This document shows positions 1 through 64,000 of a stretch of 64,000 nt of DNA, one piece after another (the first letter of the stretch is position 1; every line of letters begins with the position of its first letter). Made by a program: the position numbers and the translations under genes. Origin of the DNA: Exiguobacterium marinum DSM 16307 (lineage in GTDB: Bacteria; Bacillota; Bacilli; Exiguobacteriales; Exiguobacteriaceae). The stretch is from positions 2,325,878-2,389,877 of the forward strand of contig NZ_KK211189.1 in the NCBI RefSeq assembly GCF_000620845.1, written 5' to 3'. The notes beneath the pieces were generated by a model. The model ran no database searches. It saw only the letters and a program-made list of their open reading frames with translations, and was not told where the DNA came from.

Positions 1-311
1 GCGAGAAGCGTCGTCACACTGAATCCGTAGAGTGAAAAGCTATAGCCATATCCGATGGCTCCGAGCAGTTCAAATATTGGATACGTCGGCGCGATCCGCT
101 CGCCACACCCGTGACATCTGCCTCGAAGGGCAACATAGCCGAAAATCGGGATGAGTTCCCACGGTGACAATTCGTGACCGCAAGACGGACAATGTGACCG
201 CGGCGTCACGATCGATTGCTGGCGTGGCACGCGGAGCCCGACGACGTTCGTGAACGACGTGATGACCGCCCCAAGGACGATGCTATATAGGAATCCAATC
301 AATTCAATCAA
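1..311 (-). CDS. pilD: Prepilin peptidase, N-terminal part (cut by window edge)
   Basis: Type IV prepilin leader peptidase, an integral membrane aspartyl protease that cleaves and N-methylates the prepilins encoded next to it. About 103 residues are visible. They start with a hydrophobic segment, then the amino-terminal cytoplasmic domain with two CxxC pairs (CPSC and CHGC), typical of the zinc-binding domain of the PilD/ComC family. The catalytic aspartates lie outside the window. The start is a TTG at 311 with an AAAGGAGG ribosome site 8 nt upstream. It is the last visible gene of the minus-strand pilus cluster, just after the major pilin gene. In B. subtilis the homologue comC lies next to folC, which also fits this region. 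Confidence 0.88.
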   Translation of the reverse strand, partial: MIELIGFLYSIVLGAVITSFTNVVGLRVPRQQSIVTPRSHCPSCGHELSPWELIPIFGYVALRGRCHGCGERIAPTYPIFELLGAIGYGYSFSLYGFSVTTLL

Positions 312-395
312 GGAAGGATCCTCCTTTTGTCAGTATATGCCAAAAATAGAAAACCGGCTAGGCTGAGCGAGTGCCCAGCGCCAGCCGGAGTAAAA

Positions 396-875
396 TTATT
401 CTATTTCATCTTTTGATAAATTGTTTTCAAGAATGGCTGTGGCCTTTGTATTTCCACCAATTACTTTCTTACCATCTAAAAATACACGGTATTCATACTG
501 ACCAGCACTTTGAGATACAAACACTATTGCATCATCGTATGCAGCACCCGAATTCAATGGATCTTTTAAATCACTCACATAAGAAGACATATCAACATTT
601 GTTGAACTTTCAGCTAACGGAGTAAACTCGAGTACAGCTTCACTATCTATTGGATTCGAAGCAGTATACAACTTCGCCGCACTCACCATTTGCCTCGCAT
701 CAGCAACCATTGCATCTTTCTTCGAGTTCTCAATGATCCCACCAATCGCAACGACTGCGATGGCTGCGATAATCCCTAAAATAACGACGACGACGAGTAA
801 CTCGACGAGTGTGAGTCCACGCTCATCTTTTAACTGTTTGGCATCTTGCCAAATCATTTTCAACTTTTCTACCAT
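396..875 (-). CDS. Type IV major pilin-like prepilin
   Basis: 159-residue prepilin. A 20-residue basic leader ends in Gly, followed by the class III cleavage and methylation motif (ERG|LTLVELLVV) and a continuous hydrophobic helix (VVVILGIIAAIAVVAIGG). The residue after the cleavage site is Leu rather than the usual Phe or Met. Glu at +5 of the mature protein is kept. The leader is longer than the 6-8 residues common in type IVa pilins. The C-terminal two thirds has no recognisable domain and is coded by more AT-rich DNA than the helix, as expected for a variable pilin head. The ribosome site is AGGGGAG. The gene sits between pilC and the peptidase and has its own promoter, which suits a highly expressed major subunit. 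Confidence 0.85.
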   Translation of the reverse strand: MVEKLKMIWQDAKQLKDERGLTLVELLVVVVILGIIAAIAVVAIGGIIENSKKDAMVADARQMVSAAKLYTASNPIDSEAVLEFTPLAESSTNVDMSSYVSDLKDPLNSGAAYDDAIVFVSQSAGQYEYRVFLDGKKVIGGNTKATAILENNLSKDEIE

Positions 876-960
876 GATTCATTCTCCCCTTTTGTGTAAT
901 GTGCTGTGAATAAACTAGATGAATTACTAAAGACCTAATATAGAAGTAGAACAATTTTAC

Positions 961-1000
961 TATACCTTCAAAATATAGTATTGAAAAGGTATATTTTCAA
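961..1000 (-). promoter_or_regulatory. SigA-type promoter of the pilin gene with overlapping dyad
   Basis: On the minus strand TTGAAA (1000-995) is followed after 17 nt by TATATT (977-972), giving a predicted start near 965 and an untranslated leader of about 90 nt before the pilin ATG at 875. An inverted repeat, TATACCTT (961-968) and AAGGTATA (986-993), flanks the -10 element, so a repressor or activator could bind here. The surrounding pilC-pilin gap (876-1017) is markedly AT-rich and holds nothing else visible. Confidence 0.6.
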
Positions 1001-1017
1001 AAGCCTGCATATTCTTT

Positions 1018-2238
1018 CTACTGATTCTGTATATCCCCATAAATTTGGAACATCGGGACGACAATCGAGATGACGATGACTCCGACGACACTTGCCAATA
1101 CAACGATCAGAAGCGGTTCGATGATGGACTTCAATCGGTCGGTTGTCGTCTCGACCTCGGTCTCATAAAACTCCGCCACTTCGTTCAACATCGAATCTAA
1201 ATCCCCACTCTCTTCCCCGACCGCAATCATCTGGGTCATAAGTGCCGGAAAGTTCGAGTTACGCATAAGCGGTTCATGGAGCGGCACCCCTTGCGCCATC
1301 ATGTCACGAGCCTCCATCAGTCCTTTTCGGATGACGCGGTTTGATACGATGCGCTCGGTGATTTCAATCGCCGTCAAAATCGGGACGGCCGCCTGTAAGA
1401 GAACAGCTAAACTTCGTGTCAATAACGCAATCTGAGACTTCATCACGATCGTCCCGAAAATCGGCATCTTTAGTAGCAACCCATCGATAACGAACCGTTC
1501 CCGATCCCGCTTCAACATCCAAGTGAAGGTGAGGACTCCGAGAATCGCGAGTCCGAGCAACAGCCACCAGTAGGCAGCGATGAAGTCAGAGACCGCGACG
1601 ACGATTTTTGTAATAAGCGGTAGCTCACCACCGAGTTGACCGAAGATACTCGCGAACGTCGGGACGACGTTCACCATTAAAAAGGCGACCACACCGATGG
1701 CGACAATCGAGACGACCAACGGATAGGTGAGAGCGGAGATGACTTTCCGCTTTATATCATATTGCTTTTGGAGTTGAAGCCCGATTTGATCGAGCGCTTC
1801 CTCTAAGTTACCGCTCGTCTCCCCGGCGAGTGCCATCGAACTAAAGAAGTTCGAGAAGACGCGCGGATGTTTTTGAATCGCGACGGAATAGGCAATCCCT
1901 TCTTTTAAATCATCCTCGATTTGACTAAGTGCTTTCTTCAACACTTTCGATTCAGTCTGTACCCGTAAAATCGAGGTCGCCCGAACGATTGGGACACCTG
2001 CCCGGATGAGCGTCGCAAACTGTCGAACGTACATGATCAGGTGTTCAATCTTCACACGTTCCGGAAGTAAATTCACTTCCATATTCAGTCCGGTCGACTC
2101 GAGCTCGGATAGGTCTGTCACGAGAATCGATTCTTGACGCAATTTATCTTTCGCCTCCCGAAGTGAGACGGCCGTGATGCGCCCTTTCTTGCGTTTCCCG
2201 TTCAATAGTTTCCCTTCATACTGGAATATCGCCATCAC
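1018..2238 (-). CDS. pilC: Type IV pilus inner-membrane platform protein PilC
   Basis: 406-residue GspF/PilC-family platform protein, which couples the PilB and PilT motors to pilus assembly in the cytoplasmic membrane. Two repeated T2SSF domains are visible (about residues 70-195 and 270-395), each followed by hydrophobic membrane segments (VVSIVAIGVVAFLMV near 185 and VVLASVVGVIVISIV near 380). Length matches the family. The start is either GTG at 2238 or ATG at 2235; a GAGG ribosome site overlaps the pilT stop. It follows pilT directly and is translated as part of the same operon. Confidence 0.95.
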   Translation of the reverse strand: MMAIFQYEGKLLNGKRKKGRITAVSLREAKDKLRQESILVTDLSELESTGLNMEVNLLPERVKIEHLIMYVRQFATLIRAGVPIVRATSILRVQTESKVLKKALSQIEDDLKEGIAYSVAIQKHPRVFSNFFSSMALAGETSGNLEEALDQIGLQLQKQYDIKRKVISALTYPLVVSIVAIGVVAFLMVNVVPTFASIFGQLGGELPLITKIVVAVSDFIAAYWWLLLGLAILGVLTFTWMLKRDRERFVIDGLLLKMPIFGTIVMKSQIALLTRSLAVLLQAAVPILTAIEITERIVSNRVIRKGLMEARDMMAQGVPLHEPLMRNSNFPALMTQMIAVGEESGDLDSMLNEVAEFYETEVETTTDRLKSIIEPLLIVVLASVVGVIVISIVVPMFQIYGDIQNQ

Positions 2239-2241
2239 TCA

Positions 2242-3279
2242 TCACCTCATCTCTTCTGTCGGGACGGCGTTTGGATTGATGATTCCTTGCCGTACCAATT
2301 GCTCGATGGCAGCATCCATCGATTGCATCCCATTTTGGCGACTCGTCTGGATGACGGTCGGCAATTGGAATTCTTTTTCATTTCGAATCAAATTGGCGAC
2401 AGCCGGATTCCCTAACATGATTTCCATGGCGGCGACACGGCCTTTAGGCACATCGATCCGAGGAAATAACCGCTGACTGACGACCCCGAGAAGGACGTTG
2501 GCGAGTTGCGTCCGGATTTGGTCTTGTTGCTCAGCTGGGAACGCATCGATGATTCGGCTCACGGTCGACATCGCACTCGATGTATGGAGCGTCGCCATGA
2601 CGAGGTGACCCGTCTCTGCCGCCGTCATCGCCGTCGAGATCGTCTCTAAGTCACGCATCTCCCCGAGCAAAATGACGTCCGGATCTTGACGTAAAGCAGC
2701 CCGCAACCCGCTCACGAACTTCATGACATCGGAGCCGATCTCCCGTTGGTCGACGATGCTTTGGTCATGGGAATGCAAATATTCGATCGGATCTTCTAAC
2801 GTGATGATCCGTTTTCGCTGCGTCCGGTTGATCTCATGAATCATCGCCGCAAGCGTCGTTGATTTTCCTGAACCGGTCGGACCCGTCACAAGGATGAGAC
2901 CGTGCGGCTTTTCAATCAAGCGCTTCAACACCGTCGGAAGGTTCAGCTCATTCAATGTCGGGATTTCCCCGGAAATGGAACGGAATGCGATGGCAATCGT
3001 ACCCCGTTGATAGTAAGCATTGACTCGAAAACGCGAAACACGTGGAACACCGAACGAGAAGTCAAGATCCCGGTCTCGCTCTAAACGTTCCCGCATGTCC
3101 TCCGTCATAATTTCTTTTAAATATCCTTCGAGATGATGAGGCAATACCTTCTCCTCGCCCATCGTGATGAGACTCCCATCTACTCGAATGATCGGAGGTG
3201 AGCCTGCCGTCAGATGAATGTCTGAGGCACGTTTCTCGACCGCATTCGTCAAGATGACTTCAATCGATTGATTAATCAT
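2242..3279 (-). CDS. pilT: Pilus retraction ATPase PilT
   Basis: Secretion-type AAA+ hexameric ATPase that depolymerises type IV pili. It shows the PilT signatures: Walker A GPTGSGKSTT near residue 130, an Asp box with LEDPIEYLHS, Walker B VILLGEMRD, and the His box TGHLVMATLHT. The start at 3279 is chosen because GGAG (3290-3287) lies 7 nt upstream. An ATG at 3285 is also in frame but directly abuts that site. It overlaps the pilB stop by 8 nt, implying translational coupling. A retraction ATPase is notable because ordinary B. subtilis ComG pili lack one. It implies dynamic pili and possibly twitching motility. Confidence 0.95.
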   Translation of the reverse strand: MINQSIEVILTNAVEKRASDIHLTAGSPPIIRVDGSLITMGEEKVLPHHLEGYLKEIMTEDMRERLERDRDLDFSFGVPRVSRFRVNAYYQRGTIAIAFRSISGEIPTLNELNLPTVLKRLIEKPHGLILVTGPTGSGKSTTLAAMIHEINRTQRKRIITLEDPIEYLHSHDQSIVDQREIGSDVMKFVSGLRAALRQDPDVILLGEMRDLETISTAMTAAETGHLVMATLHTSSAMSTVSRIIDAFPAEQQDQIRTQLANVLLGVVSQRLFPRIDVPKGRVAAMEIMLGNPAVANLIRNEKEFQLPTVIQTSRQNGMQSMDAAIEQLVRQGIINPNAVPTEEMR

Positions 3280-4942
3280 AAGCATTCTCCGTAATGACCG
3301 TTCGTAATATTTCTTCTGTCGTCGTCAAACCGGCGGCGACTTTTTCTAATCCATCTGCAAGCAGGAACGTTGCGCCTTGCGACTTGGCGTAATCGACCAT
3401 CTCGGACTCGGTCGCTTGGTTCATAATCATCCGACGCAAACCTTCATCAATCGGAATGACTTCATGAATGGCAAGACGACCCCGATAACCCGTGAAGTTA
3501 CATGAGGTGCATCCTTTTCCACGAACGACTTGTTCGATGTGAACCCTTTCCGCTTCAAACAGGCTCTGTTCACTTTTCGAGACTGGTTCGGCATGCCCAC
3601 AGTCACGACAGACGCGTCGAACGAGACGTTGCGCGACGAGCCCGGTCGTCGAAGCGGCGACAAGAAATGGCTCGACGCCCATATCGACGAGACGCGTGAT
3701 GGAACTGATTGCTGAATTCGTATGTAACGTTGATAAGACGAGGTGACCGGTGAGCGAGGCACGAATGGCAATCTCAGCCGTCTCGGTGTCACGTATCTCC
3801 CCGACCATGACGATGTTCGGGTCTTGTCGCAAAATTGAGCGAAGACCTGACGCAAACGTCAACCCGACTTTTGAATTGACCTGGACCTGGTTGATGCCAT
3901 CAAGTTGGTATTCGACCGGGTCTTCAACCGTGATGATGTTCTTCGTCTCATCATTCAATTCTTTCAACGATGCGTATAGTGTCGAGGACTTCCCTGAACC
4001 GGTCGGACCGGTAATCAGGATAATGCCATTCGGACGTTTCAACATGTCGCGGTACGACTGTTCGTTTCGTTCACCGAATCCGAGTTTCGTCAAATCGGTC
4101 AGTCCTTGTGATGAATCAAGGACCCGAATAACAATCTTTTCCCCATACATCGTCGGGAGCGTCGACACCCGGAAGTCATAGGCCCGGTTGCGCAACGTAT
4201 ACTTGATCCGACCATCTTGCGGCAGACGACTCTCCGTAATGTCAAGGTTACTCATGACTTTGAGACGCGTCAGCATGACGCTTTGAATTTTCTTCGGGTA
4301 GACCGTTTCTGTCCGTAAGTCCCCGTCAATCCGAAAACGCACATGAAGTTGTTTCTCGTGCGGATCAAAATGAATATCCGATGCACGTTGATCGATCGCA
4401 CTTAAGAACAGTTGGTTCACAAGTCGGATAATCGGGGCATCATCTCGACTAGCAGTCTCTTGCCGCTCGATTTCTGGAGCATCCTCTTTCAAAATTTCGA
4501 TGAGCGAATGGTCCATCTCGTAGTAGCGACTGATCGTCTTTCGAATTTGCTCTCTTGTCGCAATCCCAATCTCGATGTTCATGCCGGTCTGTAACCGGAC
4601 GTCATCGATCGCAATGAGATCAAGTGGATCAGCTGTCACGACATGAAGCGTATTTCCATTCACCTCAAATGGCATGATGTCATGCTTTTGCGCCAACGCT
4701 TTCGGCACGAGTTTCGTGACCGTCACGTTGATATCATAGGAATACAATTCAATAATCGGAACTTGCAACTGTTCATGAACCATTTGAATCAACTGCGTTT
4801 CCGTAATATGGTTCAGTCGAATCAGTGCGTCTCCTAGCTTTTCTCCGGGACGCTTTTGTTCGAGTGCCTCATCGAGCTGACTTGTCGTAATGAGTCCCGC
4901 CTCAATCAGCATCTCGCCTAATCTACGTTTCGTTCGTCTCAC
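3272..4942 (-). CDS. pilB: Pilus assembly ATPase PilB
   Basis: 556-residue GspE/PilB extension ATPase. The N-terminal MshEN-like domain (residues 1-150, with RLGEMLIEAG and LGDALIRL) is of the type that binds cyclic-di-GMP in some homologues. The catalytic domain follows, with Walker A GPTGSGKSST, Walker B IVMVGEIRDTETA and the His box LTGHLVLSTLHTN. A tetracysteine zinc motif (CRDC ... CTSC) lies near residues 455-495, diagnostic of assembly rather than retraction ATPases. The start is GTG at 4942, one base after the stop of the upstream small membrane gene, with only a modest ribosome site. Confidence 0.95.
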   Translation of the reverse strand: MRRTKRRLGEMLIEAGLITTSQLDEALEQKRPGEKLGDALIRLNHITETQLIQMVHEQLQVPIIELYSYDINVTVTKLVPKALAQKHDIMPFEVNGNTLHVVTADPLDLIAIDDVRLQTGMNIEIGIATREQIRKTISRYYEMDHSLIEILKEDAPEIERQETASRDDAPIIRLVNQLFLSAIDQRASDIHFDPHEKQLHVRFRIDGDLRTETVYPKKIQSVMLTRLKVMSNLDITESRLPQDGRIKYTLRNRAYDFRVSTLPTMYGEKIVIRVLDSSQGLTDLTKLGFGERNEQSYRDMLKRPNGIILITGPTGSGKSSTLYASLKELNDETKNIITVEDPVEYQLDGINQVQVNSKVGLTFASGLRSILRQDPNIVMVGEIRDTETAEIAIRASLTGHLVLSTLHTNSAISSITRLVDMGVEPFLVAASTTGLVAQRLVRRVCRDCGHAEPVSKSEQSLFEAERVHIEQVVRGKGCTSCNFTGYRGRLAIHEVIPIDEGLRRMIMNQATESEMVDYAKSQGATFLLADGLEKVAAGLTTTEEILRTVITENAYD

Positions 4943-4943
4943 G

Positions 4944-5234
4944 TTACTTCACCATCCTTTGAGGAGCCTCCTCTTGCTTGTCTTTGTCTTCACGTTCTTC
5001 GATAAAGACACTCACAGCTACCCCTCCAATCAATGCAACAACAAGAATGAGCCATGCCCACCACGTTTGTACGAACGCTTCTTGTACCATCAAATAGATG
5101 CCACCAGACATGAGGGCCGTCCATAGACTGATGACGAGCTTCGTTTCACGCTTGCGCATCATCGGGACGGACAAGGCGAACAACGTCAGTGTGGCGAGTA
5201 CCCAAAATCCAAGTAAAATCAAATAGCCAATCAT
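4944..5234 (-). CDS. Small three-helix membrane protein of the pilus operon
   Basis: 96 residues with three hydrophobic segments (about 2-22, 34-50, 58-80) and a charged C-terminal tail (EEREDKDKQEEAP). The ribosome site GGAGG lies 9 nt before the ATG. The start overlaps the stop of the upstream VanW-like gene by 4 nt and the stop is one base from the pilB GTG, so it is locked into the operon. No family is recognised. Its place just upstream of pilB is where alignment-complex genes (pilM-pilN-pilO) often sit in other systems, so a platform or assembly accessory role is a reasonable guess only. Confidence 0.7.
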   Translation of the reverse strand: MIGYLILLGFWVLATLTLFALSVPMMRKRETKLVISLWTALMSGGIYLMVQEAFVQTWWAWLILVVALIGGVAVSVFIEEREDKDKQEEAPQRMVK

Positions 5235-6442
5235 CCGACAGCTTCCTCCTCTGTAGGGACCTCTTCCAATACGGGTGGTTCTGCCTCAAACGGATTTCCG
5301 TTCGAATCCTCTGTGAACGGATCTTCTTCATTCTCATCCGGGAATGTCGGAATCACCGGTTCGACCGGGTCAGGTAGCGGGAGTGGAACTGAGCTCTTCG
5401 TCACGATTTCCGGTGTCGGGGCATAAAAGTCAAACCCGAGCAATTCCATTTTTTCCCCTTCTTCTGTCACTGTGACACGGTAGAGCTTACCTGATTGTCC
5501 ATCTTGACCAGACTGCGTGACAGATGAACTGCCAGACGGGAGCGACGATGAGAAACGGACGACTTTTTGATGCGGGACCGTCTTCACTTCCTCCACCCTT
5601 GCCTCAAAGGCAGCTTCAAACGGCTGACCTAATAACTGAACTGTCACCGTGCCTCCTTCATTTAAGACTAGGATTGCGTAAGATGAATCCTCACGATTTT
5701 GGACTGCAAAGTTCGAACGATCGTCCACTTTCGTGTCATAACCTAGCTCCACACCAGGCGGAAGCGTTTCATGCGGGACCCGTTCAAGAATCGCAAACGG
5801 TGTCGCGGCGAACATTCGATAGAGCGAAGAGCCGAGCGTCGTGAGGGCTTCATAGTCTTCCCCGAACGATTTGAGACTAAAGATATCCCCGGCGGCCATC
5901 TCGAATCCGTTCATCCGATCGAGTGCCGACTGCATCGCCGGTGTCGGGCTCACGGTGAATGAGGCGACGACTTCACTTTCAGCCGCGACTTGCTCTAACG
6001 TCACAGTTGATTCAAGCATAGATGCAGCTTCCATCAATGTCGGTACAATCATCGTCATCGTCACAGGTTGCCCTTCAAGATAAGGTTCGACCTTTGCTTC
6101 GTCAACAGACGTTAAAAGTGGATAAGCGCCCGTGTCCTCGATGGAGTCAAGCGTATTCGATACATCGAACGTCACGATTTCTTTCCCAATCTCCATGATC
6201 GTTCCATCCACCAAATTGACCGAAAATGGCAACGTATTAAAATCTTTGATCGCATTGTCAAGACGAACGTTCGCTTCTTCCTTCGTCATCCCTGACACGT
6301 CGATGCCTGCGACCGTCGTCTCGATATATGTAGCACTCGACTCAGCAGACGCGTCTAAATAATTGACGAGTCCGATCGTCGGCAATGTCACGAGTACGAC
6401 GAGTCCAATCAAAATGACTAGATGCATCCCATACCGCTTCAT
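5231..6442 (-). CDS. Membrane-anchored VanW-like protein, first gene of the pilus operon
   Basis: 403 residues. It has an N-terminal transmembrane anchor (LVILIGLVVLVTLPTIGLV), then a segment with the VAGIDVSGMTKEEA signature typical of the domain that precedes VanW domains in Gram-positive proteins. A diverged VanW domain follows at about residues 175-290 (GDIFSLKSFGE, GSSLYRMFAA, LERVPHE, DRSNFAVQN). The C-terminal tail is rich in Pro, Glu and Asp. The protein should face the outside of the cell. VanW function is not established; the family appears near cell-wall genes. The ATG at 6442 has a strong GGGGGG-type ribosome site. It begins the minus-strand pil operon, so a role in passing the pilus through peptidoglycan is an inference from position. 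Confidence 0.72.
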   Translation of the reverse strand: MKRYGMHLVILIGLVVLVTLPTIGLVNYLDASAESSATYIETTVAGIDVSGMTKEEANVRLDNAIKDFNTLPFSVNLVDGTIMEIGKEIVTFDVSNTLDSIEDTGAYPLLTSVDEAKVEPYLEGQPVTMTMIVPTLMEAASMLESTVTLEQVAAESEVVASFTVSPTPAMQSALDRMNGFEMAAGDIFSLKSFGEDYEALTTLGSSLYRMFAATPFAILERVPHETLPPGVELGYDTKVDDRSNFAVQNREDSSYAILVLNEGGTVTVQLLGQPFEAAFEARVEEVKTVPHQKVVRFSSSLPSGSSSVTQSGQDGQSGKLYRVTVTEEGEKMELLGFDFYAPTPEIVTKSSVPLPLPDPVEPVIPTFPDENEEDPFTEDSNGNPFEAEPPVLEEVPTEEEAVG

Positions 6443-6600
6443 GTAAAATTCCCCCCGTGTCTGATCCGACTTCTATTCTATGTATCCGTTTAGCGTATAA
6501 CTTTAGTATAATATGTATTGTACAAAAAATAACATTTAATTCAGTATTTCATACGTTATTTACCGAATGTTTTACTTTTTTTGAATAGGAGGTCAATGTC
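6443..6600. other. AT-rich divergent control region of the two pilus operons
   Basis: This 158-bp gap separates the starts of the minus-strand pilB operon and the plus-strand minor pilin operon, so it must hold both promoters. A TATAAT occurs at 6507-6512 on the plus strand and a TATACT on the opposite strand overlaps it, but neither has a convincing -35 element at 16-18 nt. The ribosome site of the plus-strand operon (AGGAGG) is at its right end. No clear operator was recognised. Confidence 0.4.
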
Positions 6601-7056
6601 TTGTCGCATTCCGAAAAAGGTTTTACGCTCGTAGAAGTACTCGTCTCCATCGTCGTTCTATCAATTGTCTCATTTTCTCTACTTACCATTTTTAGTCAAA
6701 GCTTGAAGACGACCCACGATAGTCTCAATCAAACGATTGCGAACCAAGTGGCGCAAAACACACTACATACGTTGAATCGGCGAGCGGCTTCCGTCGATCA
6801 ACCGCTCGAGCTACGTCAATTATTGAATCGGGACGGCATCAGCCTCACATGCGACTTCTGCGAAGATACGCGGATTCATGGGGATACGTACGTCGCAACG
6901 ATTCAATCGCTATCCACCGCACCCGGACACACGATCGAGGTCGAAATCTCGGTGACGACCGACCGATTACAAACACCCGTCACCTTGAAAGGAGTCATAT
7001 CGAATGCGACATTGCGCGAACCGTTCCCTGAAACGGCTGTCCCGACAACTGACTGA
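6601..7056 (+). CDS. Minor prepilin (PilV/GspI-like)
   Basis: 151-residue prepilin with a 7-residue leader and classical cleavage motif (SEKG|FTLVEVLVSIVVLS). Phe at +1 and Glu at +5 are followed by a hydrophobic helix. The start is a TTG with AGGAGG 8 nt upstream. The head contains a CDFC pair near residue 84 that could form a disulfide or bind metal after export. No further domain is recognised. It is first in a three-gene run of prepilins, the usual arrangement for tip or minor pilins that prime pilus assembly. Confidence 0.85.
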   Translation: MSHSEKGFTLVEVLVSIVVLSIVSFSLLTIFSQSLKTTHDSLNQTIANQVAQNTLHTLNRRAASVDQPLELRQLLNRDGISLTCDFCEDTRIHGDTYVATIQSLSTAPGHTIEVEISVTTDRLQTPVTLKGVISNATLREPFPETAVPTTD

Positions 7057-7567
7057 GATGAAGAAACGAGAAGACGGCTTCACACTCGTCGAGTTGCTCG
7101 TCACCGTCGTCGTCGCTTCGATCTTAAGCGGAGTCATCATTACGGCTTTCATCACGGGCACGCTCGGTTTTCAAATGACGAACGAAACGAGCGAACTCCG
7201 CAGTGAGGCGGATTATTTGATCGCCTCGGTCCTCTCCGACGTGAACCGGACCGAATTCGATGCCGTGACGGAAGTGGGCGGCACGTTCCAATTTTATCGG
7301 TTATCTGCACCAGGCATCTCAGAGGCCGGAATGATTTACCGGGAGGCGGGATACGTTCCGACCGATTTGGTGCTCTCAGAGGACTCGTTCACCCCATCCA
7401 ATCCGCAAATCACAGTTGAACGGTTGACGATTCAATTGAAAGATCCGGTATTCGATCCCCGACGCCCCACATATATGACGGGAGGTCTGATTGAAATCGA
7501 GATGGATTTGACCCAGACGAACGATTCCGATTCAGTGACCACATTTGAAAGCTCAATCCCATTTTAA
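7004..7567 (+). CDS. Minor prepilin (PilW/GspJ-like)
   Basis: Prepilin with cleavage motif EDG|FTLVELLVTVVVASIL and a hydrophobic helix. Two starts are possible. ATG at 7004 has an AAAGGAG site 9 nt upstream but overlaps the previous gene by 53 nt and gives a 25-residue leader. ATG at 7058 gives a short KKREDG leader one base after the previous stop but lacks a ribosome site. The first is listed because of its ribosome site; the second would rely on translational coupling. The remaining 140 residues are a pilin-type head without a known domain. Confidence 0.82.
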   Translation: MRHCANRSLKRLSRQLTEMKKREDGFTLVELLVTVVVASILSGVIITAFITGTLGFQMTNETSELRSEADYLIASVLSDVNRTEFDAVTEVGGTFQFYRLSAPGISEAGMIYREAGYVPTDLVLSEDSFTPSNPQITVERLTIQLKDPVFDPRRPTYMTGGLIEIEMDLTQTNDSDSVTTFESSIPF

Positions 7568-7583
7568 GAAAGGAGGCATCCCG

Positions 7584-9233
7584 ATGCAAAAACGTGAAGA
7601 CGGATACGTCCTCGTGCTCGTCCTCGTGACGATGGCGGCTCTCGCCGTCTTGTCGCTCGCTGCTATGCAAGTGAATTTATCGACGAACAAACTGACAGTC
7701 ATCCGGACGGAAGATACCCAATTGAATGAAGATGCGAAAAGCGCGCTCCGTCTCATCGCCGACGAGGTCCGGACCCAGTTCCCGCTCCACGGTGAAGCGG
7801 AAGTCCCTATCCATATGGAGTCCGAAACTGCATTCAATAACAAGATACAGTCTCTCATTATCAATGACGAACCGTTTACAGCTTTGACGACAGATAGCGA
7901 GGTCCGCTACTCGATCGAACTGAAGAAAGATGCGACAAATACAGCCATTCAGACGGCGCCGTTCACGACAATTTTACAAGTGAACGTGACGGCATCCCGA
8001 CAAGTGAACCCGGAACAGCCCGTGCTCGCGGTCGAATACACGCAAGATCTATATTTGACGGCGCTCCCGTCCTTTTTATACTACGTCCTCGGGTCCGACC
8101 AACAGTTAAACGTGAATGGTATGCCGACGGTTCAAGGAAATATCTATTCAGGCGGTCCGCTTTCCTTCATGCGTAAGGCTAACTTTCAATTAGATGGCGT
8201 GGCCAAGCAAATCGATAATGTGGATACAAGCCGGCTTCATTTAGACGGTCGAATTGATTTGTTGCAGTTGAACGACTGCTTAAGTTGTCAACAAGAAAAC
8301 TATTTCACGGCAGGTACGGAACAGGCTGGTGAAAAAGCAGACGTTGGGGTGTCCCCAAGTCGCTTCTCCCCGTTCCAATATGACTATTCGATCATTGAAT
8401 TTTTGAATCGTCGACTTGACACGCCCCTCACCTTCACGAACAACGTCAACTCGAAAATCTTTGAAGAAGGGCTGATTGCCTCGACGAATCGAGTTTTCGA
8501 GCTCGAACGGGTATTGTCGGAAGACGGCTCTTCAATCATCGAACGACCGACTTCATATTTACGGGCGGATGCCTATAACGCTTTAACGGATCCGACCATT
8601 TTGACATTGCCTACTACCATTTCTGATCGTGCCATGTATGTCACCGAGTCCATTACCGAATCGAACGCCCCGCTCCTATTCGATGGAGATGTCGTGATTG
8701 AATCACTTAACAAACTGACGATTGCGCGCCCATTGATCGTGCGGGGAAATTTGACCATTAAAGGCAATGTGTCATTCAGTTCAACTGTCTACACGCTCGG
8801 CGACACCTTCATCGACCGTGCCAATATCCTTCCAATCGATGCAGAGAAAGGGAACTCCCTCATCCTCTTGTCAAAAGGAAAGATCTTATTGAACCGAATC
8901 AACGAATTCGATGATACACCGACGACGCTTCAGGCGTTCATGTATAGTGATTCGAACGAACCAACTTACGTCTATGCGGTCGGATCAATCCTAGAAGTCA
9001 ACGGAGGACTTTACAGTAAGGGCCCACTTGAGGTGAACGTCTTCCGCGGAACGTTCGGAGGCGGGAACGGCTTAAGCCCAGCTGAGAACTTCAACCTCCA
9101 AGTTCCGGCTCATGCGCCCGATCAGTCCCGCTTAAAACTGACCTATAACGATTCCGTGTTTAATCAACTCGAAACATTACCGGTCACGAATCAACTCCAG
9201 TTTTTCGTCAGCCATCCTGTTCAATTAAAATAA
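7584..9233 (+). CDS. Large minor prepilin (PilX/GspK-like), 549 residues
   Basis: Begins MQKREDG|YVLVLVLVTMAALAV, a prepilin-like leader with Tyr at +1 and no Glu at +5, as in PilX or GspK-type tip pilins. The rest is a long beta-rich extracellular region. A CLSC pair lies near residue 230, and the second half resembles the repeated strands of a beta-solenoid (stretches such as IVRGNLTIKGNVSF). The ribosome site AGGAGG (7571-7576) fixes the ATG at 7584; upstream in-frame codons overlap the previous gene. It is last in the operon, before a terminator. Its size suggests an adhesive or tip function, which is an inference. Confidence 0.78.
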   Translation: MQKREDGYVLVLVLVTMAALAVLSLAAMQVNLSTNKLTVIRTEDTQLNEDAKSALRLIADEVRTQFPLHGEAEVPIHMESETAFNNKIQSLIINDEPFTALTTDSEVRYSIELKKDATNTAIQTAPFTTILQVNVTASRQVNPEQPVLAVEYTQDLYLTALPSFLYYVLGSDQQLNVNGMPTVQGNIYSGGPLSFMRKANFQLDGVAKQIDNVDTSRLHLDGRIDLLQLNDCLSCQQENYFTAGTEQAGEKADVGVSPSRFSPFQYDYSIIEFLNRRLDTPLTFTNNVNSKIFEEGLIASTNRVFELERVLSEDGSSIIERPTSYLRADAYNALTDPTILTLPTTISDRAMYVTESITESNAPLLFDGDVVIESLNKLTIARPLIVRGNLTIKGNVSFSSTVYTLGDTFIDRANILPIDAEKGNSLILLSKGKILLNRINEFDDTPTTLQAFMYSDSNEPTYVYAVGSILEVNGGLYSKGPLEVNVFRGTFGGGNGLSPAENFNLQVPAHAPDQSRLKLTYNDSVFNQLETLPVTNQLQFFVSHPVQLK

Positions 9234-9240
9234 GCTCAAA

Positions 9241-9281
9241 AAAATCGGCTTCCTCTCGATATGAGAAGAAGCCGATTTTTT
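9241..9281. terminator. Bidirectional intrinsic terminator
   Basis: AAAATCGGCTTC (9241-9252) pairs with GAAGCCGATTTT, with runs of A and T on either side. It can serve the minor pilin operon on the plus strand and the ankyrin gene, whose stop lies inside it, on the minus strand. Confidence 0.85.
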
Positions 9282-9942
9282 AGTTCTCCATCTTTAAGAT
9301 GAGGTCTGAATTGTAGTCTTTGGCCGTCTGTTCCATGGCATTGGTCCACTTCGCACCGTTGTCGAGCAGCAGTCGAGTCAACTCGACCTGGTTATGACGG
9401 ACCGGCTGCAATAACACCGATTCGTCATCTTGAATCGGATAGCCCTGATCGAGGAGATGTTTGACTGCCTCAAGATTCAACGAGTCGACAGCAATCCTGA
9501 GAAGTCGCTCATCCTCGACATAACGTATGGCGAGCTCCCATTGCTCGGGACTGCCGTTCGCGCTGAACAAAGGCGTGATGATCGGCATCCCTTCCACTTC
9601 TTCAAACGGGTCGAGCCCTTGCTCGAAATACGCTTCAATCACGTCCATCGGTGCAGTAGTCACCGCCGTCGCAAACTGCTCGGATGTCGGAAGGATTTTT
9701 TTATCCTTCAGAATGAGTCGGACGGCCTCCCATTCCTCCCGTGTTTGTAAATCAGTCAACTCTTCTTTTGAAACTGAAGAACGTTGGTTTACTTCTTTTA
9801 TTAAAGCATCACCAGACAATTGTGAGAGCTCCGGTTGGGATTGGCTCCAATAAAGAAGTCCTCCCAATCCACAAACGAGAAGCAATCCGGTGATTCCAAT
9901 CATCATTCGCTTGCGATTCATCATTCGCCAACTTTCTGCCAT
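9280..9942 (-). CDS. Membrane-anchored ankyrin-repeat-like protein
   Basis: 220 residues. A hydrophobic segment (MIGITGLLLVCGLGGLLYW) near residue 15 would anchor it with the bulk outside. The C-terminal half has helix pairs of ankyrin type (LEAVKHLLDQGYPIQDDE, VELTRLLLDNGAKW). The start is uncertain: ATG at 9942 or either of two ATGs six or seven codons later, with no strong ribosome site. The stop of the upstream large secreted protein is 4 nt away, so the pair is probably co-transcribed. A protein-binding role, perhaps with that secreted protein, is inferred from position only. Confidence 0.65.
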   Translation of the reverse strand: MAESWRMMNRKRMMIGITGLLLVCGLGGLLYWSQSQPELSQLSGDALIKEVNQRSSVSKEELTDLQTREEWEAVRLILKDKKILPTSEQFATAVTTAPMDVIEAYFEQGLDPFEEVEGMPIITPLFSANGSPEQWELAIRYVEDERLLRIAVDSLNLEAVKHLLDQGYPIQDDESVLLQPVRHNQVELTRLLLDNGAKWTNAMEQTAKDYNSDLILKMEN

Positions 9943-9946
9943 TCAC

Positions 9947-12900
9947 TTAATAACGGTCATCATCCTGTCCTGAGGCATTCGTTTGGATGATGCGTACATA
10001 AAAGGTATCTTTCACCGCTTCAAACGGTTTTCCTGCCGGGAGAGTTGTATATACTTCCACTTTGGCCACACCCGGTTTCACTGGAATCAACTCTTTTCCT
10101 GACGCACTGACTTGAACAAATTCTTCACCAGACACAATCTCCATCCGATAATCACGCCAAGTCGAGGTCGTCGGCCAGTACTCGAGGAGCGGTGGCCGTG
10201 GTGCCATTCCTTCACCGATATTAATCGTCATGTCTTTTGACATCAATTGGTTCGGATATTCGTTGACACGGACGATTGAAATGTTTGAACGAATGTTCCG
10301 TAAGGCATTGTCATTAAATGTTGTCTGAATCGGAATGTCCGTAACGATCCCGTTATTTCCATATCCATGATTGGCACGTAATTGGTATCCGGTCGCACTT
10401 TCGGTGACCGTCAAAGCCGACGGGGTGGTCCCGATTCGTTCAAGCGGGATGGTTACACTTGGTGATGAGGTCACTTGAATCGTCGCGACTTCATTCACTC
10501 GTTTTTCTTCGTCCACACTATCCCATACCCACAAGTCGAGTTGGCTCGGTGTTTGGCTCAAGGATGGTGCCGTGACATTGATTGTAAAGACAGTACTAGG
10601 TGCAGCGATATTTAACCCACTGAAAAAGTCACCGACGTCAACAGTCGCCTTGAATTGAGTCATACCTGGTTTTAATCCAACGATTTTCAAGTTGTTCCCG
10701 TCCTGTTCGAAGCGGACACTGTCACCGGATTCAACGACATAACGAACCGACTTGTACTGTGCCGTTTCCGGCATGACTTTTGGTGTCACGGTAGTCGCTT
10801 GACCGACATACAGTTCTTTTGACTGAACGGTAAGCTGTTCAGGCGGGCTGATGACCTTTACGTTCGACTCCGCTACGACACGTGGTTTCCCATCACCTGG
10901 ATCAATCGTCAACCGTAACGTGGCAGTTCCTGTCTTCAGTCCGGTCACAATCGCATTGTTTCCTTGTGAAACAAGTTTGGCGACACCGTTCGCATCGATG
11001 ATTTCCCATTTCAAGCTTTTCCATTTCGGGTTTGAATAAGGATCCCCTTTTGCATCGGTGATGGTCGGACTGACAATCTGTTGTGCACCAATTTGCAGTG
11101 TGACGTTCGGGATCTTCGCACCGTACGCATACGGTGCCCCAATATTGATCAATAAATCAGGGAACGAAGAGTGAACGATCTGCTCCTTATCCCAGTCGTT
11201 GTGCTTATCTAAATTATGACCTTGCTTCTTCGCATACTCAATCAATGTCGTCAACTGGTTATCCGCTTTTTTCAGTTGAATGAGCGAGGAAGAAGACTCG
11301 ATGGCACGGACAACTACTTCAAACGTCACAGTCCGGTCACCACTCTCGTTCGGGAGAAATACGTTCGAGTTCCCGTGTCGCTCGTAATACAGATTCGGTT
11401 TTAACTCTAGATTGATTTCATTTAGATTCGTGACCGGATAGTCTGTTCCATTTCCATCACGAATCGCAACGATTTCAAGTTGTTTTGGCAACTTCTCTGT
11501 GAAGGTCGTCGAATCAATCCGCAGGAACTTGTCACCCTTTTGGTCTTTCGATCGATCAAATTGTTCTGGATATTGAACTTGGTATCGAATCGTTCCCGTC
11601 TCAAACAAGTTGATGGTCGAAGGATCAATCGAACGAGACACTTGAATCAAGTCCGATACATTCTCCGCACGTTTTACGTTAATCGTGAACGTATCAATCA
11701 CTTTGGCATTCCGTTGATCGGACGTCTCGATTTTCACTTCAATCGGTCGGTTTGCGACAACGTCCGCTGCAGGAATCGTGAACTCTTTGACTTCATAGTT
11801 TCGCAATTCTTCAAATGCTACCGACTTTCCGTTGTATGTGATTGTTGAATTCAAAAATAAGTCTTGGAAGTCATAGTCACTCGGACGCCACATCAACTTG
11901 ACATCTTTGCCAGCAGTCACTTCAACTACTCCAGCTTCTATGTCGGAAGAAGTGTATGAGTTCGTAGAATCGCTGACTGATTCGATCACATTATAAGGTT
12001 TGTGGTTCGCCCCGATAAAAGCGCGATACATCGTGTTGATAAAGATTTTTTTCTCATCTTGAACTGAAAACTGATTCGTGTGACCCGCGCCCGAATAGGT
12101 GAAGTTATTTTTCGTGTATGTGTAGTAATGGTTACTCGCATCTCCATATGACCGTTCCTTACTAGAATTATCCGAAGACAAGTTGTACCAAGGTGTAACT
12201 TCAGGGTCATTCAAATCAAGGGTGAAATATTGGTTGTGCGTTTTTGAGATCTTTTTAGGCTCATCATTCAAAGCATATGGATATGAAGTGAAAATTCCAT
12301 CCTGCACTTTTTCAATCACCTGAGTAACTTGCGGTGCACCATAACCCATATTCGTATAGATTTTTTGTCCTGAAATATTCTTTGTGGAGTCTGAATTGAT
12401 AAACTGACGTTCCCACTCTGAAGTGGCAGAGTTCCCACCACCGGAACGGAAAATTGTATCATGGGTCAACATGACTCCTTGTCCCGTTTCTGAGAACGTT
12501 TTTACTTTGGAAGTAGCCGCAACGTTCATGCTACCTTGTGTGTTATAAGAATCCTGAAAACCAAAAATCAACATATCATACGTATTATTATTCAAACCTT
12601 GATCGAACTTACCTAGTTGAAAATCACTGGTTGTTCCATTATTTAACGTGAATTGATATTGACCGTTACTGTCTGTCAGCATATTTGACAAGTAGTCAGA
12701 AATTTTTCCTTTACTCGCTGTTCCTGCAGTTAGTTGTAAGATGTTTGCTTCTACTTTTTGATCGATATAGAGGAACGTCCCCTTTTTATAATCTTTACGC
12801 CCGGTTACTGTATCTTTAGCAACAATCATCCAATTCTTCGGACCGGTATACGTAGGTCGAGATAATAGAAACTCGAGTTGATTCGTTGAATTTGCGACTA

Positions 12901-13708
12901 CTTCTCTCACCTTATCTTCAGCATCAAAGCGATCGTTGTGATTAAAATCAATGTATAATTCTACAATCGTGCTTGAAGTTGGTGGGTTTACAAATTGATA
13001 GTTGAACTGAAACGGCTTTCGATCATTGTTTTTGATTTGTACCGTTTGATTCACAAGCGGTTGTTGATTATACGTCACGTCAACATTCGACAACAAGGGA
13101 CGAATGCTCGATTGATTGACTAATTGATTGATCAGCGCCCCGTCCGTATCAAACTGTTTGACGTTGGCATACTCTTTGAATGCGGCTATTTTTTTTACAT
13201 TTTCTCCACCGAGCAACAAATCTTTATGAAGGTATACCGGTAACCCTGTTTTTACGTAAAATTCTGTAATCTCATCGAACTTTAAATCTGTTAAATCATT
13301 TAAAATCGTCGTCGTATTATGTTCAGTATTACGATTCGATGTACTTTTTATTTTATTCACTTTATTAAGTGCTTCTTGATACTTTTCATTTTCACCAAGT
13401 GGGCTACTTGCCAATACAATCGCATCGTAAGCTCCATCCATCGGGAAACGAGTCGCATTGAATTGTTTAACCGTTAAAAAATCGATCTCTAACTTATTCA
13501 ATGTATTCAAATCGTTTACTAATGTCTTTTTATACGAGTCAATCGCCGTTTCTAAAGCATCTTGAGTCAATACATTGCTTGCTGTATACGCATCTCTTAA
13601 ATATAGTACTTTATATTTCGGTAATTCCTGCGCCTCTACAAACTTGCTTTGAGGGACGAACGAAAGTAGTAAAATGAAGATTATGGCAACATGCATGAGT
13701 TTACGCAA
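9947..13708 (-). CDS. Very large secreted surface protein (DUF5057-type)
   Basis: About 1253 residues. TTG at 13708 has AGGGAGG 8 nt upstream and leads straight into a signal peptide (LMHVAIIFILLLSFV, likely cleaved after VEAQ); an in-frame GTG at 13738 lacks a ribosome site. The N-terminal half matches my recollection of the DUF5057 family, including a stretch resembling a Rossmann-type domain (NTYDMLIFGFQDS ... GQGVMLTHDTIF). A GEVED-like, acidic motif (YIDFNHNDRFDAEDK) near residue 260 could bind calcium. The C-terminal half has repeated Ig-like strands with Big2-style endings (GLKTGTATLRL, GLKPGMTQFKA, VKPGVAKVEV). No LPXTG anchor or C-terminal membrane segment is present. Its place next to the pilus genes suggests an adhesin or pilus-associated protein, perhaps an analogue of PilY1; that is inference. 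Confidence 0.72.
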   Translation of the reverse strand: MRKLMHVAIIFILLLSFVPQSKFVEAQELPKYKVLYLRDAYTASNVLTQDALETAIDSYKKTLVNDLNTLNKLEIDFLTVKQFNATRFPMDGAYDAIVLASSPLGENEKYQEALNKVNKIKSTSNRNTEHNTTTILNDLTDLKFDEITEFYVKTGLPVYLHKDLLLGGENVKKIAAFKEYANVKQFDTDGALINQLVNQSSIRPLLSNVDVTYNQQPLVNQTVQIKNNDRKPFQFNYQFVNPPTSSTIVELYIDFNHNDRFDAEDKVREVVANSTNQLEFLLSRPTYTGPKNWMIVAKDTVTGRKDYKKGTFLYIDQKVEANILQLTAGTASKGKISDYLSNMLTDSNGQYQFTLNNGTTSDFQLGKFDQGLNNNTYDMLIFGFQDSYNTQGSMNVAATSKVKTFSETGQGVMLTHDTIFRSGGGNSATSEWERQFINSDSTKNISGQKIYTNMGYGAPQVTQVIEKVQDGIFTSYPYALNDEPKKISKTHNQYFTLDLNDPEVTPWYNLSSDNSSKERSYGDASNHYYTYTKNNFTYSGAGHTNQFSVQDEKKIFINTMYRAFIGANHKPYNVIESVSDSTNSYTSSDIEAGVVEVTAGKDVKLMWRPSDYDFQDLFLNSTITYNGKSVAFEELRNYEVKEFTIPAADVVANRPIEVKIETSDQRNAKVIDTFTINVKRAENVSDLIQVSRSIDPSTINLFETGTIRYQVQYPEQFDRSKDQKGDKFLRIDSTTFTEKLPKQLEIVAIRDGNGTDYPVTNLNEINLELKPNLYYERHGNSNVFLPNESGDRTVTFEVVVRAIESSSSLIQLKKADNQLTTLIEYAKKQGHNLDKHNDWDKEQIVHSSFPDLLINIGAPYAYGAKIPNVTLQIGAQQIVSPTITDAKGDPYSNPKWKSLKWEIIDANGVAKLVSQGNNAIVTGLKTGTATLRLTIDPGDGKPRVVAESNVKVISPPEQLTVQSKELYVGQATTVTPKVMPETAQYKSVRYVVESGDSVRFEQDGNNLKIVGLKPGMTQFKATVDVGDFFSGLNIAAPSTVFTINVTAPSLSQTPSQLDLWVWDSVDEEKRVNEVATIQVTSSPSVTIPLERIGTTPSALTVTESATGYQLRANHGYGNNGIVTDIPIQTTFNDNALRNIRSNISIVRVNEYPNQLMSKDMTINIGEGMAPRPPLLEYWPTTSTWRDYRMEIVSGEEFVQVSASGKELIPVKPGVAKVEVYTTLPAGKPFEAVKDTFYVRIIQTNASGQDDDRY

Positions 13709-13773
13709 TGTATAGTCCTCCCTATTTTTAGTCTTCACTACTAATTATCCCACCCACTTGAAAAAATATACAT

Positions 13774-15003
13774 CTATTTCTTTGACATCAGGTAAATGTT
13801 TTCGCTTAAGAAGCGTCTCACTTCACTGATGAAATAAAGAGACCCGGTCACAATCAGCGTCTCGCTTGTCGGCGTCTCGATCCAATCGTGAAGCCACTGT
13901 TGCCATTCGATAAAGTACGCCCCATCTTTCTCTAGTTGCGCTTTCGTTCTAGCACGCGGAAAGTCGAACGTCGTCTCATACACATCCCCGATTTGCTGGA
14001 GGGAACGAACCATCGTGTCGCGGTCTTTATCCTCTAAAATGGCGGTCAGCACGGTCACGTCTGTCTCTTGATTAGCTTGTAAAACTAATGCCTCGATGCC
14101 TTCCTGATTATGTGCCCCATCTAAAATAATACGCGGTCGTTTTGATACGAGCTCATATCGTCCCGGGTGTTGCGTTCGCTCGAGACCCGATTGAATGGCT
14201 TCTTCCTTCCAACCGAGGTGACGTGCCACCGCCACGGCGCATGCCCCGTTATAGGCCTGATGATGCCCTGTCAATCCGAGCACGACAGGTGGCATGGCTT
14301 GATATGTCACGACTGTCTCTGCCCCGTCTTCAATCTTAGTCACGAGCGCACGTGCGTCATGAATTTGTGCATCCAAGGCCTCACCTTTTTTTTGCAACAA
14401 CTCAATCAACTGGTCCTTCTCGACACTATGGAACATCGGCACACCGCGTTTCATGATGCCATACTTCTCCATCGCAATCTCTTCAAGCGTATCGCCGAGA
14501 ATGCCTTGATGATCATGTCCGATCGACGTCACGACGGTCGCAAGTGGATGTGTCAACACATTGGTCGAATCGAGTCGTCCCCCAAGACCGACTTCCCAAA
14601 TGATCAGGGCAGGACGTGTGTCATCAAAATAGCACCATGCCATCATCGTCAATAGCTCGAATTCCGTCAACGTTTCCGGCGCCTCGTCCGCACAAACTTT
14701 GACACGGTTCGCCACATCGACGAGCGCATCTTCAGGAATCGGTTCCCCGTTCAACATGATCCGCTCCTCGAACTGAATGATATAAGGTGAGGTGAACGTG
14801 CCGACGGATAAGCCGTTCTCCATCGCCATCGCCCGTAAAAACGCGACGGTCGACCCTTTTCCGTTCGTCCCAGCGACATGAACGGACGGCCGTTCTTCCA
14901 ATCCTAATCGCTCAATCATCCAGTTCATCCGTTCAAGACCTGGTTTGATCCCGAAGCGAAGCTGTCCACTCAACCAATCGAATACGTCTTGTCTCGTCTC
15001 CAT
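13774..15003 (-). CDS. folC: Folylpolyglutamate synthase / dihydrofolate synthase
   Basis: 409-residue Mur-ligase-type enzyme that adds glutamates to folates in the cytosol. The ATP-binding loop VAGTNGKGST is near residue 45, followed by the SPYIIQFEERI segment (omega loop), GLGGRLDSTN near residue 147, and DGAHNQEG in the C-terminal domain. Length matches the family. The ATG at 15003 has a GGAG site 8 nt upstream. It is divergent from selO. In B. subtilis folC lies between valS and comC; here the same neighbours are kept with extra genes inserted on both sides. Confidence 0.95.
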   Translation of the reverse strand: METRQDVFDWLSGQLRFGIKPGLERMNWMIERLGLEERPSVHVAGTNGKGSTVAFLRAMAMENGLSVGTFTSPYIIQFEERIMLNGEPIPEDALVDVANRVKVCADEAPETLTEFELLTMMAWCYFDDTRPALIIWEVGLGGRLDSTNVLTHPLATVVTSIGHDHQGILGDTLEEIAMEKYGIMKRGVPMFHSVEKDQLIELLQKKGEALDAQIHDARALVTKIEDGAETVVTYQAMPPVVLGLTGHHQAYNGACAVAVARHLGWKEEAIQSGLERTQHPGRYELVSKRPRIILDGAHNQEGIEALVLQANQETDVTVLTAILEDKDRDTMVRSLQQIGDVYETTFDFPRARTKAQLEKDGAYFIEWQQWLHDWIETPTSETLIVTGSLYFISEVRRFLSENIYLMSKK

Positions 15004-15078
15004 CTTTCACACTCCTACTATTTACACTTCTGTTTCATCTTATCAAAATTCACGACAGCCGTTATGGAAAACAGTCTG

Positions 15079-15087
15079 TGCTATACT
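15079..15087 (+). promoter_or_regulatory. Possible extended -10 promoter of selO
   Basis: TGC-TATACT (TATACT at 15082-15087) matches an extended -10 element 26 nt before the selO start. No good -35 is present at 17 nt. The rest of the folC-selO gap shows nothing else. Confidence 0.35.
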
Positions 15088-15112
15088 CGAAGCGAAGAAG
15101 GAGGCATGCGCC

Positions 15113-16549
15113 ATGACAACTGACTGGAACTTCGAGGCGACGTACCTCGAACTACGTGACATCTTTTACGACCGTGGTCCCATCCATCCGGTCGACAACC
15201 CAACACTCGTCTTGTTTAACGATCCATTAGCCGCTTCACTCGGGCTTGATGCGCATACAGTCAAACAAGACATCGACTTACTTGCCGGCAACCGTCAAAC
15301 CGAGACGTCGTTCTCTCAAGCATACGCCGGACACCAGTTCGGGAACTTGACGATGCTCGGGGACGGAAGGGCCCTCATGCTCGGCGAACACGTGACTCCG
15401 AACGGGAAGCGTGTCGATGTGCAATTGAAGGGCTCAGGACCGACGGAGTACTCCAGAGGTGGCGACGGACGGGCCGCACTCGGTCCAATGGTACGGGAAT
15501 TCATCATCAGCGAGGCGATGCATGCGCTCGGCATTCCGACGAACCGGGCGCTCGCCGTCGTTCAGACAGGAGAAGCCCTCATGCGACAAGGTCCAAAACA
15601 CGGAGCCATCCTGACCCGGGTCGCTTCAAGCCATCTTCGTGTCGGGACGTTCCAATTCGCGGCAGGCGCCGGTTCAATCGATGATGTCACCGCGCTCGCG
15701 GATGTTGCGATTCATCGTCACGACCCTGATTTGATCGACCTACCGGATCGTTACGAACAGTTCCTCGGTCGCGTCGTCGAAAGACAGGCGAGACTGATCG
15801 CCAACTGGCAACTCGTCGGGTTCATTCACGGGGTGATGAATACGGACAATATGTTCATCAGTGGTGAAGGTCTCGATTACGGACCTTGCGCGTTCATGGA
15901 CACATATCATCCGGAGACCGTCTTCAGCTCGATTGACCGCGAGGGACGATACGCCTATGCGAACCAACCGTATATCGGGTCTTGGAACCTCGCCCGACTC
16001 GCAGAGACATTGCTGCCGCTCCTTGGAGAGACGAAAGAAGATGCGGTCGATGTGGCGAACAAACAGCTCACCCGCTATACCGAGCTATATAAAGAAGCGT
16101 ATTTCACTGGACTCGCGCATAAGATTGGCCTATACGTCCGAAAAGACGGTGACGATGCGCTCACCGATGAACTGCTTCGGTTGATGGTAGAGACGGAGTC
16201 GGACTATACGAACACGTTCCGCGCGTTGACGCTCGGTGAGATTGAATCTCTCTCATTCGCAACTCGGGAAGACGGGAAGGCGTGGCTTGGCGCTTGGCGA
16301 AAACGTCTGAGTGAGCAAGGTCTCCCGGACAAGGACGTAAGTCGAATCATGCGCCAATACAACCCAGCCGTCATTCCACGTAATTATCACGTCGAAAAAG
16401 CGATTCAAGCAGCAGAACGAGGTAACTTCAGTCCGACCGAGTCGCTACTCACGATTTTGCGTGACCCGTATAACTACGACCATCCGTCTGAATATGTGTC
16501 GGCAGGTCCCCCACGGACGTATCCGTATCAGACGTTTTGTGGTACATGA
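15113..16549 (+). CDS. selO: Protein adenylyltransferase SelO (YdiU/UPF0061 family)
   Basis: 478-residue pseudokinase-fold enzyme. SelO homologues transfer AMP from ATP to Ser, Thr or Tyr of target proteins and are linked to redox stress responses. Family signatures are clear: YAGHQFGN and LGDGRA near residues 65-85, KGSGPTEYSRGGDGRAALG near 105-125, and HGVMNTDNM with the DYGPC active-site motif near 240-260. A C-terminal cysteine (QTFCGT) takes the place of the selenocysteine found in eukaryotic members. The ATG at 15113 has GGAGG 8 nt upstream; the longer reading frame back to 14945 overlaps folC and lacks support. It sits alone between folC and a terminator. Confidence 0.95.
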   Translation: MTTDWNFEATYLELRDIFYDRGPIHPVDNPTLVLFNDPLAASLGLDAHTVKQDIDLLAGNRQTETSFSQAYAGHQFGNLTMLGDGRALMLGEHVTPNGKRVDVQLKGSGPTEYSRGGDGRAALGPMVREFIISEAMHALGIPTNRALAVVQTGEALMRQGPKHGAILTRVASSHLRVGTFQFAAGAGSIDDVTALADVAIHRHDPDLIDLPDRYEQFLGRVVERQARLIANWQLVGFIHGVMNTDNMFISGEGLDYGPCAFMDTYHPETVFSSIDREGRYAYANQPYIGSWNLARLAETLLPLLGETKEDAVDVANKQLTRYTELYKEAYFTGLAHKIGLYVRKDGDDALTDELLRLMVETESDYTNTFRALTLGEIESLSFATREDGKAWLGAWRKRLSEQGLPDKDVSRIMRQYNPAVIPRNYHVEKAIQAAERGNFSPTESLLTILRDPYNYDHPSEYVSAGPPRTYPYQTFCGT

Positions 16550-16579
16550 ACCATCTCGCTTTTGTGAGATGGTTTTTTT
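16550..16579 (+). terminator. Intrinsic terminator of selO
   Basis: ACCATCTC (16550-16557) pairs with GAGATGGT (16566-16573), followed by a run of seven T. It begins immediately after the selO stop. Confidence 0.85.
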
Positions 16580-16637
16580 GAAACCAATTTTTCATTCATA
16601 CGTAATATGCAGTGTTCTTATTTGAAAGGAAATGATG

Positions 16638-17096
16638 ATGATGAATGAAATGACACTTGCCTATTGGAATGAATATTGGAAAGAAATTGGATTTCATCCA
16701 CCGATCGACGTTGAAGCGTTTCAGTTTGGCGATGATGCAAATGCATTGGCAGCACTAGTCGTCTCTGGAAAGAAAACCGCAACATGTTCCGCCCATATAC
16801 TTTATGAGATAGAGAAGGAACTGCTTCCCTACGTCGGTCAGTACGCCATCGTTCTTGATGCAGCGGAACGACCGGTTGCCATCATTCAAACGACTGACGT
16901 CACAATTCAGCCGATGAATGAGGTATCCGAAGAGTTCGCCTTGGCTGAAGGGGAAGGGACGTATGCAGACTGGTGGGAGATCCATGAGCGATTCTTTATC
17001 GAATTACTCGGTTCGTATCAATTATCTTTTTCGCCAAGTATGAAGCTTGTCTGTGAACGCTTTATTGTCGTGGACCGATTCAATGAAAAAGAGTGA
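16638..17096 (+). CDS. ASCH-domain protein
   Basis: About 152 residues, a single ASCH domain. This fold is related to PUA and is expected to bind RNA or nucleotides; some relatives hydrolyse N4-acetylcytidine. Visible signatures are FGDDANALAALVVSGKKTATCS near residues 25-50, a central strand DAAERPVAIIQTTDVTI, and the acidic DWWEIHERFF segment near 110. Four in-frame ATGs occur at 16632-16641; AGGA at 16627-16630 best fits 16638 or 16641. It is convergent with, and its 3' end overlaps, the apparently read-through lipoprotein frame on the other strand. Confidence 0.82.
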   Translation: MMNEMTLAYWNEYWKEIGFHPPIDVEAFQFGDDANALAALVVSGKKTATCSAHILYEIEKELLPYVGQYAIVLDAAERPVAIIQTTDVTIQPMNEVSEEFALAEGEGTYADWWEIHERFFIELLGSYQLSFSPSMKLVCERFIVVDRFNEKE

Positions 17097-17908
17097 TCGA
17101 ACGGGAAGATGACCTCGAGTGAAGAATAAATTTTTGATAAAGACCCGAACGTCACTCTTGACGCTCGGGCTGCTCTTTGTTTCGAATTATGGAACGGGAA
17201 TGATTCGGACGAAGGATCCGGTAGAGAGTCAACGAGTGTCAACAACTCTTCTTCCGAGACATTTCCCGTCACAAGAATCAGTTTGTCTTGGCTGATGTAG
17301 TATAATCCATTCCCACTTGGCTGGTTCAATCGATACCGCTCCGCCCCATCGGCATTCTGATTGATCGACTCCCCATCCCCTACACTGAATGCGTCGGTCA
17401 TCAAAATGGTAACCAATTGCGTCTCATCATACAAAGTCCACAGTTTTACAGGTCGTTCACTATCATCAATTTCACTATCGATTATGTACATCGAATCTTG
17501 TGGGAGCGCCAAACCATGTTGTGTTTTTTCAGAAACTTCAGCTATTCCAAAGTGCTTCATTCCACGCATGATCCATTCCCCGTCACGTGAATAGTGATAT
17601 ACCCCAAAGGAAGGCATTTGGTTCGGATGACCAATCGCGATCAATCCGATGTCTCCAACTTTTGCCTCATAGATGACATCCTTTGTTGCAAGGCGTCTTT
17701 CTGATCCATCCTTATATTGCAGCGTGATTTGATGAACCACCGTATCTGACAATGATTCGGTCCCTTTTGGTACGTCTTCAACCAGCGTCCCTACCCATTC
17801 ACTCGTTTCAATTTCCTCTCCACCTGTCTCGACAAACTCCATCTCTTCTGACGGCGTACACCCGACCAATCCTAATACAAGAACACCTATTATCCCGATT
17901 CGTCTCAT
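17018..17908 (-). CDS. Putative lipoprotein, C-terminus probably frameshifted
   Basis: Starts MRRIGIIGVLVLGLVGC at 17908 with GGGGATA 7 nt upstream. LVGC is a lipobox, so the product is likely lipid-anchored outside the membrane. No domain is recognised. As it stands the frame runs through a hairpin (17142-17171) and about 80 nt into the convergent ASCH gene, giving an atypical tail rich in Ser and Arg. In the neighbouring frame the same DNA reads GSFVRIIPVP then TAA at 17189-17187, just before the hairpin. A one-base indel near 17210-17230, true or a sequencing error, is therefore likely. The authentic end is probably 17187. Confidence 0.62.
   Translation of the reverse strand: MRRIGIIGVLVLGLVGCTPSEEMEFVETGGEEIETSEWVGTLVEDVPKGTESLSDTVVHQITLQYKDGSERRLATKDVIYEAKVGDIGLIAIGHPNQMPSFGVYHYSRDGEWIMRGMKHFGIAEVSEKTQHGLALPQDSMYIIDSEIDDSERPVKLWTLYDETQLVTILMTDAFSVGDGESINQNADGAERYRLNQPSGNGLYYISQDKLILVTGNVSEEELLTLVDSLPDPSSESFPFHNSKQRAARASRVTFGSLSKIYSSLEVIFPFDHSFSLNRSTTIKRSQTSFILGEKDN
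17142..17171 (-). terminator. Hairpin between convergent genes, weak terminator
   Basis: CCCGAACGTC (17144-17153) faces GACGCTCGGG (17160-17169). On the minus strand the single mismatch becomes a G-U pair. The following T-run (TCTTTATC) is short. It lies inside the extended lipoprotein frame, which supports that frame being unnatural downstream of it. Confidence 0.5.
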
Positions 17909-17955
17909 CTCATATCCCCTTTTCCATCCATCTCTCCAAATTCTACCAAAACATA

Positions 17956-17995
17956 AAAAAAACCTTCTATGGAGAATCAATCTCCAGAGAAGGTT
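17956..17995 (-). terminator. Intrinsic terminator of valS
   Basis: On the minus strand AACCTTCTCTGGAGA is followed by a short loop and TCTCCATAGAAGGTT, then eight T. It begins 6 nt after the valS stop. Confidence 0.85.
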
Positions 17996-18001
17996 CATGT
18001 C

Positions 18002-20653
18002 TTACTTACGCAACTCTTCCAAACGGGCGCGGACCGCGTCACGCTTGTCGAGGTAGTCTTTTTCTTTTGCTTTCTCTTCGTCGATGACGTGAGCCGGTGC
18101 CTTGGCGATGAAGCCTTGGTTTCCGAGTTTCTTCTGCACGCGCTCCACTTCTTTCTCATACTTCGCCACTTCTTTTTCAAGACGGGCGATTTCTTCTTCG
18201 AAGTTGATCAAGTCTGCGAGCGGGATGAAGAGCTCCGCACCTGTCATGATCGCTGACATCGACTTGTCCGGAGCCGTGAGGCCACGTCCGATTTCAAGCT
18301 CTGTCGCGTTCGTGAACTTGCCGATCGTCATTTCGTTCGCGCTCAAGTAACCTTGTGTCGTATCGTCGCTCGTCGAGATGAAGAGCTGGATCGTTTTCGA
18401 CATCGGTGCGTTCACTTCGGCACGGATGTTACGAACCGAACGGATGACGTTCATCACAGCTTCAAATGCTGGAACCGAATCTGCGAAGTGAAGGTCGTCA
18501 CGACGCGTCGGGTAGCTCGCACGAACGATTGAATCGCCTTCGTGCGGCAAGTGCTGCCAAATTTCCTCTGTGAGGAATGGCATGAACGGATGCATGAGAC
18601 GCATGATCGAATCGAGCGTATGCGCGAGGACCGAACGTGTCGTGTGCTTCGCTGCTTCGTCCTCACCGTAAAGCGTCAGTTTCGCCATCTCGATGTACCA
18701 GTTACAGAATTCTTCCCAGATGAAGTTGTACAGGTAACGACCGGCTTCACCAAACTCGTACTTGTCGACGAGGCGTGTCACTTGATCAATCGTGTCGTTC
18801 AAGCGCGTCAAAATCCACTTGTCGGCAAGCGTCTTCTCGCCCGTGAGGTCGATGTCTTCCACTTTGAGTCCATCCATGTTCATGAGAGCGAAACGGCTCG
18901 CGTTCCAAATCTTGTTCGAGAAGTTCCACGTCGACTCGATCTTCTCCCAATAGAAACGAAGGTCGTTCCCTGGTGTCGATCCTGTGAGGAGGAACCAGCG
19001 AAGTGAATCCGCTCCGTATTGGTCGATGACTTCCATCGGGTCAACGCCGTTACCGAGTGATTTCGACATCTTGCGCCCTTCCGAGTCACGGATGAGACCG
19101 TGGATGAGCACATCGTTGAACGGTTGCTTCCCTGTGAACTCGAGTGATTGGAAGATCATGCGTGATACCCAGAAGAAGATGATGTCGTATCCCGTGACGA
19201 GTGCGCTCGTCGGGAAGTAACGGTTGAAGTCCGGTGCGTCCGTATCCGGCCAACCCATCGTTGAGAACGGCCAAAGTGCTGACGAGAACCATGTGTCGAG
19301 GACGTCCTCGTCTTGTGTCCAGTTCTCACTGTCCGCTGGCGCTTCTTTCCCTACATACACTTCTCCTGTCTCGTTATGGTACCAAGCCGGGATGCGGTGG
19401 CCCCACCAAAGTTGACGGCTGATACACCAGTCGCGGATGTTCTCCATCCAACGAAGGTATGTGCCTTCGAAGCGTTCTGGGACGAAGTTGACTTTCGTAT
19501 CGTCGTTTCCTTGTGCCTCGAGTGCCGCTTTCGAGAGTGGCTCCATGTCAACGAACCATTGTTTCGAAAGGTATGGCTCGATGACTGCGCCAGAACGTTC
19601 CGAGTGACCGACCGAGTGCGTGTGCGGCTCAATCTTCACGAGTGTGCCGTCCGCCTCTAGGTCTTTGACGAGTTGCTTCCGGCATTCGAAGCGGTCGAGC
19701 CCTTCGTAAATGCCTGCGTTCTCGTTCATCTTCCCGCCTTCGTCCATGACGAGGATGCGTGGAAGTTCATGTCGATTCCCGATTTCAAAGTCGTTCGGGT
19801 CGTGGGCTGGTGTGATTTTCACGCAACCTGTACCGAACTCCATGTCGACGTAGTCGTCCGCAACGATTGGAATCTCGCGGTTCATGACGGGAAGCATGAT
19901 CGTCTTGCCGATGAGGTGTGTGTAACGCTCATCTTTCGGGTTGACGGCAACCGCCGTATCACCGAGCATTGTCTCAGGACGCGTCGTCGCGATTTCGATA
20001 TGACCAGATCCGTCAGCGAGTGGATACTTCATGTGATAGAACGCACCCTCGACTTCTTGATAGATAACCTCGATATCCGAAACGGCCGTCTTTTGAGCCG
20101 GGTCCCAGTTGACGATATATTCGCCACGGTAGATCAAACCTTTTTCGTACAAGCGAACGAATACTTCTTGAACGGCCTTTGAGAGCCCTTCGTCGAGTGT
20201 GAAACGTTCACGTGAGTAGTCGAGGCCGAGTCCAAGTTTTGACCATTGGTCGCGAATCGTCTTCGCGTACTCGTCTTTCCACTCCCACGTCTTCTCGAGG
20301 AATTTTTCACGTCCGAGGTCGTAACGCATGACGCCTTCTTCACGGAGCTTTTGCTCGACTTTCGCTTGTGTGGCGATCCCGGCATGATCCATCCCTGGGA
20401 GCCAGAGCACGTCATAACCTTGCATACGCTTGAGGCGTGTCAACAAGTCTTGAAGCGTCGTGTCCCAAGCGTGACCGAGGTGAAGTTTCCCCGTAACGTT
20501 CGGTGGTGGGATGACGATCGTGTACGGTTGTTTCGAATCGTCCTCGTCTGCTTTAAATACATCGTTCTCTAACCAGTAGTCGTACCATTTCGACTCCGTC
20601 GCACTTGGGTCGTACTTCGTCGGCATGGTGATTTCATTTGTCTCATGGGCCAT
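18002..20653 (-). CDS. valS: Valyl-tRNA synthetase
   Basis: 883-residue class Ia synthetase that charges tRNA-Val. The HIGH box appears as HLGHAW near residue 48 and the KMSKS box as [10 protein letters not shown] near 522. Between them is the CP1 editing domain ([15 protein letters not shown]). An anticodon-binding domain follows, and the C-terminal 65 residues form the coiled-coil tRNA arm ([21 protein letters not shown]). The start at 20653 (MAHETNE) is chosen because AGGAGG lies 8 nt upstream; the ATG at 20686 has none. Expression is under a T-box leader immediately upstream. Confidence 0.97.
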
Positions 20654-20689
20654 GTGTAGCGCCTCCTCTATCTTATTGGTGAACACAAA

Positions 20690-20950
20690 AAACGGCTTCT
20701 CTCGTCCTATACGCTAAGGACGAAAGAAGCCGAATCTTCCGCGGTACCACCTTAGTTCGCCAACAAAGTGGCGCACTCAAAATCGAATAACGGTCGATGG
20801 ACCGAACTTTCCTACTCCATTCAGAAAGTCAGCTCCGAGGCGACTTCCGCGTCCATCCCTCGCAACCTTTCACCAAGCGGTCACGTCTCTAAAAGGAATG
20901 AATGATGCGTACTACTCCTCATCAAAGCAATTCATCGTATCTGTTAAATA
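20690..20950 (-). promoter_or_regulatory. T-box riboswitch leader of valS
   Basis: Untranslated leader that senses uncharged tRNA-Val and controls read-through into valS. The conserved T-box AAGGTGGTACCGCGG reads on the minus strand at 20753-20739. The competing terminator follows: GGCTTCTTTCGTCC and GGACGAGAGAAGCC (20731-20694) with a T-run. Upstream there is a stem I region with a GAGA element and a GGTTGGTGAAAGG-type terminal part. A GUC triplet at 20844-20842, in the context GAAGTCGCC, is a plausible specifier codon for valine; its loop position is inferred, not folded. Confidence 0.9.
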
Positions 20951-20979
20951 ATTGTAGCGACAGAAACGTCAGCAGTCAA
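20951..20979 (-). promoter_or_regulatory. SigA promoter of the valS T-box transcript
   Basis: TTGACT (20979-20974), a 17-nt spacer and TACAAT (20956-20951) on the minus strand. The predicted start is near 20944, at the beginning of the leader. The -35 element abuts the hemL stop codon. Confidence 0.8.
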
Positions 20980-20981
20980 GA

Positions 20982-22286
20982 TTAGAGTGAAAACTCTTCT
21001 TGAAGCTCCTTGAATGTCGCTTCGACCGCTGCGATCGTCTTCTCGATATCCTCATCCGTGTGAGCCGTCGAGAGGAATAAGCCCTCGAACTGTGACGGTG
21101 GCAAGAATACGCCACGTGCTGCCATCTTCTGATAGTACGAGCGGAACATCTCAAGATTCGCCGATTTCGCTTTTTCGAAGTTCGTCACTTTCTCGTTCGT
21201 GAAGAAGAAACCAAACATTGAGCCGGCACGGTTCGTATCGTGCGGGATGTTGTATGTTTCACCAGCCTGCGTGAATCCTTCGGCGAGACGGTCTGCCTTA
21301 CGCTCGAACTCGGCGTAATGCTCAGGTTTCAGTTGCGAGAGTGTCGTATAACCGGCAATCATCGCGAGTGGGTTACCCGAGAGCGTACCCGCTTGATAGA
21401 TCGGACCTTGCGGTGCAATCTGTTCCATGATTTCACGTTTTCCGCCGTAAGCACCGACCGGAAGTCCGCCGCCGATGACCTTACCGAGACATGTGAGGTC
21501 CGGTGTGACGCCAAAGTAGCCTTGGGCACAATTATATCCGACTCGGAAGCCTGTCATGACCTCGTCAAAGATGAGGAGCGCGCCGTTTTGTTCCGTGATT
21601 TCACGGAGTCCTTCGAGGAACCCTGGTTGTGGTGGCACGAAGCCCATGTTCCCTGCTGCGGGTTCAACGATGACACCGGCGAGATCGTCACCGTACTTCT
21701 CAAAGACGACGCGGACTGCGTCCAAGTCATTGTAAGGAACGGTGAGTGTATGGCTTGCGAGTTCTTTCGGTACACCCGGTGAGTCCGGGAGACCAAGTGT
21801 CGCGACACCAGACCCTGCTTTAATGAGAAGTGAATCACCGTGTCCGTGGTAGCATCCTTCGAACTTCAAAATCTTTGTCTTTCCTGTATAGCCGCGTGCG
21901 AGACGAAGTGCTGCCATCGTCGCTTCCGTACCCGAATTGACCATACGGACCATCTCAATCGATGGGACACGGTCGATGACGAGTTCTGCCATCTTCGTCT
22001 CAAGCTCAGTCGGCGTCCCGAACGTCCAGCCTTTTTCAGCTTGTTCTTGGATCGCTTTCGTGACGACAGGGTCACGGTGACCGAGGATGAGTGGTCCCCA
22101 TGAGAGGACGTAATCGATATACTCGTTGCCGTCGATGTCATAGACGCGTGAACCTTCACCGCGTTCAGCGAAAATCGGCGTCATGCCGACCGACTTGTAG
22201 GCACGGACCGGGCTGTTGACACCGCCTGGCATGAGTGGACGGGCTTGTTCGAACGCTTCTTGTGAGCGCGTTTGGTTATATGTCAT
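20982..22286 (-). CDS. hemL: Glutamate-1-semialdehyde 2,1-aminomutase
   Basis: 434-residue PLP enzyme that makes 5-aminolevulinate from glutamate-1-semialdehyde, the second step of the C5 pathway started by HemA in the same operon. Signatures include [10 protein letters not shown] near residue 20, [16 protein letters not shown] near 118, [11 protein letters not shown] near 243 and the PLP lysine in [17 protein letters not shown] near 266. Length matches the family. It is the last gene of the hem operon; its ATG overlaps the hemB stop as ATGA. Confidence 0.97.
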
Positions 22287-23263
22287 GCGTAGTCTCCTTC
22301 CAAATAGCGACAGACGTCTTTTGCGAAATAAGTGACGATGAGATCTGCACCGGCACGTTTGAATCCGACCATCGTCTCCATGACGATGCGTTCTTCGTCG
22401 ACCCAGTCGTTGAGTGATGCAGCTTTAATCATCGCATACTCTCCGCTCACGTTATACGCCACGATTGGCATATCGAGTGAGTCGCGCATGTCACGGATGA
22501 TATCCATGAACGCGAGAGCCGGTTTGACGATCATGAAGTCGGCACCTTGCTCCACGTCCGATTGCGACTCGCGGAACGCCTCGCGACGGTTCGCCGGGTC
22601 CATCTGATATCCTTTACGATCGCCTTCACCTGGAGCCGATTGGGCTGCGTCACGGAACGGTCCGTAATAAGCAGACGCATATTTGACGCCATAGCTCATG
22701 ATCGGGATATGGCTGAATCCGTTTTGGTCGAGACCTTCACGGATGGCTGCAACGAATCCGTCCATCATCGAACTTGGTGCGATGATATCGGCACCCGCCT
22801 GCGCTTGTGTGATTGCTGTCTGGACGTGAAGTGGAAGTGACGCGTCGTTATCGACGTCCCCGTCCTTCACGAGGCCACAGTGACCTGTCGACGTGTACTC
22901 ACAGAGGCACGTATCGGCGATGACCGTGAGCTGTGGCGCCCACTCTTTCACTTTACGGATTGCTTCTTGGACGATGCCGTGGTCGTGATACGCTTCACTG
23001 CCTTCCGGGTCTTTATGTTCTGGTACACCGAACAAGAGCACGGATTGAAGACCGAGGTCGACGATTTCTTTAATTTCTTCTTCGAGTCGGTCAAGTGAAT
23101 AATTGAAGACGCCAGGCATCGAGCTGACTTCACGTTTAATGTTAGTCCCTTCAATGATGAAGAGCGGGTAAATCAAATCTTCTTTTCGAACATGATTTTC
23201 ACGTACGAGGGCACGCATCGACTTCGATGAGCGAAGACGACGGTGACGGTCAAACTGGTTCAT
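22283..23263 (-). CDS. hemB: Delta-aminolevulinic acid dehydratase (porphobilinogen synthase)
   Basis: 326-residue enzyme that condenses two 5-aminolevulinates to porphobilinogen. The active-site lysines are seen in [14 protein letters not shown] and [12 protein letters not shown] cysteine-rich metal site ([14 protein letters not shown]) indicates the zinc-dependent type. The start at 23263 has GGGGAGG upstream; an in-frame extension back to 23383 overlaps hemD and is rejected. Its ATG overlaps the hemD stop. Confidence 0.97.
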
Positions 23264-23925
23264 GAAAAATCCTCCCCTACACACTGTATTAATGCATCCA
23301 TAGTATAACATTCTGGCACTCGGACCGGTAACGTCGACACTTGTCGTACGGCACGCTCGGTCACTTCGCCAATGGCGTACCATGTCCCGTTAAAGTGGGA
23401 CAGATGGGGTACGAGTGCATCGACGGCCGACGGGCTCAAAACGAGCAGCGCCTTCACCGTCTCGAGTTGATGTTGTTGCACCGGTGTCAGTTGGACAGGG
23501 ATTGTCTCGTAGACGACCCAGTCATATACATGAGGCAACATTGTCATATGGGATGTATTCGCCAAATTGCCGCGCGCGAACAAAACGATGTCATCCTTTG
23601 AGGCGACGTCACGCAACTGCTGAAAGAGTGCCTCACCGGTAAATGTTTCCGGCATGAGCGTGACAGTATAGCCTTCTGCTTCAAGTGCTCGTTTCGTCTT
23701 CTCTCCTACAGCGGCGACTTTCACGTCCCGCGTCAAATCTCGAAGTGCGGGTACCGCGTTTTGACTCGTGACGACGAGCCAGTCGAATCGTTCTAAGGGT
23801 GGTGGTACATGCGTTTCTCTCGTTTGAATAAGCGGGACATGATGAACGGAAAGACCGCTCGCCTCGAGCAGCGCCCGTTGCGAAGCGGTCATTCGTTTCG
23901 TTCCCGTGTACCAGAGGTCACTCAT
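23260..23925 (-). CDS. hemD: Uroporphyrinogen-III synthase
   Basis: 221-residue HemD-family enzyme that inverts ring D and cyclises hydroxymethylbilane. The family is poorly conserved; recognisable parts are the [15 protein letters not shown] segment near residue 55, [17 protein letters not shown] near 80, and a C-terminal [11 protein letters not shown]. The start at 23925 overlaps the hemC stop by 8 nt. Position between hemC and hemB is the standard one and supports the call. Confidence 0.9.
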
Positions 23926-24835
23926 TGACCGAGGCGAGGATTTCGCGTCCGCCACGTTCAAGCAATTCTTCTGCGACGTCCAGTCCGAGTGCAATCCCGT
24001 CCGTTGAGGTTTTTGTCGTACGAAGCACTTCTTTTCCGTCCACTGACGCGATGAGGCCTGTGAGTGTTACGTCGTCACCGTCGACGGTCGCGTAACCACC
24101 GACCGGTACGTGACAACTTCCTTCAATCGCTTTCAAGAAAGTACGTTCCGCTGTCGCAGCTTTCGCCGTCACATCATCATGCAAGAGTTGAAGCACTGCC
24201 GTCACTTCTGCATCGTCCTTACGGCTCTCGATGGCAAGCACACCTTGTCCTACTGCAGGTACCATCAAATCTGGGTCGAGCGCTTCAAAGTCGACACGAT
24301 CCATCCATCCCATCCGTTCAAGCCCTGCTTTCGCGAGCAGGATGGCGTTATAGTTCTCCGAATCCAATTTTTTCAGACGAGTATCGATGTTTCCGCGAAT
24401 CCATTGAATCTCAAGGTCGGGACGTGCCGCCAAAATCTGTGCCCCACGACGGAGAGAGCTCGTTCCGACGATCGCTCCTTTCGGAAGTGTGTCGAACGTA
24501 TAGCCATTCTCACAGATGAGAACGTCACGAGCGTCAACACGTTTCGGCATACAGCTGATATAGAGTTCTTCCGGAAGCTCAGCCGGAACATCTTTCATAC
24601 TGTGTACGGCGAAATCGATGTCCCCATCAATCATCTGTTGTTGAATCTCTTTGACGAACAGACCTTTCCCACCGACTTTCGAAAGTTGGACGTCGACGAT
24701 TTGGTCTCCTTTCGTCACAATTTCTTTAATTTCAAATTCGTTTTTTGCTCCAGCTTGCTTCAATTGATCGATGACCCATTTCGTTTGGGTCATGGCGAGT
24801 TGGGAACGGCGTGAGCCGACAATAATTTTCCGCAT
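23918..24835 (-). CDS. hemC: Porphobilinogen deaminase (hydroxymethylbilane synthase)
   Basis: 305-residue enzyme that polymerises four porphobilinogens. IIVGSRRSQLAMTQT is the N-terminal signature. The cofactor-binding cysteine is in EGSCHVPVGGYA near residue 240, where the dipyrromethane cofactor attaches. The start at 24835 has AAGGAGAG upstream. It is separated from hemA by 52 nt containing a hairpin, where B. subtilis has hemX. Confidence 0.97.
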   Translation of the reverse strand: MRKIIVGSRRSQLAMTQTKWVIDQLKQAGAKNEFEIKEIVTKGDQIVDVQLSKVGGKGLFVKEIQQQMIDGDIDFAVHSMKDVPAELPEELYISCMPKRVDARDVLICENGYTFDTLPKGAIVGTSSLRRGAQILAARPDLEIQWIRGNIDTRLKKLDSENYNAILLAKAGLERMGWMDRVDFEALDPDLMVPAVGQGVLAIESRKDDAEVTAVLQLLHDDVTAKAATAERTFLKAIEGSCHVPVGGYATVDGDDVTLTGLIASVDGKEVLRTTKTSTDGIALGLDVAEELLERGGREILASVNE

Positions 24836-24855
24836 GTTGAGTCTCTCCTTCATAG

Positions 24856-24881
24856 AAAAAGGCGACACATGTCGCCTTTTT
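24856..24881. terminator. Terminator-like hairpin between hemA and hemC
   Basis: AAAAAGGCGAC and GTCGCCTTTTT form a perfect 11-bp stem with a 4-nt loop. On the minus strand it looks like an intrinsic terminator inside the hem operon, right before the hemC ribosome site. It may cause partial termination or set the ratio of hemA to downstream products. Confidence 0.65.
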
Positions 24882-24887
24882 GTCTTG

Positions 24888-26234
24888 TTAGCGCATCAAT
24901 GCGCGAAGTGGTGCTTTGGCAGAAGTAGCATCTGTTTCTTCCACTTCTTCTATTGATTGCTTTGGTAACTCGACATCGAGGTCGAATGTTTCGACAAACT
25001 GGGCGATCCGAACGTTTGCATCCGGCTGTGCCGCAGCGTCTTTAATATAGTCAATCGGGTCACGAAGCATTTGGTTAATGATTGACTTCATATGCTTCCC
25101 GATGACTTTTTTGTCTCGCGCAGACAAGTGGTCTAGCTTTCGCTCTAGACTTGTCATCGTGTCTTCTTGAATATCAAGGGCGCGAGCACGTAATTCATTC
25201 ATGATCGGCACGACTCCAAGTGTGACGAGCCATGTTTGGAACTCTTGAATCGCTTCATCAATTTTCATCTCAATTTTCTCAGCTTCGATGAGACGTGCCT
25301 CAAGATTTTTGTTGACGATTCCATTCAAATCATCGACATCAAACAAATGAACACCCGGAAGTGTCGCGACCGCTGGATCGATATCTCGCGGCACAGCGAT
25401 GTCAATGAGAAGAAGTGGACGTTCACGGCGTAACAGTTGGGCCGCCGCCACATCGTCATATCCAATGACGGCATCTTTCGCTCCGGTCGAACTGATTAAA
25501 ATATCGGCATCAAGTAATCCACACGCGATTTCACGAATGGAATGAGCACGACCTTTAAATTTGTCTGCGACGGCTTTCGCCTTACTCTCTGTTCGGTTGA
25601 AGACGGCGATTTGTTTGGCACCCGCTTCGAACAAGTTGAGTGTCGTGAGTTCACCCGTTTCTCCGGCTCCGACAACGACGACTTGTTTGTCTTCAAGCTG
25701 TTGATACATCTCTTGTGCGAGCGTCACGGCAGCCGAGCTGACCGATACAGACATTTCCCCAATTTGTGTGTCCGTATGGGCGCGCTTGGCGAGTGTGACC
25801 GCTTCTTTAAACAATTTGTTGAAGACGGTTCCCGTCGTTCCATACTCTTGGGCACGGAAGAAACTTGTCTTCACCTGACCTAAAATTTGTGTTTCCCCGA
25901 TGATCATCGAGTCAAGGCCCGATGTGACACGGAACAGGTGACGAATCGCCTCTTCCCCTTCTCGAATCGACAAGTAAGGTGTGAACTGCTCCATCTCTAA
26001 ATTGAACCAGTTCGCCAAGAAACGTTTCGTGTAATAACGTCCCGTATGGAGTTGATCTGTCACGACGTACAACTCCGTCCGGTTACACGTAGACAAAATA
26101 ACTGACTCGAAAATGCTCTTCTCTTCGCGAAGTGCAATCATCGCATCCACGATTTCTTGCTCCCCAAACGAGAACTGCTCTCGAATCGCGACAGGGGCTG
26201 TCTTGTTATTTAGTCCAACGACGACAATATGCAT
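24888..26234 (-). CDS. hemA: Glutamyl-tRNA reductase
   Basis: 448-residue enzyme that reduces glutamyl-tRNA to glutamate-1-semialdehyde with NADPH, the committed step of tetrapyrrole synthesis. The catalytic cysteine is in LSTCNRTELY near residue 49, the NADPH-binding loop is VVVGAGETGE near 187, and the C-terminal dimerisation helices span about 315-420. The acidic C-terminal extension (EEVEETDATSAK) is slightly longer than usual. The ATG at 26234 has GGGGAAG upstream. First gene of the operon. Confidence 0.97.
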   Translation of the reverse strand: MHIVVVGLNNKTAPVAIREQFSFGEQEIVDAMIALREEKSIFESVILSTCNRTELYVVTDQLHTGRYYTKRFLANWFNLEMEQFTPYLSIREGEEAIRHLFRVTSGLDSMIIGETQILGQVKTSFFRAQEYGTTGTVFNKLFKEAVTLAKRAHTDTQIGEMSVSVSSAAVTLAQEMYQQLEDKQVVVVGAGETGELTTLNLFEAGAKQIAVFNRTESKAKAVADKFKGRAHSIREIACGLLDADILISSTGAKDAVIGYDDVAAAQLLRRERPLLLIDIAVPRDIDPAVATLPGVHLFDVDDLNGIVNKNLEARLIEAEKIEMKIDEAIQEFQTWLVTLGVVPIMNELRARALDIQEDTMTSLERKLDHLSARDKKVIGKHMKSIINQMLRDPIDYIKDAAAQPDANVRIAQFVETFDLDVELPKQSIEEVEETDATSAKAPLRALMR

Positions 26235-26298
26235 GTATCTCTTCCCCTCATCTAAAATCCACCGACGGTTGTCTCTTCTTTTTCAATCTCTACGGTAC

Positions 26299-26327
26299 AT
26301 TATAGCAATTTTTATCTAGGAACTATA
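26299..26327 (-). promoter_or_regulatory. Probable promoter of the hem operon
   Basis: TGC-TATAAT on the minus strand (TATAAT at 26304-26299) is an extended -10 element. A weak -35 (TATAGT) lies 17 nt upstream. The predicted leader is about 58 nt. Confidence 0.6.
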
Positions 26328-26379
26328 ATCTTCTGTTTGATTTTCCTGAAATAAAATAAGAACTTTTTGTGACAAAAAG

Positions 26380-26410
26380 AAGTAGAAATGGAGAAACTCC
26401 ATTTCTACAC
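26380..26410 (-). terminator. Intrinsic terminator of the AI-2E-family gene
   Basis: GTAGAAATGGAG (26382-26393) and CTCCATTTCTAC (26397-26408) form a perfect 12-bp stem. On the minus strand TTCTTTTTGTC follows. It starts about 8 nt after the stop codon. Confidence 0.85.
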
Positions 26411-26416
26411 TCTTTC

Positions 26417-27586
26417 TTATGAATTTGGCGCGTTTGGCTCCGTAATTATCGTACTTTCCGTCTCTTCACTTTCTAAATATTGTTCGCGTTCCCTTAATTT
26501 ATAGATGCGAACGATATTCTGAACAACTGTTTTAGCAACCGCATAGAACGGTACAGCAATGAGCATCCCGATAATACCTGCCAAATTCCCGGCTACAAGC
26601 AAGACGATGATAATCGTCAGTGGGTGCACTTTCAAGGACTTCCCTTGAATGAGTGGCGAGATGACGTTTGACTCTATTTGCTGAACGATGATAATGACGA
26701 CGATGACCCAAAGAACTTTAATCGGATCTTGAATGAACGCCACAATGACCGCCGGAACGGCACCTAAAAACGGTCCGACATACGGGATGATATTCGTCAC
26801 CATCATAAAGAGCGCAAGCAAGATGGCGTAATCTACGTCGATAATTAAAAGACCGATGAACGAGGTGATCCCGACGAAGAACGCGACGAGTAATTGTGCA
26901 TTCACATAGTTTCGGACCGTTTCGTGCATATCGTGCAAGATATGGCGTGTTTCTTTTTCATAATTCGACGGGAGCAGTTTGACAATCGCATCGGGCAGAC
27001 GTTTACCGTCAAGCAACATATAGAGAAGCATGAACGGGATGACGACGATTGTGATGACGGCTGACGTCACAAACCCAACCACTTGACCGAATGACGATGC
27101 GATATTTCCGAACAAATCTCCTAAGTACGAGGTAATGTTTGTCGTCAGGTTGCGGAACACCTCATCGTTTTGCGCCATGAAGCGCGATAAGAATTCGTTT
27201 TGCATCAATGTATCACGAACAGCGAAAGCCTGTTGCTGAAGTTCTTTTGCGATACTTGGCATTGCATTGACTAAAGATGTGATCTGTTCCCCTAACACAG
27301 GACCTAAACTACTAAAGACGATCGTAAAGATGAGGACGAGACCGATCAATGTAATCGCGACCGCTAATGGTCGTTTTCCTTTTAAACGCTTCTCTAAAAA
27401 ATCGACGATGCCGACCAAGAAATAAAAGAAGAGTCCTGCCACAATGAGCGGTACGGTAACTAGTGCCAAAATAACTTGGACCGGCTCAAACACAAATGAA
27501 ATCTGTGTTCCGACCCAAATAACTAAAAAGATGGTCAGCGTCCAAAAGAGGGCGCGGTACCATTTGCTTTCAAACATGCGTTGCAT
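26417..27586 (-). CDS. AI-2E family transporter (PerM-like membrane protein)
   Basis: 389 residues with about eight hydrophobic segments in the pattern of the AI-2E/PerM family: two near the N-terminus, a long amphipathic region (80-150), then FVTSAVITIVVIPFMLLYMLLDGKRLP near 165-190 and the conserved IPYVGPFLGAVPAVIVA near 262. Members export small molecules or act as Na+/H+ antiporters; the substrate here cannot be told. It is monocistronic, with a TATAAT upstream at 27633-27628 and its own terminator, between ysxC and hemA. Confidence 0.88.
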   Translation of the reverse strand: MQRMFESKWYRALFWTLTIFLVIWVGTQISFVFEPVQVILALVTVPLIVAGLFFYFLVGIVDFLEKRLKGKRPLAVAITLIGLVLIFTIVFSSLGPVLGEQITSLVNAMPSIAKELQQQAFAVRDTLMQNEFLSRFMAQNDEVFRNLTTNITSYLGDLFGNIASSFGQVVGFVTSAVITIVVIPFMLLYMLLDGKRLPDAIVKLLPSNYEKETRHILHDMHETVRNYVNAQLLVAFFVGITSFIGLLIIDVDYAILLALFMMVTNIIPYVGPFLGAVPAVIVAFIQDPIKVLWVIVVIIIVQQIESNVISPLIQGKSLKVHPLTIIIVLLVAGNLAGIIGMLIAVPFYAVAKTVVQNIVRIYKLREREQYLESEETESTIITEPNAPNS

Positions 27587-27664
27587 CTCTCCACCTCATT
27601 TACAATTATGACTATGTACTAACTATGATTATACGATAATTACCCGCTTGGGGGATTAGAAAAA

Positions 27665-27690
27665 CAAAAAGACGAAGGAATCCCTTCGCC
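27665..27690 (-). terminator. Intrinsic terminator after ysxC
   Basis: On the minus strand GGCGAAGG, a short loop and CCTTCGTC are followed by TTTTTGTTTT. It begins just after the ysxC stop at 27698. Confidence 0.8.
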
Positions 27691-27697
27691 CTTTCTC

Positions 27698-28291
27698 TTA
27701 TTCACCATCTGTGATGAGTGCATAAATCGCTTTCCACGCCTCGTCTTTCCCTTCCGCCGTTTCAGCTGAAAAGGCGACAAAACGATCTGATGGGTCAAAT
27801 TGAAGCTTGCGTTTCACTGCCGCTTCGTTTTTTTGACGTTGGCCCTTCTTGATTTTATCAAGCTTCGTCGCAACGACGATGACCGGAATCTCATAGTGTT
27901 TCAAGAAGTTGTACATCGTCACATCATCACCGGTCGGCTCATGACGGATATCGACGAGTAAGACAACGCCACGAAGCGCCTCTTGGCTCGTCAAATATTG
28001 TTCCATCATAACGCCCCACTTCTCTCGCTCCGTCTTTGATACTTTCGCGTATCCGTAACCTGGAACGTCAACGAACATGATTTCATCATTGATGTTGAAG
28101 AAGTTGAGTGTTTGTGTCTTTCCTGGTTTCGAAGACGTGCGCGCAAGCGCCTTTCGTTGACAAATCTTATTGATGAACGACGACTTCCCGACGTTCGACC
28201 GGCCGGCAAGTGCCACTTCCGGCAATTCATGGACCGGATAATGGTCTGGCGCGACGGCACTCGTCACAAACTCTGCTTTGTTGATTTTCAT
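27698..28291 (-). CDS. ysxC: Ribosome biogenesis GTPase YsxC/EngB
   Basis: 197-residue TrmE-Era-type GTPase needed for late assembly of the 50S subunit. G1 is GRSNVGKSS near residue 31, G3 is DVPGYGYA near 75, and G4 is TKLDK near 142. The ATG has GGAGG 8 nt upstream. It directly follows the lon stop with no gap, the same order as in B. subtilis (lonA-ysxC), so the two are translationally linked. Confidence 0.96.
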
Positions 28292-30592
28292 TTAATTTCC
28301 TCCAAATGCTACATCTAGTACTTCATCGAGTGTCGTCACTGGAACGAACGTCAATTTCTCACGTACCGTCTCTTGAATGTCATCGATGTCTCGCTCATTA
28401 TCTTTCGGAATGACGATTGTCGTCAATCCGGCCCGATGAGCGGCGAGCGCTTTTTCTTTTAACCCACCAATCGGCAAGACGCGTCCACGGAGCGTGATTT
28501 CGCCTGTCATACCGACGTCGCGATGAACTTTTTTACCGGTCAGTGCGGAAATCAGTGCCGTCGCGATTGTAATCCCGGCCGACGGTCCATCTTTCGGCAC
28601 GGCGCCTTCAGGGACGTGAATGTGGATATCTTGTCGCTCATAGAACGTCGGATCAATCTCGAACCGCTCTGCATTTGCACGGACATAGCTATACGCTGTC
28701 TGCGCTGACTCCTGCATGACGTCGCCGAGTTTACCGGTCAACTGGAGCTTACCTTTCCCTGGGGCGAGCGCCACTTCGATGGTGAGCGTGTCTCCACCGA
28801 AGGCAGTATACGCAAGACCCGTCACTGCACCAATCGAATCCTCTGTCTCAGCTTTTCCGTAACGATACTTCGGTTTTCCGAGATACGTGATGATTGCTTT
28901 TTTCGAAATCGTGACGCGTTTTTTCTCACCGATAGCGATTTGTTTCGCCGCTTTTCGGCAGAGTGATCCGATGACGCGTTCCAAGTTACGCACGCCAGCT
29001 TCACGTGTGTAGCGGCGCACGGCCTCATAAAGCGCATCTTCTTTGATGGTCAGTTGACTTTTCTTCAACCCATGTTCTTTCAGCTGTTTCGGCACGAGAT
29101 GGCGTTTCGCAATTTCCACTTTTTCGTGCTCTGTGTAGCCTCCGATTTGGATGAGCTCCATCCGGTCAAGTAACGGTGCCGGAATTTGTGAAACATCATT
29201 CGCCGTCGCGATGAAAAGGACGTTCGATAAGTCAAACGGTTCTTCGATATAATGGTCCGAGAACGAGACGTTCTGTTCCGGGTCGAGCACTTCGAGCATC
29301 GCTGACGCCGGGTCGCCTCTAAAGTCAGAAGCCATCTTGTCAATCTCATCAAGCAAGAAGACCGGGTTCTTACTTTCCGCTTGCTTTAACCCACGAATGA
29401 CCCGCCCTGGCATCGCGCCGATATACGTACGACGATGTCCTCGGATTTCCGCTTCATCGCGTACTCCACCAAGGGAGACGCGAACGAAGTGACGTTCAAG
29501 TGCTGATGCAATCGAGCGGGCAAGCGACGTCTTTCCGACTCCCGGAGGCCCCGCGAGACAGAGGATTGGTCCTCGGAGCGAATTCGTCAATTGTCGGACG
29601 GCCAAGTACTCGAGGATTCGGTCTTTTACCGACTCCAAGCCATAATGGTCGTCATCGAGAACATCCGCCGCGTGTTTCACGTCAAGCTTATCTTCCGTCT
29701 CAATGCCCCACGGTAGTGACACGAACCAGTCGAGATAGTTACGAATGACCGCGTACTCTGGAGATGTTTGCGGTACGACGTTCAATCGTTCCGCTTCACG
29801 CATGACATTCTTCCGTGTCGTTTCTGGCAAGTCGAGCGCCTCTAACTTCTCCCGAAGCCGATTCGGCTCAGACTCTTGCGTTTGGTCGCCGAGCTCTTGT
29901 TGAATCGTCTTCATTTGTTCTCGTAAGTAATATTCGCGCTGCGCCTGCTCAATCGACTTCTTCGTCCGCTCACGCATCTCTTGCTCAAGTTCGATCACTT
30001 CGACTTCATGGGCAATGATTTCAAGTAGTTCGAGTCCGCGCTTGACCGCATCCGCTTCTTCGAGCATCGCCTGGCGAAGTTCGACATCGACATCGAGTTT
30101 TGACGTGATATAGTCCGTGAGTGATTCGAGCCGTTCATACATTTCAAAGCGACGACGCTCATCGGGTGACATTCCTTTAATGTTCGCAACTAGTTTTCCG
30201 AACTGTTCTTTTAGCAGACGGACAAGTGCCGTTCGTTCGACCTCTTCCCCTTCTGTAAGTTCAACAGGTTCAATGTTGGCAAACCAACCTTCATCCGTCG
30301 ATTCGATTGAATCGACGCGAACGCGCTCTTTCCCGACGATGCGCACCCGAAGTGTCTCATTCGACAATTCGCTCATCTTCGCGATATGGACACGCGTTCC
30401 AATTGCATATAGGTCCTCCGGTTCTGGGGACTCGTTCCCTGTTTCTTTTTGGGTAACGACAATTAAATCTGTCTCATGCTCCTTTGCGGCAAGGAGCGCC
30501 CGAAGCGATAACGGGCGTCCGACATCAATGGTCACACCGATGAGCGGATATACGACGACTCCTCGCAAAGGAAGGATTGGTAATTTTTCCAT
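28292..30592 (-). CDS. lon: ATP-dependent protease La (LonA)
   Basis: 766-residue AAA+ serine protease of the cytosol. It has an N-terminal substrate-binding LON domain (PILPLRGVVVYP at the start), a coiled region (180-250), Walker A GPPGVGKTSLA near residue 348, Walker B VFLLDEIDK near 412, and a C-terminal protease domain with the catalytic serine in PKDGPSAGIT near 670 and the lysine about 43 residues later. The ATG has GGAGG upstream. The paralogue lonB, found between clpX and lonA in B. subtilis, is absent. Confidence 0.97.
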   Translation of the reverse strand: MEKLPILPLRGVVVYPLIGVTIDVGRPLSLRALLAAKEHETDLIVVTQKETGNESPEPEDLYAIGTRVHIAKMSELSNETLRVRIVGKERVRVDSIESTDEGWFANIEPVELTEGEEVERTALVRLLKEQFGKLVANIKGMSPDERRRFEMYERLESLTDYITSKLDVDVELRQAMLEEADAVKRGLELLEIIAHEVEVIELEQEMRERTKKSIEQAQREYYLREQMKTIQQELGDQTQESEPNRLREKLEALDLPETTRKNVMREAERLNVVPQTSPEYAVIRNYLDWFVSLPWGIETEDKLDVKHAADVLDDDHYGLESVKDRILEYLAVRQLTNSLRGPILCLAGPPGVGKTSLARSIASALERHFVRVSLGGVRDEAEIRGHRRTYIGAMPGRVIRGLKQAESKNPVFLLDEIDKMASDFRGDPASAMLEVLDPEQNVSFSDHYIEEPFDLSNVLFIATANDVSQIPAPLLDRMELIQIGGYTEHEKVEIAKRHLVPKQLKEHGLKKSQLTIKEDALYEAVRRYTREAGVRNLERVIGSLCRKAAKQIAIGEKKRVTISKKAIITYLGKPKYRYGKAETEDSIGAVTGLAYTAFGGDTLTIEVALAPGKGKLQLTGKLGDVMQESAQTAYSYVRANAERFEIDPTFYERQDIHIHVPEGAVPKDGPSAGITIATALISALTGKKVHRDVGMTGEITLRGRVLPIGGLKEKALAAHRAGLTTIVIPKDNERDIDDIQETVREKLTFVPVTTLDEVLDVAFGGN

Positions 30593-30610
30593 CTACTACG
30601 CCTCCTGTGC

Positions 30611-30655
30611 AAAAAGGCCCAAAACTCGGATATGCCGAGTGTTTGAGCCTTCTTT
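30611..30655 (-). terminator. Intrinsic terminator of clpX
   Basis: On the minus strand AAGGCTCAAACACTCGG and CCGAGTTTTGGGCCTT form a long stem with a 5-nt loop, followed by TTTTTGC. It lies right after the clpX stop and just before the lon ribosome site. Confidence 0.82.
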
Positions 30656-30665
30656 CTTAAAAGAA

Positions 30666-31934
30666 TTATGCTGTCTCTTTGTTATCCCCTGTCTGTTCGA
30701 CAGTACCATCACGAAGGACGTATTTCGGACCGGCAAGACCCGTAATCGTTTCATCCGTGATGACGACTTTCTCGATATCGTCACGCGATGGGACGGTAAA
30801 CATCACATCGAGCATCATTTCTTCGATAATCGAGCGGAGACCGCGAGCACCAGTCTTACGTTTGATCGCAAGTTTGGCAATCTCAATCAACGCCTCGTCT
30901 GTGAACGAAAGTTCGACATCGTCAAGTTCTAGCATCTTCACGTACTGACGAACGAGTGCATTTTTCGGTTTCGTCAAGATTTCGACGAGTGCTTCCTCAT
31001 CGAGTGTCGTGAGCGTAGCCATAACTGGCAGACGACCGATGAACTCTGGAATCAAACCGAATTTTTGAAGGTCTTCAGGGAGTGCGCGGGCGAGCAAGTC
31101 TTCTTGTGTCAACTCGCGGTTTTCTTGATCATTCCCAAACCCGATCACTTTTTTCCCGACACGTCGTTTAACGACCGATTCAATACCGGCGAATGCACCG
31201 CCGACGATGAAGAGAATATTCGTTGTATCGATTTGGATGAATTCTTGATGCGGATGCTTACGTCCACCTTGTGGCGGAACGCTTGCTGTCGTACCTTCAA
31301 GAATTTTAAGAAGTGCTTGCTGAACCCCTTCTCCGGATACGTCACGCGTAATCGATGGGTTTTCAGACTTACGGGCAATCTTATCAATCTCATCGATATA
31401 GATGATTCCTTTTTCGGCTTTCTCGACATCATAGTCAGCTGCTTGAATCAACTTAAGCAAGATGTTCTCGACGTCTTCACCGACGTAACCCGCTTCTGTC
31501 AAACTCGTCGCATCCGCGATTGCGAACGGGACGTTCAAGATGCGTGCCATCGTTTGGGCGAGGAGCGTCTTCCCGCTACCTGTTGGTCCAATCATGACGA
31601 TGTTCGACTTCGCAAGTTCGACGTCATCTGCACGTCCACCTGCATTGATGCGTTTATAGTGGTTATAGACAGCGACGGCGAGTGAACGTTTCGCACGATC
31701 TTGTCCAATGACATATTCATCTAGCACATTGCGGATTTCTTGTGGTTTCGGAATGTCTTTGAATTCGACTTCTTCCTCGACACCGAGCTCTTCCTCAACG
31801 ATTTCATTGCAAAGTTCGATACATTCATCGCAAATGTATACGCCAGGACCGGCGACTAGTTTACGGACTTGTTCTTGCGATTTCCCGCAAAACGAGCACT
31901 TGAGTTGCCCCTTTTCCTCGTTAAATTTAAACAT
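30666..31934 (-). CDS. clpX: ATP-dependent Clp protease ATP-binding subunit ClpX
   Basis: 422-residue AAA+ unfoldase that feeds substrates to ClpP. The N-terminal zinc-binding domain (CSFCGK and CDECIELC, residues 11-37) recruits substrates. Walker A is [12 protein letters not shown] near residue 120, Walker B is [11 protein letters not shown] near 183, and the C-terminal domain has sensor 2 ([11 protein letters not shown]). An IGF-type loop for ClpP docking is present (VIGFGND). The ATG at 31934 has GGGGTG upstream; the longer frame is rejected because it runs through the promoter region. Confidence 0.97.
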
Positions 31935-31976
31935 TCGATACACCCCTTCTGTGGTGAAAATGGATGTAAGTGCGAT

Positions 31977-32010
31977 AAATCGCGATTTGTATTTTCTGGT
32001 GCGATGCACC
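31977..32010 (-). repeat. Two palindromes in the clpX leader
   Basis: AAATCGCGATTT (31977-31988) is a perfect 12-bp palindrome and GGTGC-GAT-GCACC (31998-32010) a hairpin with a 3-nt loop. Both lie in the predicted 104-nt untranslated leader of clpX, between promoter and ribosome site. They do not match the CtsR heptad repeat. They could be an operator or RNA structures. Confidence 0.55.
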
Positions 32011-32044
32011 GCGAAAAGACATTTTACATCTCTGCGTTGAAATA

Positions 32045-32073
32045 ATTGTAGCATGAACATATTCCGACTTCAA
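32045..32073 (-). promoter_or_regulatory. SigA promoter of clpX
   Basis: TTGAAG (32073-32068), a 17-nt spacer, and TGC-TACAAT (TACAAT at 32050-32045) on the minus strand. Transcription should start near 32038. Confidence 0.75.
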
Positions 32074-32102
32074 AGAATTACACATGCAATGTGTTGTGAC
32101 AG

Positions 32103-32133
32103 AAAAAAGGACGACCGCTAGGCAGTCGTCCCT
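32103..32133 (-). terminator. Intrinsic terminator of tig
   Basis: On the minus strand GGACGACTGC, CTA and GCGGTCGTCC form a stem followed by TTTTTT. Located 13 nt after the tig stop and upstream of the clpX promoter, so the two genes are separate units. Confidence 0.85.
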
Positions 32134-32145
32134 TCGAATATCAAC

Positions 32146-33438
32146 TTACTTTGCTTTACCGTTTTCAACGAGGATGTCAATCGCTTTACGGAATTTGAGG
32201 TCACCTTTAAGTGTCTCAAGACCGCCTTGTGGAGCGAGCATCGTACGGAGTTGGTCTGGTGCGATGTTGTAAAGTTTAGACATTTCTTCAAGTTCTTTCT
32301 CAGCATCTTCGTCAGATACTTCGATTTCTTCTTTGTCAGCAATTGCTTTCAAGACGAGACGAGCTTTAACACGCTCTTCAGCTTGCTCTTTCATCTCTTC
32401 ACGCATTGCTTCTTCAGAAGTACCAGTGAGTTCGAAGTACATGTTAAGGTCGATTCCTTGTGAAGATACACGTGAACCGAACTCTTGTACCATGCGGTCT
32501 ACTTCTTGGTCAACGAGAACTTGTGGTACGTCGATTGTCGCGTTCGCAGTTGCCTGCTCGACGAGTTGATCGCGCATCGTACCTTCAGCTTCTTGTTTCT
32601 TGCCAGCTTCTAAACGCTCACGGATGCTTGCTTTCAACTCGTCGAGTGTAGAAACAGACTCGTCGATGTCTTTTGCAAACTCGTCGTCGAGTTCAGGAAC
32701 TTGTTTTGCTTTTACTTCATGAAGTTTGACTTTGAATGTCGCTGGTTTACCCGCTAAGTTTTCAGCGTGGTACTCTTCAGGGAATGTTACTTCAACGTCT
32801 TTTTCTTCACCAGCAGTCAAGCCGATCATTTGCTCTTCGAATCCTGGGATGAATTGACCAGAACCGATTTCGAGTGTGTAGTTCTCAGCTGTGCCGCCTT
32901 CGAACTGCTCACCATCAGCGAAACCTGCGAAATCAAAGACAGCTGTATCGCCGTTTTCGATTGCACCTTCTTTAACAGCGAGTTCTGCGCCTTGCTGTTG
33001 AAGTGCTTCAAGTTCTGCTGTCACTTCGTCTTCTGTTACTTCTGTAGCAACAGCTTCGTACTCAAGACCTTTGTATTCGCCAAGCTCAGCTTCTGGCTCA
33101 ACCACGAATGTCACTTTGAACGCGACTGGTTTGCCTTTCTCGAGCGTGCCGTCTACATCGATGTTTTCGAGCGCGATTGGTTCGAAACCAGCTTCTTCAA
33201 CCGCACCTTGGATTGTATCGCGGTAGAGAATGTCGAGTGCATCTTGATAGAGTGCTTCTTCTCCATACATTTTGTTGAACATTGGGCGTGGCAATTTACC
33301 TTTACGGAAGCCAGGCACGTTCAAGTCTTTGACGACTGTTTTAAATGCGGCGTCAACTGCTTTATCAAAAGCTTCTGCAGGAGCTTCGTACGTGAGTACG
33401 CCTTGGCTACCTGATGTTTTTTCCCATTTTGCTGTCAT
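32146..33438 (-). CDS. tig: Trigger factor
   Basis: 430-residue ribosome-bound chaperone. The N-terminal ribosome-binding domain holds the signature region GFRKGKLPRPMF near residue 43. The central FKBP-type prolyl isomerase domain spans about 150-245 (GDTAVFDFAGFADGEQFEGG). The helical C-terminal substrate domain follows. The ATG at 33438 has GGAGGG upstream. Conserved neighbour order with ysoA and clpX. Confidence 0.97.
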   Translation of the reverse strand: MTAKWEKTSGSQGVLTYEAPAEAFDKAVDAAFKTVVKDLNVPGFRKGKLPRPMFNKMYGEEALYQDALDILYRDTIQGAVEEAGFEPIALENIDVDGTLEKGKPVAFKVTFVVEPEAELGEYKGLEYEAVATEVTEDEVTAELEALQQQGAELAVKEGAIENGDTAVFDFAGFADGEQFEGGTAENYTLEIGSGQFIPGFEEQMIGLTAGEEKDVEVTFPEEYHAENLAGKPATFKVKLHEVKAKQVPELDDEFAKDIDESVSTLDELKASIRERLEAGKKQEAEGTMRDQLVEQATANATIDVPQVLVDQEVDRMVQEFGSRVSSQGIDLNMYFELTGTSEEAMREEMKEQAEERVKARLVLKAIADKEEIEVSDEDAEKELEEMSKLYNIAPDQLRTMLAPQGGLETLKGDLKFRKAIDILVENGKAK

Positions 33439-33492
33439 GCTAAGTCCCTCCAACAATTCGTTTATACCGTACAAAAATGTACAACAATCCGT

Positions 33493-33520
33493 ATTATAGC
33501 ATAAATCCTCTATGTGCACA
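33493..33520 (-). promoter_or_regulatory. Probable promoter of tig
   Basis: TGC-TATAAT on the minus strand (TATAAT at 33498-33493) is an extended -10. TTGTGT lies 19 nt further up, a poor -35. Two TTGTAC copies flank a T-run in the leader, of unknown meaning. Confidence 0.5.
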
Positions 33521-33527
33521 CAAGGAT

Positions 33528-34439
33528 TTAGTCTAATAACGCCTGTGTGAAGCGCAGATCCGCCTCTAAAATCGCAGCTGCCAAACCATCGACCGCCTTG
33601 TCATGCAAAATCGCTTGTTTCGCTTGTGCGAGTGACTCTTCGATATCCTCTGTTGGAACCGGCACATACGGATAATGCGTGTACATGTAATTCATCAACA
33701 ACTGGGTTCCGATCTCATCACCTTCCACTGATTTTTGAAGTGACAATACAGTCTTCTCCCACTTCTCAATGTGCGCCGTCGCCTCTACTTGCGACATCTC
33801 GTTCATCGATTCTCCATCCGTCCATTTGATGTTCGCAAGCTCGGTAAACGCTTTTTCTAATACAATCAGTTTGATGAGCTTTGGTCGCTCCGACTCGAGC
33901 AATTCGTGAAGCACATTGTCGAGCACCGAATCGATATTAAAATGGACATGTTGTAACGCTTCAATTTGCTCCCCTGTACTCCCTCGCGTCAACGTCCGTT
34001 TCAACTTGGCAATCGCCGCCGGAAACTCAGTCATCTTTAAAACTTGAAGTACCTGATGCGCCTGTGTGTTGACCGTATCTTTATCTTTTTGCCATTCAAG
34101 ATACTGGTTAATCCAGTGCGCCGCTTCAAACGGTTGGTCACGCATAATGTAATACTGCGCAATCTGAAGCCCACCAGAGGCCGGTTCCTCTGCTTCCGTC
34201 ATCTGAATCGCGACAAGTTCCTGTAGTTTTTCGAGTGTTTCCGGATCATCCGGTCGTTCCATCGCACATTGGAAGATTTCCATGAAAATAAATGGGTCAC
34301 CCGGAATCACCTGATACCAATCCCATAAAATCGGTTCGATCCGCTGTCGTTCCCCAGAAGCATCCGCCTCTTGAATCATCTTATGCAGACGCGACCAATT
34401 CCCAGGGAACGGATAGTCTTGGTCCTTTTCCTTCTCCAT
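33528..34439 (-). CDS. ysoA: YsoA-like helical repeat protein
   Basis: 303 residues, entirely predicted helical, with TPR-like segments (QIAQYYIMRDQPFEAAHWINQYLEWQKD near residue 95-120). No catalytic motif is seen and no membrane segment or signal peptide, so it is cytosolic. The call rests on its position directly upstream of tig, where B. subtilis has the TPR protein YsoA of similar size, plus the helical character. Function unknown. It has no leader promoter that I can recognise with confidence. Confidence 0.62.
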   Translation of the reverse strand: MEKEKDQDYPFPGNWSRLHKMIQEADASGERQRIEPILWDWYQVIPGDPFIFMEIFQCAMERPDDPETLEKLQELVAIQMTEAEEPASGGLQIAQYYIMRDQPFEAAHWINQYLEWQKDKDTVNTQAHQVLQVLKMTEFPAAIAKLKRTLTRGSTGEQIEALQHVHFNIDSVLDNVLHELLESERPKLIKLIVLEKAFTELANIKWTDGESMNEMSQVEATAHIEKWEKTVLSLQKSVEGDEIGTQLLMNYMYTHYPYVPVPTEDIEESLAQAKQAILHDKAVDGLAAAILEADLRFTQALLD

Positions 34440-34518
34440 CTTCCCTCACCCTCTCTTCCATACTCTTTCATCTTCCTTTAGGACGCAATTCCTTGTCAAT
34501 CGATTTCCCGGAAAATGA

Positions 34519-34552
34519 AAAAAGAGATGATCTCCGTAGAGACCATCTCTAT
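34519..34552 (-). terminator. Intrinsic terminator of the split tRNA-Arg gene
   Basis: On the minus strand AGAGATGGTCTC and GAGATCATCTCT (one G-U pair) form a 12-bp stem, followed by TTTTTTCA. It is 13 nt downstream of the tRNA 3' end. Confidence 0.85.
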
Positions 34553-34564
34553 TTTAAATGGAAG

Positions 34565-34922
34565 CGTCCCAAGAGGGATTCGAACCCCCGACCGACGGCT
34601 TAGCTTACCACCATGACTTTCGTCACCAACATTGCGTTGTTTGTAGTCTGGACTATATCTTCACCATTTCAGGTGCGACACGTGTAGTCTCTACGGAACC
34701 TCACGAGCATGATGCCCCTCCATTGATTCTACCTCTACGTTCGTAGCCATTCGAATCAACTCGACCCGATTATACGGGAATGAGTTTCCTCGGTATTACC
34801 ATCAGCATCATCTGTTAAGGCTTCACCGATATAGTGTCGTCCACTTTATAGGTTTCTGTTTCCCTATAAAGGCTCCTATTTGTCTTGAAGGCCGTTGCTC
34901 TATCCTGCTGAGCTATTGGGAC
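34565..34922 (-). tRNA. tRNA-Arg(UCU) gene interrupted by a group I intron
   Basis: Exon 1 (34922-34888, 35 nt) carries the 5' acceptor strand GTCCCAA, the D arm (GCTC...GAGC), the 5' anticodon stem ACGGC and loop bases C-T-T. Exon 2 (34603-34565, 39 nt) carries CTAA, the stem GCCGT, the T arm with GGTTCGAATCC, the acceptor TTGGGAC and discriminator G. Joined, they give a 74-nt cloverleaf with the loop CUUCUAA, hence anticodon UCU, reading AGA and AGG. CCA is not encoded. The insertion lies between U34 and C35, the same kind of site as the cyanobacterial and plastid tRNA-Leu(UAA) intron. The gene has its own promoter and terminator. The precursor must be spliced to function. Confidence 0.93.
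34604..34887 (-). ncRNA. Self-splicing group I intron, 284 nt, without an ORF
   Basis: The exon before it ends in U and the intron ends in G, as the group I rule requires. Core elements on the minus strand: AGAGACTACA (34692-34683) matches the R element and AAGATATAGTCC (34661-34650) the S element, and GACTA pairs with TAGTC to make P7. A 9-bp P2 hairpin is formed by intron bases 17-25 (CTTTATAGG) and 36-44 (CCTATAAAG). A GAGGAAACTC hairpin suits the P5 region and TGACGAAAGTCA a P9 hairpin. Intron bases 12-17 (GGAGCC) may be the guide that pairs with exon GGCCUU, with a U-G pair at the splice site and one C/A mismatch. No homing endonuclease fits in it. Confidence 0.9.
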
Positions 34923-34934
34923 ATTGACATGAAA

Positions 34935-34963
34935 ACTATAATAGAAAAATGGTTTCCTGTCAA
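34935..34963 (-). promoter_or_regulatory. Strong SigA promoter of the split tRNA-Arg gene
   Basis: Consensus TTGACA (34963-34958), 17-nt spacer, TATAGT (34940-34935). The start would fall near 34928, only about 6 nt before the tRNA. Confidence 0.85.
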
Positions 34964-34982
34964 TCGATTTCCTATATGAAAC

Positions 34983-35495
34983 TCATAGTTTTCCTACGAT
35001 GTCCAAATCTTCGACGTGCGAACCGTCCTCCGAGCGATAGAAACGCACTGCAGCTTCCCCTTTTTCTAGGTCAAGTAACGCATACGTTTTGTCCGTTCGT
35101 CCCCGCGGCATTCGTATCGAACCCGGGTTGATGTAGACGACACCATCCTCGATCAAAGCACCCGCCACATGCGAGTGACCGAACAAGACGACGTTCGCGC
35201 CGACTTCTTCAGCCCGATATCGCAAACGATTCAAATCGAATTTGACGTCGTGATGGTGCCCATGGACGATCAGAATCGTACCTGCATCTGTCGTCTCGAT
35301 TCGCTCGAGTGGAAGGTCTCCCCCAAAATCACAATTCCCACGGACTGTCCGATACGGTAACAAATGTTCATCGACCAAAGCGAGTTGTGAGTCCCCACAA
35401 TGAAACGCATCATCGATTTCTGCTTCATGTCGTTCAAAAATCGTTGTCAGTTCTTCGGTCAGACCATGACTATCACTCACTATTAGAAAACGCAT
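34983..35495 (-). CDS. ysnB: YfcE/YsnB-type metallophosphoesterase
   Basis: 170-residue calcineurin-like phosphodiesterase. Metal-binding motifs are in order: VSDSHG near the start, HCGDSQL, VRGNCD, VHGHHHD and FGHSHVAG, ending with the NPGS motif of the family. The substrate in the cell is unknown; relatives cleave phosphodiester bonds. ATG at 35495 is preferred because AAAGGA lies 8 nt upstream; an ATG at 35504 abuts that site. It follows rdgB as in B. subtilis. Confidence 0.9.
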   Translation of the reverse strand: MRFLIVSDSHGLTEELTTIFERHEAEIDDAFHCGDSQLALVDEHLLPYRTVRGNCDFGGDLPLERIETTDAGTILIVHGHHHDVKFDLNRLRYRAEEVGANVVLFGHSHVAGALIEDGVVYINPGSIRMPRGRTDKTYALLDLEKGEAAVRFYRSEDGSHVEDLDIVGKL

Positions 35496-35500
35496 AAGCT

Positions 35501-36091
35501 TCATCCTTTCATGAATGGTGTGATTTCTGCCTCCAACTTCCGTAGCGCTTGTCCACGATGGCTGACGACCGCCTTCTCTTCGCGTTCAAGTTCTGCCGCT
35601 GTCTTATGGAGCGATGGGACGATAAAGAGCGGGTCGTATCCGAAACCATTCTCGCCTCGTGGCGAGTAGCCGATTGTCCCTTCAATCGTTCCGCGAACGG
35701 TCAACGTTTCTCCAGTCGGTTTCGCCAGACAGAGCGCACAAACAAAACGGGCCGTACGATTCGTTTCCCCGTTCAATTTTTCAAGAAGAAGGGCATTGTT
35801 CGCCTCATCCGACTTTTCTGGGCCGGCGAAGCGGGCCGAGTACACACCTGGCGCCCCGTCGAGCGCATCGACTTCAAGACCTGAGTCGTCCGCGAGTACG
35901 GCGTGTCCGAAATAAGTAGCCGCCTCTGTCGCTTTTAATGCAGCATTTTCTTCGAATGTCGTACCAGTCTCATCAGTTTCCGGTGCATTCGGATAGTCGA
36001 GTAGTGACTCGACCTCGAACCCGAGCGGGGTCAACATCCCTTCGAGTTCCTTCACTTTTCCAGGATTGTGTGTCGCAATAATCAACTTCAT
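35501..36091 (-). CDS. rdgB: XTP/dITP pyrophosphatase (RdgB/HAM1 family)
   Basis: 196-residue nucleotide house-cleaning enzyme that hydrolyses dITP and XTP to monophosphates. Signatures: [11 protein letters not shown] near residue 7, the catalytic [24 protein letters not shown] near 65-85, and GFGYDPLF near 150, then VSHRGQAL at the C-terminus. The ATG at 36091 has GGAGGAG upstream. It overlaps rph by 4 nt. Confidence 0.96.
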
Positions 36092-36837
36092 AAAGTCTCC
36101 TCCGAACGTTCTCCGACGTACCACCACGAAGCACCGAGTGCTTCTTCAGCCGCCTTGAATAATGATTCGATTCCTCGCTCGGCGAGACCGAGCATCTCGT
36201 TCATCTCTTGAAGCGTAAACGTCGCCTCTTCTCCAGTACCCTGTACTTCGACGAAACGACCACTCGCCGTCATGACGACGTTCATATCAACTTCTGCCGC
36301 GGCGTCTTCCAAATAATTTAAATCGAGCACGAGTTCGTCTGTCCGCCCGACAGAGATCGCGGCTACACCTTCTTTAATTGGTGTGTCCTCGAGTTTCCCT
36401 TGACGTATCAACCGATCGACAGCCAAGACGAGCGCACAGAAGCCACCAGTGATGGATGCCGTACGTGTACCGCCATCCGCTTGAATGACATCGCAGTCAA
36501 TCCAGATTGTTCGTTCTCCAAGCCGTTCTAAATCAACGACCGACCGAAGTGAACGAGCAATCAAACGTTGAATCTCCATCGTTCGTCCCGACTGTTTCCC
36601 GCGTACCGATTCCCGGACTGTCCGGTCCCCGGTTGCTCGTGGTAGCATCGCGTACTCGGCATTGATCCAGCCTTGTCGCTTCCCACGTAGGAAGTTTGGG
36701 ACACGTTCTTCGACAGTCGCTGTACAAATCACTTTCGTATCGCCAATTGAAATAAGGACAGACCCTTCCGCATGTTTATTTACATGAGGCACGATTTCAA
36801 CCGTGCGCAGTTCGTCATATCGTCTAGTGTCACGCAA
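36088..36837 (-). CDS. rph: Ribonuclease PH
   Basis: 249-residue phosphorolytic 3'-5' exonuclease that trims tRNA 3' ends. Signatures: TRRYDELR at the start, [13 protein letters not shown] near residue 32, [13 protein letters not shown] near 56, and [14 protein letters not shown] near 115 with the phosphate-binding Arg-Thr. The start is a TTG at 36837 with GGAGGTGA 6-9 nt upstream, overlapping the racE stop by 8 nt. B. subtilis has gerM between racE and rph; here they overlap. Confidence 0.96.
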
Positions 36838-37633
36838 TGCCCGTCACCTCCACTTTCTCCGCATGGACCGGACGACCGAGCCATTCGCTCGCAAGTCGGT
36901 CAAACAGTTCAATGTCGCCGGTCGCATAAAAAGCATGCGTCGGGACTGTATCTAATCCATTCTCGAGTTCTTGATAATCAAGGATTGCCGCAACCTCAAG
37001 CGCAGTCTCGTCACCAGATGAGATGAGGTGGACGCTCGGTCCGACCACGTCTTGGATGACGGGAGCGAGAATCGGATAATGCGTGCAACCGAGGATGAGC
37101 GTGTCCATCTCGGATGTTTGGAGCGGACGTAGTGTCTCTTCCACTACTTGATAGACACGGTCCCCATACACTTCCCCTGCCTCTACGAGCGGAACAAACG
37201 GCGGACAGGCGAGCGAGTACACGTCTACCTCACCAGCGACGTGACGGAGCGCCTTCTCATACGAGCCGCTCTCGATTGTCATCTTCGTACCGATGACACC
37301 GATATGTTTGTTGCGCGTCCCTTTGACGGCCGCGCGGGCACCCGGGTCGATGACTCCAATGACCGGGATATCAAGACGTTTCCTCGCCTCTTTCAAAACG
37401 ACGGCCGTCGCCGTGTTACAGGCGATGACAATCATTTTGACATCTCTCTTTAATAAAAACTCAATGAGTTCCCATGTGTATGCTTCAATCTCATCGTGCG
37501 GACGCGGCCCGTACGGACAGCGTTCCGTATCCCCGATATAGATGATTTCCTCTTTAGGGAGTTGACGCATCAATTCTTTGACTACTGTCAATCCGCCGAC
37601 TCCTGAATCGAGGACTCCAATCGCTCGTTTCAT
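36830..37633 (-). CDS. racE: Glutamate racemase
   Basis: 267-residue enzyme making D-glutamate for peptidoglycan. Two catalytic cysteines are seen in IACNTATAV near residue 72 and LGCTHYP near 183. DSGVGGLTV marks the N-terminus. The ATG at 37633 has GGAAGTGA upstream. First gene of the racE-rph-rdgB-ysnB overlap operon. Confidence 0.96.
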
Positions 37634-37704
37634 TTGTATCACTTCCATTCTCACCTATCTTATCAAAAAACATCGGACGGAAAAAGAAACGTTCCCATGA
37701 CAAA

Positions 37705-37736
37705 AAAAGACGAGGTCGCCAATGGCGCCTCGTCCC
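37705..37736 (-). terminator. Intrinsic terminator of the HPr gene
   Basis: On the minus strand GACGAGGCGCC, ATT and GGCGACCTCGTC form a stem followed by TTTTTTT. Ten nt after the HPr stop. Confidence 0.85.
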
Positions 37737-37745
37737 TTACCCAAA

Positions 37746-38009
37746 TTACTGAGCAAGACCTTCGCTAGTGAGCATGTCAGAAAGCGTTTTGATCGCTTCT
37801 CCTGCATCTTCACCTTCAGCAGTGATCTTGATTGTAGAATCTTTTGCGATTCCGAGTGAAAGTACACCCATGATCGATTTCAAGTTAACTGTTTTGCCAT
37901 TGTACTCGAGGTTGATGTCTGATTGGAACTTAGATGCTGTGTTAACAAGCTGAGTAGCTGGACGAGCGTGAATTCCTGAATCAGCAACGACTGTGAACGT
38001 TTTTTCCAT
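37746..38009 (-). CDS. ptsH: Phosphocarrier protein HPr
   Basis: 87 residues, the whole HPr fold. The PEP-dependent phosphorylation site His is in SGIHARPA near residue 15 and the regulatory serine in LKSIMG near residue 46, which in Firmicutes is phosphorylated by HprK for CcpA-mediated repression. Because His15 is kept it is HPr rather than Crh. The ATG at 38009 has GGGAG 11 nt upstream. It is monocistronic and not next to ptsI, which is unusual, and takes the place of gerE in the B. subtilis order. Confidence 0.92.
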
Positions 38010-38083
38010 GAGATGATGGTCTCCCTTCAAAATTCAATTCTACAGGCGAACCGGCAGAATATTTTTTGTTTGTGAACTCATTA

Positions 38084-38524
38084 TCAAATGATAGCGGATT
38101 CGCAAAAATTCTGCAAGCGATTTTTATATTCCGGAGCCCATTCCATAGGACGACCTTCTTTCGACAAATGAACAAGGCTTGTCCGTCCTGCGAATAAAAG
38201 TCGGTCTCCGTCATACGCCCCGTAATGAATATCACATGAAGTATTTCCGACCGTCAAGATATTGGCATGCACGGTCAGCTGTTGACGTGGCATGACTTGT
38301 CGAACATAGTCACATTGCGCATCGGCGACGACGACAAATCCATCCTTCAAGGAGAAACCTATCGCCTCTAACAACTCGATTCTCGCATCTTCAAAATAGA
38401 TGAACGGAATTGTGTTATTCATGTGACCATATGGATCGCATTCAGAAAATCGAACTTTCACATCGAGCGCGATCCCTGCTTTGACACTTGTTTCCCAACC
38501 CGGCTCTCGAAAGTACTTGGTCAT
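38084..38524 (-). CDS. ysmA: Acyl-CoA thioesterase, 4HBT (hot-dog) family
   Basis: 146-residue YbgC-like single hot-dog domain. The catalytic region is RFSECDPYGHMNN near residues 29-41, followed by the long helix FIYFEDARIELLEAIGF. It should hydrolyse acyl-CoA thioesters; the chain length is unknown. It lies 8 nt downstream of sdhB, where B. subtilis has ysmA, so it may be the tail of the sdh transcript. Confidence 0.88.
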   Translation of the reverse strand: MTKYFREPGWETSVKAGIALDVKVRFSECDPYGHMNNTIPFIYFEDARIELLEAIGFSLKDGFVVVADAQCDYVRQVMPRQQLTVHANILTVGNTSCDIHYGAYDGDRLLFAGRTSLVHLSKEGRPMEWAPEYKNRLQNFCESAII

Positions 38525-38532
38525 CGGCTCGC

Positions 38533-39333
38533 TTATGCCTCGACCGCAGAACCGGTGCGACCTTTGTCACTACCGAAGAACTGTTTGAACGAGTGAAGCG
38601 TCGTTTGACGGTTCATCGAAGCGATCGACGTCGTGAGCGGGATGCCTTTTGGACAAACTTCGACACAGTTTTGTGCGTTTCCGCACTGCATGATCCCACC
38701 GTCTTCCATGAGTGCCTCGAGGCGGTCTTCCGCGTGGAAGGCACCTGTTGGGTGTGAGTTGAAGAGACGGACTTGCGAAATGGCCGCTGGACCGATGAAG
38801 TCTGATTTGTCGTTCACGTTCGGACACGCTTCAAGACAAACCCCACAAGTCATACATTTCGATAGTTCGTATGCCCATTGACGTTTGTTCTCCGGCATAC
38901 GCGGTCCTGGACCGAGGTCGTATGTGCCATCGATTGGAACCCATGCCTTCACTTTTTTCAACGCGTCGAACATACGTTGACGGTCGACTTGAAGGTCACG
39001 GATGACCGGGAACGTCTTCATCGGTGCAAGACGGATCGGTTGCTCAAGTTTATCAACGAGTGCCGTACACGACTGGCGTGGCTTCCCGTTGATGATCATC
39101 GAACAGGCACCACACACTTCTTCGAGACAGTTCATGTCCCAGTTGATCGGTGTCGTCTTGTCCCCGTTCGCATTGACCGGATTACGGCGGATTTCCATCA
39201 ATGCCGAGATGACGTTCATGTTCGGACGGTACGGCACTGTGAATTCTTCTGTATACGTTGCTTGATCCGGTCCATCTTGACGTTCGATGATGAAGCGGAT
39301 GTCTTTTTGTTCAGATTGCATTGGCGTCGTCAT
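38533..39333 (-). CDS. sdhB: Succinate dehydrogenase iron-sulfur subunit
   Basis: 266 residues. The N-terminal ferredoxin domain binds [2Fe-2S] (CLEEVCGACSM with a later C). The C-terminal domain has CMTCGVCLEACPN and CGNAQNCVEVCPKGIPL for the [4Fe-4S] and [3Fe-4S] clusters. It passes electrons from SdhA to the cytochrome b subunit at the inner membrane face. ATG overlaps the sdhA stop by 4 nt. Confidence 0.97.
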   Translation of the reverse strand: MTTPMQSEQKDIRFIIERQDGPDQATYTEEFTVPYRPNMNVISALMEIRRNPVNANGDKTTPINWDMNCLEEVCGACSMIINGKPRQSCTALVDKLEQPIRLAPMKTFPVIRDLQVDRQRMFDALKKVKAWVPIDGTYDLGPGPRMPENKRQWAYELSKCMTCGVCLEACPNVNDKSDFIGPAAISQVRLFNSHPTGAFHAEDRLEALMEDGGIMQCGNAQNCVEVCPKGIPLTTSIASMNRQTTLHSFKQFFGSDKGRTGSAVEA

Positions 39334-41087
39334 TTCGTCTTCGCCCCTTTCTTCGAGTAATCCCGTTTACGTGGCGGGATTAACGAAACATCGATTTCTT
39401 CATACGAGATATCGACTTCCCCATCTTTGTAACGTGCCATCGTCGTCTTCATGAACTGCTCATCATTACGTTCCGGGAATTCCGGCTTGTAATGAGCACC
39501 ACGACTCTCGTCTCGCTTGAGGGCGCCGAGTGTGATGACGCGTGCGAGGTCGAGCATGTGGTCGAGTTGTCGAATGAACGATGCCCCTTGGTTGCTCCAA
39601 CGTGCCGTATCCGTAGCCGAGATGTTATGGAAACGTTCACGCAATTCTTGGATTTTCTTGTCGGTCGCTTCAAGCTTGTCATTGTAGCGAACGACCGTGA
39701 CGTTGTCCGTCATAAGTTCACCGAGTTCACGGTGGATTTGATACGCATTCTCTGTACCATCCATCGCGAGGATCTCATTGAAGCGCTCGATTTCTTCACG
39801 TTCGTTGAAGTTAAAGAGTGCGTCCGAGACGCTTTCTGTCGCTTGATCGAGACCACGCATATAGTTGACCGCCGCAGGACCGGCCTCCATTCCACCGTGA
39901 ACGGCTGAAAGAAGAGAGTTTGCGCCGAGACGGTTCGCACCGTGCATCGAATAGTCACATTCACCGGCTGCGAAGAGTCCTGGTATATTTGTCATTTGGT
40001 CGTAGTCGACCCATAGTCCGCCCATTGAGTAGTGAACGGCAGGGAAAATCTTCATCGGTACTTTACGTGGGTCATCTCCTACGAACTTCTCGTAAATCTC
40101 GAGAATCCCACCAAGTTTGATATCGAGTTCTTTTGAATCTTTATGAGACAAGTCTAGATAGACCATGTTCTCGCCGTTGACTCCGAGTTTCTGATTGACA
40201 CAAACATCGAAGATTTCACGCGTCGCGATGTCACGCGGTACGAGGTTTCCGTAAGCAGGATATTTTTCTTCGAGGAAGTACCATGGCTTCCCGTCTTTGT
40301 ATGTCCAGACACGTCCGCCTTCCCCACGAGCCGATTCACTCATGAGACGAAGCTTGTCATCACCAGGAATCGCTGTCGGGTGAATTTGAATAAACTCCCC
40401 GTTCGCATAGACCGCGCCTTGGCGGTAAACCGCTGCCGCTGCTTGTCCTGTGTTGATGACCGAGTTTGTCGACTTCCCGAAGATGACCCCTGGACCACCT
40501 GTCGCCAAGATGACCGCGTCTGATGGGAACGCTTTAATTTCCATCGAGCGCAAATCCTGACAGACCGCACCGCGGCAGATTCCTTCTTCATCCACGATTG
40601 CACGAAGGAATTCCCAACCTTCATATTTCTCGACAAGACCTTGTGCCTCGTATCGGCGAACCTGCTCATCAAGCGCGTAGAGAAGTTGTTGCCCTGTTGT
40701 TGCTCCTGCATAGGCCGTACGGTGGTGAAGTGTTCCTCCGAAACGTCGGAAGTCTAAGAGCCCCTCAGGCGTACGGTTGAACATAACACCCATCCGGTCG
40801 AACATGTGAATGATTTTCGGAGCATTGTCCGCCATCTTTTGAACTGGCGGTTGGTTGGCGAGAAAGTCGCCTCCGTAAACCGTGTCGTCAAAATGTTGCC
40901 AAGGAGAATCGCCTTCTCCTTTCGTATTGACGGCTCCGTTGATGCCACCTTGGGCACAGACTGAATGTGAACGCTTGACCGGTACAAGCGAGAATAGTTT
41001 TACCGGAACACCCATCTCTGCCGACTTGATTGTCGCCATGAGTCCAGCTAGACCGCCTCCGATGACGATCAAACTTTGATTTGCCAT
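39330..41087 (-). CDS. sdhA: Succinate dehydrogenase flavoprotein subunit
   Basis: 585 residues. FAD-binding GGGLAGLMATI at the start, the covalent-flavin region SHSVCAQGGING near residue 40, active-site segments GTLHHRTAYAG and SESARGEGG, and the C-terminal HYKPEFPERND. Oxidises succinate to fumarate. Middle gene of sdhCAB, 16 nt after sdhC. Confidence 0.98.
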   Translation of the reverse strand: MANQSLIVIGGGLAGLMATIKSAEMGVPVKLFSLVPVKRSHSVCAQGGINGAVNTKGEGDSPWQHFDDTVYGGDFLANQPPVQKMADNAPKIIHMFDRMGVMFNRTPEGLLDFRRFGGTLHHRTAYAGATTGQQLLYALDEQVRRYEAQGLVEKYEGWEFLRAIVDEEGICRGAVCQDLRSMEIKAFPSDAVILATGGPGVIFGKSTNSVINTGQAAAAVYRQGAVYANGEFIQIHPTAIPGDDKLRLMSESARGEGGRVWTYKDGKPWYFLEEKYPAYGNLVPRDIATREIFDVCVNQKLGVNGENMVYLDLSHKDSKELDIKLGGILEIYEKFVGDDPRKVPMKIFPAVHYSMGGLWVDYDQMTNIPGLFAAGECDYSMHGANRLGANSLLSAVHGGMEAGPAAVNYMRGLDQATESVSDALFNFNEREEIERFNEILAMDGTENAYQIHRELGELMTDNVTVVRYNDKLEATDKKIQELRERFHNISATDTARWSNQGASFIRQLDHMLDLARVITLGALKRDESRGAHYKPEFPERNDEQFMKTTMARYKDGEVDISYEEIDVSLIPPRKRDYSKKGAKTK

Positions 41088-41103
41088 GTAAAATTCCCCC
41101 TAA

Positions 41104-41721
41104 TTACAAGATGCCTGCAAACGTCAAAATTGAACGGATGCCGACAAAAGATAGTGCCAAGAACACGACACCTGATACGTAGCTCATGAGACGTTGCGAA
41201 CGAGGTGACTGTGTGATTCCCCATGTGATCGAGAACGACCAAAGACCGTTTGCGAAGTGGAACGTAGCCGAAAGGATTCCGACTATGTAAAAAATGAGCA
41301 TGAGCGGGTTGTCGACGATGTTTTGCATCATCTCCGCATTGACTTCAACGCCACGTAACTTCGCAAGGCGCGTTTCCCAAACGTGCCACGAGATGAAGAT
41401 CACGAGGAAGACTCCTGTGAAGCGTTGTAAGATGTACATCCAGTTGCGTGCGTATGAATAGCGGTTCGAGTTGATCGATCCAAGAAACGCATAGTACACG
41501 CCGTACACTCCATGGAAAATCATCGGCAATGCGATAATCGTCACTTCAAGGAAGTACAGATACGGTAAGTTCTCCATAAATTTTGCTGCTTTGTTGAATG
41601 ACTCCACTCCATCGACGATGTAGTAGTTGACCGACAAGTGAACGATCAAAAACAAACCGATTGGAATGACCCCAAGTAGCGAATGGACTTTACGACTAAA
41701 ATAGTCACGATGCGCTGCCAT
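41104..41721 (-). CDS. sdhC: Succinate dehydrogenase cytochrome b558 subunit
   Basis: 205-residue membrane anchor of the B. subtilis type, with five hydrophobic segments and haem-ligating histidine candidates (VIPIGLFLIVHLSVNYY, LPMIFHGVYG, FISWHVWETR, ATFHFANGLW). It reduces menaquinone. First gene of the operon; the ribosome site is AGGGGG. Confidence 0.96.
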   Translation of the reverse strand: MAAHRDYFSRKVHSLLGVIPIGLFLIVHLSVNYYIVDGVESFNKAAKFMENLPYLYFLEVTIIALPMIFHGVYGVYYAFLGSINSNRYSYARNWMYILQRFTGVFLVIFISWHVWETRLAKLRGVEVNAEMMQNIVDNPLMLIFYIVGILSATFHFANGLWSFSITWGITQSPRSQRLMSYVSGVVFLALSFVGIRSILTFAGIL

Positions 41722-41762
41722 TCTAGTTCCCCCTTTTCACGAGCATTGGCTCGTTTTGTCAA

Positions 41763-41776
41763 TAAAAGCGTTTTCA
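41763..41776 (-). promoter_or_regulatory. CcpA (cre) site of sdhCAB
   Basis: TGAAAACGCTTTTA on the minus strand matches the cre consensus TGWAARCGYTWWCW at 13 of 14 positions. It lies about 20-30 nt downstream of the predicted transcription start, where cre sites act as a roadblock. Confidence 0.65.
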
Positions 41777-41802
41777 AATGCAGATATAGCTTTCTGTCTT
41801 TT

Positions 41803-41831
41803 ATTCTACTCTTGTGAAATTTGTATGACAA
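41803..41831 (-). promoter_or_regulatory. SigA promoter of sdhCAB
   Basis: TTGTCA (41831-41826), 17-nt spacer, TAGAAT (41808-41803) on the minus strand. The leader would be about 75 nt and carries the cre site. Confidence 0.65.
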
Positions 41832-41875
41832 GACAACCTAGCCGATTTGTGCCACATTCTTTTCAAAAATTCAGG

Positions 41876-41904
41876 ATGACCAAATTCCGATTGGTCGTTA
41901 TAAT
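41876..41904 (+). promoter_or_regulatory. Promoter of yslB with an inverted-repeat operator
   Basis: ATGACC (41876-41881), 17-nt spacer, TATAAT (41899-41904). The spacer is filled by GACCAA-N7-TTGGTC (41878-41896), a perfect 6-bp dyad that a dimeric regulator could bind. The regulator is not identified. Confidence 0.6.
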
Positions 41905-41934
41905 AATATAGAGAGATTGGAGTGATGGGATATA

Positions 41935-42336
41935 ATGGAAACGATGAGCCAACCAATTTTCGCGATTGAACTTCTTCGCGACTATGTGTTGACGGACTTG
42001 CTAGGTGAAGATTACGCCCAAGTCATCTATTGGTCAGGGAAACGGGTCGCCCGTAAATTCCCGACGATGTCTGACGATGAACTGATTGCTTTCTTCGCAG
42101 AGGCAGGTTGGGGCGAGTTAACACTCAAGAAGGAACGAGGGAGTAAATTTACATATGAATTGACCCCACCACCTGCGACTCAAGCTAAAGCGACAGGCTA
42201 CTATCAACTAGAAGCCGGGTTTTTAGCCGAACAGATTGCAGGTCGTTTCCAGTGTGTTGCAGAAGGCTACGCCGATCCCGCTCGAAAAGCCGTCCAAATC
42301 ACCGTCCAACTAGACCAGAAAGACGATTACAAATAA
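41935..42336 (+). CDS. yslB: YslB-like protein (DUF2507)
   Basis: 133 residues. Recognised by position (between sdhC and uvrC, as in B. subtilis) and by the DUF2507 pattern: LRDYVLTDLLGED near residue 15, WSGKRVARKFP near 33, EAGWGELTLKKE near 56, and GYYQLEAGFLAEQIA near 87. Relatives belong to the V4R-like ligand-binding fold; function unknown. Start ATG at 41935 or 41944; GGAG is 14 nt before the first. Confidence 0.82.
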   Translation: METMSQPIFAIELLRDYVLTDLLGEDYAQVIYWSGKRVARKFPTMSDDELIAFFAEAGWGELTLKKERGSKFTYELTPPPATQAKATGYYQLEAGFLAEQIAGRFQCVAEGYADPARKAVQITVQLDQKDDYK

Positions 42337-42370
42337 GAGTCGATGCCCTCCGCATCGACTCTTATTTTTG
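42333..42370. terminator. Bidirectional terminator between yslB and the uvrC transcript
   Basis: ATAAGAGTCGATGC (42333-42346) and GCATCGACTCTTAT (42352-42365) form a perfect 14-bp stem with T-runs on the plus side. The stops of yslB and of the small minus-strand gene both overlap the stem. Confidence 0.88.
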
Positions 42371-42552
42371 TTTCTGCTGAAGTTGTCGACGCATATATCG
42401 ACGAAATTCATCAAGTTCTTGTGGATGAAACGTCACGACCTCTACTTCATATCCTTGAGTCGCCTTACGTATGACATCGACGATATTTTCTGGGAAATGT
42501 CCGTTCTTCAACAACCAACCGAGCGTTTCACATTTTCAACTCTCTCATTCAT
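42362..42552 (-). pseudogene. Small gene after uvrC with a one-base frameshift
   Basis: ATG at 42552 has AGGAG 4 nt upstream and starts MNERVE, overlapping the uvrC stop. It then hits a stop after 14 codons. One base off, from the A-run at 42533-42536, the DNA stays open to TAA at 42364-42362 and encodes about 57 residues (KCETLGWLLKNGHFPENIVD ... EFRRYMRRQLQQ). Adding one A to the run of four would give a single 63-residue protein ending exactly at the terminator. No family is recognised. It may be a real mutation, a sequencing error in a homopolymer, or a slippage site. Confidence 0.55.
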
Positions 42553-44335
42553 CCGTCTCCTCATGTACATATTGAAGCACGGTCTCCGCTAATTTTTCAG
42601 GTAGTCCTGCTTCCTTCAATTGTTCAAGCGATGCCAGACGGATTTGCTTCATCGAACCGAAATGGCGGATGAGCTGTTGACGACGCTTCGGACCGACACC
42701 CGGAATCTCATCTAGTATCGACTTCGTCATTTTCTTCGTCCGCAAGCTGCGGTGGAAGGTGATGGCGAAACGGTGGACCTCATCTTGCATCCGCTGCAAC
42801 AGATAAAACGCACTCGACCGTGGATGGAGCTCGACGACAGCACCACTTTCTCCGAACAACAGTTGGCTCGTCCGATGTCGGTCATCCTTTTTGAGCGAGC
42901 CGACCGGTAAGTCGAGCCCGAACTCGTTTTGGATGACGTCGAGCGCCGCATTCAATTGCCCGATCCCCCCATCGATCAACAGAAGATCTGGCAGTCGCTT
43001 CTCTTCCGTCAACAAGCGGCGGAACCGTCGACGGACGACTTCACGCATCGTCTCGTAGTCATCCGGCCCTTGGACGGTTCGAATCTTATACTTCCGATAT
43101 TCTTTCTTAAGTGGCTTCCCGTCCTCGAAGACGACGAGCGCTGACACGGCGTCCGCCCCTTGAATGTTCGCGTTATCGATGATATCGACGCGTGACAAGT
43201 TCGGTATGCCGATGGCTTCTCCGAGTTCTCGCATCGCGAGTAACGTGCGCTCTTCGTCACGGGCAAGTAGCTCGAACTTCTCGTTCAACGCAATCGTCGC
43301 ATTCTTCGTCGCCAAATCAAGCAACTGTTTCTTTGCCCCACGTTTCGGTTGCATCACTTTCGTACCAAGCGCTTCGTTTAGAAGATCGAGCCGAACCGTC
43401 TCCGGAACAAGAATCTCTTTCGGGACGACGTTTTGCTCATAAAACTGCACGATGAAACTTTCGAGTTCTTCAGAAGGTTCTCCGTGCATCGGGAAGAGCG
43501 AGACGTCTCGCTCAATCATCTTGCCCCCACGCATATAAAACACTTGGACGCACATCCAGCCTCGGTCGAGCGTATAGCCGAAGACGTCACGCGCTGTCGG
43601 GTCGGCCGTGATCATATTCTGTTTGTTCATGATCGATTCGACCGCTCGAATCTGGTCGCGCAGTTCAGCTGCCCGTTCGAATTGCATCTCCTCAGCGGCA
43701 TGTCCCATCTCGACGTTCAGCTTCTTGAGCGTCTCACTCGTCTCGCCGTTCAAGAAGCGCCGGATTTCATTGACGATCTCTTTTTGCGAATCCGTGTCAA
43801 TCGCTAGTTCACATGGTCCTAGGCATTGGCCGATATGATAATACAGACAGAGTTTCTTTGGCATCGGCTGACACTTCCGGAGCGGATACAGTTTATCGAG
43901 GAGACGTTTCGTCTCATTCGCCGCATAGGCGTTCGGATACGGTCCAAAATAATGTCCGCCGTCTTTCTTCAAGTTCCGTGTCGTCAAGAGCCGCGGATAC
44001 GGTTCATTCGTGATCTTGATATACGGGTACGTTTTATCATCTTTCAAACGGATATTGTACTTCGGGTCGTGCTTTTTGATGAGTGTCATCTCAAGCAGGA
44101 GGGCCTCGAGTTCGCTCGCCGTCACGATGTATTCAAAGTCACGAATCTCGGCGACGAGGCGCATCGTCTTGATGTCGTGGGCGCCCGTGAAATAAGAGCG
44201 GACCCGATTCTTCAAGTTTTTCGCTTTACCGACATAAATGACCTCGCCGTATTCATTTTTATGCAGATAGCATCCCGGTTCATCCGGAAGTAGCGCTAAT
44301 TTATGTTTTATGTGGTCGCTATGACTCAATTCCAT
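42545..44335 (-). CDS. uvrC: Excinuclease ABC subunit C
   Basis: 596-residue nuclease of nucleotide excision repair. N-terminal GIY-YIG domain ([30 protein letters not shown]), UVR domain near residues 205-240, C-terminal RNase H-like endonuclease domain ([34 protein letters not shown]) and two helix-hairpin-helix motifs ([21 protein letters not shown]). In B. subtilis trxA precedes it; here a mrp operon and an oxidoreductase intervene. Confidence 0.97.
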
Positions 44336-44405
44336 TCACCTCAGTTTAGCTTCCTCCTAGACGGGAAAAAGAGTGTGATATCTCGTCAGAGGAGGATTTT
44401 ATATT

Positions 44406-45719
44406 ATGAAACGATACGATGTCATTATTATTGGGAGCGGGTCTGCCGCGAGCCAAGCCGCCACGATTTTACACGATGCCGGTAAAGAGATCGCCATTAT
44501 TGAAAATTGGACGTTCGGGGGAACGTGTCCTCAACGCGGGTGTGATCCGAAAAAAATGCTTGCCGAAGGGGCCGAACTACTCGCCCGTGCCGAGCGTATG
44601 CGCGAACTTGGCGTAGAAGGCAGCCTCTCACTCGATTGGTCATCCTTCAAAAAGCGGATTGATGAATACCGCTTCTCGATTCCTACGTCTAAGACGCAAC
44701 ATTGGAACGAGATGAACATCGATTTATATCAAGGAGAACCTCACTTTATCGATAAAGACTCAATCGTCATCGATGGTCACGAACTTTCTGCCCCTCAATT
44801 TTTGATTGCGACAGGTCAAACGCCCCGTCCTCTTGATATCCCAGGGGGCGAACATGCCATCACGAGTGATGATGTGTTCGACCTCGAATCGTTACCAAAA
44901 TCGATTCACATTGTCGGGGCCGGTTATATCGCCTTTGAATTCGCTCATATTTTCCGACGTTTCGGAAGCGAAGTGACACTCCTCATACGTTCACGTGCAT
45001 TGAAAGCATTCGACCCGAACGTCGTCCACCGACTCGTCGAGGAATCGAAGCATATCGGCATTACCGTCCGACATGACGTTGAGCCAACTAGAATTGATGG
45101 GAACATCTTAACGTTATCAGATGACTCTACCCTTGAAGGAGTGGTCCTTAACGCCACCGGACGAATCCCGAGCATCGAGCGACTCCACCTCGATACGGCT
45201 GGAGTCGAAACAGACCACGACGGTGTACATGTGAACGGTTATCTTCAGACGAGCAATCCAAATATTTATGCAGCTGGCGACGTCGCCAGCAGTCCGAACC
45301 CGGCGCTCACACCGTTTGCTGGTCAGGAAGGACGCCTCGCCGCATTGAACATGCTTCATGGGAATACACGGGCACTCCCGGAGCGTCCGGCACCGACAAT
45401 CGTCTTTACAACGCCACCAATTGCCAAGGTCGGACTGACCGTTGAGGAAGCGGAAGCTGAAGGGATTGACTTTGAGGTGAAAGAGACTGATATGTCGCAC
45501 TTCCTCACCTACTCGCGCATCAATGACGCGACCGCCTATACGAAAGTATTATTGAGTGCAGACGATCACGTAATCGGGGCACATGTAATCGGACATCATG
45601 CGCCGGAACTCATCAATCTGTTCTCTTTCATTATACAGAACAAACTGTCGCATCAACACGTCAAACACTTAGAGGTCGCCTATCCGACCGCCGCTTCCGA
45701 CCTCACCTATCTCATCTAA
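44406..45719 (+). CDS. FAD/NAD(P)-dependent disulfide-reductase-family protein
   Basis: 437 residues of the glutathione/mercuric reductase fold. FAD-binding IIGSGSAASQAA, redox-active pair in GGTCPQRGCDPKKML (Cys near residues 41 and 46), NAD(P)-binding IVGAGYIAFEFAHIF near 172, and ATGRIPS plus YAAGDV near 250-285. The C-terminal dimerisation domain is present but the catalytic HPTxxE is replaced by YPTAASD, so normal thiol reduction of a large disulfide is doubtful. Divergent from uvrC and alone before a terminator. Substrate unknown. Confidence 0.85.
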   Translation: MKRYDVIIIGSGSAASQAATILHDAGKEIAIIENWTFGGTCPQRGCDPKKMLAEGAELLARAERMRELGVEGSLSLDWSSFKKRIDEYRFSIPTSKTQHWNEMNIDLYQGEPHFIDKDSIVIDGHELSAPQFLIATGQTPRPLDIPGGEHAITSDDVFDLESLPKSIHIVGAGYIAFEFAHIFRRFGSEVTLLIRSRALKAFDPNVVHRLVEESKHIGITVRHDVEPTRIDGNILTLSDDSTLEGVVLNATGRIPSIERLHLDTAGVETDHDGVHVNGYLQTSNPNIYAAGDVASSPNPALTPFAGQEGRLAALNMLHGNTRALPERPAPTIVFTTPPIAKVGLTVEEAEAEGIDFEVKETDMSHFLTYSRINDATAYTKVLLSADDHVIGAHVIGHHAPELINLFSFIIQNKLSHQHVKHLEVAYPTAASDLTYLI

Positions 45720-45721
45720 AC

Positions 45722-45760
45722 AAAAGACGGGACTCGCCTCGTGGCGAATCCCGTCTTTTT
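45722..45760. terminator. Bidirectional intrinsic terminator
   Basis: AAAAGACGGGACTCGCC and GGCGAATCCCGTCTTTTT (45722-45760). It serves the oxidoreductase gene on the plus strand and the mrp operon on the minus strand, whose last stop is at 45762. Confidence 0.88.
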
Positions 45761-45761
45761 C

Positions 45762-46121
45762 TCATTCGATTCCTTTATCTTTATCTTCTTTCAGTGCGTC
45801 TTGTAACGACTTCTCCCAAAGCGGGACCCCTTTCGCGTGGGCTGCACGCGAAATGAGGTGCCCGCCAACGGGAGCCGTCAAGAGGACGAAGAAGAGACCG
45901 AGCAAGAGTCTTGCGTCAAATACCCGTTCATCGACATATACGTGAAGGACGGCCGCAAAGAGGACGAACATGACACCGAGTGTCGCACTCTTTGAGGCAG
46001 CGTGTGTTCTCGAATAAATATCTGGGAGACGGATGAGACCGATCGCGGCGACGACAGTGAAGAAGACGCCGATGATCGTGAAGATGCCGGTAATGAGATC
46101 AAAGATCATTGTCGCGGTCAT
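45762..46121 (-). CDS. mrpG: Na+/H+ antiporter subunit G
   Basis: 119 residues, three hydrophobic helices (FDLITGIFTIIGVFFTVVAAIGLIRLPD, ATLGVMFVLFAAVLHVY, LLLGLFFVLLTAPVGGHLISRAAH), with the family motif LPDIYSRTHAASK. Last of the seven mrp genes; start overlaps mrpF by 23 nt. Confidence 0.95.
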   Translation of the reverse strand: MTATMIFDLITGIFTIIGVFFTVVAAIGLIRLPDIYSRTHAASKSATLGVMFVLFAAVLHVYVDERVFDARLLLGLFFVLLTAPVGGHLISRAAHAKGVPLWEKSLQDALKEDKDKGIE

Positions 46122-46398
46122 GTTGAATAATCTCTCCCCTCTCTAAGAATTTCGAGAACGCCACCGTTCCGATGAAAGCTAGAATACTGAGTAGCAAGAT
46201 GACTTCAAAATAAAGGGTCGTATCGAGCAGGATCGACAGCAGGGCAACGACCGAGATGAGCGCAATCCCGATGGAATCGAGCGCGATGACTCGGTCCGCT
46301 GTCGTCGGTCCCTTGACGACGCGATACAACATCATCAACATCGCAAGCAAGAGAATGGCGAGCGAGATGTAGATGAGAATGTCTAGTAAATCCATCAC
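46099..46398 (-). CDS. mrpF: Na+/H+ antiporter subunit F
   Basis: 99 residues with three helices and the family signature RVVKGPTTADRVIALDSIG near residue 26. Overlaps mrpE by 4 nt and mrpG by 23 nt. MrpF has been linked in relatives to bile-salt export as well as antiport. Confidence 0.95.
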   Translation of the reverse strand: MMDLLDILIYISLAILLLAMLMMLYRVVKGPTTADRVIALDSIGIALISVVALLSILLDTTLYFEVILLLSILAFIGTVAFSKFLERGEIIQHDRDNDL

Positions 46399-46880
46399 TC
46401 TGTCGCCTCCTTAATGCTTGATTCAAAGTTATCATAAATGTCTTTTCGTAACGCTTCTTTATCCGGCATATTGAGTGCGTGGATATAGAGCACAGAATTG
46501 TCTTTTGACACTTGAACGACGAGCGTCCCTGGTGTGAGTGTGATCAGCATCGACAGCAAGCTGATTTTCCATCCCTTGTCGAGTGACGTCTCATAGCGGA
46601 AGATTCCTGGTTGAATCTTCAGTTTTGGACTGAGGACGAGACGTAACACCTCGAAGTTCGCAAGGAACAGTTCACGGATGAAAATCAAGAGTAGTTTAAA
46701 TAACCGCCAAACACGCGCAAAATAGAAACTACCTCCACCCGATTTGAAGAATCGGCGCATCATGAACAAGATGAGTAACCCGAGTATATACCCGATAAAG
46801 AATCCGCTCGATGTGAACGATCCCGTGAGGAACATCCAGATGAACGCCAAGAAAAAGTTAATCAATAGTTGATATGCCAT
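46395..46880 (-). CDS. mrpE: Na+/H+ antiporter subunit E
   Basis: 161 residues; N-terminal membrane helices (LLINFFLAFIWMFLTGSF, FFIGYILGLLILFMM) and a cytosolic C-terminal domain with ITLTPGTLVVQVSKDNSVLYIHALN, the MrpE hallmark. Seven nt after mrpD. Confidence 0.95.
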   Translation of the reverse strand: MAYQLLINFFLAFIWMFLTGSFTSSGFFIGYILGLLILFMMRRFFKSGGGSFYFARVWRLFKLLLIFIRELFLANFEVLRLVLSPKLKIQPGIFRYETSLDKGWKISLLSMLITLTPGTLVVQVSKDNSVLYIHALNMPDKEALRKDIYDNFESSIKEATE

Positions 46881-46887
46881 CTGTATT

Positions 46888-48372
46888 TCACTCCTTTATC
46901 ACGGCATCGATATAGATTTCTGGATTGACGAGCGGCTCGATTGCTTGCGTGATGTACGGATGGATGGCTTCTGCCCCGAATCCGTAACCGACCGCAATGA
47001 CGAGCAGCAAGAAGGCAGGGACAATTAAACGTTTCGTATATGGGACGAGCGGTCCATCATACTCACGCTTCGCCTCTCCCCAAAATCCGTTCAAGAAGAT
47101 CTTCATGACCGAATAGAGGACAAAGAGACTCGATAAGAGGACGAGCAACGGACCGAACAACTGTCCTTCATCCATTCCACCTGATACAATTAATAGTTTC
47201 CCGAAGAATCCACTGAGTGGCGGGATTCCCGCGAGCGAGAGAGCTGCGACGAAGAACGTCCATCCGAACAGCGGGAAACGGGTGATGAGCCCTCCCATAT
47301 CACGGAGTTGACCAGATTTGGTGATGCCAATCATCATCCCGACGAGCATGAAGAGAACCGCCTTGATGATCATATCGTGAATCAAATAGTAAAGCGACCC
47401 TTCAAGAGACGTTTGCGTATTGACCGAGATTCCGTACAAAATGACCCCGACCGCGATCATAATGTTGTAGATGATGATCAACTTCACATCGTTATAGGCG
47501 ATTGCGCCTGTCATCCCGATGAAGATCGTGAGGACAGCGAGCACCATAAGGAACGTCTGTAAAAACTCACCGTTCCCATCAAAGAGTAACGTATACGTCC
47601 GTAAAATCGAGTACACCCCTACTTTTGTCAAGAGTGCCCCGAACATCGCGAGAATCGGGGTCGGTGCGACCACATATGCTCCCGGGAGCCAGTAATGAAG
47701 TGGGACAAGTGCCCCTTTCATCCCGAAGACGATGACGAAGAGTACACCGATGACGGTGATGACATCCGGATTATCGACGAGCGGGATCTTCATCGCCAAG
47801 TCCGCCAAGTTGAGCGTGCCCGTCACGCCATAAAGCAAGGCGACCGACATGACGAAGAGCGCCGAGGCGATGATGTTCACGAGCAAGTACTTGATCGACT
47901 CCCGTAACTGGACACCACGTCCACCGAGTACGATCAACACGTATGAAGACATCAAGAAGACTTCAAAGAAGACGAACAAGTTAAAAATATCACCCGTTGT
48001 AAAGGCACCGTTCACCCCGACGAGCAAGAACAACATCGCGATGTACAAGTAGTTCCCTTCATACGAATCTGAAAAATAATGGACGGCGAACCATACGACA
48101 AATAGTGTGAGTAGTGTCGACGTCGTCACGAGTAGGGCTGACAGCATATCCGATACGAGACTGATCCCGAAAGGTGCTTGCCAGTTCCCGAGGTTGAGGG
48201 TTTGAATTCCCTCAACGGAGACCGTGTGTACGAGAAAGAGTGACACGATCGAAGTAATGACTAAAGCTCCAAGAGCCATCCCGCGCTGCAGTTGGACCCG
48301 TTTTGGCATGAACATCATAATGATGGCCGCAAGCGCAGGAATGACGATTGGAAAGACCGGTAAGTTAATCAT
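46888..48372 (-). CDS. mrpD: Na+/H+ antiporter subunit D
   Basis: 494 residues, about 14 helices, homologous to complex I subunit NuoN/NuoM. The essential transmembrane glutamate region FFEVFLMSSYVLIVLGG near residue 138 and the lysine-bearing MKGALVPLHYWLPGAY near 218 are present. Overlaps mrpC by 8 nt. Confidence 0.96.
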   Translation of the reverse strand: MINLPVFPIVIPALAAIIMMFMPKRVQLQRGMALGALVITSIVSLFLVHTVSVEGIQTLNLGNWQAPFGISLVSDMLSALLVTTSTLLTLFVVWFAVHYFSDSYEGNYLYIAMLFLLVGVNGAFTTGDIFNLFVFFEVFLMSSYVLIVLGGRGVQLRESIKYLLVNIIASALFVMSVALLYGVTGTLNLADLAMKIPLVDNPDVITVIGVLFVIVFGMKGALVPLHYWLPGAYVVAPTPILAMFGALLTKVGVYSILRTYTLLFDGNGEFLQTFLMVLAVLTIFIGMTGAIAYNDVKLIIIYNIMIAVGVILYGISVNTQTSLEGSLYYLIHDMIIKAVLFMLVGMMIGITKSGQLRDMGGLITRFPLFGWTFFVAALSLAGIPPLSGFFGKLLIVSGGMDEGQLFGPLLVLLSSLFVLYSVMKIFLNGFWGEAKREYDGPLVPYTKRLIVPAFLLLVIAVGYGFGAEAIHPYITQAIEPLVNPEIYIDAVIKE

Positions 48373-48706
48373 ACGATTCTGTTCCTTTCATTTCTTCCAT
48401 ATTGTCCGTGCTGAGCTCCTGGTATGTGCGGTATGCAAGTACGAGGAAGAACGCCGTTACACCGAAACTGATAACAATCGCCGTCAAGACGAGCGCTTGT
48501 GGTAACGGATCCGTAAATTCAGTCACGCCGTCCACAAGGACAGGGGCATCCCCTGTCTTCAAACCTGCCGTCGTCAAGACGAGCAAGTGTGCCGCGTGGC
48601 TAAATAGTGCCGTGCCGATGATGATGCGCAACAAACTTCTTGAGAGAACAAGATAGACCGCACACATCGTCAGAACACCGATGATGATGCTAACGAAGAT
48701 TTCCAT
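48365..48706 (-). CDS. mrpC: Na+/H+ antiporter subunit C
   Basis: 113 residues, three helices, NuoK-like; signature IIGTALFSHAAHLLVLT near residue 30 and LPQALVLTAIVISFGVTAF near 70. One-base overlap with mrpB. Confidence 0.95.
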   Translation of the reverse strand: MEIFVSIIIGVLTMCAVYLVLSRSLLRIIIGTALFSHAAHLLVLTTAGLKTGDAPVLVDGVTEFTDPLPQALVLTAIVISFGVTAFFLVLAYRTYQELSTDNMEEMKGTESYD

Positions 48707-49149
48707 TATTCACTCTCTCCAATCGTTTGAATGATCGTCATGGTGACACCGATGACAACGAGATAGACCCCTAAATCGAACGCAATCGCCGTATGGAGTG
48801 TCTGCTCACCGAGAAGTGGCAAATCAAACTTTCCGTAGGCGTGCGTTAAGAACGGACGATCAAAGAAAATTGAGTGAAGACCTGTCGCGAGCGCAATCAA
48901 TAACCCCGTCGCTGTCATGAGACGATAGTCGATTGGGAGCACGTTCGCGAGCGTCTTCGAATCAAATGCAAGTAGCAGTAAGACGAGTGCCGCGGATGTC
49001 ATCAACCCACCGATGAAGCCTCCACCTGGTGAATAGTGACCGGCAAAGAACAAATCGATTGAGAAGATGACGATGATGAAGAAGATGATAATCGCAGCCG
49101 TCTGCAAAATGACATCATTGACGGGTTTGCTGTTTTGCTTCATGTGCAC
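48706..49149 (-). CDS. mrpB: Na+/H+ antiporter subunit B
   Basis: 147 residues, four helices, with GHYSPGGGFIGGL near residue 42, typical of MrpB. The start is GTG at 49149 or, better spaced from AGGAG, ATG at 49143. It overlaps the end of mrpA by about 30 nt. Confidence 0.95.
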   Translation of the reverse strand: MHMKQNSKPVNDVILQTAAIIIFFIIVIFSIDLFFAGHYSPGGGFIGGLMTSAALVLLLLAFDSKTLANVLPIDYRLMTATGLLIALATGLHSIFFDRPFLTHAYGKFDLPLLGEQTLHTAIAFDLGVYLVVIGVTMTIIQTIGESE

Positions 49150-51556
49150 CTTCTCCTTTCGTACGTCGTGATGTTCTAAATTTAATCATCGTGTAAATTC
49201 CGAGTGCCGCAAGTCCGAGAACGACGATTTCAAACAAGGTATCAAATCCACGGAAGTCGACGAGGACGACGTTAACCATGTTCTTCCCTGCTGCGAGCTC
49301 ATATACGTTCTCTTTATAAAATTCCGAGATCGACGTGAGCGATTTATTCGTGAGCGCCATGAAACTGAGAAGCGTCACGGTCGTTCCTACAAGAATGGCC
49401 ACGATGGCATTCCCTACTTTGAAGCGCATGCGTACTTCCTTCTTGCTGATCTCTGGCATGTGATAGAAGACGAGCAAGAACAGTGCCACAGAGACCGTCT
49501 CGATGACGAGCTGGGTGAGCGCCAAGTCAGGTGCACCGAAGAAGACGAAGAAAAGGGCTACGCCGTAACCAACGACTCCAAGTAAGATGATGGACGGGAG
49601 ACGCGACTTCATGAATAGAATCGCGAGCGCACCGAGCATGACAACAACTCCGAGAACATATTCATACGGCGCAATCTCAGCCAAGTTCTCGAATGAGAAC
49701 TTATACATATCGAACCACCAAATGCTAAAGAGCATCATTCCTGAAAGGAAGACGAAAATATAAATCAAATACGACCGGATGAAACCAGTCATATAGTTGT
49801 CTTTAAAGCGATACGCTGCCTTATTCGACCAAACGAGCGTACCATCGTACACTCCGTTAAGCGTCAAACGGTGTGGGATGCGATTGTAAATCCCCATCCA
49901 TTTGCCCATCTGCCAAAACAGTAAGGAACCGAGGAGGACGACCCCGATAGTCATATATAGTTCAGGCGTGAGTCCGTGCCAGAAGTAGATGTGGACATCG
50001 ACTTCCTGGCCTTGTGCGACGAGTGTCGGATAAATCGACTCGACGGCTGGCTTAATGAGCGAGTTCGACAACACGTTCGGGAAGAACCCGAGACCGACAA
50101 CGAGAAGCGCTAGGATGACCGGCGAAATCAACATGCCGATTGGTGCCTCATGCGGTTGTTTCGGTAACTGATCGAACTTCGCTTTGCCCATGAACGTCCG
50201 TGCGAACAGCATGATGCTGTAAATGAACGTAAACACACTACCGATGAAGGCAATGATTGGGAGTAAAATCCCGATCGTATCGAGCGCAAAGAAGTCGGCT
50301 GAGAAGACTTTCGTCGTCGCCTTCAAGAACATCTCTTTACTCAAGAAGCCGTTAAATGGCGGAAGACCTGCCATCGACAACGAACCGATGATGGCAATCG
50401 TGAACGTGATCGGCATGACGGTCATCAGACCACCGAGTTTTCGAATATCACGCGTGCCCGTCTCATGGTCGACAATCCCAGCCATCATGAAGAGCGAACC
50501 TTTGAACGTCGCGTGGTTAATCAAATGGAAGATAGCGGCGATTGTCGCTACCATAAAGATATTGTCATCCATTCCGTCATAATGAAGGGCAGCTGCCCCG
50601 AGACCAAGAAGTGACATGATCAATCCAAGCTGACTGACCGTAGAGAACGCCAAGATCCCCTTCAGGTCGGTCTGCTTAACAGCGTTGAACGACCCCCAGA
50701 ACATCGTGAACATCCCGACCCCTGCAATCGTCCATAGCCATACTGATGACTCCTGAAACACCGGACTCATACGGGCCACAAGATAGAGACCCGCCTTGAC
50801 CATCGTTGCTGAGTGGAGGTACGCACTGACCGGAGTCGGTGCCTCCATCGCATCAGGTAACCAAATGTGGAACGGGAACTGCGCAGATTTCGTGAAGGCC
50901 CCGAGCAAGATGAGAATCATCGCAACAAGGAAGAACGGACTCTCGGCGATGACACCTGAGTTCGCGACCATGTCACGAATGCTGTACGAGCCGATCATCG
51001 ACTCGAGTAAGACAATCCCCCCGAGCATCGATAATCCACCGAATACAGTGAGAAGCATTGATTTTTGAGCACCGTAACGAGAACGCTCTTTTTCATACCA
51101 GTATCCGATCAACAGAAACGATGAAATCGATGTGAGTTCCCAGAACATATACATGACAATCATGTTGTCCGAAAGAACGACCCCGAGCATGGCGCTCATG
51201 AACATCAAGAGATACACATAAAAATGTCCTAACGATTCCTTATCCTTATTCAAATAATAAATTGAATAGAGGACGACGAGCGCCCCGATCCCCGTAATGA
51301 GGAGGGCGAATAACAGACTGAGTCCGTCGACGTATGCCGTGAAGTTAATCCCGAGAGACGGCATCCACGAAATCGTCGCTGTCACGACGTCCCCTGCACT
51401 CGTAATCGGAATGAATCCGGCGAAGTAGGTGACGAGGACGACCGGAACGATCAGGACGAACCAACCTGTATGAATTTGCTTCATCCCCCGAAACAAAAAC
51501 GGGATGAACGGTGCCGCGAGGAGCGGCAACAAAATAGCTAAATGTAACACCGACAA
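49115..51556 (-). CDS. mrpA: Na+/H+ antiporter subunit A
   Basis: 813 residues, about 20 helices; the largest subunit of the Mrp heterooligomer, homologous to NuoL with a C-terminal MbhD/MbhE-like extension. It has the transmembrane glutamate in MFWELTSISSFLLIGYW near residue 140 and FPFHIWLPDAMEAPTPVSAYLHSATMVKAG near 230-260. The start is a TTG at 51556 with GGAGG 7 nt upstream; an ATG at 51613 lacks a site. It heads the mrpABCDEFG operon, which expels Na+ and supports pH homeostasis, fitting alkali- and salt-tolerant Exiguobacterium. Confidence 0.96.
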   Translation of the reverse strand: MSVLHLAILLPLLAAPFIPFLFRGMKQIHTGWFVLIVPVVLVTYFAGFIPITSAGDVVTATISWMPSLGINFTAYVDGLSLLFALLITGIGALVVLYSIYYLNKDKESLGHFYVYLLMFMSAMLGVVLSDNMIVMYMFWELTSISSFLLIGYWYEKERSRYGAQKSMLLTVFGGLSMLGGIVLLESMIGSYSIRDMVANSGVIAESPFFLVAMILILLGAFTKSAQFPFHIWLPDAMEAPTPVSAYLHSATMVKAGLYLVARMSPVFQESSVWLWTIAGVGMFTMFWGSFNAVKQTDLKGILAFSTVSQLGLIMSLLGLGAAALHYDGMDDNIFMVATIAAIFHLINHATFKGSLFMMAGIVDHETGTRDIRKLGGLMTVMPITFTIAIIGSLSMAGLPPFNGFLSKEMFLKATTKVFSADFFALDTIGILLPIIAFIGSVFTFIYSIMLFARTFMGKAKFDQLPKQPHEAPIGMLISPVILALLVVGLGFFPNVLSNSLIKPAVESIYPTLVAQGQEVDVHIYFWHGLTPELYMTIGVVLLGSLLFWQMGKWMGIYNRIPHRLTLNGVYDGTLVWSNKAAYRFKDNYMTGFIRSYLIYIFVFLSGMMLFSIWWFDMYKFSFENLAEIAPYEYVLGVVVMLGALAILFMKSRLPSIILLGVVGYGVALFFVFFGAPDLALTQLVIETVSVALFLLVFYHMPEISKKEVRMRFKVGNAIVAILVGTTVTLLSFMALTNKSLTSISEFYKENVYELAAGKNMVNVVLVDFRGFDTLFEIVVLGLAALGIYTMIKFRTSRRTKGEGAHEAKQQTRQ

Positions 51557-51613
51557 GAAAATTCCTCCTTCGAACAGAGTCGTACACTTAATAGAGCCGT
51601 AAAGTAAGGTCAC

Positions 51614-51867
51614 TTGACTCCATCATGTCTTCCTCATGAGTATAGCGTAAATTTTCAGTCTGTTTCCATGATAAAAGCTTCCAGTTCAAACGCTTCCTAG
51701 TTATTTTTTTCTGTCTGTTAAATATGAAGGAAGCCGACGGAAATCTTATAAAAAAAATTAGAAATCAGACGTTATGTATCGGAAAATGACCCGAGTGATA
51801 CCCTACGGAATAACTCATTCTATTCCCTACTTGCCTGTTCTTTTCCTTCTTTTACAGTCGACAAAAC
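51614..51867. other. Control region upstream of mrpA
   Basis: 254 bp without a gene. A TATACT lies about 80 nt before mrpA on the minus strand (51648-51643), without a good -35. The rest is AT-rich. No riboswitch, operator or small ORF was recognised. Confidence 0.35.
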
Positions 51868-51898
51868 AAAAAAGCAGCCGATAAACCATCGGCTGCTA
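51868..51898 (-). terminator. Intrinsic terminator of trxA
   Basis: On the minus strand AGCAGCCGAT, GGTTT and ATCGGCTGCT form a perfect stem followed by TTTTTTG. Confidence 0.87.
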
Positions 51899-51903
51899 CG
51901 CAA

Positions 51904-52218
51904 TTATTGTGCTGTCGCGATAAACTCTTTCAATGCTTCTTTCGGTTGGAAGCCCATTGTTTTAGAAACAGGCTGACCGTCTTTAAACATCATGAGTGTT
52001 GGAATGCTTTGAATTTGGAAAGCACCCGCGACTTCAGGATTTTCGTCTACGTCGAGTTTCACGATTTGGACTTGGTCACTCATTTCTTGATCAAGTTCTT
52101 CAAGAACTGGCGCGATCATGCGACATGGTCCACACCAAGTTGCCCAAAAATCAACGAGGACTACGCCCTCTTTAACATCTTGTTCAAACGATTGAGTCGT
52201 TGCGTGTTTAATAGCCAT
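51904..52218 (-). CDS. trxA: Thioredoxin
   Basis: 104 residues with the classical active site ATWCGPCRM near residue 28 and cis-proline region QSIPTLMMF near 73. General cytosolic disulfide reductant. It follows etfA as in B. subtilis but has its own promoter. Confidence 0.97.
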
Positions 52219-52281
52219 TTATAAAAACCTCCCCAATAAGATGAGAGAGTCCTGATTTAGAACTCTCATGCAATTCATGTT

Positions 52282-52290
52282 CAGAGTATA
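52282..52290 (-). promoter_or_regulatory. Probable promoter of trxA
   Basis: TGG-TATACT on the minus strand (TATACT at 52290-52285) forms an extended -10. TTTTGG is 18 nt further up. A GAGAGT/ACTCTC hairpin (52245-52267) lies in the leader. Confidence 0.5.
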
Positions 52291-52325
52291 CCACGGAGGG
52301 TAACAACCCCAAAACGTTTTGCTTA

Positions 52326-53291
52326 TTAGCTATTGACGAGGTGTTTGCGGAATTCTTCCGTCAACATCGGAACGACATCGAACAAGTCACCGACGATTCC
52401 ATAATCCGCTACGCTGAAGATGTTCGCTTCTGGGTCTTTGTTGATGGCCACGATCACTTTCGCGTTACTCATCCCTGCCAAGTGTTGAATCGCTCCAGAG
52501 ATCCCGCATGCGATATAAAGATCCGGTGTGACGACTTTACCTGTCTGTCCGATTTGAAGCGCGTAATCGCAGTAGTCGGCGTCACATGCTCCACGTGAAG
52601 CACCGACAGCTCCTCCGAGCAGTTCGGCCAACTCTTCAAGCGGTTTGAATCCATCTTCGCTCTTTACACCACGTCCGCCTGCGACGATGACTTTTGCTTC
52701 CGCCAAGTCGACTTTTCCTGTCGCCTTACGAACGACTTCTTTGACGATCATCGCGAGGTCTTTCAATTCAACTGCTGGCGTTTCAACGGAGACGCTTGCA
52801 CCTGCTTGACGAGGAAGCGCATCGATGTTGTTTGGGCGGATTGTGAAGAACATGACCGAATCTTTGAACTTCACTTTCTCGAACGCCTTCCCTGAGTAGA
52901 TTGGGCGAACGAATTCTGCATCGCGACCTGTTCCTTCAATGGAAACAACGTCACTGATGAGTCCGGCATCGAGACGTGCTGCAAGTTTCGGTGCAATGTC
53001 TTTCCCTAGAGCCGTGTGTCCAAGAACAATCATTTCCGGTTTTTCTTGCTCGATCAACTGACGGAGCACCTGTCCATAACCGTCTGGCGTATAGTGTTTG
53101 AGACGCTCGTCTTCGACGACGAGGACGCGGCTTGCGCCATGTTCTCCAAGTTCTTGGGCGAGTGATTGCACGTGATCCCCAATCACGACTGCCGTCACAT
53201 CGTCTGTTAATTGTTTCGCCGCAGCGATGGCTTCAAATGATACGTTACGTAACGCGCCTTCACGCGCTTCTGCGAGTACTAAAGCTTTCAT
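52326..53291 (-). CDS. etfA: Electron transfer flavoprotein alpha subunit
   Basis: 321 residues. The N-terminal half forms the alpha/beta domain; the C-terminal FAD-binding domain shows GGRGVKSEDGFKPLEELAELLGGAVGASR near 200-230 and QIGQTGKVVTPDLYIACGISGAIQHLAGM near 250-278. Carries electrons from acyl-CoA dehydrogenases to the respiratory chain. 14 nt after etfB. Confidence 0.96.
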   Translation of the reverse strand: MKALVLAEAREGALRNVSFEAIAAAKQLTDDVTAVVIGDHVQSLAQELGEHGASRVLVVEDERLKHYTPDGYGQVLRQLIEQEKPEMIVLGHTALGKDIAPKLAARLDAGLISDVVSIEGTGRDAEFVRPIYSGKAFEKVKFKDSVMFFTIRPNNIDALPRQAGASVSVETPAVELKDLAMIVKEVVRKATGKVDLAEAKVIVAGGRGVKSEDGFKPLEELAELLGGAVGASRGACDADYCDYALQIGQTGKVVTPDLYIACGISGAIQHLAGMSNAKVIVAINKDPEANIFSVADYGIVGDLFDVVPMLTEEFRKHLVNS

Positions 53292-53305
53292 CTATGATCT
53301 CCCCC

Positions 53306-54079
53306 TTAAATGACTTTCGCTTCCGTGCGAAGAAGTTGTACGAGCTCATTCACTTGTGTCGACAAATCGCCTTCAAGGATGCGCCCGGCTTTCTTCTCCT
53401 CTGGTAAGAATCGTTCGATCGTCTCGATTTTCGCCTCGATTTCATCCTCATCGAGTTCGATGTCCATGAGTTCGAGTTCTTCGAGCGGCTTTTTCTTCGC
53501 CTTCATGATTCCTGGCAAGCTCGGGTAACGTGGCTCGTTCAATCCTTGTTGTGCCGTCACGAGGAGTGGGAGTGCGACTTCGATGACTTCCGTGTCCCCT
53601 TCCACATCGCGTGTGACCGTTGCCGTCGTACCATCGATTTCAAGACCGGTGATCGTCGTCACGTAGTTCATGTCGAGAAGTTCAGCGACACGCGGTGCGA
53701 CTTGTCCGCTACCACCGTCGATTGCGACATTTCCTGCGAAGATGAGGTCTGCGTCTTGTTCTTTCAAATACGTCGCAATGACTTTTGAAATCGTGACGTG
53801 GTCCGCATCCTCGACATCGTCCTCGATCGAGATGCGAACGGCTTTGTCCGCCCCCATCGCGAGCGCTGTACGAAGTTCCTTATCTGCATCTTCTGGTCCT
53901 ACCGTGATGACCGTGACCTCTCCCCCGAGTGCGTCACGTTTTTGAATCGCTTCTTCGACTGCATATTCGTCATACGGGTTGATGATGAACTCAGCACCGT
54001 CTTCTTGAATTTCCCCATTCTCGAGCTGAATCGCTTCCTCTGTATCAAACGTACGTTTCAGCAAAACAAAAATATTCAT
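53306..54079 (-). CDS. etfB: Electron transfer flavoprotein beta subunit
   Basis: 257 residues; AMP-binding fold with NPYDEYAVEEAIQ near residue 34 and the beta signature VTTITGLEIDG/DVEGDTEVIEVALP in the middle. The ATG at 54079 has AAGGGGGA upstream; an ATG seven codons earlier lacks one. Downstream of fadR; fadB, which lies between them in B. subtilis, is missing. Confidence 0.95.
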   Translation of the reverse strand: MNIFVLLKRTFDTEEAIQLENGEIQEDGAEFIINPYDEYAVEEAIQKRDALGGEVTVITVGPEDADKELRTALAMGADKAVRISIEDDVEDADHVTISKVIATYLKEQDADLIFAGNVAIDGGSGQVAPRVAELLDMNYVTTITGLEIDGTTATVTRDVEGDTEVIEVALPLLVTAQQGLNEPRYPSLPGIMKAKKKPLEELELMDIELDEDEIEAKIETIERFLPEEKKAGRILEGDLSTQVNELVQLLRTEAKVI

Positions 54080-54116
54080 GGTTGATCCCCCTTTAGTCAA
54101 TTCTTCCCATCATTCA

Positions 54117-54130
54117 TGAATCAGCATTCA
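54117..54130. promoter_or_regulatory. Possible FadR half-conserved operator before etfB
   Basis: TGAAT-CAGC-ATTCA, a 14-bp dyad sharing the TGAAT/ATTCA arms of the FadR box, 38 nt before the etfB start. An overlapping ATTCATGAAT palindrome adjoins it. Poorer match than the two sites around lcfA. Confidence 0.4.
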
Positions 54131-54158
54131 TTTTTTGAGCTAGTGATAGGGCTCACTG

Positions 54159-54737
54159 TTAAGTAAGCCCCTTTTTTAACATATGGTGCACGTTCGGAAG
54201 TGTCGACAATAGATCGTACTTGAAGCCACTCGCCATCCAGCTCGTCACAACCTCATCGATTGTGCCGAAAATCATTTGACGGGCGAGTCGATAGTCTAAA
54301 TCGGTGTCGAACTCTCCTGTCTCGATTCCATGTTTGACGACAGAATCAATTAAATTCAAGTACGGTTTGAGCACTTCTCCAATTTTTTGGCGAAGTACTA
54401 GGTTCGATTGTCTCAGTTCGATTTGTGTCACGACAGCGAGGTCGTAATCGGCCGACAGTTGCTTTAAATGAGATTCAATCAACTGATATAGCTTATTACT
54501 AGCTGTCGCCTCATTCTCGATTTGTTGCTTCGAGTAGTCGATGAACAGCCCCATCTTCGTTTGGAACAACTCGATCAAGAGATGCTCCTTGTTTTTGAAG
54601 TACAAGTAAATTGTACCGTCCGCGACACCCGCCTCTTTGGCGATGGCTGTCACCTTTGCACCGTGATAGCCATGATTTGCAATCACTTTGACCGCCGCAT
54701 CAATGATTCGGTCACTTTTTGAAATGTTATTTGTCAT
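54159..54737 (-). CDS. fadR: TetR-family fatty-acid regulator FadR
   Basis: 192 residues. N-terminal TetR helix-turn-helix (IIDAAVKVIANHGYHGAKVTAIAKEAGVADGTIYLYFKNKEHLL) and an all-helical ligand domain. In B. subtilis the homologue YsiA/FadR represses beta-oxidation genes and is released by long-chain acyl-CoA. The ATG at 54737 has AAGGAG 10 nt upstream. It lies between lcfA and etfB, and matching operators flank it. Confidence 0.9.
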   Translation of the reverse strand: MTNNISKSDRIIDAAVKVIANHGYHGAKVTAIAKEAGVADGTIYLYFKNKEHLLIELFQTKMGLFIDYSKQQIENEATASNKLYQLIESHLKQLSADYDLAVVTQIELRQSNLVLRQKIGEVLKPYLNLIDSVVKHGIETGEFDTDLDYRLARQMIFGTIDEVVTSWMASGFKYDLLSTLPNVHHMLKKGLT

Positions 54738-54769
54738 AAACCCCAAGCTCCTTACCGCTGCAGAAAAAA

Positions 54770-54787
54770 TGAATGATGGTTCATTCA
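54770..54787. promoter_or_regulatory. FadR operator between fadR and lcfA
   Basis: TGAATGA-TGGT-TCATTCA, a perfect 7-bp-arm dyad, very close to the Gram-positive FadR consensus TGAATGAMTANTMATTCA. It lies 33 nt upstream of the fadR ATG. Confidence 0.75.
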
Positions 54788-54817
54788 TTTATTATTTTAT
54801 CATGCATACGCTTGGTG

Positions 54818-56491
54818 TCAACTGCTTTGTTTCACTTGCTTCGCCTTCTCTTCGTCGACGAGAACGCGACGTAAAATTTTACCGACGAACGTCTTCGGCA
54901 ACTCATCACGGAACTCATACAACTTCGGTACTTTATAGGCTGCTAGCTTTTCACGACAATGTTTGTCGAACTCTTCTTCCGTCACGTTTGTGTTGTCACG
55001 GAGGACGATGAACGCCTTGACGGTCTCACCACGATACGGGTCAGGGACACCGATACAGACCGCTTCCTTGACGGCCGGATGTTCGTAGAGCACTTCTTCG
55101 ATTTCACGCGGATAGACGTTGAAGCCACCTGCGATAATCATGTCTTTCTTCCGATCGACGATATAGAAGAACCCGTCCTCACCCATATATCCGAGGTCTC
55201 CGGTCGCGAGCCAGCCATCCTTCAAAACGGCTGCTGTCTCCTCCGGCTTCTGCCAGTATCCTTTCATGACCTGCGGACCACTCAGCATGATCTCCCCAAT
55301 CTCACCAATGTCCGCCTCGGTCTCTCCGTCCGCTTTTACTATTTTAGCAGAAGTATCTGATAGCGGGGCACCGATTGAGCCGACGATGCGTTTATCCCAT
55401 AAGAAGTTCGCATGTGTGACTGGAGACGTCTCAGACAATCCGTATCCTTCAACAATACGACCTCCTGTGATTTTCTCAAACTCTTCTTGCACCTCAATCG
55501 GAAGTGGTGCCGAGCCAGAGATACATGCTTCGATCGAAGACAAGTCGTACTTCTTCAATTTCGGGTCGTTCAGAATCCCAACATACATCGTCGGCGCACC
55601 TGGGAAGAAGTGTGGTTTCTTTTTCTGAATCGTCTTCAGGACATCCGTTACTTCAAAACGCGGCACGAGCACGAGCTCATAGCCGTTCGTGACACCGAAG
55701 TTTAGACAACACGACATCCCGTAGACGTGGAAGAACGGTACGACACAAAGTACGCGCTTCTCATCCCCACGATTATACTTATAGAATAAGTTCGTGATTT
55801 GATCCGCGTTCGCCGTCAAATTGAAGTGGGTCAACATGACGCCTTTCGGAAGACCGGTCGTTCCGCCTGTATATTGGAGAACAGCGACATCTTCTTTCGG
55901 ATCGATTTCGAGCGGTGTGATTGGGTTAAAGTCTTTATAATCTTTGAACGGCGTCGATCCGGTCGTATCGATGACGATATTGTTCTCACGTTTCACTTTG
56001 ATCGGATACAGTTTGTTTTTCGGGAATGGTAGGTAGTCAGCGATACTCGTTGTAATTACGGTTTGAATCTCCGTCTTCTCACTGACCCGAAGCGTTTTCG
56101 GATATAACAGGTCGAGGGTGATGACGATTTTGACGCCCGCATCTGTGACGAGGTTATCGAGCTCACGTTCCGTGTAGAGCGGATTCGTCTGAACGACCGT
56201 CCCACCTGCATAGAGCACGGCATAGAACGAGATCACATATTGAGGACAGTTCGGGAGCATGAGGCTGACACGGTCCCCTTTTTCCAAACCTTTCGCTTGG
56301 AGCATCGTGCCAAGTCGACGTGCGGCGTCATCAATCTCAGCGAACGTCCACTCTTTCCCGATAAAGGAAACGGCCGTACGATCCGGATAATCCTTTGCTG
56401 CGCGAGACAATGCCTCATAGAGTGGCTTTACCTCGTAATCAATCGACTGGGGCATACCTTCTGGATAATCTTGTAACCACGGTTTGTTCAT
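54818..56491 (-). CDS. lcfA: Long-chain fatty-acid-CoA ligase
   Basis: 557-residue AMP-forming acyl-CoA synthetase. P-loop-like YTGGTTGLPKGVMLTH near residue 200, GYGLSETSP near 330, and GWLATGDLG plus the C-terminal lysine PKTFVGKILRR near 540. Activates fatty acids for beta-oxidation at the membrane. The ATG at 56491 has AAGGAGG upstream. First gene of the lcfA-fadR-etfB-etfA unit. Confidence 0.95.
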   Translation of the reverse strand: MNKPWLQDYPEGMPQSIDYEVKPLYEALSRAAKDYPDRTAVSFIGKEWTFAEIDDAARRLGTMLQAKGLEKGDRVSLMLPNCPQYVISFYAVLYAGGTVVQTNPLYTERELDNLVTDAGVKIVITLDLLYPKTLRVSEKTEIQTVITTSIADYLPFPKNKLYPIKVKRENNIVIDTTGSTPFKDYKDFNPITPLEIDPKEDVAVLQYTGGTTGLPKGVMLTHFNLTANADQITNLFYKYNRGDEKRVLCVVPFFHVYGMSCCLNFGVTNGYELVLVPRFEVTDVLKTIQKKKPHFFPGAPTMYVGILNDPKLKKYDLSSIEACISGSAPLPIEVQEEFEKITGGRIVEGYGLSETSPVTHANFLWDKRIVGSIGAPLSDTSAKIVKADGETEADIGEIGEIMLSGPQVMKGYWQKPEETAAVLKDGWLATGDLGYMGEDGFFYIVDRKKDMIIAGGFNVYPREIEEVLYEHPAVKEAVCIGVPDPYRGETVKAFIVLRDNTNVTEEEFDKHCREKLAAYKVPKLYEFRDELPKTFVGKILRRVLVDEEKAKQVKQSS

Positions 56492-56506
56492 CGCTGTTCC
56501 TCCTTG

Positions 56507-56524
56507 GAAATGAATACTCATTCA
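56507..56524 (-). promoter_or_regulatory. FadR operator in the lcfA leader
   Basis: TGAATGAGTATTCATTTC on the minus strand differs little from the FadR consensus and sits just downstream of the lcfA -10 element, over the start of transcription. Confidence 0.7.
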
Positions 56525-56533
56525 GTCAACTCC

Positions 56534-56559
56534 ATTATAATGCTAAGAAAACGCTTTCA
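56534..56559 (-). promoter_or_regulatory. lcfA promoter overlapped by a CcpA (cre) site
   Basis: TATAAT on the minus strand at 56539-56534. The cre site TGAAAGCGTTTTCT (56559-56546) fits the consensus TGWAARCGYTWWCW at all 14 positions and occupies the -35/-10 spacer, so CcpA should block polymerase. Confidence 0.75.
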
Positions 56560-56595
56560 TCTACCCTTTACCCGATAATTTTCAGAATATATCAA

Positions 56596-56627
56596 AAAAA
56601 GCGATCGGATTTATCATCCAATCGCTG
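56596..56627 (-). terminator. Intrinsic terminator of the DUF4825 gene
   Basis: On the minus strand AGCGATTGGAT, GATAA and ATCCGATCGCT form the stem, then TTTTTTTG. Right after the stop at 56628. Confidence 0.85.
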
Positions 56628-57092
56628 TCATACCCGCCTGAAATAGGAATCTGTCGCATCCAGTTTTTCAAGCTTTTGATTCATGAGCTGCTGTAATTCT
56701 TTTTCATAATGAATGTTCGAAAAATCTGTTCCGAACCAAGCCTCCATCTCTGGTCGGGAAAAGGCATACGTCCGGTTCGGGAAGGCGAAACGGACGATCT
56801 CTGCGTTCGGAATGAGCGTGAAATATGCAGCCGCATTCCGAATCGCCAGACGCTCTTGCTCCGCCCGCTCCATTCCAGGATCTTCATAACGGACGGTCAA
56901 CCCATAAGGACGCTTCTTCGTCTGCAGTTCGACGGATCGATAACACTCATGTAGCGGTAAGCTTCCGGCAATACCGACGACGGCGGCATTGTCCCCGACT
57001 TTCGAACCTCTAAATTCAAAGGCGTTCGGTTCCGGATTCGCGCAACCTGATAATGAGATGACGAGTACGAGCAACAGACAGAAGCGTTTCAT
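56628..57092 (-). CDS. Lipoprotein with DUF4825-like domain
   Basis: 154 residues. Signal peptide LLLVLVISLSGC with a lipobox, so outer-face lipid anchoring is expected. The mature part resembles DUF4825: GSKVGDNAAVVGIAGSLPL near residue 30 and ELQTKKRPYGLTVRYED near 57. Function unknown. It is 12 nt after the ABC permease gene and probably the last gene of that operon. Confidence 0.8.
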   Translation of the reverse strand: MKRFCLLLVLVISLSGCANPEPNAFEFRGSKVGDNAAVVGIAGSLPLHECYRSVELQTKKRPYGLTVRYEDPGMERAEQERLAIRNAAAYFTLIPNAEIVRFAFPNRTYAFSRPEMEAWFGTDFSNIHYEKELQQLMNQKLEKLDATDSYFRRV

Positions 57093-57104
57093 AGATATCC
57101 CTCC

Positions 57105-58229
57105 TTACGATTTTAGCTTCAAGTTGAAGCGGTAGAGCAAGCGTTTGGCGAGTAAGTGCGCTAGGAATGCCGCAATCACAAAGCCAATCACATACAAAAA
57201 CATGTTTTGCGGATATGAGATGACCGAGAACAATACGCCACCTAACATCGCGAAGCAAATGACGATGACGATATGGATGAGCCACAACCAGTTCGAGAAC
57301 ATGAAGAAGCGTCCGTTGTTCTCTTGAGGTGCTTCCTTGAACATCCACAATCCAAGACCGAATGTGAGCGCGATATTCGCAATCGCAAGGATGGGGGCAT
57401 ACGTGATAAAGTCATTCCACACCGATTGATCAGTATACACTGAATACATATCGACGTTGAAAATATTGTTCAGTGGTGACAAAATTCGCATCGGGATACT
57501 CTCAAACGCCTCATCAAAGAACGAGAAGAGTCGATCTGGGAAGAAGGCGTATAGTGATCCTTGGACGAGTAGTAAAATCCCCATCGGAAAGACGAGCGCG
57601 ACAAATGTCCAGATGACTTGTGAGATGGACTCTCCTCCAAACGACCCCATCCATAATGCGAGTGAGAAGAACGAAATCCCAGAGAGCATCAAGAATAAGA
57701 TCATCGCGATTACTTTGAACTCTTTTCCTTCCATCAAGAAGTAATAGTCGGAGAATCGGATGATGAGGAACATCAATGTTCCACCAATCAAGCTCGATGT
57801 CACGATTCCCGTCACCCCAAGCACCCATTTCGATATGTATAGCTGGGTACGCGTGTAAGGTAGCGACATCGTGAAATCCGACATTTGGCTGTTGCGTTCA
57901 CTTCCAATCAACACGGATGCCATGAGGGCACCGAAGATGACAAATAAGAAAATGACACCGCCTGACGGAATGAGTCCGTTAAGACCTCCAAGAAAACCAT
58001 ATCCAGATCCGTCTCCGAAGAAGTCCTCCGCCACCATCTCGTTCACATCACCTGTCACGATATCTGGGAAGTCGCTCGGGTTTTGTTTAATTTCAAGAAT
58101 CTGTTGTTCGTACGCATTCATATCTGTCCACACCGGCACCGTGAAGGCAACGACTCCTAAGAAGACGAGCAAAATCCAAAGAAGCGACACTTGTTTCCAA
58201 TCTTTCTTCAACAACACTTTAGACGGCAT
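57105..58229 (-). CDS. ABC-2 type transporter permease
   Basis: 374 residues with an N-terminal helix, an extracellular loop (residues 40-75), then five or more helices (GVIFLFVIFGALMASVLIG, VLGVTGIVTSSLIGGTLMFL, VIAMILFLMLSGISFFSLALWM, VALVFPMGILLLVQG, and two near the C-terminus). The layout suits ABC-2 permeases of the YtrC/YtrD kind. It overlaps the ATPase gene by 11 nt, so the two form one transporter. Substrate unknown; the YtrA-type regulator hints at cell-wall antibiotic stress. Confidence 0.85.
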   Translation of the reverse strand: MPSKVLLKKDWKQVSLLWILLVFLGVVAFTVPVWTDMNAYEQQILEIKQNPSDFPDIVTGDVNEMVAEDFFGDGSGYGFLGGLNGLIPSGGVIFLFVIFGALMASVLIGSERNSQMSDFTMSLPYTRTQLYISKWVLGVTGIVTSSLIGGTLMFLIIRFSDYYFLMEGKEFKVIAMILFLMLSGISFFSLALWMGSFGGESISQVIWTFVALVFPMGILLLVQGSLYAFFPDRLFSFFDEAFESIPMRILSPLNNIFNVDMYSVYTDQSVWNDFITYAPILAIANIALTFGLGLWMFKEAPQENNGRFFMFSNWLWLIHIVIVICFAMLGGVLFSVISYPQNMFLYVIGFVIAAFLAHLLAKRLLYRFNLKLKS

Positions 58230-59100
58230 GAGCTTCTCCTCCTAACTGGATACGGAAGACGTCCTCGAGAGACATCGGGATCTCTTCGATGAGCATCGGA
58301 TTGTATGAATCGACGAACGCCTCGAGCTCTTCCGTCCGTTCTTTCGCCATGAACAGCACGACTCGTCCTGTCACGCTGATGATTTCGATATCTTTTCGTT
58401 CGAGCAACTCGACCGGGACATGGTCGTTGAAGACGACTTGCCACTTGATACTGAGGGCACGCGCCTCTTCGAGCGACATGATTGCTTTGACACGTCCGCT
58501 CTCGATCATGATGATGCGGTCGGCGATTCGTTCAAGTTCATGTAACTGGTGACTCGAAACGATAATCGAACAGTTCCGTCTCTCGACTTGGGCGATCATC
58601 AGTTTCAATACGTCTGACTTGGCGACGACGTCTAAACCGTCCGTCGGTTCGTCCAAAAGATAGTATTTCGCTTGGACGGCGAAGGCAAGCGATAACGTGA
58701 CGAGCGCCTTTTGTCCTTTTGAAAGTTGGCGAATTTTTTTGTTATCGATGTTGTAACGCGTCAATGTCTCACGGAATGCGGAACGATTGAACGATGGATA
58801 GATTGACTCATACAAGTCCGTCGCCTCGTTCACTGTGTAATGTTTGAGCGCATCTGCAGAATCCGGCACGAAGATGACGTCCCGTTTCAATCCCGCGTCC
58901 TTAAAGATACTTTTCGTTCCATATAACACGTCTCCCATATCTGGACGGATGATTCCGACCATCGTTCGGAGAAGCGTCGTCTTGCCGGCACCGTTACGCC
59001 CGACTAGCGCAATGATCTCTCCTGATTCGACGGTAAAGTCGATGCCGTCAAGTATCGTCTGACGGTCAATTTGTTTAGTTAACTGTTCAACTTTCAGCAT
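58219..59100 (-). CDS. ABC transporter ATP-binding protein
   Basis: 293 residues. Walker A GRNGAGKTTLL near residue 36, signature LSKGQKALVTLSLA near 128, Walker B YYLLDEPTDGLD near 150 and the switch His in VSSHQLHEL. A C-terminal extension of about 80 residues is typical of drug or YtrB-like exporters. Overlaps the GntR gene by 14 nt. Confidence 0.93.
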   Translation of the reverse strand: MLKVEQLTKQIDRQTILDGIDFTVESGEIIALVGRNGAGKTTLLRTMVGIIRPDMGDVLYGTKSIFKDAGLKRDVIFVPDSADALKHYTVNEATDLYESIYPSFNRSAFRETLTRYNIDNKKIRQLSKGQKALVTLSLAFAVQAKYYLLDEPTDGLDVVAKSDVLKLMIAQVERRNCSIIVSSHQLHELERIADRIIMIESGRVKAIMSLEEARALSIKWQVVFNDHVPVELLERKDIEIISVTGRVVLFMAKERTEELEAFVDSYNPMLIEEIPMSLEDVFRIQLGGEAHAV

Positions 59101-59476
59101 TGGCTTCCCCTACTTTCTCATATTCGGTCCGCAATACGTCGATGGCTTCGTCTAACGGCACATTCGCATAATGGCAATCAATCGCAATCTTTTTGATTGA
59201 TGCGATGACCGGCTCGCGTGCCGCATCATCGTCTACCCAGTCTTCGGAGACGAACGTCCCGCGCCCACGTCGCATCTCGAGTAGCCCGAGTCGCTCTAAC
59301 TCCTGGTACGCCTTACTGACCGTATTCGGATTGATGACGAGGTCGGTGGCGAGTTCGCGCACGGACATCACCTTGTCTCCCGGTCGTAAAATCCCCCGGA
59401 TAACGAGTTCTTTCGTTTGATTGACGATTTGTTCGTATAGCGGTTCTGAACTTTTCATATCGATTTTGTATAGCAT
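59087..59476 (-). CDS. ytrA: GntR-family repressor, YtrA type
   Basis: 129 residues. An N-terminal winged helix (PLYEQIVNQTKELVIRGILRPGDKVMSVRELATDLVINPNTVSKAYQELERLGLL) is followed by a short helical tail, the compact YtrA layout. It leads an operon with the ABC ATPase and permease, as ytrA does in B. subtilis, and its likely operator sits on the promoter. In B. subtilis YtrA responds to lipid-II-binding antibiotics. Confidence 0.88.
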   Translation of the reverse strand: MLYKIDMKSSEPLYEQIVNQTKELVIRGILRPGDKVMSVRELATDLVINPNTVSKAYQELERLGLLEMRRGRGTFVSEDWVDDDAAREPVIASIKKIAIDCHYANVPLDEAIDVLRTEYEKVGEANAES

Positions 59477-59511
59477 GGGTCACACCCTCTCCTAGTCAAT
59501 GGTACTCTTTA

Positions 59512-59545
59512 AGTGTATTATATGTATTAGTACACGTAATTGCAA
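59512..59545 (-). promoter_or_regulatory. Promoter and YtrA-type operator
   Basis: On the minus strand TTGCAA (59545-59540), 17-nt spacer, TATAAT (59522-59517). Overlapping it is AGTGTA (59512-59517), 13 bp, TACACG (59531-59536), which differs by one base from the AGTGTA-13-TACACT operator I recall for B. subtilis YtrA. This implies autoregulation. Confidence 0.75.
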
Positions 59546-59656
59546 TAGTATCTCGAGGGCACTTTCAGTTTACAGTGAAATGGAAATGATTTGAATAAGT
59601 CTTTAGACCGAGGTCCCACCCCGTCTTATCGGGTATATTGGTGGAGAGGTGACGAA

Positions 59657-60424
59657 ATGAAAAAAAAACGAATCGTGGCAGGCATTGTCGGCGGAGTTCT
59701 CGCTGGCGGCTTCTTCGTGTATACGACGCTTGAAAAATCAGAAGCGCAGGAGGCGTACAGCACATACGTAAAAGAGACGTACAATGAACAACCCGATATC
59801 GAGCTGTCACGCGACTGGCACATGGGCGGGTATACCGGAGAAATGACTTTGACGAAGGAACCGTTCGCTGGCACTTATTATCTTGTAACGTATGGGAACG
59901 GCTCCATCCACGATAATGTGCTCGAAACGTATTGGGAACGTGAGGCGGAACGAACGATTCACGAGCGGCTCGTGTCAGAGGGAATCTTAAAGGAGGAAGA
60001 GACCGTCCGTGCGGAGGTGCCGCTCGGTGTGTCCGATGATACGCAAACGAAAGTGAACCCGACCCCGACGTCCATCTATGAAACGAATCCGAAGACGTAT
60101 CTCGACGTCTCAATCATGTTTCATGAAGACTGGAACAATACCGACGAACAGAAACAACGGATCCTCGACGTCATGCGTGAAGTGGAATCCGACGTTTATT
60201 GGATCCATTTTTCGTTCGATGGGAAGCCTGGAGGAAATGACGATTACACAGAACGGTACATGATGTTCACGCGCAAAGCGTCTGACATCGACCCGTCTTT
60301 CCTCGCCGTGCGGACGATTGAAGATTTGAACGCCTATGACCGTCTATACGGATTCGATGAGACGACGTTCATGACAGAATATCGATTTGATGGCACCCCC
60401 ATCGAAGACGAGACGACACGGTGA
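59657..60424 (+). CDS. Membrane-anchored protein of unknown function
   Basis: 255 residues. A basic start (MKKKRIVAGIVGGVLAGGFF) gives a signal anchor, then a soluble extracellular region with no recognised domain. It is rich in Thr, Glu and aromatic residues (THETYWEREAERTIHERL-like helices and YWIHFSFDGKPGG). The ATG at 59657 has GGAGAGGTGA upstream; the frame extends earlier but without a start site. Monocistronic, between the YtrA operon and marR. Confidence 0.7.
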   Translation: MKKKRIVAGIVGGVLAGGFFVYTTLEKSEAQEAYSTYVKETYNEQPDIELSRDWHMGGYTGEMTLTKEPFAGTYYLVTYGNGSIHDNVLETYWEREAERTIHERLVSEGILKEEETVRAEVPLGVSDDTQTKVNPTPTSIYETNPKTYLDVSIMFHEDWNNTDEQKQRILDVMREVESDVYWIHFSFDGKPGGNDDYTERYMMFTRKASDIDPSFLAVRTIEDLNAYDRLYGFDETTFMTEYRFDGTPIEDETTR

Positions 60425-60484
60425 ATTTGAGTGTCGTCTTTTTTGAGCGTTTGACTTTACAGGTATTCCAAAACGTTGTATCGT

Positions 60485-60511
60485 TTGACAAGTCAACGAT
60501 TGATAAGTCAA
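60485..60511 (+). repeat. Tandem inverted-repeat operators before the MarR gene
   Basis: TTGACAAGTCAA (60485-60496) and TTGATAAGTCAA (60500-60511), near-identical dyads 15 bp apart, 20 nt before the marR start. They probably bind the MarR protein encoded next door. A promoter could not be fixed; TTGACT lies at 60451-60456. Confidence 0.65.
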
Positions 60512-60530
60512 TTGAGAAAGGTGGGACGCA

Positions 60531-60941
60531 ATGGACCTACGTGAAATCAGCCGATTACTTTACCAAATCAAGTTGGCGGAACAAAACGTCGCATCGTCGT
60601 TCGAACGGGAGACAGGATTCAGCCTGACCCGCTACGAGATGCTACAAGTCGTCAAAGAACGAGGCGTTTGTTCGCAACGCGTGATTAAAGAAGAGATGAA
60701 AATCGACAATGCCGCAATCACCCGACATTTGAAAATCCTTGAAGAGAAAGGATATGTCGTCAGAGAGCGGAACGCGGAGAACCATCGCGAGATGTTCGTC
60801 CGTGTGACAGAGAAAGCAGAGCAAGATCTAGGTCACTGTGAGCGAGACGAACGGGCCAACCACCTCGTCTTACAAGCCTTGTCCGATGAAGAGATTCACC
60901 ACTTATCCGGGTTGCTTCAAAAATTGAACAGCCACGCCTAA
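60531..60941 (+). CDS. MarR-family transcriptional regulator
   Basis: 136 residues, winged helix with NAAITRHLKILEEKGYVVRERN near 63-84. A single cysteine in the N-terminal region (RGVCSQRV, residue 46) and another near 104 could sense quinones or peroxides. It is first in a run with a nitroreductase, a small monooxygenase and a DUF1304 protein, consistent with local control of electrophile detoxification. Confidence 0.88.
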   Translation: MDLREISRLLYQIKLAEQNVASSFERETGFSLTRYEMLQVVKERGVCSQRVIKEEMKIDNAAITRHLKILEEKGYVVRERNAENHREMFVRVTEKAEQDLGHCERDERANHLVLQALSDEEIHHLSGLLQKLNSHA

Positions 60942-60964
60942 ACAGAGAAAGAAGGAATTCACCA

Positions 60965-61603
60965 ATGGCAACTACATTCGAAAACAACACATTTACAGAT
61001 ATCATGTTCGACCGTAAATCAATCCGTGTCTATGATGAGAACGTTAAAATCTCACAAGAAGAGATGCTCGAAATGATTCAGGAAGCAACAACGGCTCCAT
61101 CATCGGTCAACATGCAACCATGGCGCTTCGTCGTCGTCGAGAGCCCAGAAGCGAAAGAAACGCTCAAGCCGCTCATCCGTTTCAACACACGCCAAAACGA
61201 TACGTCGTCAGCGATGCTCCTCATCTTCGGAGACATGGAGTGCTACGAGTATGGCGAACAAATCTACGATCAAGCGGTCGCAGCAGGCAAAATGCCACAA
61301 GAAGTTCGTGATCAACAGCTCGGCGCGATCATCCCATACTACAAAAACCTCTCGAAACAAGAGATGAACGACATCGTGAAGATTGACGCGAGTCTCGCAG
61401 CGATGCAATTCATGCTCACAGCCCGTGCACACGGCTATGACACGAACCCAATCGGTGGTTTCGAGAAAGACCAGCTCGCAGAAGCGTTCGGTCTCGACAA
61501 AGATCGTTACGTACCAGTCATGATCTTATCTGTCGGGAAAGCGGCAGAAGAAGGTTACAAATCAGTTCGTCTTGACGCTCAAACCGTTACATCGTTCAAA
61601 TAA
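60965..61603 (+). CDS. Nitroreductase family protein
   Basis: 212 residues of the FMN-dependent NADPH nitroreductase fold: DRKSIRVYDENVKIS near residue 17, APSSVNMQPWRFVVVES near 42, and NPIGGFEKDQLAEAFGL near 155. Likely reduces quinones or nitroaromatics. Ribosome site GAAGGAA. 23 nt after marR. Codon use is very strongly biased to preferred codons, suggesting high expression when induced. Confidence 0.92.
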   Translation: MATTFENNTFTDIMFDRKSIRVYDENVKISQEEMLEMIQEATTAPSSVNMQPWRFVVVESPEAKETLKPLIRFNTRQNDTSSAMLLIFGDMECYEYGEQIYDQAVAAGKMPQEVRDQQLGAIIPYYKNLSKQEMNDIVKIDASLAAMQFMLTARAHGYDTNPIGGFEKDQLAEAFGLDKDRYVPVMILSVGKAAEEGYKSVRLDAQTVTSFK

Positions 61604-61630
61604 TTCACTAAACAATCGGAGGAATCAATC

Positions 61631-61915
61631 ATGATCTTAGTTAACGCTACATTCGATATCCAAGCATCACAACGCGAGAACTTCTTGCGTGACATCCAAG
61701 TTTTGATCGACTCATCAAAACAAGAAGCAGGCTGCGTCGGATATGACCTATACGAGTCAACGTCTGTCGAGAACCGTTTCGTCATGATCGAGAATTGGGA
61801 AGACCAAGCCGCTCTCGAGCAGCACAACCAAAACCCGGTCCTCATCAACTTCGCACAAAACGTGGCGAACTACGTGTCTGCGAAACCGGTCGTACAAGTA
61901 GCAGCGGTCAACTAA
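61631..61915 (+). CDS. Antibiotic biosynthesis monooxygenase-domain protein (YgiN-like)
   Basis: 94 residues, single ABM ferredoxin-like domain with RENFLRDIQVLIDSSKQEAGCVGYDLYES and MIENWEDQAALEQHNQ, the pattern of quinol monooxygenases such as YgiN. Pairs naturally with a quinone-reducing nitroreductase. Co-transcribed with its neighbours. Confidence 0.9.
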   Translation: MILVNATFDIQASQRENFLRDIQVLIDSSKQEAGCVGYDLYESTSVENRFVMIENWEDQAALEQHNQNPVLINFAQNVANYVSAKPVVQVAAVN

Positions 61916-61916
61916 T

Positions 61917-62279
61917 TTGTCGACGCTCGCCCTTGTGCTCGGGACGCTCGTCGCAATCGAGTTCTTCTATATCTTCTATATAGAGACAATCGCGACGGCA
62001 TCTTCCTCGACGTCACGTATCTTCCGCATGTCGAAAGACGAGCTGACGAGAGACTCGGTGTCGATTTTGTTCAAAAATCAAGGTGTCTATAACGGGTTGA
62101 TCGGGGTCGGGCTCTTGTACGGGCTATACGTGTCCCCTAATCCGATCGAAATCGTCACCATGATTCTGACCTATATCTTACTCGTTGCCCTATATGGCAG
62201 TATCACGAGTGACAAGAAGATTATCCTGACACAAGGTGGGCTCGCCATCTTGACGTTGTTATCGATGTTTATGTTATGA
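61917..62279 (+). CDS. DUF1304 membrane protein
   Basis: 120 residues, four hydrophobic helices; the DUF1304 signature is IEFFYIFYIETIATASS near 14 and FKNQGVYNGLIGVGLLYGL near 50. The start is a TTG one base after the previous stop, so it depends on coupling. Function unknown, often with oxidative-stress genes. Confidence 0.88.
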   Translation: MSTLALVLGTLVAIEFFYIFYIETIATASSSTSRIFRMSKDELTRDSVSILFKNQGVYNGLIGVGLLYGLYVSPNPIEIVTMILTYILLVALYGSITSDKKIILTQGGLAILTLLSMFML

Positions 62280-62281
62280 CA

Positions 62282-62323
62282 GAAAAAGCGTTCGACCTGT
62301 TGAAAAGGTCGGACGCTTTTTGC
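62282..62323 (+). terminator. Intrinsic terminator of the MarR cluster
   Basis: AAAAAGCGTTCGACC and GGTCGGACGCTTTTT form the stem (62283-62321), ending the marR-DUF1304 transcript. Confidence 0.85.
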
Positions 62324-62358
62324 TTGTATCCTCTATACTAAATAATGAGGTGATGATA

Positions 62359-62637
62359 GTGAGATACACATGCCCATGTTGTGGCTATCAGACGTTAGAA
62401 GAGGAAGCACCAGGCACATACAATATTTGTCGAATCTGTTTTTGGGAGGACGACGGGGTTCAATTCGACGATCCCGATTATGAAGGCGGTGCGAATACGG
62501 TGTCGCTTCGACAGGCTCAACAAAATTACATTCAATTTGGTGCGAGTGATCGGCTCTTTTGTGATTCTGTTCGAAAACCAAACGAATGTGATAAAAAAGA
62601 CCCGAACTGGAGATCCTTGTATAATAAGCAGACATAA
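62359..62637 (+). CDS. CPCC-family cysteine-rich protein
   Basis: 92 residues beginning VRYTCPCCGYQTL, with a second pair CRICFWEDDG: a zinc-ribbon-like Cys_rich_CPCC domain. GTG at 62359 is 8 nt after GAGG; ATG at 62353 is also in frame but too close. Found widely as small solo proteins, sometimes near toxin-immunity genes; function unknown. Confidence 0.82.
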   Translation: MRYTCPCCGYQTLEEEAPGTYNICRICFWEDDGVQFDDPDYEGGANTVSLRQAQQNYIQFGASDRLFCDSVRKPNECDKKDPNWRSLYNKQT

Positions 62638-62642
62638 GAGTA

Positions 62643-62665
62643 GGTCACCCGTATATAAGGTGACC
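62643..62665. terminator. Hairpin between convergent genes
   Basis: GGTCACC (62643-62649) and GGTGACC (62659-62665). T-runs are weak on both sides, so termination may be partial. Confidence 0.45.
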
Positions 62666-62669
62666 TTAA

Positions 62670-63101
62670 TCATTCATCTAATCTAAAATGCTCCCACATC
62701 TCTTCATCGACGACAAAGAACGCTTCATGGGAACATACCGCGAGCACACACCTATCTCCCGCGTAAAACATCAAGTCTTCCGGAAGTTCTGGATAGATCC
62801 AACTGAACAACGAGCCACCATGTTCTTTCAGGAATTGCGTTGTCCTGTAATTGATGTGAAACGAATACTGATACGCCGTATCCCCAGACAATCGTGTCGT
62901 CTCCCATTCACTTACGATGGTTCGTTCAATCAAATCCCAACGAACCTCTTCAGTCAGTACATCCATATACGCTAGACGCTCTTCTTCGATCTCCATTCGT
63001 CGCCTGTCTTCCACGAACGCAAAATGAGTACAATGCTTGAACAACACATCCATGAGCGTCTCATAGCGCTTTCCTTTTATATCTTGAGTGATCATCCGCA
63101 T
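62670..63101 (-). CDS. Hypothetical protein
   Basis: 143 residues, mostly helical in the first half (KHCTHFAFVEDRRRMEIEEERLAYMDVL) with a beta-rich end (CVLAVCSHEAFFVVDEEMWEHF). No family recognised, no signal or membrane segment. Start at 63101 or 63095. It follows the small exported protein by 12 nt and should be co-transcribed. Confidence 0.65.
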   Translation of the reverse strand: MRMITQDIKGKRYETLMDVLFKHCTHFAFVEDRRRMEIEEERLAYMDVLTEEVRWDLIERTIVSEWETTRLSGDTAYQYSFHINYRTTQFLKEHGGSLFSWIYPELPEDLMFYAGDRCVLAVCSHEAFFVVDEEMWEHFRLDE

Positions 63102-63113
63102 ACTCCAAGTCTC

Positions 63114-63476
63114 CTATGGCGAAGAAACAAAAATGCCCGTCTCTTCTATAATATCGAACGAATCTTGATTCCATTTGACTTCAATCGTCCCGATTCGTTC
63201 AGGTTCTTTGGCACTTCGATATAATCGCCTTACCTCCATGTTGAAAGCGAATAAGCCACTGGATTGCTTCATATATCCCTCTTCATTCACATATGTATTC
63301 GGCTGATCCCCAATCAACTCGAACGAATCACAGCTCTCATCTTCACATTGTACCGAATACGTTTCCTCGAACCAGCTCACAAAGTCAGTCTCACTGGGTT
63401 TAGACGTATATATCGGTGCCGCCCAGACTCTAGCTACAATCAACACAACAAAACCGATGAACAACCATTTTTTCAT
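63114..63476 (-). CDS. Small exported protein of unknown function
   Basis: 120 residues. Signal peptide or anchor WLFIGFVVLIVARVWAA, then a soluble domain with a close pair of cysteines (QCEDESCDSFEL) that may form a disulfide. The ATG at 63476 has GGGGGAG upstream. No family recognised. Confidence 0.65.
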   Translation of the reverse strand: MKKWLFIGFVVLIVARVWAAPIYTSKPSETDFVSWFEETYSVQCEDESCDSFELIGDQPNTYVNEEGYMKQSSGLFAFNMEVRRLYRSAKEPERIGTIEVKWNQDSFDIIEETGIFVSSP

Positions 63477-63523
63477 ACGCTCTCCCCCACTTTCACTATC
63501 CAAAGTCTACCATATCCATTTCA

Positions 63524-63557
63524 TCAAAAAACCGCCCTGACCGAAGTCAGAGCGGAA
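63524..63557 (-). terminator. Intrinsic terminator
   Basis: On the minus strand CCGCTCTGAC, TTCG and GTCAGGGCGG form a UUCG-capped stem followed by TTTTTT. Follows the stop of the membrane protein at 63563. Confidence 0.87.
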
Positions 63558-63562
63558 TCGTA

Positions 63563-64000
63563 TTATAAAACGAAAATCGCTGCAGATACACCGGCGACAC
63601 CGACGAGCGCCATCGCATATACCGGTACACGTGGCATTTCACCATTGTTGTCGAGTGCTTTCCCGAACATGTAGAAGACGATCGGGTGTACGAGGAACGG
63701 CATCGAGAAGATGAGCGGGATGAGAAGCGACGCTTCCGTCCCGAACATACCGCCTTGAACCGCTGCGAATAAGCCAAAGTGCGAGATCGCTGACGATTGT
63801 GCCATCGTCGTGTAATCAAACGCAATCGTGCTGAACGTCAAGATGACGAGACCACCGAAGACGGCCATCATCTGCCATCCGAACGAGAACTGCATGAGCG
63901 CTTTTACTTCTTTAAAGTCTTCCCCGTTCGCCGCACGCAAGTTTTTCAATGCAAGCGCTGTGAGCGCGAGACCAATCAAAACAATGATAGCTGTCGGCCA
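63563..64000 (-). CDS. Membrane protein, C-terminal part (cut by window edge)
   Basis: The frame is open to the window edge (it reads WPTAIIV before the TTG at 63979), so the true start lies outside. About 145 residues with four hydrophobic helices, including WQMMAVFGGLVILTFSTIAF, ASLLIPLIFSMPFLVHPIVFYMF and VYAMALVGVAGVSAAIFVL. No family recognised. Confidence 0.7.
   Translation of the reverse strand, partial: WPTAIIVLIGLALTALALKNLRAANGEDFKEVKALMQFSFGWQMMAVFGGLVILTFSTIAFDYTTMAQSSAISHFGLFAAVQGGMFGTEASLLIPLIFSMPFLVHPIVFYMFGKALDNNGEMPRVPVYAMALVGVAGVSAAIFVL

Follow-up and report, generated by a model that had tools for sequence, protein, structure and literature searches.

The tRNA-Arg(UCU) gene in the window (the whole stretch of 64,000 nucleotides that was analysed) is split between U34 and C35 by a 284-nt insert, and homology, covariation and a guide sequence support its assignment as a group I intron. 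Judged from the sequence, the intron very probably splices itself out by means of a guide for the anticodon loop and would belong to a mobile family, of which this copy has no endonuclease gene.

The gene lies on the minus strand, where joining the exons at 34922-34888 and 34603-34565 gives a complete 74-nt tRNA-Arg(UCU). The coordinates of the initial annotation are exact; ARAGORN with introns allowed finds the same gene, tRNA-Arg(tct) (complement 34564-34922, 284-nt intron in the anticodon), as its sole call in the window and makes no calls in five shuffled windows. With introns off (the default), ARAGORN finds no tRNA in the 64-kb window, which bears out the warning that standard tRNA finders may miss the gene. 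In ARAGORN the joined exons fold as a full tRNA-Arg(tct) and the unspliced gene yields none. The gene comprises the following features, in addition to the intron.

34935-34963, minus strand: sigma-70-type promoter, TTGACA-17-TATAGT (11 of 12 consensus matches; consensus match only)
34888-34922, minus strand: 5' exon, tRNA-Arg(UCU) nt 1-34, ending in C32 U33 U34 (ARAGORN with introns)
34565-34603, minus strand: 3' exon, tRNA-Arg(UCU) nt 35-73, CCA not encoded (ARAGORN with introns)
34523-34550, minus strand: intrinsic terminator 3' of the tRNA, 12-pair stem and T-rich tail (consensus match only)

The bases of the 5' exon are those of the uninterrupted genes in G001 and G007, and the 39 bases of the 3' exon recur with 100% identity in several uninterrupted genes, among them those of G001 and G007. 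The end of the promoter is 12 bases from the mature 5' end of the tRNA. With its own promoter and terminator, tRNA-Arg(UCU) looks like a stand-alone unit. It is flanked by what we take, from reading the sequences, to be a YsnB-like phosphoesterase gene and an ORF adjoining trigger factor. Elsewhere in the window, a T-box leader (134.6 bits) is located at 20713-20934 on the minus strand.

The Rfam group I model, proposed as a check in the initial annotation, gives a match below its cut-off: RF00028 (Intron_gpI) aligns over the whole model with 34633-34898 (30.6 bits; E 5e-6 when 501 bases were searched). This falls under the curated gathering score of 50, so a default Rfam scan misses the intron, and at the curated cut-off nothing is reported over it. 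The window intron is the only group I candidate of its own genome in the Intron_gpI search (E 6.8e-6). Its folding energy has a z of -3.4, and none of 200 shuffles folds as well. A P2-P9 structure was drawn up for the window copy and compared with an alignment of 67 introns, which has 197 columns and contains 66 distinct cores.

34604-34887, minus strand: group I intron, 284 nt, without endonuclease ORF (RF00028 and alignment with 66 relatives)
34873-34878, minus strand: internal guide UAG-GAG, pairing with anticodon-loop CUU-CUA
34844-34871, minus strand: P2 hairpin, 9 pairs (95% paired over 66 sequences, 7 of 9 covary)
34834-34839, minus strand: P3 5' strand CGACAC, with the 3' strand GUGUCG at 34676-34681 (100% paired, 5 of 6 covary)
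34790-34829, minus strand: P4-P5 domain, P4 strands at 34825-34829 and 34790-34794 (P4 94% paired, 4 of 5 covary)
34706-34783, minus strand: P6-loop insert, 78 nt, the site of the endonuclease gene in relatives (alignment with relatives bearing the gene and with relatives in which it is deleted)
34685-34689, minus strand: P7 5' strand GACUA, the R element (invariant in 66 of 66 distinct sequences)
34662-34675, minus strand: P8 hairpin (100% paired, 3 of 4 covary)
34651-34655, minus strand: P7 3' strand UAGUC, the S element (invariant; also in the search pattern)
34614-34625, minus strand: P9b hairpin with GAAA tetraloop (99% paired, 4 of 4 covary)
34604, minus strand: terminal guanosine (omega G), followed by CUAA of the 3' exon (this G was a condition of the scan pattern)

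Covariation is found for 32 of the 46 proposed core pairs over the 66 distinct cores; P9.0 is 94% paired (3 of 5 covary) and P5 is weaker (71% paired). For P2, P3, P8 and P9b, shuffled partners score well below the proposed ones; with slid partners the pairing collapses. The slid control somewhat favours the structure, which was derived from the window; the compensatory changes are independent of that. P7, being invariant, cannot covary and counts as presence only. The R and S elements of P7, the P2 and P9-type hairpins, the U that precedes the insert and the G at its 3' end had all been pointed out in the initial annotation, and all are present. The window intron presumably resembles the tRNA-Leu and Azoarcus introns, and subgroup IC3 would be a candidate placement for it. 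A non-group I element, removed for example by protein enzymes, would agree with the score under the Rfam cut-off but not with a complete P3-P9 core with covariation, the R and S elements, the U-G at the 5' site and the terminal G. Given the core covariation, we regard such an element as very unlikely, to the point of being negligible.

In the proposed reaction, the precursor would be transcribed and the intron would fold into its P3-P9 core. The guide 5'-UAGGAG-3' would align along the anticodon loop: GAG pairs with C32U33U34 (P1, with a U34-G wobble at the splice site) and UAG pairs with C35U36A37 of the 3' exon (P10). Guanosine would attack 3' of U34, the free 3'-OH of U34 would attack after the terminal G, and the ligated exons would form a tRNA that reads AGA. 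The match of the guide is an independent check, as the locus scan constrained the 3' side only. In the 79 tRNA-Arg(UCU) introns (bacterial and phage), whose guide sequences are related and so are not independent trials, the base before GAGC is always G, matching C35; A lies opposite U36 in 66 (two of the remaining 13 keep a G-U pair), and the full UAG is present in 48 and absent from 31. The same intron occurs in hosts with differing anticodon stems, for example CAACGGCC, CAACGCCC and CATCTGCC; as no base outside the loop takes part in the pairing with the guide, such differences would not block use in other hosts. Self-splicing of the window intron is predicted and very likely.

The gene is the sole arginine tRNA gene found for codon AGA, which is used 7 times across nine neighbouring genes. 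The initial annotation had raised the matter of another tRNA-Arg(UCU) in the genome; the exon search gave no second match in the own assembly (which has N runs and in which only 38 tRNAs were found), nor in the two-contig congeners G006 and G013. The own-genome tRNA set was compiled by Rfam and T-loop scans and is incomplete because of the N runs; the assembly is probably missing some tRNA clusters. An N run at about 131-132.5 kb of G000:C2 (L066, L077) adjoins a tRNA-Ser/Asn pair. With N runs beside a tRNA cluster and 38 tRNAs, the own assembly could conceivably hide a further tRNA-Arg(UCU) in one of its gaps. If the intron were decayed and non-splicing, the gene would be a pseudogene and AGA would be decoded by another tRNA gene. 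The gaps beside the tRNA cluster would accommodate this, and splicing is read from sequence; however, the exons and promoter are intact, the core helices are kept by compensatory change across the family, neither the own genome nor the two-contig congeners hold another exon match, and both gene halves are kept in 15 of 19 congeners. We consider a pseudogene highly improbable and retain the self-splicing intron. Since the gene, which encodes a required tRNA, is invisible to default ARAGORN and at the Rfam curated cut-off, tRNA-Arg(UCU) may seem to be absent from the annotation of Exiguobacterium genomes and of those of many other bacteria.

The initial annotation had also asked whether other Exiguobacterium carry the insert. 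The intron is present in 15 of 19 species of the genus, and the other four have an uninterrupted gene with a precise empty site. In the sister genus, no species of 19 has the intron, and the precise empty site is found in all 19. The window copy contains no endonuclease reading frame, so the earlier statement that the intron has no endonuclease gene holds for this copy; it does not hold for the sister Exiguobacterium sp. s124 (G016), which has the same intron (two flanking parts 98-99% identical to the window copy) and whose P6 loop holds an intact gene for a 137-residue homing endonuclease of the PD-(D/E)XK type (PF11645, E 1.6e-36). G007, the nearest to G016 in the flanking-gene tree, has an empty site. 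Two histories were weighed: vertical inheritance of an old intron within the genus, which four lineages would then have lost precisely, and repeated gain by homing. The vertical history agrees with the intron trees, in which the Exiguobacterium introns are one group and which sort, more widely, largely by phylum. It is set against the scatter of the four empty species in the flanking-gene tree (five changes in all are needed), the recombination with an empty allele that exact loss from a tRNA gene requires, and the intact endonuclease copy in G016 next to the empty G007. We give vertical descent somewhat less than an even chance. In the preferred reading, the family would have spread by homing of its PD-(D/E)XK-bearing relatives together with exchange with intronless alleles, and the window copy would be a member that is free of the endonuclease.

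The homing endonuclease is encoded in relatives G016, L152, L175 and others. Genes of a similar kind are present in Bacillus sp. FJAT-14578, in Priestia abyssalis and in Bacteroidota and Chloroflexota copies, and one acidobacterial intron copy holds a LAGLIDADG gene. The endonuclease profile matches PDB 2OST (E 0.0012), an entry titled 'putative endonuclease', which we take to be I-Ssp6803I. The Bacilli copies form a decay series of intact, frameshifted (Pullulanibacillus) and internally deleted genes (Shimazuella, G072) and short stubs. The inserts of G072, L180, L159, L192, L125, L174 and L142 have similarity to the endonuclease gene above that of at least 297 of 300 shuffles. The 78-nt P6 insert of the window was rejected as a proven endonuclease remnant, as its similarity to the ends of endonuclease genes is reached by 108 of 300 shuffles. 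We infer that the window stub descends from an endonuclease-bearing copy. The series from intact through frameshifted and deleted to endonuclease-free copies, with the empty sister sites, makes gain, decay and loss of a tRNA intron testable in one genus.

In G072 (L072, 5644-17430), a stretch of about 11 kb with a type I restriction-modification system lies beside the intron-bearing tRNA-Arg(UCU). On its other side it is bounded by a 66-base repeat consisting of the last 27 intron bases and exon 2; a broken PD-(D/E)XK endonuclease gene is located after the repeat, at 17594. The stretch looks like an island that uses tRNA-Arg(UCU) as its attachment site. A repeat belonging to this type of island is found near an uninterrupted tRNA-Arg(UCU) in G051 (L073, 7712-7775), with an upstream element sequence in common with G072.

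An intron in tRNA-Arg(UCU) of a member of the Bacilli had been called unusual, which overstates its rarity, given its frequency in sampled Bacilli, its spread over five phyla and an earlier mention in Beggiatoa and Thiomargarita (below). In a sample of 399 Bacilli genomes, 25, from 8 of the 145 genera, fit a generalised pattern. Every one of the 25 has tRNA-Arg(UCU) exon sequence, and a reversed-pattern control gave no matches over the same 399. The pattern misses variants; G072, with the intron at 80% identity, is outside the 25. A pattern scan of the genomes of 84,980 species gave 71 loci in five phyla, of which 69 parse as tRNA-Arg(UCU) split after U34 (one of these, L128, is short, parses poorly and was dropped). 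Among them are Exiguobacterium, Domibacillus, Priestia, Paenisporosarcina, Melghirimyces and Shimazuella, as well as Vibrio, Photobacterium, Aeromonas, Niastella and many Acidobacteriota and Chloroflexota assemblies. The exceptions to the sorting of the intron tree by phylum are Chloroflexota, in two places, and one acidobacterium among Bacteroidota. A plasmid collection held no match to the intron.

The same pattern gave 11 contigs in IMG/VR. Nine of these carry a phage tRNA-Arg(UCU) with the intron and without encoded CCA, several in tRNA arrays, and several of the phage loci adjoin phage-like genes (terminase, primase-helicase, ribonucleotide reductase). HNH genes are found in the phage introns L197 (Pfam) and L199, L202 and L205 (alike by sequence), and a PD-(D/E)XK gene in L200. 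L201 and L203 resemble tRNA genes of the host at the edge of a provirus and were left out of the phage tRNA count. In both, an intron-bearing tRNA-Arg(UCU) with encoded CCA is located at the extreme end of a provirus contig, which suggests that proviruses integrate in this gene. L203, on a contig called viral, also encodes an RNA polymerase beta'-type protein (16-6186, plus strand) with an intein that has a LAGLIDADG domain.

With a looser pattern, phage tRNAs for Lys(UUU), Ile(UAU) and Leu(UAA) were also found to be interrupted by introns after U34. Two Lys introns have the guide UAAGAG, two Ile introns UAUGAG and the Leu intron UUUGAG, each matching nt 35-37 of its own tRNA. Overall, the triplet before the constant GAG matches nt 35-37 in 5 of 9 non-Arg(UCU) phage introns, and the rule fails or is partial in the other four (L208, L217, L226 and L231, with L217 and L231 apparently one intron). 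The tree places the Ile and Leu phage introns among those of Arg(UCU), and some of them have long branches. Five further IMG/VR loci (L213, L216, L223, L225, L232) are phage tRNA-Gln(CUG) genes split after C34 by a different type of group I-like intron; C, not U, precedes the insert, and they are outside the guide rule. The phage copies suggest a route between phyla. Chances are about equal for and against a single mobile lineage with a constant GAG and an exchangeable triplet for nt 35-37, which, probably carried by phages, would have colonised Arg(UCU), Lys(UUU), Ile(UAU) and Leu(UAA) tRNAs after U34 in phage arrays and in bacteria of five phyla.

The phage Leu intron (L207) is from Agrobacterium phage Atu_ph07 (MF403008.1, about 112.9-113.3 kb), where a tRNA-Leu(UAA) is split after U34 with the guide UUUGAG. 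The tRNA is unannotated in the Atu_ph07 record, in which only small hypothetical proteins are annotated there. The initial annotation had noted that the insertion point equals that of the tRNA-Leu intron and had left both independent insertion and transfer in play. The shared point stands, and independent insertion is now less favoured. An origin independent of the tRNA-Leu(UAA) introns, the same site being a chance choice, would fit the differing triplet next to GAG (UAG against UUU), and the comparison is with one phage Leu intron with a clear guide; but this intron has the same GAG and a near-identical 3' end AUAGUGGUAUG, and it falls among the Arg(UCU) introns in the tree. We regard an independent origin as doubtful. 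The common insertion point probably reflects kinship, to judge from the related core and guide of the phage tRNA-Leu(UAA) intron.

Phage introns known by 2014 were all in protein-coding genes (review PMC3984707), and it is against this view that the phage tRNA copies matter. The open-licence literature yielded nothing on the copies in Exiguobacterium or other Bacilli, on a family that spans phyla or on group I introns in phage tRNAs, an absence that is weak evidence. Putative group I introns in tRNA-Arg(TCT) are mentioned for Beggiatoa (BOGUAY) and Ca. Thiomargarita nelsonii, in one sentence that gives neither the type nor the structure nor the base of insertion (Flood et al. 2016, PMC4853749, citing MacGregor et al. 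2013). They share the tRNA and the group I assignment with the window copy, a likeness by description only, and come from another phylum; the gammaproteobacterial relatives found here insert after U34. The tRNA-Leu(UAA) intron likewise inserts after U34 of the anticodon. The tRNA-Leu(UAA) introns are group I introns for which the guide GAG for C32U33U34 is expected, but they differ from the window intron in the tRNA and the P10 triplet; the tie of the window intron to the cyanobacterial tRNA-Leu introns runs through one phage tRNA-Leu(UAA) intron. The Synechocystis tRNA-fMet intron with I-Ssp6803I has a PD-(D/E)XK endonuclease, as do relatives of the window intron, but lies in another tRNA at another insertion point, and the window copy is without an endonuclease gene. 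Azoarcus tRNA-Ile(CAU) and Agrobacterium tRNA-Arg(CCU) also have small group I introns in the anticodon loop, at another loop position and with a guide different from that of the window intron. Bacterial tRNAs with a group I intron in the anticodon loop are already known, and the window intron is a real further case.
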